Part shown: piece after piece, positions 1-35,280 of the stretch
How the letters are laid out: each line of letters starts with the position of its first letter
Numbering within the stretch: the first letter of the stretch is position 1
Source of the DNA: Fusobacteriaceae bacterium
GTDB taxonomy: Bacteria > Fusobacteriota > Fusobacteriia > Fusobacteriales > Fusobacteriaceae
NCBI GenBank assembly: GCA_031272945.1
Contig: JAISST010000091.1
Location: forward strand, 1 to 35,280
Length of the DNA stretch: 35,280 nt
Direction: 5' to 3'
Program-made: the position numbers and the translations under genes
Notes under the pieces: generated by a model
The model's database searches: none
Told to the model about the DNA's origin: nothing
What the model saw: the letters and a program-made list of their open reading frames with translations, nothing else

Positions 1-684
1 GTACGCTTCTTCTATACCGCCCAAATCTCGGCGGAATCTGTCTTTGTCAAGCTTCTTCCCGGTGTTCTTATCCCAGAGCCGACAGGTATCCGGCGTGATC
101 TCATCGGCCAGGAGAATCTCCCCCTTGGCGTTTTTGCCGAACTCGATCTTGAAATCCACGAGGACGATACCGCTTTTGTCAAAGGCCACCTTCAGCAACT
201 CGTTGATCTGGGCCGTGGTCTTGTAGATGAAGTCCAGTTCTTCATAGGTCGCCAATCCCAGCGCCACCGCGTGATGATCGTTGATCAGGGGGTCGCCCAG
301 GGCGTCATTTTTGTAACAGATTTCAAAGATGATGTTGGGCGGGATCGTTCCTTCCTCAATGCCGACGCGCTTGGCCATGGAACCCGCGATGATATTGCGG
401 ACGATGACTTCCAGCGGGAAAATTTTCACTTTCTGGCACAATTGGTCCCGTTGGTCCAGCTTCTTGACAAAATGGGTCTTGACGCCGTTTTTTTCCAGCA
501 TTTCAAAGAGAACGGCCGTAATGGTGTTGTTCATGACGCCCTTGTCTTTGATCGTGCCCTTCTTGGCGCCGTTTCCCGCCGTGGCGTCGTCTTTGTAATG
601 AATGACGACATAATTGTCGTCGGTTGTACTGTATACCTGCTTTGCTTTGCCTTCATAGATAAAGTCTTTTTTTACGGGTTCCAT
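1..684 (-). CDS. purC: Phosphoribosylaminoimidazole-succinocarboxamide synthase (SAICAR synthetase), 3' end cut by the window
   Basis: Cytoplasmic purine-pathway enzyme that joins aspartate to CAIR using ATP to give SAICAR. Reading the minus strand from the ATG at 684 gives 228 open codons with no stop before the window edge. The family is about 235-240 residues, so only a few C-terminal codons are missing. Both family signatures are present near the C-terminal end: LVDFKIEFG and [11 protein letters not shown]. The start [18 protein letters not shown] is typical, and GGAGAG lies just upstream as ribosome binding site. It follows purE by 29 bp in the same direction, so it belongs to the fhs-purL-purE-purC operon, which probably continues beyond the window. 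Confidence 0.96.
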
Positions 685-713
685 GATATTCTCTCCTTAA
701 ACCAAAGGTTCGT

Positions 714-1193
714 TTACAAATCCACGCTTTCGTTCTCTTTGATAAATTTTTCTTTCATTTCCTTCCGATAGTCCAGCAATTTTGTTTTGATTTCGGGATA
801 TTTCAGCGCCAGGATCTCCACGGCAAGCATGCCGGCGTTGTAGGCGTTATTGACGCCCACCGTGGCCACCGGGATGGATTTGGGCATCTGCACGATGGAA
901 AAGAGCGCGTCCATTCCTTCCAGAGCGGCGTTGAGCGGTACGCCGATGACCGGCAAAAGCGTCTTTGAAGCGATGACGCCGGGTAAATGGGCGGCCAGTC
1001 CCGCGCCCGCGATGATGACCTCACAGCCTTCCTCTTCAAGGCTTTTGAGCGTTTCTTCCAGTTTTTCCGGGACCCGGTGGGCCGAAAGGATAAAGGCTTT
1101 GTACGGGACGCCGAATTCCTTGAGGCATTGGGCGGCCCCCTTCATTTTGTCCGTGTCGGATTTGCTTCCGAACAGGATGGCGACATTGGTCAT
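714..1193 (-). CDS. purE: N5-carboxyaminoimidazole ribonucleotide mutase, class I PurE
   Basis: Converts N5-CAIR to CAIR, the step before PurC; a cytoplasmic oligomer in the family. The 159-residue length is normal. Visible motifs are the N-terminal GSKSD (residues 9-13, phosphate binding), SAHR (37-40, with the class I His and Arg) and GAGLAAHLPG (about 63-72). The class I SAHR motif implies an N5-CAIR mutase, which needs a PurK partner; no purK is in this window. A small oddity is MPKSIPVATV, where the usual glycine after MPxG is serine. It lies 29 bp after purL and 29 bp before purC, clearly co-transcribed. Confidence 0.96.
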   Translation of the reverse strand: MTNVAILFGSKSDTDKMKGAAQCLKEFGVPYKAFILSAHRVPEKLEETLKSLEEEGCEVIIAGAGLAAHLPGVIASKTLLPVIGVPLNAALEGMDALFSIVQMPKSIPVATVGVNNAYNAGMLAVEILALKYPEIKTKLLDYRKEMKEKFIKENESVDL

Positions 1194-1222
1194 AATTCCT
1201 CCCAGCGGCGGTCAAAAGACCC

Positions 1223-4200
1223 CTACAAGAAATATTTGATTCCGTTTTGGAAAATATTGAAATCTTTATTGCCTTCAATGTTTTTAAAAACATTTTCTTC
1301 CCAGCGCTCGTTGTGGCCCATTTTGCCGTAAACGCGACCGTCGGGGGACAGGATTCCCTCGATGCCCTGCTCCGAGCCGTTGGGGTTGTAGCGATATTCC
1401 GTCGTGATATTCCCCGAAAGGTCCACATAGCGCGTTGCGATCTGACCGTTTTTCATCAGTTCCTCGATGACCTCGGGGCTTGCGTAAAATCTCCCCTCTC
1501 CGTGGGAAATGGGGACCGTGAACTCCGCGCCCGGCTCAATTCCTTGAAGCCAGGGAGAATTGGCCGAAACGACTTTGAGTCGTACCATCTGGCATACGTG
1601 CCGGCCGATTTTGTTGAAGGTCACGGTGGGCGAGGCGGGCGTCAGGCCGCCGATGTCTCCGTAAGGAAGGAGGCCTGATTTGATCAGCGCCTGGAAACCG
1701 TTGCAAATGCCTAAAATCAGTCCGTCCCGCCTCAGGAGATCCCGGACGGCGGCGGCCACTTTTTCATTGGTCAGGACCGTCGCGATGAATTTTCCGGAAC
1801 CGTCGGGCTCATCCCCCGCCGAGAATCCTCCCGGGACCATAAAGATCTGGGAATTGGCCAGGGCCTTTACGAAGCCTTCGATGGATTCGTCAATATGCCG
1901 CTGGGTCAGGTTCCGGAAAACGAAAATTTCCGATTCCCCGCCGTAGCGGTCAAATTTCCGGGCCGAATCGTACTCGCTGTTCGTCCCGGGAAAAGCCCCG
2001 ATCAAGACATGGGGTTTCGCCGCTTTATGTTTGCAGAGGAAAATCTTTTTTTCGGGATAGAGAACGACAGGGCGGACATCGGCTTTTTCTTCCGTTTTAT
2101 AAGGAAAGACCGGATGCAGCTTCGCAAGCCACAAAGCCTCTCCCCGCTCCAGGGAAATCATCTCGTCTCCGGCGAGGATCACATATTGCCCGATGGTCTC
2201 CCCCAAGAGCCGCGCATGGTCTTCCGGGAGAGGGACCGCCGCTTCCACGACGACGGAACCGTAGCTTCGCCCGAAGAAATCGGCGTCGGAATCGGTGACC
2301 CGGACCCCGATCCGGTTGCCGAAGGCCATTTTGGACAGCGCTTCCGCGACGCCGCCGGATTTGACAGCCATGGCCGAGAGGATTTTTCCGTTTCCGATAT
2401 TTTCATAGAGGAAACGAAAGTTCTTTATGAGCGACTCATAATCGGGCGATTTGTCTTCTTTTGCCCTGTGTTCGATCACATAAATCCGGTGTCCCGCCCC
2501 CTTGAATTCGGGTGAGATCACGTTGCGCGCGTCGCAGGTCGTGACCGCAAAGGAAATCAGCGTCGGCGGCACATGGAGATCGTTGAAGGTCCCGCTCATG
2601 GAATCTTTTCCGCCGATGGCGGGAACGCCCAAAGCCTTCTGGGCCTCGATGGCTCCCAAGAGAGCCGCAACGGGCTTTCCCCAGTTGACGGGATCCGTTC
2701 CCATTTTCCGGAAATATTCCTGAAAGGACAGCCGTACGTTGCGGGTATCGCAACCGGCGGCGGCAAGTTTTGCCAAACTTTCCACGACGGCGTAAGCCGC
2801 CCCGTGGCAGGGGGACCAAGAGCTGATTTCCGGGTTGTACCCCCAGGAGATGGCGCTGGCCGTATGGGTGTCGCCCGCCAATACCGGCAGTTTTTGAATG
2901 CTGAGGTCCGTTGGCGTCAGCTGATATTTTCCGCCAAAAGGCATAAAGACGCTGCTTGCGCCTATTGTGCTGTCGAAGATGTCCATGAGTCCTTTTTGCG
3001 AGGCGACGTTGAGGTCCTGCAGCAAGGCGTACCAGCGCTCCGAGAGGGATTCTCCGGGGCGCCCCGGGGGATGGAAGATCTCTTCCCCCGAAGAGACCGG
3101 GGCTTTTAGGACAACGGCTGTCTTTTGCCGGACGCCGTTGGTATCGAGAAAAGCCCGGGCGATATCGACGATGAGCCGCCCCTTGTGGCTCATCCGGAGT
3201 CGAGGGGTCTCCGTTACGACGGCGACCGGGGTCGCCTCAAGGTTTTCCGCGTCCGCTTTCCCTATGAAGACGTCGACGTCCTCCTTGGATACGAGGACGG
3301 CCATGCGCTCCTGGGATTCGGAAATGGCGAGCTCCGTTCCCGAGAGGCCGCTGTATTTGACGGGGACGACGTCGAGGGTGATGTCCAGGCCGTCGGCCAG
3401 TTCCCCGATGGCGACGGATACGCCGCCCGCCCCGAAATCATTGCATTTTTTGATGAGTTTTGTAACAGCGGGATTTCGGAAGAGCCGTTGGATCTTCCGT
3501 TCTTCGGGGGCGTTCCCCTTTTGGACTTCCGCGCCGCAGAGGGCCAGCGAATCGCCGGTGTGCTCTTTGGAAGAGCCCGTCGCGCCGCCGCAGCCGTCCC
3601 GGCCGGTTTTTCCGCCCAAGAGGATCACGACGTCGCCGGGGACGGGTTTTTCCCTTCTGACCCAGGACGCCGGCGCGGCGCCTACCACAGCCCCCACTTC
3701 GAGGCGCTTGGCCTTGTAGCCCTCGTGATAGATTTCCGTCACATGACAGGTCGTGAGTCCGATCTGGTTGCCGTAGGCCGAATAACCCGCAGCGGCCCCC
3801 GTGGTGATCTTGCGCTGGGGGAGTTTGCCCGGTAGCGTATCTTCTAATTTTTCAAGAGGATTGCCCGAGCCCGTGACCCGGATGGCCTGATAGACATAGG
3901 CCCTCCCGGAGAGCGGATCCCGGATCGCGCCGCCGAGACAGGTGGACGCGCCGCCGTAGGGCTCGATCTCCGTGGGGTGATTGTGGGTTTCGTTCTTGAA
4001 CATCAAAAGCCAGGGCTCGGTTTTGCCGTCGACGTCCACGTCCACATAGACCGAGCAGGCGTTGACCTCGTCGGAAAGCTCCAGATCCGGCAGAAGTCCG
4101 GCTTTGCGCATTTCCTTTGCCGGAAGGGTCGCCAAGTCCATGAGACAGACGGCCTTGTCGGCTTCCATTTCCCCGTATACGGTTTTTCTGCTCTGTAAAT

Positions 4201-4954
4201 AGCGATCCCAGCAGGCTTGCAGCGTCTCGCCGAATTTCCCCGCCGGAAAGACGATGTCTTCAATCTCCGTCAAAAATGTCGTGTGCCGGCAATGGTCGGA
4301 CCAGTAGGTATCGAGGACCCGGATTTCCGTCTCCGTGGGGTCCCGTTTTTCTTCGTTTCGAAAATAATTTTGCACAAAGGCCAGGTCCTCTTCGCTCATG
4401 GCCAGGGCCCAATCTTCCCGCATGGCTTTGAGGGCCGCGGGTTCCATGGCGACAAAGCCCGTGACCGTCGCAACCGGCGGGGCGCTTTCCCCTTGGGCGA
4501 CGGCAATGGTCGTCAGATCCTTTTCCCGGGTCTCTATGGGATTGATGTACCAGCGTTTCACGCGTTCCAGATCCCGGTCGGAAATTTCCCCTGCGAGGAT
4601 GATCAGTTTCCCGCTGGTGACCGTGACGCCCTGATTTTTCTCCGAAAGCAGGTTCAGGCACTGCATGGCGGAATCGGCCCGCTGGTCAAACTGCCCCGGG
4701 ATGAATTCCACCGCGAAGGCCTTGTTTTCCCCTATGGCGGGATCCCGCAGGATGTCGTCGGTCACGATCTCCCCGAAAATTCCCTTGCAGGCGGCATCCA
4801 TTTCCGCCCGGCCGATCCCGAAGACGTCGTAGATGTTCAAGATCCGCAAATCCGTCAGCTTGTTGAGATTGAGGCTCTCCCGGAGCTGGGCCGCGAGACG
4901 TTTGGCCTCAAGGTCAAAGCCCGGTTTTTTTTCCACATAGATTCGGCTATCCAC
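1223..4954 (-). CDS. purL: Phosphoribosylformylglycinamidine synthase, large single-chain form
   Basis: Converts FGAR to FGAM with ATP and glutamine. At 1243 residues it is the fused form, not the separate PurS/PurQ/PurL set of Bacillus. Visible landmarks are YWSDHCRHTTF (217-227), the ATP/substrate motif around NETHNHPTEIEPYGG (321-335), a second synthase-like half, and a C-terminal class I glutamine amidotransferase with nucleophile Cys1084 in GICNGFQ, ISHGEGRF (His1151) and a terminal MGHNERWE containing the His/Glu pair. The start is GTG at 4954 with GGGGAG just upstream; no better in-frame start is seen. It lies 24 bp downstream of fhs and 29 bp upstream of purE, so all are one operon. 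This enzyme type is known from Gammaproteobacteria, some Clostridia and Fusobacteria. Confidence 0.97.
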   Translation of the reverse strand: MDSRIYVEKKPGFDLEAKRLAAQLRESLNLNKLTDLRILNIYDVFGIGRAEMDAACKGIFGEIVTDDILRDPAIGENKAFAVEFIPGQFDQRADSAMQCLNLLSEKNQGVTVTSGKLIILAGEISDRDLERVKRWYINPIETREKDLTTIAVAQGESAPPVATVTGFVAMEPAALKAMREDWALAMSEEDLAFVQNYFRNEEKRDPTETEIRVLDTYWSDHCRHTTFLTEIEDIVFPAGKFGETLQACWDRYLQSRKTVYGEMEADKAVCLMDLATLPAKEMRKAGLLPDLELSDEVNACSVYVDVDVDGKTEPWLLMFKNETHNHPTEIEPYGGASTCLGGAIRDPLSGRAYVYQAIRVTGSGNPLEKLEDTLPGKLPQRKITTGAAAGYSAYGNQIGLTTCHVTEIYHEGYKAKRLEVGAVVGAAPASWVRREKPVPGDVVILLGGKTGRDGCGGATGSSKEHTGDSLALCGAEVQKGNAPEERKIQRLFRNPAVTKLIKKCNDFGAGGVSVAIGELADGLDITLDVVPVKYSGLSGTELAISESQERMAVLVSKEDVDVFIGKADAENLEATPVAVVTETPRLRMSHKGRLIVDIARAFLDTNGVRQKTAVVLKAPVSSGEEIFHPPGRPGESLSERWYALLQDLNVASQKGLMDIFDSTIGASSVFMPFGGKYQLTPTDLSIQKLPVLAGDTHTASAISWGYNPEISSWSPCHGAAYAVVESLAKLAAAGCDTRNVRLSFQEYFRKMGTDPVNWGKPVAALLGAIEAQKALGVPAIGGKDSMSGTFNDLHVPPTLISFAVTTCDARNVISPEFKGAGHRIYVIEHRAKEDKSPDYESLIKNFRFLYENIGNGKILSAMAVKSGGVAEALSKMAFGNRIGVRVTDSDADFFGRSYGSVVVEAAVPLPEDHARLLGETIGQYVILAGDEMISLERGEALWLAKLHPVFPYKTEEKADVRPVVLYPEKKIFLCKHKAAKPHVLIGAFPGTNSEYDSARKFDRYGGESEIFVFRNLTQRHIDESIEGFVKALANSQIFMVPGGFSAGDEPDGSGKFIATVLTNEKVAAAVRDLLRRDGLILGICNGFQALIKSGLLPYGDIGGLTPASPTVTFNKIGRHVCQMVRLKVVSANSPWLQGIEPGAEFTVPISHGEGRFYASPEVIEELMKNGQIATRYVDLSGNITTEYRYNPNGSEQGIEGILSPDGRVYGKMGHNERWEENVFKNIEGNKDFNIFQNGIKYFL

Positions 4955-4978
4955 CGTATTCTCCCCCTTTCCGATCTC

Positions 4979-6643
4979 TTAAAAGAGACCGGAGATGACG
5001 CCGTTTTCGTCGATGTCGATCTGTTCCGCAGCCGGTTTTTTCGGCAGCCCCGGCATATCAATGATGTCCCCGGCCATGGCCACGATGAAGCCCGCCCCCG
5101 AGGCGATACGAAGCTCGTTGATGGTCACTGTGAAATTCCGTGGTCTGCCGAGGAGGGCGGCGTTATCCGAAAGGGACTTCTGGGTCTTGGACACGCAGAC
5201 CGGATAGTTGCCGTAGCCCAATTCGTCGATGGTTTTGAGCATTCTTTTGGCGGCCGGGGAAAATTCCACGCCGTCGGCGCCATAGATCTCCGTGGCGATC
5301 CGGACAATCTTGTCCTTGACCGGCAGATCGAGGGGATAAAGCGGCGCGTAATGATCTGTCCCCGCTTCGATGGCCTTAAGGACTTCCTTCGCCAGAGCAA
5401 GGCCCCCTTCGCCGCCCTTTTCCCAGACTTCGGTCAAAGCTACGGGGACGCCCAATTTCGCACAGAAATCTTCTATAAATTTTGTTTCTTTTTCCGTATC
5501 CGTCACAAAGCGGTTAATGGCGACTACGACCGGCAGGCCGTATTTTTTCATGTTTTCCACATGTTTTTCGAGGTTTTCGCTGCCTTTGGTCAGGGCCTCC
5601 AGGTTTTCCACATGGAGTTCCTTTGCCCCCCCGTGATGCTTCAGGGCCCGCACCGTGGCCACGAGGACGATGCAGTTGGGCGTAAAGCCCGCTTTCCGGC
5701 ACTTGATATCGAGGAATTTTTCCGCGCCCAGATCCGCGGCAAATCCCGCTTCCGTCACCGCGTAGTCCGAGGTTTTCAGCGCCAGCTTCGTGGCCAGAAT
5801 GGAGTTGCAGCCGTGGGCGATGTTGGCAAAGGGCCCGCCGTGAATAAAGGCGGGGGTGTTTTCCAGCGTCTGGACGAGATTGGGCTTGACGGCTTCTTTC
5901 ATCAGGGCCGCCGCCGCCCCTTCGATGTGGAGATCGCCTACTTTGAGGGCCTTGCCGTCCCGGGAGTAACCGAAGATGATGTTTTTGATCATTTCTTTGA
6001 GGTTGGCCAGGGAATCAGCCAGGCAGAGGACCGCCATGATCTCGGAGGCCACGGTGATCTGGAAGCTGGACTCCCGGGGAACGCCGTTGGCTTTTCCGCC
6101 GAGACCGATCACGACGTCCCGGAGCGCCCGGTCGTTCATGTCGACGACCCGCTTCCAGGTGATTTTCGTCACGTCGATATCGAGGGCGTTGCCCGAGGCG
6201 ATGTGGTTGTCGATACAGGCCGCGATCAGGTTGTGGGTGACGCCGATGGCGTGCAAGTCTCCGGTAAAATGGAGGTTGATATCCTCCATGGGGACGACCT
6301 GGGCGTAGCCGCCGCCGGTGGCGCCGCCTTTTATACCGAATACGGGGCCCAGGGAGGGTTCGCGCAGGGCCGCCGCGGAGCGTTTGCCCAATTTGTTCAG
6401 GGCCTGGGAGAGACCCACGGTCACCGTGGATTTCCCTTCTCCGGCGGGCGTCGGCGTGATGGCAGTCACAAGGATCAGTTTCCCGTCTTTTTTGTCTTTT
6501 AATTTTCTCAATACGTCGAGACTGACTTTGGCTTTGTATTTGCCGTACTGTTCGATGTCATCGGGAGAGATCCCGATCTTTTTGGCGATTTCGGCCACTT
6601 CCGTCAGTTTGCATTCCTGGGCGATTTGGATATCCGTTTTCAT
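4979..6643 (-). CDS. fhs: Formate--tetrahydrofolate ligase
   Basis: Makes 10-formyl-THF from formate, THF and ATP, the one-carbon donor for the two formyl-transfer steps of purine synthesis. The ATG at 6643 with an upstream GGAGGAAAC site gives 554 residues, the normal family length; a 42-codon in-frame extension exists but runs through the leader hairpin and has no ribosome binding site. The P-loop-like TPAGEGKST is at 65-73 and the second family signature, VPMEDINLHFTGD, starts at 117. Being first in an operon with purL-purE-purC fits one-carbon supply for purines. Control is probably by the leader upstream (see the hairpin at 6668-6715). Confidence 0.97.
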   Translation of the reverse strand: MKTDIQIAQECKLTEVAEIAKKIGISPDDIEQYGKYKAKVSLDVLRKLKDKKDGKLILVTAITPTPAGEGKSTVTVGLSQALNKLGKRSAAALREPSLGPVFGIKGGATGGGYAQVVPMEDINLHFTGDLHAIGVTHNLIAACIDNHIASGNALDIDVTKITWKRVVDMNDRALRDVVIGLGGKANGVPRESSFQITVASEIMAVLCLADSLANLKEMIKNIIFGYSRDGKALKVGDLHIEGAAAALMKEAVKPNLVQTLENTPAFIHGGPFANIAHGCNSILATKLALKTSDYAVTEAGFAADLGAEKFLDIKCRKAGFTPNCIVLVATVRALKHHGGAKELHVENLEALTKGSENLEKHVENMKKYGLPVVVAINRFVTDTEKETKFIEDFCAKLGVPVALTEVWEKGGEGGLALAKEVLKAIEAGTDHYAPLYPLDLPVKDKIVRIATEIYGADGVEFSPAAKRMLKTIDELGYGNYPVCVSKTQKSLSDNAALLGRPRNFTVTINELRIASGAGFIVAMAGDIIDMPGLPKKPAAEQIDIDENGVISGLF

Positions 6644-6667
6644 GTTTCCTCCGTTGCGTGTAGAATT

Positions 6668-6715
6668 AAAAAGGTCTAAGCTGAACTTCATCCTGCAAAG
6701 TGTACACTTAGACCT
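6668..6715 (-). terminator. Terminator-like hairpin in the fhs leader (candidate attenuator)
   Basis: On the minus strand AGGTCTAAG (6715-6707) pairs perfectly with CTTAGACCT (6680-6672), and a run of five T follows (6672-6668). The 26-nt loop has a further ACTT/AAGT pairing. It sits between the fhs promoter and the fhs ribosome binding site, 24 nt before the ATG, where a terminator only makes sense if conditional. An earlier hairpin in the same leader pairs ACAAG with CTTGT (about 6759 to 6734). No known riboswitch consensus could be recognised by eye. Confidence 0.6.
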
Positions 6716-6887
6716 CATGTTTTTGATTGAACCGGTACAAGTTCTCCTTTTTCTTGTTCCCGTAGGCACAGGCTATCTTATTGTCATAGACAGGAATGTT
6801 AAAAAACACGTCAACCCTCCGGGGAAACAGTTCAAAACGTTCGATATTCATGATCACATTCTTGAGAAAAAGGACTTTGATACAACA

Positions 6888-6916
6888 ACAGTAACATAAA
6901 TCGCGGGATTTGTCAA
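6888..6916 (-). promoter_or_regulatory. Probable sigma-70 promoter of the fhs-pur operon
   Basis: TTGACA (6916-6911), a 17-bp spacer, then TACTGT (6893-6888) preceded by TGT as an extended -10. The -10 hexamer is weak. Use of this promoter implies a 5' leader of roughly 240 nt before fhs. Confidence 0.5.
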
Positions 6917-6975
6917 TGAAAAATAATTTGTGCGCGCAAAGCGGCATAAAGCTGTGATTGGGTGTTTTTCCACCC

Positions 6976-7004
6976 TTTACACGAAACGCTTTTTCTTGTA
7001 TAAT
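6976..7004 (+). promoter_or_regulatory. Promoter of tex
   Basis: TTTACA (6976-6981), 17-bp spacer, TATAAT (6999-7004). It is divergent from the fhs promoter and leaves an untranslated leader of about 80 nt before the tex ATG. Confidence 0.75.
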
Positions 7005-7092
7005 GTAAAATGTAAAAAGAATGAAGCGAACACGGAGGGGCAGCCGCTTCGTGTTCGTCCTCTACAATTTCACCGAAAAAGGAGTAAAACCC

Positions 7093-9249
7093 ATGACCAT
7101 CCCCGCAAAACTTTCCAAAGAATTCAACCTGCCCCGGGCTCTGACGGAAGCCGTCATCGCCCTGATCGAAGAGGGCAATACGATCCCTTTTATCGCCCGT
7201 TACCGTAAAGAGGCGACCGGCGGCATGGACGACGTGTCGCTGCGGGCCTTTGACGAAAGGCTTTCGTACCTGAAGGGCCTCGAAGCCCGCAAAGAGGAAG
7301 TAATCCGCCTCATAGAAGAGCAGGGCAAGCTGACGGAAGCGCTCCGGGCCGATATCGAAAGCGCGGAAATCCTGCAGCGCGTCGAGGATTTGTACAAGCC
7401 CTTCAAAAAAAAGCGGGCCACCCGGGCCTCCAAGGCCAGGGACGCGGGACTCGAGCCTCTGGCCGCCCTGATTTTGGAACAAAAGCTGACTACGGGAGAT
7501 CCCTTGGAATCGGCCGCCCCCTATGTCCAGGCCGAAAGCCCTTACGATACGCCGGAAGCGGCTCTGGGCGGGGCCTGCGACATCATCGCCGAGCGGATCG
7601 CCGACGATCCGGAACTTACGGGAACCTTAAGGGATATGACGCGAAAATTAGGGATCATTTCCTCGGAAGCGGTCAATCCCGACGAAAAGACCGTCTATGA
7701 GATGTATTACAATTTTACGGAGCCCGCGGCGAAAATTCTCAATCACCGGATTTTAGCCGTCAACCGCGGCGAGAAGGAGGAAAAGCTCAAGGTGAAACTC
7801 TTGGTGGAGCAGGATAAACTGACGGACTACGTGGAACGCCGGATTATCCAAAGACCTTCCCTGTTCACGGAGCTTCTCAAAAGCACAATCATCGATAGTT
7901 ACAAGCGCCTCATGGCCCCGTCCCTTGAACGGGACATCCGCAACGAACTCACGGAGCGGGCGGAAAAAGACGCCATTGAAGTCTTCGCGAAAAATACGGA
8001 AAATCTTCTGAACACGCCTCCGGTCAAAGGGGCCCGGGTCATCGCCATAGACCCCGGCTATCGTACGGGCTGCAAGGTGGCGGTTCTCTCGGAAACCGGA
8101 AAACTCCTGGATTATACGACCATTTACCCCACGGCCCCCAGAAATGATGTGGCCGGTACGGAGCGGACGCTGCAAAAACTGGCGGAAAAATATCAGATCA
8201 ACGTCATCGTCATCGGAAACGGCACGGCTTCCCGGGAGACCGAGGAAGCGGTCGCCGGGTGGATCAAGAAAAGCGGACTTTCCGTAAAGAGCACCATTGT
8301 CAACGAAGCGGGGGCCTCGGTCTATTCCGCCTCAAAACTGGCCTCGGCCGAATATCCGGACCTGGACGTGACGACCCGGGGCGCCATGAGTCTCGGGCGG
8401 CGCCTGCAGGACCCGCTGGCGGAACTGGTGAAAATCCCTCCCAAGAGCATCGGCGTGGGGCAATACCAACATGATATCAACCAATCGGCCTTGGAAAAAT
8501 CCCTGACCGGCGTCGTGGAAAACGTCGTGAACCGCGTGGGCGTCGATCTCAATACGGCAAGCGCCAGCCTTTTGGGCTATGTGTCGGGGATCAACGCGGC
8601 GGTGGCGGGGAATATCGTCTCTTATAGAGAGGAAAACGGGAGCTTTACCGACAGGAAACAATTGAAAAAGGTCCCCAAATTGGGAGAGAAGGCCTTTAAG
8701 CAATGCGCGGGGTTCCTCCGGATCCGGGGCGCGAAAAATCCTCTGGACGGGACCGCGGTCCATCCCGAAAGTTACGCGGCCGCCGCGGAAATCCTCAAAA
8801 GAGCGGGCGTTTCCCATAAAGAACTCGCCACCGGCGGCGTGGCAGATATCGAAAAGCGTGTCGGTGACGCGAAAAAACTGGCGGAGGAATTGGGCGTGGG
8901 CCTGCCGACGCTGCGGGACATCCTGGCGGAAATCAAAAAACCCGGACGGGATCCCCGGGAGGACGCGCCTCCTGTGATATTCAACCGGGCGGTCCGGGCC
9001 ATAGAGGATCTGACCGTAGGGATGCAGCTGAGCGGAACGGTACGAAACGTCGTCGATTTCGGAGCTTTTGTGGATATCGGCGTTAAGCAGGACGGCCTTG
9101 TCCATATTTCCAGGATGAGCGATCGCTTTATCCGTCACCCCTCGGAAGTCGCCGCCGTAGGCGACACCGTTACGGTCTGGGTTACGGCCGTCGACAAGGA
9201 AAAAGGGAAAATCGGACTCAGTATGGTCCGGGAAAAGAACGGTTTTTGA
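7093..9249 (+). CDS. tex: Tex family RNA-binding transcription accessory protein
   Basis: Tex proteins are cytoplasmic nucleic-acid-binding proteins, related to eukaryotic Spt6, linked to transcription and stress tolerance. The ATG at 7093 (MTIPAKLSKEFNL) has GGAG at 7081 and gives 718 residues, within the family range; the open frame extends 24 codons upstream without a ribosome binding site. In order: helical Tex N-terminal region, YqgF/RNase H-like fold starting near residue 316 (VIAIDPGYRTGCKVAVL), helix-hairpin-helix repeats around 480-555, and an S1 RNA-binding domain at about 643-715 (GTVRNVVDFGAFVDIGVKQD). It is a single gene behind its own promoter; the next gene has a separate promoter. 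No obvious defect. Confidence 0.95.
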   Translation: MTIPAKLSKEFNLPRALTEAVIALIEEGNTIPFIARYRKEATGGMDDVSLRAFDERLSYLKGLEARKEEVIRLIEEQGKLTEALRADIESAEILQRVEDLYKPFKKKRATRASKARDAGLEPLAALILEQKLTTGDPLESAAPYVQAESPYDTPEAALGGACDIIAERIADDPELTGTLRDMTRKLGIISSEAVNPDEKTVYEMYYNFTEPAAKILNHRILAVNRGEKEEKLKVKLLVEQDKLTDYVERRIIQRPSLFTELLKSTIIDSYKRLMAPSLERDIRNELTERAEKDAIEVFAKNTENLLNTPPVKGARVIAIDPGYRTGCKVAVLSETGKLLDYTTIYPTAPRNDVAGTERTLQKLAEKYQINVIVIGNGTASRETEEAVAGWIKKSGLSVKSTIVNEAGASVYSASKLASAEYPDLDVTTRGAMSLGRRLQDPLAELVKIPPKSIGVGQYQHDINQSALEKSLTGVVENVVNRVGVDLNTASASLLGYVSGINAAVAGNIVSYREENGSFTDRKQLKKVPKLGEKAFKQCAGFLRIRGAKNPLDGTAVHPESYAAAAEILKRAGVSHKELATGGVADIEKRVGDAKKLAEELGVGLPTLRDILAEIKKPGRDPREDAPPVIFNRAVRAIEDLTVGMQLSGTVRNVVDFGAFVDIGVKQDGLVHISRMSDRFIRHPSEVAAVGDTVTVWVTAVDKEKGKIGLSMVREKNGF

Positions 9250-9257
9250 AATAATAC

Positions 9258-9287
9258 TTGATTTCTTTCGGGTATTCGGGTTATAAT
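9258..9287 (+). promoter_or_regulatory. Promoter of the ornithine-cyclodeaminase-family gene
   Basis: TTGATT (9258-9263), 18-bp spacer, TATAAT (9282-9287). The -10 overlaps the upstream in-frame ATG at 9286, which rules that ATG out as the start codon. Confidence 0.7.
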
Positions 9288-9315
9288 GAACCATACCAAG
9301 AACGACGGAGGCGCC

Positions 9316-10260
9316 ATGAAAATAATAGATTATCATGAAGTATCAAAATTATTACCAATGAACGAATGTGTGGAACTCATGCGGGAAGCGCTGGGGAAGC
9401 TCGCCCGGAAGGAAAGCGTCCAGTATTTGCGTACGGTGATCAGGCTTCCGGAGGATAACATCCTGGGGCTCATGCCCGCTTACTATGACGGGAAATATTT
9501 TGGCGCGAAAATCATCACGATTTTTCACAAAAATACCGGCGGGGACTTTCCTTCCCACCAGGGTTCCGTTTTGCTCTATGATTCCACAAACGGCGCGCCC
9601 CTTGCCATGGTGGACGGAGACTCGATCACGAGGATCCGCACGGGGGCGGTAAGCGCGGTGGCCACGGATTTGCTGGCCCTTAAGAAAGCCGAAACAGCCG
9701 CTTTCATCGGCGCGGGGGCCCAAGCCCGATCCCATTTGGAAGCGCTGATGACGGTCCGCCCGATCAAATCCGCGGCCGTTTACGATATTCAAGAGGAATA
9801 CGCGCTGCGGTTCGCCGAAGAAGCCCGAAAGAAATACGGAATTGCCGTACGGGCGGTCAAGAGTCCTTCGGAAGCGGCCTGGCAGGCCGACGTAATCAAT
9901 ACGGTATCTCCGTCTCCCGTGCCGGTCCTGTCATTGAAGGACATCAAAAAAGGCGCCCATATCAACGCCGTAGGAGCGAGTACCCCGACGGCCCGGGAAT
10001 TGGCCTCGGACTTGGCGGCCGCAGGCGTTTTCTGGTGCGACAACATCGAAGCCGTACTGGCCGAGGCGGGGGATTTCCTGATCCCCAAGGCCGAGGGGCT
10101 TTTTGATAACAGTCATATCGCCGGAGAGATCGGGGAGCTGCTTATGGGCGCCAAGGGCCCCGGAAGGAAGAGCGATGACGATATTACCATATTTGAAGCG
10201 CTGGGATTGGGCGTGGAGGATGTGGCCTCCGCAAAATTTATTTACGAAAAAACCCTCTGA
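9316..10260 (+). CDS. Ornithine cyclodeaminase / mu-crystallin family NAD(P)-dependent enzyme
   Basis: The family includes ornithine cyclodeaminase, alanine dehydrogenase, ketimine reductases and siderophore-precursor enzymes, all using NAD(P)(H) on amino or imino acids. The ATG at 9316, with GGAGG four bases upstream, gives 314 residues, a normal length. Seen: MVDGDSITRIRTGAVSAVA (substrate/cofactor region, near residue 96), the Rossmann motif GAGAQARSHLEAL (about 133-145), INAVGASTPTARELASDL, and a C-terminal DDDITIFEALGLGVEDVA. Ornithine cyclodeaminase proper usually has an aspartate where this has the GASTP segment, so an alanine-dehydrogenase or imine-reductase role is as likely; the substrate cannot be fixed. 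It has its own promoter and no pathway neighbours. Confidence 0.9.
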   Translation: MKIIDYHEVSKLLPMNECVELMREALGKLARKESVQYLRTVIRLPEDNILGLMPAYYDGKYFGAKIITIFHKNTGGDFPSHQGSVLLYDSTNGAPLAMVDGDSITRIRTGAVSAVATDLLALKKAETAAFIGAGAQARSHLEALMTVRPIKSAAVYDIQEEYALRFAEEARKKYGIAVRAVKSPSEAAWQADVINTVSPSPVPVLSLKDIKKGAHINAVGASTPTARELASDLAAAGVFWCDNIEAVLAEAGDFLIPKAEGLFDNSHIAGEIGELLMGAKGPGRKSDDDITIFEALGLGVEDVASAKFIYEKTL

Positions 10261-10274
10261 TTTAAGATAAATCG

Positions 10275-10303
10275 TAGACAAAGTGAAAGATTTATGTTAT
10301 TAT
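10275..10303 (+). promoter_or_regulatory. Promoter of the HTH/H1-like gene
   Basis: TAGACA (10275-10280), 17-bp spacer, TATTAT (10298-10303), each one mismatch from consensus. It leaves an AT-rich leader of about 110 nt (to 10422) with no gene and no clear hairpin. Confidence 0.65.
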
Positions 10304-10422
10304 ATGGTTAGTAATTAAAATGATTACCAGAATATATTCAATGCGATCATCATTTCATTACAATACCATTATTTCACTACTTACAATTTCTACTTGAAAT
10401 CAAATCGAATTCGGAGGTCCAA

Positions 10423-11601
10423 TTGAAAATCAGGAAAATTTTAGGTGAAAATGTAAAAAAATACCGTCAGCAAAAAGGGATCACCCAGAAGGAACTGGCG
10501 AAAAAAGTGAAATACAGTGGCGCCGGGAACAGTATCGCGGGCATAGAAGCCGGTCGCAACGGCGTGTCCCTCGATAAGCTGGAAGAATTCGCGAAAGCCT
10601 TTGACATCAAGGCGTCCCAATTGCTGGAAGAAACAGAGAGCGGAAGAAAAAACGGCGGAAAAGTGAAAGCGCTTGCGCCCCAAAAGACAAAGATTCAGTT
10701 GAACAAGGCGCAGGCGGAAGAATTTAACGGACTGAAACAAATGGCTCACGTGTTTTTGCGGATCGCATTGCCCACAAGAAGTAAAAAAAGACTGGAGCTG
10801 AATGATTTGCTTTTGAATTTCTATGCGGAAGCAAAATCCCTGCAGCCCGCCAAACGGACGTCGAGAGCGGCGAAGCCGGCGGAAGCCCCCCTTAAGGAAA
10901 AAGTTGCGCCGACAGCGCCGGTCCAAAAAGAAATCGTCATAGCGGAAACAAAAAAAGAAGCAATAACAAAAGTAGAAACGAAAAAAGTAGAAACAAAAAA
11001 GGCGGTTGCGCCCGCAGCGGCCCCGAAGAAAAGAACGCGCAAGGCGAAGCCTGTGGCGGAAGCGGTAGCGGCGGCTGCCCCTGTGGTAAAAGCGGCCGTT
11101 GAAACGCCGGCGCCCAAGAGGAGAGCAGCCCGGGCCAAGGTCGTAAAAGAAGCGGTCGTTCCGGAAGTCACCGTAAAAGAGCCTGTGGCGGCCGAAATAA
11201 CGCAGCCTGTAAAAAAGACCAGAGGAAAGAAAGCGGCTGTTGCGGTTGAGAAAACCGCAATAGAAAAAGGCCCCCGAAGGAGAACCGTCAAAGCGAAAGC
11301 GCCGGAAGCGGTCAAAGAAACGCCGGTCAAAGAAAAGAAAACGAGAGTGCGGAAAGCGGCCCCCGCAGCGGTCGTAAGCGCGGCTCCGGCCCCCGTCAGC
11401 GAGACGCCGCCCGTAAAAGTCAAAAGAAAACGTTCCTTTACGAGAAACGCGGCCGTCATTCCGGAAGCCGTCGTAGAAGAAATCGTCGTGCAGGATATCC
11501 CCGAGATCGAAGTCGTGGAAGTGGCGGCGGTCACGCCTGTGGAGACAAGCCCGGCGGCCGGAGCGAAACCCAAACGGGGGGGACGGCGGAAGAAGGCTTG
11601 A
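10423..11601 (+). CDS. XRE-type HTH protein with a long Lys/Ala/Pro-rich, histone-H1-like tail
   Basis: Residues 1-70 form a Cro/C1-type helix-turn-helix (ILGENVKKYRQQKGITQKEL, then an AGIEAGRNGVSLDKLEEFAK helix). About 85-145 is a second folded, helical segment. From about 145 to 392 it is low-complexity, with basic clusters such as KKRTRKAK, KRRAARAK, KKTRGKKA, GPRRRTVKAK and KPKRGGRRKKA separated by Ala/Pro/Val/Glu stretches, like bacterial H1-type tails. The start is TTG at 10423 with GGAGG five bases upstream; no ATG is suitable. It is monocistronic with its own promoter and terminator. I infer a DNA-binding, possibly nucleoid-associated regulator. The HTH call is firm; the function of the tail is unknown. 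Confidence 0.85.
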   Translation: MKIRKILGENVKKYRQQKGITQKELAKKVKYSGAGNSIAGIEAGRNGVSLDKLEEFAKAFDIKASQLLEETESGRKNGGKVKALAPQKTKIQLNKAQAEEFNGLKQMAHVFLRIALPTRSKKRLELNDLLLNFYAEAKSLQPAKRTSRAAKPAEAPLKEKVAPTAPVQKEIVIAETKKEAITKVETKKVETKKAVAPAAAPKKRTRKAKPVAEAVAAAAPVVKAAVETPAPKRRAARAKVVKEAVVPEVTVKEPVAAEITQPVKKTRGKKAAVAVEKTAIEKGPRRRTVKAKAPEAVKETPVKEKKTRVRKAAPAAVVSAAPAPVSETPPVKVKRKRSFTRNAAVIPEAVVEEIVVQDIPEIEVVEVAAVTPVETSPAAGAKPKRGGRRKKA

Positions 11602-11635
11602 GCGTTTGAGGAATATCTGTAAATAATGTAACAAG

Positions 11636-11663
11636 AGGAACTCCAACTGGAGTTCCTTTTTTT
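11636..11663 (+). terminator. Intrinsic terminator of the HTH/H1-like gene
   Basis: AGGAACTCC (11636-11644), loop AACT, GGAGTTCCT (11649-11657), with a run of seven T at 11657-11663. A textbook rho-independent terminator 35 bp after the stop codon. Confidence 0.92.
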
Positions 11664-11679
11664 GATTTGCTTTTATTTC

Positions 11680-11714
11680 GGTCAGTTGGCGGGCCTGCGG
11701 CCCGCCAACTGACC
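11680..11714. repeat. Perfect 16-bp palindrome with a TGC loop
   Basis: GGTCAGTTGGCGGGCC (11680-11695), TGC, and the exact reverse complement (11699-11714). It is GC-rich inside an AT-rich intergenic stretch, lies just after a terminator and 34 bp before an autotransporter promoter, and has no U-run, so it is not a standard terminator. It could be a REP-like element or a roadblock hairpin. Confidence 0.85.
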
Positions 11715-11747
11715 ACTTCCAATTTTGTAACAACAAGCGAAAAAATC

Positions 11748-11777
11748 TTGACAATAAAGTGGAAAATAGTGTAAAAT
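11748..11777 (+). promoter_or_regulatory. Promoter of autotransporter 1
   Basis: TTGACA (11748-11753), 18-bp spacer, TAAAAT (11772-11777). The stretch TTGACAATAAAGtGGAAAATA is nearly identical to the promoter of the second autotransporter at 16087. It implies a leader of about 120 nt. Confidence 0.75.
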
Positions 11778-11906
11778 ATTCTTAGCAAATTACAGCTTTG
11801 GTTGATACGCATAAAGTTATTTATAAAAAAACGACCGAACAGGCTGTGCGGGCATAACTTATGTCCATGGCCTTTTTGATTGGGAAGGAGAGGATTTATC
11901 GGCGTG

Positions 11907-14900
11907 ATGAGAAAAGCGAAGTTTAAAAGAAAGGGAAACGGCCGGAAAAGACGAGGGCGAATGTTGTCTTTGATCCTGATCGCCTGGCTTTTGGCGAAGA
12001 TTCCGGCAATCCGCGCCGCGGAAAAAATCAATGAATGGATCGCGGCGCCCGAGCATACGGGGGTTGGCAATAATGTGTCAGCCCCGGAGAATCAGGCCAT
12101 ATCCGCTGCCATCATGGATTATCTGACGAAGCGGGGGGATCTGGACGCCGTCAAGGCGGCGATCCGGAACGCGCGGGAGAGCAATCAACTCGCCACGGCG
12201 GAAATCGCGTTGACCTCGGATTATGAATTGAACGCAAAGCAAGATAACAGAGAATCTTTGGGATATCATGTGATATTGGGAAGGGATTTGGATGGGATCG
12301 AAAAAACAGAATACTACACGGTCAGTATCCATATCAGCGGAGACGGAAATCTCATCATTGATAATGAGAAAAAGGATTCGATCCAAGGTTTTACAATCGC
12401 TTCCGGGACGCCATATCCTTATAATCAAGCCAGTGAATATGGTTCTTTAAGAAATGGGGGCGTGTTTTATAATTGGCCGACGGGGTTTGATGGAATCCCC
12501 ATATTGGTATTGACCGGCGACGGCGATTCCAAATATATATTCACCCGTCAGCACGCAAGACTCGGCGGCGCTATATTCAACAGCTACGGGTACGTTTATA
12601 TTGAGCACGCGATATTTATAGACAATGAAAACACCGGCGACTCCGAAGGCGGCGCCATATTCAACGCCCGGGGAAAAATGATCCTCCATGATGTGGATTT
12701 TATTCACAATCGCGGCAATTATCTCGGCGGGGCGCTGTGTAATTACTATACGACCGGGGGTATTTATTCGGGTTACCTGCGGATTAAAAGAGTGACTTTC
12801 AGAGAAAACTTCACAACCGATGAGCATGTCGGACACGGAGGGGCCGCCGCCATCGGCGGAGAAGTCAATATTATAGAAGACGCGAGCTTTCTTGCGAACC
12901 GCGCGAGAGGGAAAGGCGGCGCCATCTATATGGCAAACCCCGATCCCTTTGATCCTACGGGAATTACCCTGGAATTGACAGCGGACGAAGGAGACATCCT
13001 ATTCGCGGGGAATTACGCGGAAAACCACGATCCGGACCATCCCGACGTTTCCGGCGGCGGCGCCATCTACGCGACGCCGGGTTCTTCCCTTATATTGAAC
13101 GGCAACGGCGATTTCTATTTCGGCGACAAGGACAGTACGGATCCGGACGGCGGAAACGCCAAAGATAACGTGGACTCCGTCTATATGGACCAAAAGGCCG
13201 TCTTTACAAAAACCGGAACAGGATTTTTACAAATGGTCGGATCTCACAAGATCGACGCCTCCAACGGCGGAAAATTTGAGATACAAGAGGGCGCGCTGCG
13301 GATCGCCAACAACGGAATGGAAGGGACCGAAGTTCTCGCCGTGACAAATGACGTCGCACTCGGTTCCGCAAGCGCTACGGCTGCGGAACTGGCGGGATAT
13401 GGAAAAATCAGCGCCGCGTCTTATACGCTGAAAAACGTAAAGATCAATCCCGATCACGCGATCCTGACGCCCGGCGGCAACCATGAAGAGGAACTTAAAG
13501 CCGCCCCCGTCGGGACCCTGGTCTTGAACGCCCGCGGACGCATTGACTTTCATTCGGGCGTGTCTTATCACGTGGACATCGATCCCGCGACAGGGACGAA
13601 CGATCTGATCAAAATCACCGGCGCTCCGACGGTTTCGGGGAATTTGGAGATCACCGGCGCTTACGGGAGCGCTCCCGCTGCGGGAGACCGGTTTACGGTA
13701 TTGGAATCGGACGGAGATTTAAACGTGTCCGCCGCCCTGACCCCCTCGGACTTCCTGCGGGCCGCCCGCCTGTCCGGGAGTCTTGATACCGTGACCGATA
13801 CGCAAAAAATAACCATTGTGATCGAAAAAGACAACGGCAGCCTTGATCTGATCTGGAAAGGCGTCGTTAGCGACGTCTGGAAGCATGATGAAGAACCCTT
13901 GAAGAACTGGAAACTGGAAAATCCCGACGATGCGTCTTATTACCGGAACAACGACAATGTGACCTTTACCGCGACCGGCGCGGGCGTCGTCCAAGTGGAC
14001 CCGGCAGGGGTCGCGCCCTCCAAAATGACTGTTTCGGATGGAGATTATACCTTTACCGGCGGGGCCGTAGTCGTAGCCGGAGATCTCGATATCGCCGGAG
14101 GCGTCACGATCCTGCGAAACGAAGTCAGCGCCGCGAAATTAAAGGTCGTCAACAACGCCGGGCTCATTCTGGACGGCGCAAATCTTACGGCTGCGAACAT
14201 CGAGGTCCGGACGTCGGATCTTGTTCTGGACGGGTCAAAAGTCAGCCTGAAGGACGCCGGGGGAAGTCCCGGCGCCCTTGACGTCGACGGAAAGAGCGTT
14301 CTTTCGCTCTACAACTACCCGGAAATCCGAGGCAATCTGAAGATCTCGGGACAGATGAACTATTACGCGCCCGAAGATTTTAAAATCTCCGGCGGAAAGA
14401 GCCTCGTCACCGTAACGGGCCACACGGATATCACGGACAGCGTCATAGACATCCGGATTCCCGGATCCGGAGATCCGCTTCATCCCTCCGATAAAATCGT
14501 GCTGCTCCATTCCGCTACGCTTACCGGCGAACCCGGAAATATCATTGTGGAAAACGACACCATCGTGGTGGAATTCGGCTCCACATTGGCCTACAGCTTC
14601 TTTGAACTCTATGTGGAAGAGAACAAACTCATGGCGCGTCTGGCCGCCGATCTTTCCGAGGACGAGGCCTTGACCGCGGCGCTTCGGAAAGACAAAGCCC
14701 TTTCGGAGGCCCGGATCGGAGGCTTAACGGCCTTAAACGCCGGAGGCGACCTGATCGGGGAATCGGGGATGCGGACCGTGGCAGGCAATTTCCGGACCGC
14801 GGACCATCCCGACGACTGTCAGGCCTTTTCGGTGAGCCGGGGAGGATTCTTGCGCTACCACACGGGCTCCCGCGTGGACCTCAAAAGCTTTTCCGTGGCG

Positions 14901-15632
14901 GCGGGCCTCACAAAGGGGAAGACGGAGCGAACAAACGATTTTGTATGGGGCGCCTTCTTCGAATACGGGAACGGCTCCTATGACGCCTTCAACGCCTTCG
15001 CCGGAGCGGGCTATGTCCACGGCAAAGGCAATATCCGCTACCTGGGCGGAGGACTTTTGGGAAGGCTGGATTACAACGGAGCAAAAGGAAGACCCTATCT
15101 GGAAGGGAGCGTCCGGGCGGGAAGAATAAAAAATCACTATGACGGATCCAGAATCGCGGGCGTGGCCAAATATGACGCCGCTTCCGGCTACGGGGGCTTT
15201 CATACGGGAGTCGGTACGGTTCTGCCTTTGGATGACAGCTGGGAACTGGATCTATCGGCTAAGTACTTCTATACCCGGACAGGCGGGGAAACCGTAAGTC
15301 TTTCTTCGGGAGAAGAAGTAGCCTTCGGGGCGGCAACGTCAAGCCGTCTGCGCCTGGGGACCCGGCTTTCCCGGCAGGGAAGTCTCCGCTTTCAGCCTTA
15401 TGCCGCAGCCTACTATGAATACGAATTTGACGGAAGGATCAAGGCGGATATCGTGGCGGCAGGGCTGCCGATTGAAAGCCCCGAGCTGAAAGGCGCCGCC
15501 TGGATCGGGGAATTGGGCTTGATGTTTCAGCCTTTCGGGGCGGTTCCTTTTACGGTGGATTCCGCGGTGCAGGGATATGCGGGAAAGCGGGAAGGCGTCA
15601 CGGGGACGCTGCATTTCAAGTACAAGTTTTAA
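11907..15632 (+). CDS. Type Va autotransporter with Pmp-like GGAI/FxxN beta-helix passenger (paralog 1)
   Basis: Outer-membrane or surface protein of 1241 residues. Start: ATG 11907 (or GTG 11904) behind GGAAGGAGAGG; the open frame begins at a TTG inside that site. The signal peptide has a very basic n-region (about 1-18), then LSLILIAWLLAKIPAIRA. Residues about 40-105 are a helical domain shared with the second paralog. About 219-390 carry alternating GGAI and FxxN motifs (GGAIFN, FIDN, GGAIFN, FIHN, GGAL, FREN, GGAIY, FAGN), as in chlamydial polymorphic membrane proteins. One passenger repeat module lies near 645-735. The last 270 residues (from QAFSVSRGGFLRY) are a 12-strand-type barrel ending in Phe (GTLHFKYKF). 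A likely adhesin or surface-structure protein; its ligand is unknown. Confidence 0.93.
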   Translation: MRKAKFKRKGNGRKRRGRMLSLILIAWLLAKIPAIRAAEKINEWIAAPEHTGVGNNVSAPENQAISAAIMDYLTKRGDLDAVKAAIRNARESNQLATAEIALTSDYELNAKQDNRESLGYHVILGRDLDGIEKTEYYTVSIHISGDGNLIIDNEKKDSIQGFTIASGTPYPYNQASEYGSLRNGGVFYNWPTGFDGIPILVLTGDGDSKYIFTRQHARLGGAIFNSYGYVYIEHAIFIDNENTGDSEGGAIFNARGKMILHDVDFIHNRGNYLGGALCNYYTTGGIYSGYLRIKRVTFRENFTTDEHVGHGGAAAIGGEVNIIEDASFLANRARGKGGAIYMANPDPFDPTGITLELTADEGDILFAGNYAENHDPDHPDVSGGGAIYATPGSSLILNGNGDFYFGDKDSTDPDGGNAKDNVDSVYMDQKAVFTKTGTGFLQMVGSHKIDASNGGKFEIQEGALRIANNGMEGTEVLAVTNDVALGSASATAAELAGYGKISAASYTLKNVKINPDHAILTPGGNHEEELKAAPVGTLVLNARGRIDFHSGVSYHVDIDPATGTNDLIKITGAPTVSGNLEITGAYGSAPAAGDRFTVLESDGDLNVSAALTPSDFLRAARLSGSLDTVTDTQKITIVIEKDNGSLDLIWKGVVSDVWKHDEEPLKNWKLENPDDASYYRNNDNVTFTATGAGVVQVDPAGVAPSKMTVSDGDYTFTGGAVVVAGDLDIAGGVTILRNEVSAAKLKVVNNAGLILDGANLTAANIEVRTSDLVLDGSKVSLKDAGGSPGALDVDGKSVLSLYNYPEIRGNLKISGQMNYYAPEDFKISGGKSLVTVTGHTDITDSVIDIRIPGSGDPLHPSDKIVLLHSATLTGEPGNIIVENDTIVVEFGSTLAYSFFELYVEENKLMARLAADLSEDEALTAALRKDKALSEARIGGLTALNAGGDLIGESGMRTVAGNFRTADHPDDCQAFSVSRGGFLRYHTGSRVDLKSFSVAAGLTKGKTERTNDFVWGAFFEYGNGSYDAFNAFAGAGYVHGKGNIRYLGGGLLGRLDYNGAKGRPYLEGSVRAGRIKNHYDGSRIAGVAKYDAASGYGGFHTGVGTVLPLDDSWELDLSAKYFYTRTGGETVSLSSGEEVAFGAATSSRLRLGTRLSRQGSLRFQPYAAAYYEYEFDGRIKADIVAAGLPIESPELKGAAWIGELGLMFQPFGAVPFTVDSAVQGYAGKREGVTGTLHFKYKF

Positions 15633-16086
15633 GAGAATTGAGCAGACGCAAACAATCTCGCGGAGACATAAAGGCTCGGAGAAAAGCGGATGCATCCGCG
15701 ACTCGACTCCGGAAATCTGTGGATTTTGAGAGAGAATCTATATTGACAATTGGGTTGTTTTCTGAAACGGCATGGTAAACCGGCTGTTTTTTACCTGTAA
15801 AATAATAGATTTTTTAGGACACAATTATCTTTAAAAATGTATCGTACTCTGTTTTGACAAAGGGAATTCCTTCGGGAACTCCCTTTTTTACTTACTTTTG
15901 TCCAATTGTGTCAAAGAGTTTTTGGACGCTTTGTGGAATTTGTATGGATTCCGCTGGTTTTCCTTGAAAATGAAGGGATTTTTGATCAAAAAGGGGGCGG
16001 GTTTTTGGCGGAAAGGGCGCTATATGTATTTTTGCTATGTCTACAAAAAATGTGGAAATTACTTGTCGCAACAAAGGAAAATTGGC
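15633..16086. other. Gene-free stretch between the two autotransporters
   Basis: No supportable gene. It holds a 14-bp perfect palindrome GCGGATGCATCCGC (15686-15699), an inverted pair GACACAATT (15818-15826) / AATTGTGTC (15904-15912) enclosing the terminator at 15861, and AT-rich sequence leading to the next promoter. A weak 82-codon frame at 15898-16146 starts at TTG without a ribosome binding site and runs through that promoter, so it is not called. Confidence 0.6.
15861..15889 (+). terminator. Rho-independent terminator downstream of autotransporter 1
   Basis: GGGAATTCC (15862-15870), TTCG tetraloop, GGAACTCCC (15875-15883), one internal A/C mismatch, then a run of six T. It lies 229 bp after the stop codon, so the transcript would carry a long 3' end. 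Confidence 0.85.
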
Positions 16087-16115
16087 TTGACAATAAAGGG
16101 AAAATACAATAAAAT
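16087..16115 (+). promoter_or_regulatory. Promoter of autotransporter 2
   Basis: TTGACA (16087-16092), 17-bp spacer, TAAAAT (16110-16115). The core TTGACAATAAAGGGAAAATA matches the autotransporter 1 promoter apart from one inserted base, indicating duplication of gene plus promoter. The leader is about 135 nt. Confidence 0.75.
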
Positions 16116-16257
16116 TGATAATGAAACACTACATTTTTGGTTGTGATATGTGATTTATTTTTTTATTCTTTAATTATATTATACCGACCGGTTGGGCTTC
16201 TTCACATTTTTATGTGGTGAATAGGCTTTGTTTTGGTCGAAGGAGAATGATGTAGGG

Positions 16258-19200
16258 ATGAAGGAGAAAAGGAAGAGGATTATAGGGGGTGGGGGTAAGG
16301 CTAAGAGGCGGTTGTTGGTTGCGGCTTTTATTGTAGCCGGATTGATGTCGCAGAAGCATATTTATGCGGAAAGACTTGATCAATGGATAGAAGATCCCGA
16401 CGGAAATTCCGCGACATCCGACCAAGGAATTGGTTTGGGCGTTAATAATGTAGAAAATAATGCAATAAAACGTGCAATAGATGACTATTTAAATAACACA
16501 GGAAATTTGGATGCTATTAAAGCCGCAATAGAAATTGCAAGAGGTGCAAACGCACTTCCAACTGCAAAACTAACGTTGACAGGAGATCGCATCTTTACTG
16601 CTCAGTTACTAGGCGGAGAAGAACACATCGTGGTAGGGAAAGGATATGATTATTCTGGATCATATACTTATACCCCGACTAAAGATATGGTCAGTATAGA
16701 TATAAATGGTAATGGACAATTTATAATAAATAGTAGTAATCCTGGCGGCGTTTCTACTTCAAGCCAATTATTTCATTCTTCAGTGAGTGGTGGAGCCTTT
16801 TATCTAGGAGGTGTTAGCGCAGGAGCAAATAATGAACCACTTTTGATTTTAACAGGAAATGAAAACGCAAAATTCTATATTACAGATCAGCAAGGAATAT
16901 ATGGAGCTGCAATTTTGAATTTGCTTGGATATACATATTTGGAACATACAATATTTGATACAAACCATAATGGTGGCTACGGCGAAGGAGGAGCAATATA
17001 CAATTATGGGTATACGGTAATTGATAATTCGGATTTCATTAATAACTATGCCAGCCAAAATGGCGGTGCAATTGTTAGTTACGGTCCAATATATATTAGC
17101 AATTCAAATTTTATTAAAAATTCAACGACTACTGTTGGTCATGGAGAAGGTGGTGCACTTCTTTTAGAAGGGAACACCAATACTGTGGAAAACTCTTCTT
17201 TTATTGAAAATAGTTCGAGTGGTAACGGTGGCGCGATTTATGTTGGAGATCCTTGGTATTCTTCGCCTGGATCATTAAAGCTGATTGCTGACGACGGAAA
17301 TATAGTTTTTGCTGGAAATTATAGATATACTAGCGCTCCAACAGTCTCCGATGGCGGAGCAATTTATGCTTATGCAGGTTCTACCATAAACCTTACCGGT
17401 GAAGGCAATTTCTATGTCGGTGATAAAAACAGCACAAGCTTAAATGCCGGAACCAATGTAGATAATATTGATTCAATCTACATGGGAGCAGGCGCAACAT
17501 TCACCTACAACGGCCACCCCGAAAACGGCTTCTTACAGCTGGTCGGTTCCCACGAAATCGATACTTCAGGCGGTGGAGATTTCAAGATTGACTATGCCAA
17601 TCTTCGAATCGTAAATGACGCAGCAAGTGAAAGCTTAAATACTCATGCCGTATTCAACGTGCATGATTCCATCCTCTCCGGACAAGGAAAAATCGTTACG
17701 GATTCTTTCAGTTTTGACAACTCCAAATTCTCCCCCGACAGTGCTGTTTTATGGACCGATTTAAGCGCGGGACATCTTACAAGGACGCAATTTGACGCTT
17801 TAACAGCCGCCGATGCGGAGCGGATCGGAGAATTGCAGATTGATGCTGCCGCGAGTGGAATTACGATTATTGCCGACGCGCATTATTATGTGGATCTTGA
17901 TCCCGCCAACAGCAGAAATGATAAGATAACGATTACCGGCGCTGTTAACGGTACGCCTACTATGAATATTGACGCTTTCTTTGGTTCTGCGCCCACAAGC
18001 ATGACGCCCATAACAATTTTGAGTGCAAGCGGCGGCCATAATATTTCTGTGGGAACGTTTACGGACAACACGCCTGCGGTATTGCAAGCGGCGCATATGC
18101 AGGCTAAAGTCACTACCGACGCAAATAATATCTATATTGCTTTTGATCCTGTGACTGCGGATCTCATCTGGAAGGGACAGCCGAACATGACTTGGGAAAA
18201 TAATTCATCCAGAGTAAATTGGTTTGTGGATGACGGCACGAATCAAGCGGATTCTTTTTTCCTTGACGGTGACAGCGTCACCTTCAAAAGCGGTGCTGCA
18301 GGCTCCACAGAAGGCATCGTTACAGTAGACGCCGCAGGCGTCAATCCCGCAAGAATTTACATGGATAACGGCGGAACTTATACATTTACCGGCGGCGACA
18401 TCAACGTCACCGGAGACTTTCAAATCCAAAACGCTTACGTTACAATAAATAATAAAGTTACCGCAGCCCATGTGAACGCTGACAGCCAGACTCTTACCCT
18501 TGATAATGCGGACATTACTGCCGAAGTAAATTATAACGGCTACAATAAACTCTTGGTGGTCAATCCTTCTAAAATTACCGGAAATCTCAATATAAACAGC
18601 GGCACTCTTTCCATAGTAGTACCGGATTACGCTTCAGCTACAGCTTCTGCCTCCACCCCAATGCTTGATGTAATTTCAGGAAATATTATACTCGGAAGTC
18701 CGTATTATAAACTAATCGAACTGGATACCACTGCCCTGACAGCCCCGGGATTTTCAGTCGGCGATAAAATCGTCGTGGCAAGGGCTGCTTCTTCCATTAC
18801 AAAACCCGATGATATCTCTTACGATGCGCTGCCTGCCGGAGGAGATTTCCGCGAAAAACAGATGAAATTGGCGGCCGAAGTCGCCGGGAACGAACTGTAT
18901 CTTGCCGTGAAAGCCTTTGGACCCATCACATGGAAAAATGTTACCGGTAAAGGACAAACAGGTAATATGACCTGGGAAGCGGTGGGAGATCCCATTTGGG
19001 AGGATGAAGACGGAAAAGAAACCGAATTTTACACCAACGACGACGTCATCTTTGCCGGCGCGGGACAGGGCGACATTACCGTAAAAGACCCGGTTTACCC
19101 GAATTCCGTCCAAATCAAAAACGGCGCCTACAGCTTCAGCGGCGCTTCCGTCAACGTCATGAACGACACCGCCGTAAATAACGCGACAGTGTCCTTCACA

Positions 19201-20712
19201 AGCGATCTTACAACGAATCAGTTGGACATCCAAAACAAGTCCGACGTCACCCTCAAAAACGAAACCACCGCGGCCCAAATCACCGTTCGGGCCTCCACCC
19301 TCACGCTGGACGGCGCGAAAATCACCCTGAACGGCATCGGCGCAAGCCAGGGATACCTCGACGTCGGCGGACAGAGCAAACTCAATATCTATAATTATCC
19401 CGACATCACCGGCGACCTGAAAATCTCCGGCGAAATGACCTACTACGTACCGGACGGCTTCAAAGTAGCGGACGGAATCGCCCTCATGACAGTCTCCCGG
19501 GACTCCAACATCACCGACAGCACCATTGACGTCCGGATCCCCGGAACAGGAGAGCCGCTTCATCCCTCCGATGAAATCATACTTTTAGGTTCCAATACCA
19601 TTACGGGAACCCCCAAAAACATTATTGTCGCCAACGACACCATCAAAGTCGAATTCGGCACCACTTTGGCCTACAGTCTCTTTGAACTCTCCGTCGAAAA
19701 CAACAAACTCATCGCGCGCCTGGCTGCGGATCTTTCGAAAGACTTCGCCCTGGCGGCCGCCCTCGAGAAGGACAAAGTTCTTTCGGAGGCTTACCTCGGC
19801 GGGATCGCCGCATTGAACGCGGGCGGAGACTTGATCGGCGAATCGGGAATCCGCTCCCTGGTGGACGGGTTCAAAACCCTGGCCAACCGCTTTGACTACC
19901 ACGGCTTTGCCGTGACCCAGGGCGGCTACACCCGCTACGACACGGGCTCCCACGTGGATCTCAAGAGTTTCTCGGTGGCGGCCGGGCTCTCAAAGGGCGT
20001 CGCCCTCAAAAAGAGCGAATTCGTCTGGGGCGCTTTCTTCGAATACGGCAACGGTTCTTATGATACGTTCAATTCCTTCGCGGGCGCGGGCTACGTCCAC
20101 GGCAAAGGCAACATCCGCTACTTTGGCGGCGGACTCCTGGGTCGTCTGGACTTTTCCGGCGACAAAGCGTCCTCCTATTTCGAAGGCAGTATCCGGGCCG
20201 GCCGGGTGCGCAACCACTATGACGGATCGGCCGCATCGGACGTCGCTTCCTATGACGCCTCCGCCACTTACGCGGGCTTCCACGTCGGCGCGGGAACCGT
20301 ACTTTCCCTTTCGGAAAAGGCGAAACTGGATCTTTCGGCCAAGTATTTCCTGACCCGTACCGGAAGCGAGACCGTAACGCTTTCCTCGGGAGAGGAAGTG
20401 GCCTTTGATGCCGCCAAATCGAGCCGCCTGCGGTTGGGCGCGCGGCTTTCCCCGAACAAAAGCGCCCGCTTCCGGCCTTACGCAGCCGCTTACTACGAAT
20501 ATGAATTTGACGGAGCGGCCAAGGCGGAAATCGTGGCCGCCGGGCTTCCCATTGCGAGTCCCTCCCTCAAAGGGGCCACAGGGATCGGCGAAGTAGGCGT
20601 CGTGTTCCAGCCTTCCGCCTTCATTCCCTTCACGGTGGATGTGGCCCTGCAGGGCTACACGGGGAAACGCAAAGGCGTTACGGGGACGCTGCATTTCCAG
20701 TACAGATTTTGA
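16258..20712 (+). CDS. Type Va autotransporter with Pmp-like GGAI/FxxN beta-helix passenger (paralog 2)
   Basis: A surface protein of 1484 residues, paralogous to the upstream autotransporter along its whole length. Start: ATG 16258, with AAGGAG at 16240; earlier in-frame codons include only a TTG. Signal peptide: basic start, then LLVAAFIVAGLMSQKHIYA. A helical N-terminal domain (about 36-105) is followed by GGAI/FxxN repeats (about 216-375: GGAIYN, FINN, GGAIV, FIKN, GGALL, FIEN, GGAIY, FAGN). There are two passenger modules (about 635-725 and 890-970) against one in paralog 1, which explains most of the extra length. The barrel spans the last 270 residues and ends GTLHFQYRF. The 5' part of the gene is strongly AT-rich, whereas the 3' part matches the GC-rich surroundings. 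Likely adhesin; ligand unknown. Confidence 0.93.
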   Translation: MKEKRKRIIGGGGKAKRRLLVAAFIVAGLMSQKHIYAERLDQWIEDPDGNSATSDQGIGLGVNNVENNAIKRAIDDYLNNTGNLDAIKAAIEIARGANALPTAKLTLTGDRIFTAQLLGGEEHIVVGKGYDYSGSYTYTPTKDMVSIDINGNGQFIINSSNPGGVSTSSQLFHSSVSGGAFYLGGVSAGANNEPLLILTGNENAKFYITDQQGIYGAAILNLLGYTYLEHTIFDTNHNGGYGEGGAIYNYGYTVIDNSDFINNYASQNGGAIVSYGPIYISNSNFIKNSTTTVGHGEGGALLLEGNTNTVENSSFIENSSSGNGGAIYVGDPWYSSPGSLKLIADDGNIVFAGNYRYTSAPTVSDGGAIYAYAGSTINLTGEGNFYVGDKNSTSLNAGTNVDNIDSIYMGAGATFTYNGHPENGFLQLVGSHEIDTSGGGDFKIDYANLRIVNDAASESLNTHAVFNVHDSILSGQGKIVTDSFSFDNSKFSPDSAVLWTDLSAGHLTRTQFDALTAADAERIGELQIDAAASGITIIADAHYYVDLDPANSRNDKITITGAVNGTPTMNIDAFFGSAPTSMTPITILSASGGHNISVGTFTDNTPAVLQAAHMQAKVTTDANNIYIAFDPVTADLIWKGQPNMTWENNSSRVNWFVDDGTNQADSFFLDGDSVTFKSGAAGSTEGIVTVDAAGVNPARIYMDNGGTYTFTGGDINVTGDFQIQNAYVTINNKVTAAHVNADSQTLTLDNADITAEVNYNGYNKLLVVNPSKITGNLNINSGTLSIVVPDYASATASASTPMLDVISGNIILGSPYYKLIELDTTALTAPGFSVGDKIVVARAASSITKPDDISYDALPAGGDFREKQMKLAAEVAGNELYLAVKAFGPITWKNVTGKGQTGNMTWEAVGDPIWEDEDGKETEFYTNDDVIFAGAGQGDITVKDPVYPNSVQIKNGAYSFSGASVNVMNDTAVNNATVSFTSDLTTNQLDIQNKSDVTLKNETTAAQITVRASTLTLDGAKITLNGIGASQGYLDVGGQSKLNIYNYPDITGDLKISGEMTYYVPDGFKVADGIALMTVSRDSNITDSTIDVRIPGTGEPLHPSDEIILLGSNTITGTPKNIIVANDTIKVEFGTTLAYSLFELSVENNKLIARLAADLSKDFALAAALEKDKVLSEAYLGGIAALNAGGDLIGESGIRSLVDGFKTLANRFDYHGFAVTQGGYTRYDTGSHVDLKSFSVAAGLSKGVALKKSEFVWGAFFEYGNGSYDTFNSFAGAGYVHGKGNIRYFGGGLLGRLDFSGDKASSYFEGSIRAGRVRNHYDGSAASDVASYDASATYAGFHVGAGTVLSLSEKAKLDLSAKYFLTRTGSETVTLSSGEEVAFDAAKSSRLRLGARLSPNKSARFRPYAAAYYEYEFDGAAKAEIVAAGLPIASPSLKGATGIGEVGVVFQPSAFIPFTVDVALQGYTGKRKGVTGTLHFQYRF

Positions 20713-20759
20713 TTGGAGGAGAACCATCATTCCATACAGATAAAACCAAATCGCCAAAC

Positions 20760-20791
20760 GAAAAAAAAACAGCCGTTATTTAACGGCTGTT
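20760..20791 (-). terminator. Terminator of the antitoxin-like gene, overlapping its stop codon
   Basis: On the minus strand AACAGCCGTT, loop AAAT, AACGGCTGTT, then a run of nine T. The TAA stop of the HTH gene is partly in the loop. It may also serve autotransporter 2 from the other side, though its U-run on the plus strand is poor. Confidence 0.88.
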
Positions 20792-21081
20792 TCGTTTATT
20801 ATTCTATCTGAAAAATTGACGGAGCGATCGGCAAATATCGTATTCACAATTCTTGAGGACAGGCTGGTTCCGGCTTCCAAGAGGCCATTTTCAAAGGCGA
20901 CAATTGTTTCCGGGGAAACCCCCGCCTTCCTTGCGAATTTGGCTTGGGTCATGGATTTTTCTTTCCGGTAGGCAAGCAGGGTTTCAATAATCTCTTCTTT
21001 TGAATGGTAAAAATCATAATACCGTTTGAATATGGGATTTTTCAGTTTTTCCGCTTTGATATCCTGCCATAGTCTGGACAT
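20776..21081 (-). CDS. Small HTH (XRE-type) protein, probable antitoxin
   Basis: A 101-residue protein with a C-terminal half typical of HigA/RelB-associated XRE antitoxins: the region TLLAYRKEKSMTQAKFARKA followed by GVSPETIVAFENGLLEAG is the helix-turn-helix. The ATG at 21081 sits six bases after GGGGAGGA; a TTG two codons earlier is less likely. It follows a short toxin-like frame by 16 bp and has its own promoter inside that frame. In the family, such proteins bind and repress their own operon and neutralise a RelE/HigB-type RNase. Here the toxin may be dead, so this gene could be an orphan regulator. Confidence 0.75.
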   Translation of the reverse strand: MSRLWQDIKAEKLKNPIFKRYYDFYHSKEEIIETLLAYRKEKSMTQAKFARKAGVSPETIVAFENGLLEAGTSLSSRIVNTIFADRSVNFSDRIINETAVK

Positions 21082-21233
21082 TGACAATCCTCCCCTTCTA
21101 AAATAAACTCAGCTTTATCTTTTCCAGTATATCAAAATATTTACTTGGAAAAGACCTTCGCTTTTTTGGACGCATATCCAAAATCCACAATTCATTTTCA
21201 GAGATTATCCGATAAAATATTCTTTGTAATTTA

Positions 21234-21262
21234 ATCTTATAATACCCGGCGCCTTTTGTCAA
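21234..21262 (-). promoter_or_regulatory. Promoter inside the toxin fragment, driving the antitoxin-like gene
   Basis: On the minus strand TTGACA (21262-21257), 17-bp spacer, TAAGAT (21239-21234). It would give the HTH gene independent expression with a leader of about 145 nt. Confidence 0.5.
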
Positions 21263-21294
21263 GAAATAATTTTGAATTTTATGGTATAAAAAAA

Positions 21295-21323
21295 TTGCCA
21301 TAATCAAGGTTTTGTTGTATAAT
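21295..21323 (+). promoter_or_regulatory. Promoter of the DUF3298-type gene
   Basis: TTGCCA (21295-21300), 17-bp spacer, TATAAT (21318-21323). It is divergent from, and overlaps the 5' end of, the toxin fragment. The leader to the ATG is about 105 nt and contains the hairpin at 21387. Confidence 0.7.
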
Positions 21324-21386
21324 TGAGGTAACACAAACCCGTTTCCTCAATTATAATTTGCATTTACACATTACGGATTCTATAAA

Positions 21387-21421
21387 GACCGCCCCGGGGG
21401 TTCGGTTCCCGGTACGCGGTC
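21387..21421 (+). other. Two-part hairpin immediately before a ribosome binding site
   Basis: GACCGC (21387-21392) pairs with GCGGTC (21416-21421), and inside it CCGGG pairs with CCCGG around a GGTTCGGTT loop. The GGAGG ribosome binding site starts at 21425. There is no U-run. It may influence translation or RNA stability of the downstream gene. Confidence 0.5.
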
Positions 21422-21433
21422 GCTGGAGGTTTT

Positions 21434-22324
21434 ATGAAAAAAATACTGGGGATACTGCTGTTGGCGGGACTTTCACTTTTCGCCCAAAGCGCCGCCGACA
21501 ACGCGCCGGAACTGTTTCGGGAACCGGGACGGATCACCCGCGCCGCGGATATCGTTCCTCCGGATAATCCTTCTCTCGTATTTCAGAATATGGGGATTGA
21601 AGAGACCTTTTACCTGCCGATTTCCCGGGAGAACGGCTTTACGATCAAGATCGACTTTGTCTGGCCCGTCTCATTTCCGGATTCCGCCGTACTGACCGCC
21701 TTGCAGCGGCATTTTCTGTTGAAAAACTTCGGGGAGGACTACGTGAACCTCCAGGCCGAAGCGGCGCTGAAGAAGTTTTATCAAACGGAGACGGCCGGAT
21801 ACAAGGAAGAAAATGAAGATCTCTCGGCCGATGAGACCTGGGCCCTGTCCTGGGAATTGCAGCTCCATGATAATATCGTCTTCTGCAACGCAGACATCCT
21901 GCAGTATGCCATCAGTTACTGGCAGTTTTCGGGAGGCGCCCATGGTACAGGCGGAACCTCCTATTTTCTGATGGATCTGCGGACCGGAAAAGAACTGGCC
22001 GCGGCCGATGTGTTCGCACCGGGTTCCGAGGACACCGTCCGGGAGCTGATCGTTCCGGGACTCTTGGCTTACTGGGAAGCCTCCTCCCTGGACGATATGG
22101 TGGATGAAGACGGCAAAAAGGAGCTTTTGGCCAATATCTGGCAGCCGGGGACCAATTTCGGCGTGACGGACAAAGGGATGCTCTTCAGCTACAGCGACTA
22201 TGAACTGGGGTATTACGCCTTGGGTCAGCCGGAATCCTATGTTTCCTGGGAAAAGATCCTGCCCTGTCTCCGGGAGGATTCTCCGGTATACGCCGTGGCC
22301 CGCAAATATCTCAACAAAAAATAA
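21434..22324 (+). CDS. Secreted DUF3298 (RsiV/PdaC C-terminal-like) protein
   Basis: A 296-residue exported protein with signal peptide KKILGILLLAGLSLFAQSA, cleaved near residue 21. The mature part resembles the DUF4163/DUF3298 fold found at the C-terminus of RsiV and PdaC-like proteins: a central FSGGAHGTGGTSYFLMDLRTG followed by a VF segment, and a C-terminal FGVTDKGMLFSYSDYELGYY before the final VSWEKILPCL. There is no polysaccharide deacetylase domain, so it is a stand-alone DUF3298 protein, probably periplasmic, with unknown ligand. The ATG follows GGAGG at 21425. It is 18 bp before the DgoK-family gene, hence co-transcribed; the functional connection is unclear. Confidence 0.8.
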   Translation: MKKILGILLLAGLSLFAQSAADNAPELFREPGRITRAADIVPPDNPSLVFQNMGIEETFYLPISRENGFTIKIDFVWPVSFPDSAVLTALQRHFLLKNFGEDYVNLQAEAALKKFYQTETAGYKEENEDLSADETWALSWELQLHDNIVFCNADILQYAISYWQFSGGAHGTGGTSYFLMDLRTGKELAAADVFAPGSEDTVRELIVPGLLAYWEASSLDDMVDEDGKKELLANIWQPGTNFGVTDKGMLFSYSDYELGYYALGQPESYVSWEKILPCLREDSPVYAVARKYLNKK

Positions 22325-22342
22325 ACCCGGAGGAATCCACCG

Positions 22343-23290
22343 ATGAAAAAATTCGCGGCCATCGACGCCGGAACTTCCAACGTACGGATCCGGGTAGCCG
22401 AAGGCGAACGGGTTTTGGTCCTGAAAAAATCCGACGCGGGGGTCCGGGTCGGAAAAGAGAGATTTGAAGCCGCCTTGCTGACGCTTTTGCGGGAGGCGCT
22501 TCATGAAGCGGCCTTGCGCCCGGAGGACCTGGATTTTGTGGCGGCTTCGGGCATGATCACATCCGCTCTGGGGCTTCTGGAAGTACCTCATCTGAAATTA
22601 CCCGTCTCAGTGGAAACCCTGGCGGCGGGGATACAAAAGGTCCGTTTTCACGAATTTGAAATCCATCTGATCCCCGGAATCAAAAAAGAATCCGGGGGTT
22701 TTACCGACCGGAACCGGCGTTCCCTGGATGTGATTCGCGGCGAGGAGACGGAAGTCATGGGCATAATGGAGACGCTGCCTTCCCAAAATGCGCTTCTGGT
22801 CCTTCCCGGCTCCCACAACAAGTTCATCGAAACAGCGGACGGAAAAATCATGGATTTTATCACGACCCTCAGCGGCGAGTTGCTGGAGGCGCTGACAAAA
22901 CATACGATTTTGCGCTTCTCGGTGGAGGAGGGCTTCGCGGAAAAAATCGAGCCCGCCTATCTGCTGACGGGTTGCGAACAGGGGCTGAAGTACGGGATCA
23001 ACCAGGCGGCTTTTCAGTTGCGGGGTCTCGATCTTCATGAGGAATTGACGGCTTCCCAAAAGCAGAATTATCTTCTGGGGCTGGCGCTTTCGGGGGACAT
23101 CCTGGTAATGCAAAGGGAGAGATTTGCCGAGCGGTATGCCACGATCCATGTGGCGGGGGGAAATATCCTCGCCATGGCGCTGTCGCAGCTTATGCGGGTG
23201 TTTTTGAGAACAAAAACCAAGGCCCTTGAATCGGAGGATTGGGCCTTTAAGGGAGCGCTTCGGATTTTGCGTCATTTAAAATTTAAATGA
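22343..23290 (+). CDS. dgoK: 2-dehydro-3-deoxygalactonokinase (DgoK) family protein
   Basis: DgoK phosphorylates 2-keto-3-deoxygalactonate with ATP in the DeLey-Doudoroff galactonate pathway. The 315 residues show the family pattern: N-terminal phosphate loop FAAIDAGTSNVRIR, SGMITSALGLLEVPHL (about 73-88), DVIRGEETEVMG (about 133-144), LPGSHNKFIETADGKIMDF (about 158-176) and TLSGELLEALTKHTIL. ATG at 22343 with GGAGG nine bases upstream. No dgoA aldolase, galactonate dehydratase or transporter is nearby, so the substrate could be another 2-keto-3-deoxy sugar acid, with the partner genes elsewhere. It shares a transcript with the DUF3298 gene. Confidence 0.85.
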   Translation: MKKFAAIDAGTSNVRIRVAEGERVLVLKKSDAGVRVGKERFEAALLTLLREALHEAALRPEDLDFVAASGMITSALGLLEVPHLKLPVSVETLAAGIQKVRFHEFEIHLIPGIKKESGGFTDRNRRSLDVIRGEETEVMGIMETLPSQNALLVLPGSHNKFIETADGKIMDFITTLSGELLEALTKHTILRFSVEEGFAEKIEPAYLLTGCEQGLKYGINQAAFQLRGLDLHEELTASQKQNYLLGLALSGDILVMQRERFAERYATIHVAGGNILAMALSQLMRVFLRTKTKALESEDWAFKGALRILRHLKFK

Positions 23291-23348
23291 CGGGCAGTGT
23301 TTTCATCGGGCCGGACGATTTCGTTCGCCCCTACATTCCCGTTTTTTT
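23291..23348 (+). terminator. Palindromic repeat acting as terminator between convergent genes
   Basis: Outer arms CGGG (23291-23294) and CCCG (23338-23341) enclose GGGC-N3-ACGA-TT-TCGT-N2-GCCC (23308-23330), followed by seven T (23342-23348). The inner sequence TTCGCCCCTACA (23324-23335) also occurs at 33179, so this looks like a dispersed repeat used as a terminator for dgoK. Confidence 0.65.
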
Positions 23349-23871
23349 ATTTTCTATAAAATTTGGCAAGATTCTTCTTGCCGTCCTTCCCGTTGACCAT
23401 GAATTTGATCTTATTGATATCGGGCAATTCGCAGATGGAATTCACAAGAGAGGAGATCACCAGATTGCTCGCCTCGGTCTCGGCCTCCAATTCGCTGACC
23501 GAAAGATTGAAATCCACATAGACCGTATTGTCCTCGGTAATATACACATTGAGCGGCGTGATCTTGTTCGTGGGAAGAAAGCCCTTTCCCGCCAGCGTTT
23601 CCAGATCCTTCGCCACGATGGTCCGGATCTTGTCCCGCCTGGATTCGCTCTGGGGAATCTCCAGCGTTATTTTTTCAAGGGCCCTCCTGTCCTTTGTGGG
23701 CGCGTAGACCGTGATCTTTTCGGTCCGCAGGGGGTTCTCTTTTTTTGTGATGCCCCGGACGGAGCGGACATCGGCGGCCCCCCGGGACGTCAGGTACACA
23801 AAGCCCGTGGCCACAAAGGCCAGCCATACGATGATATAAAAAGTCAAGCGTTTAAAGTCTCTCGTGTTCAT
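23347..23871 (-). CDS. Membrane-anchored GerMN-domain protein
   Basis: 174 residues: a short cytoplasmic start, one transmembrane helix (about 10-28, LTFYIIVWLAFVATGFVYL), then a GerMN domain (about 50-170) with the typical pattern KITVYAPTKDRR...LTFEIPQ-like strand, LNVYITEDNTVYVDFN and a final INKIKFMVNGK. GerMN domains are known from spore germination proteins but also from cell-wall proteins of non-sporeformers. It lies 12 bp after the amidase gene, the usual linkage of GerMN with N-acetylmuramoyl-alanine amidases, so a role at the cell wall is likely. Probably translated from the yajC transcript. Confidence 0.82.
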   Translation of the reverse strand: MNTRDFKRLTFYIIVWLAFVATGFVYLTSRGAADVRSVRGITKKENPLRTEKITVYAPTKDRRALEKITLEIPQSESRRDKIRTIVAKDLETLAGKGFLPTNKITPLNVYITEDNTVYVDFNLSVSELEAETEASNLVISSLVNSICELPDINKIKFMVNGKDGKKNLAKFYRK

Positions 23872-23883
23872 AGCTTGCTCCCG

Positions 23884-24906
23884 CTATTCGAAAAATTCCC
23901 GGACCTGCTCCGCAACGGCTTTCGCTACCGCTTTTTGGTTCTTCGGGTTTTGCAGCGCCTTCAAATCCGTCTGGTTTGTGATGAAGCCCAGTTCCAGCAA
24001 TACGCCGGGTCCGTCGAAGCCTCTGAGCACCGCGAAGTTGGCGCCGTGAATGCCTTTATTGGGAAGGCGCAGGGACCTGGCGATGGCTTCCACCGTGGGG
24101 TTTGCGAAATTGACCGATTTTTCCTGGTTTTTCTTGTAAGCCAGAGAACCCATGATCTGCTTGATCTCGCTGTCTTTTTTGCCGCCGTATTCACTGAAGC
24201 TGTTCTCGAAAGCGGCGATCTTGGCCGCGTAGGCCGAGGGTTTTTCCGTCGAGAAATAGTAGATTTCCGAGCCCGAGGCTTCCGAACGGTTCGGAGCGGC
24301 GTTGATGTGCACGCTGATAAAAAAGTCGCACTTGACGCGATTGGCTATGGCCGGGCGTTCCGACAGGGGGATGAACACATCCGTGTCCCTTGTCATGATG
24401 ACCTTGAAATCTTCGGCCAGCTCGTTTCGCAGCAGTTTCGCCACCGCCAGGGCGAGATTCTTCTCGTCGACGGCCTTATTTCTGCTCTGGGCCCCGGGGT
24501 CCTTTCCGCCGTGCCCGGCGTCAATGGCGATGATGTACTGCTTTTGCCCGTTATCGAGATTGACGACGTAGCTTTTTCCCTTCATGGCCCCCGTATAGGT
24601 CACATCCTTGGCCAGCGTCACGAAAACGCCGACGGAATTGCCGTGATCCACAACCTGAACGTCGTCATAGTACTTGCTCTTGTTCTTCCCCGCTTTGACG
24701 TTGGGGGAAAGGTCCGTGTCGGGAAATTCCAAATACAGGAGTCGCGTGAAACTGTCGTATTCCACTTTCGGCTTCCGGGCTTCCCCTTTTTTCGTATCAA
24801 ACTCTACCGTGATCTTGCTTCTGCCGATTTTGACGGCCGATATGGCGCCTGCCCACGCGGCAAAACTCAGAAGAATCCACAACAGACAAACCGCAATTTT
24901 TCTCAT
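23884..24906 (-). CDS. N-acetylmuramoyl-L-alanine amidase (Amidase_3) with AMIN-like N-terminal domain
   Basis: A periplasmic zinc amidase that cleaves the muramoyl-alanine bond of peptidoglycan, usually in daughter-cell separation. ATG 24906 (340 residues) is chosen because the ATG seven codons earlier lies in the ribosome binding site AAAGGGGG. Signal peptide: RKIAVCLLWILLSFAAWAGA. About 25-120 is an AMIN-type beta domain. The catalytic domain spans about 124-340: His132 in IDAGHGGKDPGA, Glu148 in DEKNLAL, His200 in ISVHINAA and catalytic Glu305 in LLELGFITN are all present. It lies between yajC (47 bp) and the GerMN gene (12 bp), making a small envelope operon. Confidence 0.95.
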   Translation of the reverse strand: MRKIAVCLLWILLSFAAWAGAISAVKIGRSKITVEFDTKKGEARKPKVEYDSFTRLLYLEFPDTDLSPNVKAGKNKSKYYDDVQVVDHGNSVGVFVTLAKDVTYTGAMKGKSYVVNLDNGQKQYIIAIDAGHGGKDPGAQSRNKAVDEKNLALAVAKLLRNELAEDFKVIMTRDTDVFIPLSERPAIANRVKCDFFISVHINAAPNRSEASGSEIYYFSTEKPSAYAAKIAAFENSFSEYGGKKDSEIKQIMGSLAYKKNQEKSVNFANPTVEAIARSLRLPNKGIHGANFAVLRGFDGPGVLLELGFITNQTDLKALQNPKNQKAVAKAVAEQVREFFE

Positions 24907-24953
24907 GGCTTTACCCCCTTTGCGCATACGTTCCCATCGGCCGAAACGAATTC

Positions 24954-25445
24954 TCAGTCCTTATTCTCTTCATCGGCCGCGGTTTCACCGGCTGGACTGG
25001 CGTCCACAGGTTTCACTTCTTCAATGGTTTCCTTTTCCGCTTTGATTTCTTCGATCTTTTCTTCCGCAGGCTTTATGTCGTCTTCGGATTTGGCGGCCTC
25101 TTTCTTGCCGAAGAGCGCGCCCAGAAGCGAGGGTTTTTGTTTCGGCTCTTCCTTGGCTGTCGCGGCTTTTCTCTCATCCACGGGGCCCAGGATCGCTTCT
25201 TTTACGATTTTGATCTTCACGCCCTGGTCGATCTTGATCCAGGCGTAGCGTTCGTCCATACTGATGACTTTTCCAAAAATTCCCGATTTCAGGATGATAT
25301 CCTGTCCGGCTTTGATGGCGTCTATCTTTTCCTTTTCCTTTTTATCCTTTTTCTTGCTGGACCAGCTGGAAAAAATGATGAAGCCTCCCAGGATCAGCAA
25401 CAGGGGCAGCATGTTGAATCCCCCTTGTCCTTGCAATAATGTCAT
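24954..25445 (-). CDS. yajC: YajC, preprotein translocase accessory subunit, with long charged C-terminal tail
   Basis: YajC is a single-span inner-membrane partner of SecDF. The start is typical: MTLLQGQGGFNMLPLLLILG and one transmembrane helix (about 12-28), basic KKKDKKEKEK, then DIILKSGIFGKVISMDERYAWIKI. The core ends near residue 92. The following 70 residues are rich in Glu, Lys and Ala, unusual because most YajC proteins are about 85-115 residues; here 163. Strong AAAGGAGG site before the ATG. Its own promoter is about 125 bp upstream, right at the end of dnaJ, so it can be expressed apart from the heat-shock operon. secD/secF are not in the window. Confidence 0.88.
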   Translation of the reverse strand: MTLLQGQGGFNMLPLLLILGGFIIFSSWSSKKKDKKEKEKIDAIKAGQDIILKSGIFGKVISMDERYAWIKIDQGVKIKIVKEAILGPVDERKAATAKEEPKQKPSLLGALFGKKEAAKSEDDIKPAEEKIEEIKAEKETIEEVKPVDASPAGETAADEENKD

Positions 25446-25546
25446 ATTATCCTCCTTTTGTACGATCGGTACGTCTGCACGTCCTTTTGTAAGACCGTCT
25501 GTTTCGTTCAGGACAGATTCCGCAACTTCACAGTCGGCTACAATTT

Positions 25547-25575
25547 AGTATAACATATTCATGGCAAATTTACAA
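25547..25575 (-). promoter_or_regulatory. Promoter of the yajC-amidase-gerMN group
   Basis: On the minus strand TTGTAA (25575-25570), 17-bp spacer, TATACT (25552-25547). It lies directly after the dnaJ stop. The roughly 95-nt leader contains two similar ACAAAAGGA stretches, the second being the ribosome binding site. Confidence 0.65.
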
Positions 25576-25579
25576 ACGC

Positions 25580-26743
25580 TTATGAGAAGAAATTCTTGAT
25601 TTTTTCTTTCAGCGACTCTTTTTTGTAGTTTTTCGCGTTGAGACTGGCGTCAAATTCCTTGAGTTTTTTCTTTTGTTCCTCGTTGAGTTCCACCGGCGTT
25701 TCCACAATGACTTCGATGATTTCGTCGCCGGTTATGCTCGTACCCTCGGGGGAAATGCCCTCGCCCCGGAGCTTGAATTTCTTGCCGCTCTGGGTTCCCG
25801 GCGGAATTTTCACGTTTTTCGTTCCGTTCAATACCGGTACTTCCACCTCTCCGCCCAGAGCCGCCACGGCGAAGGATATGGGCACCGGGCAGTAGATGTC
25901 GTTTTCGATCCGCTCGAAGATCTTGTGTTTTTTCACCCGGATGAAGATGTAAAGGTCCCCGTAGGGGCCGCCATGCTCTCCGGCTTCTCCCATTTCCCGG
26001 ACTCTGAGACGTTTTCCCGACTGGATTCCCGCGGGAATATGCCGCACGATTTCCGTATTCTCGACCTTGACGCCGGAGCCTCCGCAATTTTCACATTTTT
26101 TCTCGTAAATCTTGCCGCTGCCGTGACACTGGTCGCACTCCACATCCTGGGCAAACTGTCCGAAGATCGTCCGCTGTACGGTCCGGATCCTTCCGGTTCC
26201 GCCGCATTTCGTACAGGTTTTGGGGGGTGAGGACGGATCTCCGCCCGTGCCTCCGCAAACAGGACATTTGACTTTCCTGCGGTAGCGGATGGTCTTGTCA
26301 ACGCCGAAGGCCGCCTCTTCCAGCGTGATCTCAATCGGGTAGGAGAGATCGTCGCCGGGTTCCGCGTAGTTTCCCTGCTCCTGTCTGCCGCCTCCGAAAC
26401 CACCGAATCCACCGAAGCCTCCGAAACCTCTTCCGCCGAAGACGCTGGCAAAGATGTCGTCGATGTTGATATCGCCGAAGCCTCCGCCGCCCATGCCTCC
26501 CTGCCGGAAGGCGTCATGTCCGAACTGGTCATATTGCTTTCTTTTTTCCGCGTCGGATAGTACGCTGTAAGCTTCGTTGATTTCTTTGAATTTCTCTTCG
26601 GCTTCTTTTTTTTCCTGTTCCCCGGCGCTGCTGAATTTGTCCGGATGCCATTTGAGAGCGAGTTTTTTATAGGCGTTTTTCAGCTCCTCCGGGGTCGAAG
26701 TCTTGGATACGCCCAATATTTCGTAGTAATCCCTTTTTTCCAT
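25580..26743 (-). CDS. dnaJ: Chaperone DnaJ (Hsp40, type A)
   Basis: Co-chaperone that delivers substrates to DnaK and stimulates its ATPase. 387 residues, full length. J domain 1-70 with HPD at 33-35; Gly/Phe-rich linker about 82-120 ([19 protein letters not shown]); zinc region with four CxxCxGxG repeats at Cys160/163, 177/180, 203/206 and 217/220; C-terminal substrate-binding domains from about 225. The ATG follows GGAGGGAG. It is last in hrcA-grpE-dnaK-dnaJ, 93 bp after dnaK, with a strong palindrome in between, so its level may be lower than that of DnaK. Confidence 0.98.
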
Positions 26744-26770
26744 TCTCCCTCCATCGTAATCATATCAGAA

Positions 26771-26791
26771 GGGCGACCGCGAGGGTCGCCC
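26771..26791. repeat. GC-rich palindrome between dnaK and dnaJ
   Basis: GGGCGACC (26771-26778), loop GCGAG, GGTCGCCC (26784-26791). There is no U-run in either direction, so it is more likely a processing or stabilising hairpin or a REP-like repeat than a terminator. It resembles the GGGCG.../...CGCCCC elements at 23308 and 33059-33185. Confidence 0.7.
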
Positions 26792-26836
26792 CTTCAAGCC
26801 GTCAAACCGCCATCGCGGGCTTCGGGCCTTTATTCT

Positions 26837-28714
<1,878 letters not shown>

Positions 28715-28733
28715 CTAATTCCACGTTGTTTCC

Positions 28734-29456
28734 TCAGCCCCTCTTACATACCTTGACCATGGCCGGCCGGATGACCTTCCCTTTCATCGTATAGCCTTTC
28801 TGCAGTTCCTGAATGACCGTGTCCTCGGGAACATCGGGATTGTCCTCCACCATGACCGCGTGATGGTACACGGGATCGTAAGGTTTGCCTTGGGCCTCAA
28901 TGGGCTCCACGCCTTCCGACTGCATGACGCCGTTCAGATGGGTCAGAATCATATCGACTCCCTTTAAAAGCCCGTCAAAATCCTTTGTGCTCTCGGAAGC
29001 CGCGATGGCCCTGTGCAGATTGTCGACGCCGTCCAGAAGCTTCGCGAGGATTTTCTCCGAGGCGTATTTACGCAATTCGTCCAGCTCTTTTTCCTTGCGC
29101 TTTGTAAAGTTCTGGAAATCCGCCTGTTTTCTCAAGTAAGCGTTCTTCCACTCCTCCACTTCGGCCAGCAGTTTCCCTTTGATTTCTTCGGGATCCGCTT
29201 GCTCTTCCTGCTCTTCTTTTTCCCGCGGTTCCTTTTCCGCGTTTTTCAGCGCCTCTTCTTTGGCTCGGATCTCCGCTTCGAGGATTTCGTCAAGATTTGC
29301 GTCCTCTCCGGTTTCCTCAGGCCTGGATTCCGCTTCCGATTCCGGCGCGGGCGTTTCCTCCGGCTCCTTCAGGGGAATTTCGGGTTCCGGTCCTTCGATG
29401 GTGATTTCCCCGTTCCTTTTTCCCTCTTCCGTTTCCAAAAATTCTTTCTCTGCCAT
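28734..29456 (-). CDS. grpE: GrpE nucleotide exchange factor
   Basis: Exchanges ADP for ATP on DnaK. 240 residues, longer than the usual 180-200 because of an acidic, Glu/Pro-rich N-terminal tail (about 1-90). A coiled coil at about 95-150 contains the typical KNAYLRKQADFQNFTKRKEKE. The C-terminal beta domain holds the family signature, VIQELQKGYTMKGKVIRPAMVKV. The ATG follows GAGGT. It is 23 bp after hrcA and 52 bp before dnaK. The extended acidic tail is low-complexity and likely disordered; its function is unknown. Confidence 0.97.
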   Translation of the reverse strand: MAEKEFLETEEGKRNGEITIEGPEPEIPLKEPEETPAPESEAESRPEETGEDANLDEILEAEIRAKEEALKNAEKEPREKEEQEEQADPEEIKGKLLAEVEEWKNAYLRKQADFQNFTKRKEKELDELRKYASEKILAKLLDGVDNLHRAIAASESTKDFDGLLKGVDMILTHLNGVMQSEGVEPIEAQGKPYDPVYHHAVMVEDNPDVPEDTVIQELQKGYTMKGKVIRPAMVKVCKRG

Positions 29457-29479
29457 TGTTACCTCGCTTCCTGATTGAT

Positions 29480-30514
29480 TTATGTTTCGTCAAAATTTTT
29501 TTCGATGTCGCCGATGACTTTGTTGACTTCCTTTGTGACATGCTTGATGAGTCCCATGGTCCTCGAATAGGGCATGCGTTTCGGGCCGATGACGCCCAGG
29601 ATCCCCTGGGTGTTGCCGATCTTGTATACGGAATATACGAAGCTGTAATCTTCAAGGCCCTTGACGCCCAGTTCCTCCCCGAAGATGACGTCAACGCCTC
29701 CGTTTTCCATGTTGCGCCTGCGGACGACGTCCTCGAAGAGTTGGGTCACGTCTCCCCGGTTGTTGAAGAGTTCGATGACTTCCGAGACTTCGCTGACGTT
29801 TTTATCTTTGAAGATGCCGGGCATATTGTGTACAAAGAAATTTCCTTCCAGCTCTCCGTCGTTTTCCGCGCCGGGTTCGGGACTCTCTATGATGCTTTCG
29901 TAATGGCTGTCCAAAATGAAATGTTCGATTTCCGAGATGGATAGATTCCGCTCCGTCAATTTTTGCCTGATATTTTCCGAGATCTCTTCCAATTCCGTCC
30001 TGTCAATGGGATTGACAAGGGAAATCCGCTTTGTCCGGATGTTTTTGTTGTCCCGGATGATCACCGCGAAGATCGTGTGGGAGTCCACATAGATCAGCTC
30101 GACCTTTTTGACTTTGTCGACGTAAGCGCTGGGTTCTACGACGATCCCCGCGTAATTGGTAAGCTTTGACAGCAAGGAAGACGTCTTCTTCAATACGAGG
30201 TCCAGTTCGCTCATTCGCTGCTCGTAGGCCAGCTCAATATTCGCTTTTTCCTCCTGGGTGATCTTTTCGATCTTCAGAAGTTCGCTGAGGTAATATTTGT
30301 AGCCTTTATCGGTAGGAATACGGCCCGAGGAAGTGTGAGTTTTTTCGATGTAGCCCAAATCTTCCAGATCCGCCATGACATTCCTGATTGTCGCCGACGA
30401 AAGGTCAATCCCGTATTTCTTGACCAATGTCCGGGATCCGATGGTGTCCCCGTAGGTCAGATAATAGTTGATAATGGCGTTTAATACGAGTTTTTCTCTA
30501 TCGGAGATTGACAT
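29480..30514 (-). CDS. hrcA: Heat-inducible transcription repressor HrcA
   Basis: Repressor of class I heat-shock genes; it binds CIRCE and is kept active by GroEL in the family. The start is taken at ATG 30514 (MSISDREKLVLNAI, 344 residues), because AAGGAGG lies at 30527-30521 and the alternative start at 30541 is inside the CIRCE operator. The N-terminal winged helix (about 1-75) ends with the characteristic SSGRIPTDKGYKYY. The middle has a dimerisation region, and the C-terminal part contains LGVIGPKRMPYSR. First gene of the operon and so autoregulated. No defects seen. Confidence 0.97.
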   Translation of the reverse strand: MSISDREKLVLNAIINYYLTYGDTIGSRTLVKKYGIDLSSATIRNVMADLEDLGYIEKTHTSSGRIPTDKGYKYYLSELLKIEKITQEEKANIELAYEQRMSELDLVLKKTSSLLSKLTNYAGIVVEPSAYVDKVKKVELIYVDSHTIFAVIIRDNKNIRTKRISLVNPIDRTELEEISENIRQKLTERNLSISEIEHFILDSHYESIIESPEPGAENDGELEGNFFVHNMPGIFKDKNVSEVSEVIELFNNRGDVTQLFEDVVRRRNMENGGVDVIFGEELGVKGLEDYSFVYSVYKIGNTQGILGVIGPKRMPYSRTMGLIKHVTKEVNKVIGDIEKNFDET

Positions 30515-30530
30515 GCGACGCCTCCTTTTG

Positions 30531-30557
30531 TTAGCACTCATTTGAACAGAGTGCTAA
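30531..30557 (-). promoter_or_regulatory. CIRCE operator (HrcA binding site)
   Basis: TTAGCACTC (30531-30539), nine-base spacer, GAGTGCTAA (30549-30557): a perfect 9-9-9 CIRCE consensus. It lies between the promoter and the hrcA ribosome binding site, in the transcribed leader, the usual place for HrcA repression. Confidence 0.98.
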
Positions 30558-30567
30558 TTCTTCTTAC

Positions 30568-30596
30568 AGAATACAATTATTTTTGGCATTTGTCAA
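30568..30596 (-). promoter_or_regulatory. Promoter of hrcA-grpE-dnaK-dnaJ
   Basis: On the minus strand TTGACA (30596-30591), 17-bp spacer, TATTCT (30573-30568), 10 bp before CIRCE. A vegetative-type promoter, consistent with control by HrcA repression rather than by an alternative sigma factor. Confidence 0.85.
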
Positions 30597-30658
30597 GCAT
30601 TTTCGAAAATTTTTTTTGTTTTTTTTTCAGACCGTATTGGCAGAGCGGGAGTTTTTTG

Positions 30659-30687
30659 TTTACAGGACCGCCGCTATATGCTATAAT
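30659..30687 (+). promoter_or_regulatory. Promoter of marC
   Basis: TTTACA (30659-30664), 17-bp spacer, TATAAT (30682-30687), 22 bp before the ATG and divergent from the heat-shock promoter. Confidence 0.75.
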
Positions 30688-30709
30688 GGGACGATAGGAG
30701 GAAACTACC

Positions 30710-31297
30710 ATGAAATTATTCTTTTCTTCAGTGATTACGCTGCTTTTGGTGATGGACCCTTTCGGGAACATCCCTCTTTTTATTACGGCGCTGGGCAAGG
30801 TTCCGCCGGAAAGACGGAAAAAGGTGCTTTTGCGCGAACTTGTGATCGCCCTTTGCATCATGGTTTTCTTTTTGCTGGCCGGTCACCGTTTTCTGGAAAT
30901 CATCCAGATCAAGGATTTTTCCCTGCAGATCGCGGGAGGGTTGATCCTTCTTCTGATCGCCATTGATCTTGTATTCGGCGTCGACCACGGGACCCGGACG
31001 GAAGCGAAAGAAGAGGAGCCGCTGGTGGTGCCGCTGGCGATTCCGCTGGTAGCCGGACCCGCCGCCCTCAGCATGACCATCATCCTGGCGGCTCAGGTTC
31101 CGCATATTTTGCTGCTTTTGGCCATCGCCGCCGCCTCGGCGTTCAATTCCGTCGTGCTGCTGTTTTCATTTCCCATCAGCGGCATACTGGGTAAAAGAGG
31201 TCTGACGGCCCTGGAGAAACTCAGCGGCATGTTGCTTACGGTCATGGCCGTCAACATGATCATGTCGGGAATCGCCGCTTTTATCAAGGCGGGTTGA
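30710..31297 (+). CDS. MarC family integral membrane protein
   Basis: 195 residues with about six transmembrane helices and the family landmarks: VMDPFGNIPLFITAL at the first helix, IAGGLILLLIAIDLVFG (about 84-100), the charged loop RTEAKEEEP, then PLAIPLVAGPAALSMTIIL (about 110-128), and a C-terminal MLLTVMAVNMIMSGI. MarC/YhgN proteins are inner-membrane proteins of unknown transport function; despite the name, a role in multiple antibiotic resistance is not supported in E. coli. ATG 30710 with AGGAGG upstream. It has its own promoter. A 74-bp gap to the ACT gene may allow readthrough. Confidence 0.88.
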   Translation: MKLFFSSVITLLLVMDPFGNIPLFITALGKVPPERRKKVLLRELVIALCIMVFFLLAGHRFLEIIQIKDFSLQIAGGLILLLIAIDLVFGVDHGTRTEAKEEEPLVVPLAIPLVAGPAALSMTIILAAQVPHILLLLAIAAASAFNSVVLLFSFPISGILGKRGLTALEKLSGMLLTVMAVNMIMSGIAAFIKAG

Positions 31298-31371
31298 GCG
31301 TAACCCGGTTCAGTCATTTACCGGACGGAACGCCTCCGTCCTTACCAAATATCATTGAAAAGGAGAACTAT

Positions 31372-31641
31372 ATGAACGCAATTTTATCTGTGATCGGAAA
31401 GGATACGATCGGCATTGTGGCCGACGTTTCCGTGGAATGCGCCAAATACAACGCCAACATTACCGACGTGAGCCAGTCCATCCTCGGCGAGTATTTCGCC
31501 ATGATCATGGTCGTCAATATCGACCGGTTGAGCGTGGAATTCACGGAATTCGCGGACAGGATGAAGGAGAGCGGTAAGAAGAAGAACCTCGAAATCCAGG
31601 TCATGCATGAGGATATCTTCAATTCCATGCACAAAATCTGA
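31372..31641 (+). CDS. Stand-alone ACT-domain protein (UPF0237 family)
   Basis: 89 residues, essentially one ACT domain: [20 protein letters not shown] as first strand and helix, then [23 protein letters not shown] domains bind small ligands, usually amino acids, and regulate partners. ATG 31372 is chosen because AAGGAG precedes it; the open frame extends 26 codons upstream into the marC end. It is 26 bp before the DUF711 gene, a neighbourhood conserved in Firmicutes and Fusobacteria, so the two probably form a regulator-enzyme pair whose reaction is not known. Confidence 0.93.
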
Positions 31642-31667
31642 GAGAAAACGATTATCGGGAGGAAATT

Positions 31668-33026
31668 ATGATCAGCAACCAGGAAATCCTGGAAACCATC
31701 GCCATGATACAGAACCAGAACCTCGATATCCGCACGATCACCATGGGGATCTCCCTGGTGGATTGTATGGACGGGGACATCGAAAAGAGCCGCGACAAGA
31801 TCTATGAGAAGATCTGCCGCAAAGGGGGACGCCTTGTAGAGAGCGGGGAATACCTGGCCAAAAAATACGGGATTCCCATTATCAATAAAAGAGTGGCGGT
31901 GACGCCTCTTTCGATCCTTTTGGGCGTCTCGGGCGGCGATCCGCTCCGCTACGCGGAAATCCTGGACCGCGCCGCAAAAGAAATCGGCATTGATTTTATC
32001 GGCGGATTTTCCGCCTTGGTGCAAAAAGGCTTCGCTCCCGGAGACAGGGCGTTGATCGAAGCGATCCCCGAAGCCCTGGCGGCTACGGAAAAAGTCTGCG
32101 CTTCCGTCAACATCGGCTCCACTCGGGCCGGGATCAATCTCGACGCCGTGCGGCTCATGGGGAAGATCATCCTGGAGGCCGCGACGCGCACGCAGCATAA
32201 GGAATGCATGGGGGCAGGGAAGCTGGTTGTGTTCTGCAACGCCGTAGAGGACAATCCCTTTATGGCGGGGGCCTTTCACGGAATCGGCGAAAACGATACC
32301 GCCATCAACGTCGGCGTCTCGGGTCCCGGCGTCGTAAGGGAGGCCATTCGCAGAGCGCCGCCCCGGGCAAACATTTCGGAAATCGCCGACATCATCAAAA
32401 AAACCGCCTTCAAGATCACGCGGGTGGGGCAGCTGATCGGCTATGAGGCGGGGAAACTATTGGGGGTTCCCTTTGGCATCGTGGATCTGTCCCTGGCGCC
32501 GACGCCGGCCGTAGGGGATTCCGTCGCCCACATCATCGAGGAGATGGGCGTAGAGAGCTGCGGCGGCTACGGTACGACGGCGGCTCTGGCCATTTTAAAC
32601 GACGCGGTCAAAAAAGGAGGCGTCATGGCCTCGTCCCGGGTCGGCGGACTTTCGGGGGCCTTCATTCCGGTGTCCGAAGACGCCGGTATGATCGCGGCAG
32701 TGGAGAGAGGCTCTCTCAAGATCGAGAAGCTGGAAGCCATGACGGCCGTTTGTTCCGTGGGCCTCGATATGATCGTGGTGCCGGGGGATACGAGCCCGGA
32801 TATTTTAGCGGGAATAATCGCCGACGAGGCGGCCATCGGGATGGTCAATTCCAAGACGACGGCCGTGCGGATTATACCGGCCGTCGGCAAGAAAGACGGG
32901 GAAGGGGTCAATTTCGGGGGGCTTTTCGGCTACGGGCCCGTGATGGAGGTCAACCGCTTTTCCCCGGCCAGGTTCCTTGCACGGGGCGGGCAGATTCCCG
33001 CGCCGATTCAGAGTTTGAAGAATTAA
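31668..33026 (+). CDS. DUF711 / UPF0210 (PFL family) protein
   Basis: 452 residues, the normal family length. Landmarks: [18 protein letters not shown] (about 20-37), [13 protein letters not shown], a central [20 protein letters not shown] (about 146-165), [20 protein letters not shown] (about 201-220), and a Gly-rich [19 protein letters not shown]. Structures are known for family members but I know of no established reaction; members are cytoplasmic. GGGAGG precedes the ATG. Its usual partner, the ACT-domain gene, is directly upstream. It is the last GC-rich core gene before the AT-rich accessory end of the window. Confidence 0.92.
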
Positions 33027-33029
33027 GGG

Positions 33030-33200
33030 CGCAACCTCCTGCGCCTTCGGCGCCGAGCGGGCGAATGTTCTTGTTGGGTTGGGCGAATATTCAGTCCCGG
33101 CTGTGGCGCGCTACGCTTGCTGACGCCGGGACATCGCGGCCTTCTAACGTCTGCTTCGCATACGTAAGAAGTCGCGAATTCGCCCCTACACTTGCGGGTA
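33030..33200. repeat. Dense block of nested palindromes (REP/MITE-like)
   Basis: Contains GGCGCA/TGCGCC near its left end, GTCCCGGC (33094-33101) / GCCGGGAC (33125-33132), and CTTCTaACGT (33141-33150) / ACGTaAGAAG (33162-33171), the last two enclosed by GGGCGAAT (33059-33066, repeated at 33081-33088) and ATTCGCCC (33178-33185). The right flank CGCCCCTACA is shared with the repeat at 23326. No coding frame is convincing. It may be a repeat cluster or a structured RNA. Confidence 0.55.
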
Positions 33201-33223
33201 AGGGTTTACGGCGATTTATAAAC

Positions 33224-33261
33224 AAAACAGCCTTTCGGAGATATTCCGGGAGGCTGTTTTT
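33224..33261. terminator. Bidirectional terminator at the edge of the accessory region
   Basis: AAAACAGCCT (33224-33233) pairs with AGGCTGTTTT (33251-33260), with an inner CGG/CCG pairing; T-rich on both sides. It can end the DUF711 transcript and, from the other side, transcripts leaving the invertible segment leftward. Confidence 0.88.
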
Positions 33262-33270
33262 CATATGAAT

Positions 33271-34296
33271 TTATGCCATTTTGGGTATGAGAATCTGATA
33301 CGACAAAAGTGCTACTTTACAAATAATAAAGTAACGCCTGCCAATATAATAACAAAATTCTCCGCAAAAATCAACCTTATATTTCAAGAGGTCTGCAAAT
33401 ATTTCGACACATTTCCGCTTCTGTTCAGTTTGCGGATGAACGTACAGTTTTTGTGTTGTCAGTACATCTGCATGTCCTAAAATTTTACTCAGCGCCACCG
33501 GATCTGCTCCGATTCCGATCAATGTTGTAGCAAAGGTATGCCGCAAAGCATGTACATTCACTCTTCTGATCCCCGCTGTTTTCAAGAATGAATAAAAGTA
33601 ACGCCTGTATGTATTCGGTTCCATTGGAGATGAAGTTCCGCTCACGATATAGAAGTCGGGGTTTTGTATTGAAAACGCTTGGAGCAATTTCAACAATATA
33701 CCGGAGATTGGAATTTCCCGGATGGAAGTTTTTGATTTCGGGCTGGACAAGACGAGTTTTGTTCCTTTATGGAGAGAAATCCGGTTCACGGTCTTGGATA
33801 TATAGAGCAATCTTTCTGAAAAGTCGAGATCTTTATACTGTAAAGCGCACAGTTCGCCGATCCGAATCCCTGTCAGCAAACAAATGGCTATACCGAGCGA
33901 TCGGGCAGTCAGATTTGCCTTTACAGACTGCAACAGCTTTTTCTGTTCCTCCAATGTCAGCACATTCAGAGATCTCTTTCTTTCCGGAATCCGGAATGTA
34001 GACCGCAATGATTTCATCCGCATGATATCCTCACGGATTGCGGCGTGTAAGCAGATTTTCAAAATTGTCACATAGGTTTTTATGCTTCCACCGGCTTTCC
34101 CTTCTTCCGTTAATTTGGAAATGAACTGTTGAATCAGTTCTCCGGATATTTTATCCAGCGGATATTGCCCGAAAAACGGAAGCAGATGCTTGTTTACGAC
34201 TCTTCGATACAAGGCTTTCGTGGATTCTTTGATACAGGATTCCTTCTTTCTGAGCCAATCCGTCGCCCAGGTTTTGAATAATACTTGTTTGCGCAT
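33271..34296 (-). CDS. Tyrosine site-specific recombinase (phage integrase family)
   Basis: 341 residues from ATG 34296; the open frame starts 14 codons earlier, without a ribosome binding site. An N-terminal SAM-like core-binding domain (about 5-90, ALYRRVVNKHLLPFFGQYPL) is followed by the catalytic domain (about 110-300). The active-site set is complete: Arg145 (TGIRIGEL), His249 and Arg252 (HALRHTF), His275 (ILGHADV), Tyr285 (KLYVHPQT). After the tyrosine there are 56 more residues, longer than usual; the last 20 are encoded by the left inverted repeat and the flank beyond it. The gene is AT-rich compared with its left neighbours. Two perfect inverted repeats surround it, so it probably inverts its own segment. 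Excision or integration of a larger element is the alternative. Confidence 0.93.
   Translation of the reverse strand: MRKQVLFKTWATDWLRKKESCIKESTKALYRRVVNKHLLPFFGQYPLDKISGELIQQFISKLTEEGKAGGSIKTYVTILKICLHAAIREDIMRMKSLRSTFRIPERKRSLNVLTLEEQKKLLQSVKANLTARSLGIAICLLTGIRIGELCALQYKDLDFSERLLYISKTVNRISLHKGTKLVLSSPKSKTSIREIPISGILLKLLQAFSIQNPDFYIVSGTSSPMEPNTYRRYFYSFLKTAGIRRVNVHALRHTFATTLIGIGADPVALSKILGHADVLTTQKLYVHPQTEQKRKCVEIFADLLKYKVDFCGEFCYYIGRRYFIICKVALLSYQILIPKMA
33314..33335 (+). repeat. Left inverted repeat / putative recombination site
   Basis: 22 bp beginning ACTTTA-CAAATAA-TAAAGT and ending AAC. The first 19 bases are themselves two 6-bp inverted arms around a 7-bp centre, as in tyrosine recombinase core sites (two protomer-binding arms and a 6-8-bp crossover region). 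An identical copy lies inverted at 34344. It overlaps the recombinase coding sequence (codons for RYFIICKV). Confidence 0.9.
33346..33374 (-). promoter_or_regulatory. Outward-facing promoter inside the invertible segment
   Basis: On the minus strand TTGATT (33374-33369), 17-bp spacer, TATTAT (33351-33346). Predicted transcription starts just before the left inverted repeat and runs leftward out of the segment. It lies within the 3' end of the recombinase gene and does not drive that gene. Confidence 0.6.
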
Positions 34297-34343
34297 GAAA
34301 TCACCATTCCATAAGATTTTATACAGATATCTTATCATGGAAT

Positions 34344-34365
34344 GTTACTTTATTATTTGTAAAGT
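34344..34365 (-). repeat. Right inverted repeat / putative recombination site
   Basis: Exact reverse complement of 33314-33335, with the same arms and 7-bp centre (TTATTTG on this strand). It lies 48 bp upstream of the recombinase start codon and 74 bp before the gene at 34440. Between it and the recombinase is an imperfect inverted repeat (ATTCCATAAGAT / ATCTTATCATGGAAT, 34305-34342) that spans a possible TATAAA -10 for the recombinase and could be an operator. Confidence 0.9.
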
Positions 34366-34439
34366 GACGGAAACTGAAATCAACGATTACGTACAATAAG
34401 TTCATTAGTGCGTAGGGGAACATATGTAGGAAGCCAATA

Positions 34440-34658
34440 ATGACTGAAGAAAACATGAATAATAGTGTTGTTTCAGAAAATGAACAAGAAGAAAGCAGCG
34501 CAGTAGAAGCAAGCATTTCCGGTGAACGTGATGGCTTGGTTAGTGCAAGTGAAGCCAAAGAAGCGGTAGACGAAGGATTGCCTAAAAAAATATGTAAAAA
34601 CTGCTCTAACCAACTATTGCTTCCCCGATTAAACCTTACAGAGTACAAAACGTGTTAA
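34440..34658 (+). CDS. Small acidic protein with a CxxC motif, function unknown
   Basis: 72 residues, not recognised. The first 45 are acidic and rich in Glu, Ser, Ala and Val (likely disordered). The end has KKICKNCSNQLLLP and a final Cys (YKTC), a half zinc-ribbon-like arrangement that might bind metal alone or as a dimer. ATG 34440 is preceded by AGGAAG. It is the first gene to the right of the invertible segment, with no clear promoter in the 74 bp between, and is followed 15 bp later by a membrane-protein gene, so they are probably one operon. Confidence 0.6.
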   Translation: MTEENMNNSVVSENEQEESSAVEASISGERDGLVSASEAKEAVDEGLPKKICKNCSNQLLLPRLNLTEYKTC

Positions 34659-34673
34659 TATAAGGAGGCACAA

Positions 34674-35280
34674 ATGAAGAAAATAAGGAATATAATTGTT
34701 ATTATTCTTATTGCAATATCATGTTGGGCTGCAACAAAAGGTATGAAAAATTTTCTTGGAGTATTCTATTTCACCGGTGGAAGTTTACTCATTATATTAC
34801 TGATTAGTATCTTCGTAAAGATGATTAATAAGCAGGATGAAGTTATTAACCAAGTACCAGGATTAACGGAGAAAGAATTGCCAATGTGTATGTTGGCTTA
34901 TAAAAAATTGAATACCGAAACATTCAATTCTTTGTATGTTGACAAAGAAACTGAAACATACAAAAATTTTCATTTGCTATCAGAACAGGATAAAAAGTAT
35001 CACATTCTATCTCTGGCGGGAGAGGATCTTGAAAAAGTAAAAAAGAAAGAAGGCAAAACAAATACTATTATAAAAATCTGTTTACCAATATTTACGATAT
35101 TAGTCCTTGGATTGGGCTTTATTGCTCTGCGACAAAATCTTAGAAAAGTGTTAAATCTTAAAGATGGCGTCAGTATTATGCAATTATTCAGCAGCAAGTC
35201 AAGATTGATTGCAACCACAAAAGAAATAAAAGTAGGAAACGTTCTGCAAATAGGGAATAGCAAGGTGCAAACGATAGAAG
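34674..35280 (+). CDS. Predicted membrane protein, function unknown, 3' end cut by the window
   Basis: From ATG 34674, behind AAGGAGG, 202 codons stay open to the window edge. Predicted transmembrane helices lie at about 5-20 (RNIIVIILIAISCWAA), 28-49 (LGVFYFTGGSLLIILLISIFV) and 131-152 (IIKICLPIFTILVLGLGFIAL), separated by a charged region of about 80 residues rich in Lys, Glu, Tyr and Thr. No family recognised. The sequence is strongly AT-rich (one 60-base line at 34681 has 16 G/C by hand count), unlike the core genes. It is likely co-transcribed with the CxxC protein and hence a candidate target of the promoter switch. Confidence 0.75.
   Translation, partial: MKKIRNIIVIILIAISCWAATKGMKNFLGVFYFTGGSLLIILLISIFVKMINKQDEVINQVPGLTEKELPMCMLAYKKLNTETFNSLYVDKETETYKNFHLLSEQDKKYHILSLAGEDLEKVKKKEGKTNTIIKICLPIFTILVLGLGFIALRQNLRKVLNLKDGVSIMQLFSSKSRLIATTKEIKVGNVLQIGNSKVQTIE

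Follow-up and report, generated by a model that had tools for sequence, protein, structure and literature searches.

The window, by which we mean the whole stretch of DNA analysed, is a complete contig of 35280 bp, the composition of which is ~60% GC up to ~33100 and AT-rich from ~33100–33200 to the end. Towards its right-hand end, a tyrosine recombinase gene (core 33382–34296, minus strand; ATG at 34296, preceded by GGTG) is bracketed by two recombination sites in inverted (head-to-head) orientation. Beyond the right site, on the plus strand, there are two open reading frames: ORF1 (34440–34658; 72 aa, with one CxxC), which begins 72 bp past the site behind the RBS-like sequence AGGAAG, and ORF2 (34674–35280; 202+ aa, membrane-protein-like), which is truncated by the contig end. 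These are, respectively, the first and second candidate targets of the element described below. Neither belongs to a recognised family: ORF1 has no match in Pfam, NCBIfam or PADLOC, and no relatives of ORF2 were found among 98 genomes of the phylum, plasmids and IMG/VR. A search for a continuation of the contig past 35280 found none. In both congeners, other genes occupy the orthologous position after the DUF711 gene, and this whole block of the window is, therefore, accessory. To the left of the element, and outside it, lies a dispersed host repeat of ~110 bp (33081–33190), with several more near-full-length copies in the same genome (85–92% identity) and weaker copies in G001.

The recombinase belongs to the Pfam family Phage_integrase (7.7e-27), and is thus not a serine (resolvase-family) enzyme; when it is aligned with five relatives, its catalytic residues show no variation. 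By profile, the nearest solved structure is 6EMY (Int protein), which we take to be Tn1549 Int. Against PRK09870, the NCBIfam model for tyrosine-type DNA invertases of the FimB/FimE kind, it scores 31 bits (cut-off 221), and a scan of the genome's contigs with its sequence (P0001) gave only two distant matches. The preliminary description held the gene to be complete and to lie between the repeats: the enzyme is indeed intact, but its frame lacks the stop that the five relatives all have and continues through the left site to 33271, tens of codons beyond the point at which those relatives end. This in-frame C-terminal extension (33271–33381, minus strand) passes through both the outward promoter and the left site, such that inversion would alter the C-terminus of the recombinase: the predicted tail is VALLSYQILIPKMA at present and would be VTETEINDYVQ in the inverted form (junction made in silico). 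The extended frame may, however, simply reflect a lost stop. A consensus scan also gave a possible promoter for the recombinase gene itself (TTTACA-18-CATGAT; 34334–34363, minus strand), the -35 of which falls within the right site; it is possible that site-bound recombinase represses its own gene.

Sites, promoter and terminator of the window element

The most conspicuous feature of the locus is a perfect 22-bp inverted repeat (33314–33335 and 34344–34365), the two copies of which are separated by 1008 bp. It is the longest perfect pair in the window among pairs 200–2000 bp apart, and it exceeds chance: shuffling the window 60 times gave pairs of at most 16 bp, and shuffling the AT-rich tail 1000 times gave pairs of at most 18 bp, so that its length was not reached in any shuffle. 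Each copy contains ACTTTA-N7-TAAAGT, which occurs only twice in the genome, at these two sites. The repeats first remarked upon in the preliminary description are, therefore, real, but their extent needs correction, as the functional sites appear to be units of 25 bp, each comprising a 9-bp arm, a 7-bp spacer and a second 9-bp arm. Written in the outward direction, starting within the element, the left site (33311–33335) reads GTTACTTTA-TTATTTG-TAAAGTAGC on the minus strand, and the right site (34344–34368) reads GTTACTTTA-TTATTTG-TAAAGTGAC on the plus strand. The spacer and inner arms are identical in the two sites, and the outermost arm bases are imperfect, as expected of sites that exchange strands within the spacer.

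Just inside the left site, a predicted promoter, TTGATT-17-TATTAT (33374–33346, minus strand), with a TG before the -10, faces out of the element. Its presence at this position agrees with the preliminary description; taken alone, it scores 9/12 (p=0.22), which is not above chance, and the real evidence for it is instead the register that it keeps with the promoters of related elements (see below). In its current path there is a strong bidirectional hairpin terminator at 33221–33264 (previously placed at 33224–33261), with RNA folding energies of -24.2 kcal/mol on one strand and -20.0 kcal/mol on the other, which would keep the OFF state silent. The same hairpin is conserved beside a remnant copy of the element on another contig of this genome. 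On the opposite side, a scan of the window found no promoter-like site reading into 34440, in line with the earlier remark that this gene has no recognisable promoter of its own.

Elements of the same build in a congener

The congener G002 carries five elements built like that of the window. Two of these, on C22 and C70, contain a full recombinase bracketed by its own perfect repeats (29 and 32 bp, respectively, and differing from one another). The two enzymes are 44–45% identical to the window recombinase and are under purifying selection (dN 0.11, dS 0.76). The remaining three elements (C62, C65 and C70b) are shortened: only a deleted remnant of the recombinase persists in C62, and no remnant is visible in C65, which means that flipping of these two, if any, must occur in trans.

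Four of the five elements have a common site, GTCTCTATT-N7-AATAGAGAC. A search of 98 genomes from the phylum gave eight occurrences of this pattern, every one of them in G002, and these form exactly four inverted pairs (a reversed control pattern gave 0). The 7-bp spacers are equal within each of the four pairs and unlike between pairs; as read from the sequences, such a combination of constant arms and pair-matched spacers is the signature of inversion by a tyrosine recombinase. The 9-7-9 build of the window sites is shared by these four pairs, and that of C70b is 10-7-10.

The outward promoter occupies the same place in all six elements of the genus, with a 17-bp spacing and a -10 situated 10–14 bp from the site. 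In G002, the -35 is TTGACA throughout, followed after 17 bp by TAGTAT, TAATAT, TATAAT, TAACAT and TAATAT. Moreover, each of the five G002 elements has, on its promoter side, a site that can form a hairpin of 9–11 bp, and a T-run comes after it in the outer flank: 7–8 of the 9 flanking bases are T on the promoter side, as against 2–4 of 9 on the other. The hairpin-forming site and its T-run mean that the present transcript would meet a terminator at once. Past the site on the non-promoter side, a gene begins within about 340 bp. Candidate targets in G002 comprise a 97-aa gene, behind which C22 has a polymorphic outer membrane repeat protein, together with genes for a WYL regulator and for a DUF1232 protein. 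With a terminator on the promoter side in the G002 copies and in the window alike, all six genus elements are in what we take to be the OFF arrangement, suggesting a strong OFF bias, if flipping occurs. The window itself also encodes two long proteins with polymorphic outer membrane protein repeats (ORFs 11880–15632 and 16228–20712); repeats of this type also occur in the protein past the C22 element.

A decayed second copy of the left end of the window element is found on C29, a further contig of the same genome (L012, 650–950). It is 71% identical to the window and comprises the C-terminus of a recombinase interrupted by stops, a promoter that aligns with the family register, a site and the terminator.

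Inversion model and alternative explanations

Considering the anatomy of the element together with the family comparison (sites, recombinase, promoter register, asymmetry of the terminators, shared build, spacer pairing and the purifying selection in G002), the most likely reading of the window element is a promoter switch of the Hin type that employs a tyrosine recombinase. We put at roughly 0.77 the probability that 33311–34368 is a self-contained invertible promoter switch, currently OFF for ORF1 and ORF2; we infer from the sequence features that the segment inverts, that its promoter is active and that these two genes are the regulated ones. In the proposed mechanism, the enclosed recombinase would bind both head-to-head sites at their 9-bp arms, and strand exchange within the identical 7-bp spacers would invert the 1-kb segment, recombinase gene included. 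The promoter, which lies at the 3' end of that gene, would always fire outward across the nearer site: in the current orientation it would point left, and its transcript would stop at the hairpin 33221–33264 (OFF), whereas after inversion it would stand beside the right site and drive transcription of ORF1 and ORF2 from 34440 and 34674 onwards (ON). Promoter inversion by an enclosed recombinase, as first proposed for this locus, thus draws its support from the G002 site pairs, their spacers, the promoter register and the one-sided terminators; similarly, the terminator on the promoter side and the gene on the other favour the earlier assignment of the present orientation as OFF and of the right-hand genes as the target.

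A number of points speak against a switch in the window: the p-value of the promoter, the missing stop of the recombinase, the lack of known relatives of ORF1 and ORF2, and a contig that ends within ORF2. In addition, the element is seen in a single orientation. The preliminary description had named the opposite orientation in related genomes as a check on the model, and no genome or contig with it was found for the window element; in IMG/VR, the window and G002 sites had no match, and the site of L096, a related element from that database, matched only L096 itself. Together with the six OFF elements of the genus, this implies that flipping may be rare or lost. Indeed, the element could be a fixed relic, a former switch that no longer inverts, in which the repeats are recent enough to have stayed perfect and the promoter has decayed. 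The uniform orientation of the six genus elements, the lost stop and the clearly decayed copy on C29 would all fit such a history, which we nevertheless regard as unlikely, given that the spacer and inner arms are identical in both sites, that the catalytic residues are intact and that the G002 relatives are under purifying selection.

The other two explanations concern mobility, and both are judged weaker than a promoter switch. Terminal inverted repeats around a single recombinase could denote a transposon, with MITE-like deletion derivatives across G002; several copies do lie at unrelated loci, some with internal deletions, and the window copy is missing from the corresponding place in both congeners. 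Transposition would not, however, yield a private spacer that is matched only within each copy, as inversion would; the copies also retain an outward promoter and a one-sided terminator beside a gene, and conservation extends beyond the repeats to the T-run and, on C29, to the terminator, all of which makes this explanation distinctly improbable. Least credible is an ordinary genomic-island integrase, in which case the repeats would act as core sites or as a terminator, and the ORFs on the right would be cargo. The sequence is AT-rich from about 33200 to the contig end, and relatives of the recombinase are common in phages and plasmids; against this, head-to-head sites invert rather than excise, the window contains no tRNA gene (the right end of any larger element would lie beyond the contig), and relatives in the phylum are found at loci for capsule and defence, several of them accompanied by inverted-repeat pairs. 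An integrative element with attL and attR would be expected to end in directly repeated core sites, frequently at a tRNA gene.

A broader proposal can be made, which we advance tentatively and at a little under even odds: that self-contained promoter switches run by tyrosine recombinases form a mobile family in this phylum. The constant arms would determine the enzyme and the private 7-bp spacer would serve as the address of each copy, preventing cross-recombination; C62 and C65, which lack an intact recombinase, would be flipped in trans; and the palindromic site would double as a terminator hairpin on the OFF side only, by virtue of the T-run outside the element. With its shared arms, private spacers and recombinase-less copies, the G002 set would represent a natural experiment on how one recombinase can run several switches without scrambling the genome.

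Comparison with known switches and more distant relatives

The Hin invertible segment of Salmonella is about 1 kb in length. It resembles the window element in layout (hixL-hin-promoter-hixR, fljBA), with an enclosed recombinase and a promoter at one end: hin lies inside the segment that it inverts, and the outward promoter drives the neighbouring operon (PMC2784873, PMC9368917). The enzymes differ, as Hin is a serine recombinase with a Fis-bound enhancer (PMC3798978), and the window element has 9-7-9 sites and a tyrosine recombinase, which is unrelated to Hin; if flipping occurs, the Hin design has been rebuilt with an unrelated class of enzyme. The cwpV and flagellar switches of Clostridioides difficile likewise involve a XerC/D-like tyrosine recombinase, RecV, and phase variation of downstream genes, and the cwpV inverted repeat has been proposed to act as an intrinsic terminator in the OFF transcript only (PMC2784873); however, recV is unlinked to the switch and the cwpV promoter is stationary and external, whereas in the window both lie inside the segment. 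The FimB and FimE tyrosine recombinases of Escherichia coli, which invert the fimS promoter, are also encoded outside their switch. In Streptococcus pneumoniae, the tyrosine recombinase gene psrA is listed within the hsdS inverton on which PsrA acts (PMC12324116), an enclosed arrangement like that of the window, except that hsdS coding sequences are shuffled rather than a promoter. For the invertons surveyed in gut Bacteroidales and Clostridia, in which inverted repeats flank a promoter segment, the tyrosine recombinase is reported as nearby, intersecting or within 5 kb (PMC11892184), whereas here the recombinase is the main content of the segment. A recombinase within its own switch is, therefore, less unusual than was initially suggested, with Hin (PMC2784873) and PsrA (PMC12324116) as precedents. 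For promoter inversion in this phylum, we found no description in the literature searched, outside which lie many subscription papers.

Two further elements share parts of the design. In L067, a more distant relative, a 29-bp repeat surrounds the recombinase, and TTGACA-16-TATAAT, just inside the right arm, faces hsdR (type I restriction) 85 bp on, with no T-run after the arm; judged by its sequence, this is an ON arrangement, at a locus other than that of the window, and no orthologues of the element were found in its genus. L096, from IMG/VR, has the OFF design, comprising a 27-bp site and T-run, with the promoter on the 5' side of the recombinase. The loci L077–L079 are orthologous and have one and the same orientation in all; hence, no natural ON/OFF pair was found.

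Inverted-repeat pairs, 150–400 bp apart, adjoin the recombinase relatives in L077, L078, L079 and L070, which come from another family of the phylum. By species, these elements precede different phage-defence genes (BrxA, HsdM or an HKD+Snf2 helicase), and in L077–L079 the predicted invertible segment is conserved and the defence gene behind it is exchanged. In several species (L068, L069 and L071–L075), the recombinase adjoins a gene for a capsule-type sugar transferase; its orientation is the same in every case, and a peptidase-like gene often lies on its opposite side. In L074, an 18-bp repeat surrounds the recombinase. The proximity of recombinase relatives to capsule and phage-defence genes makes phase-variable defence directly testable. 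Additionally, a second integrase ORF (5171–6247) in L098 (4999–6320; IMG/VR) lies between the two copies of a perfect inverted repeat of 29 bp, and is possibly another self-contained switch.
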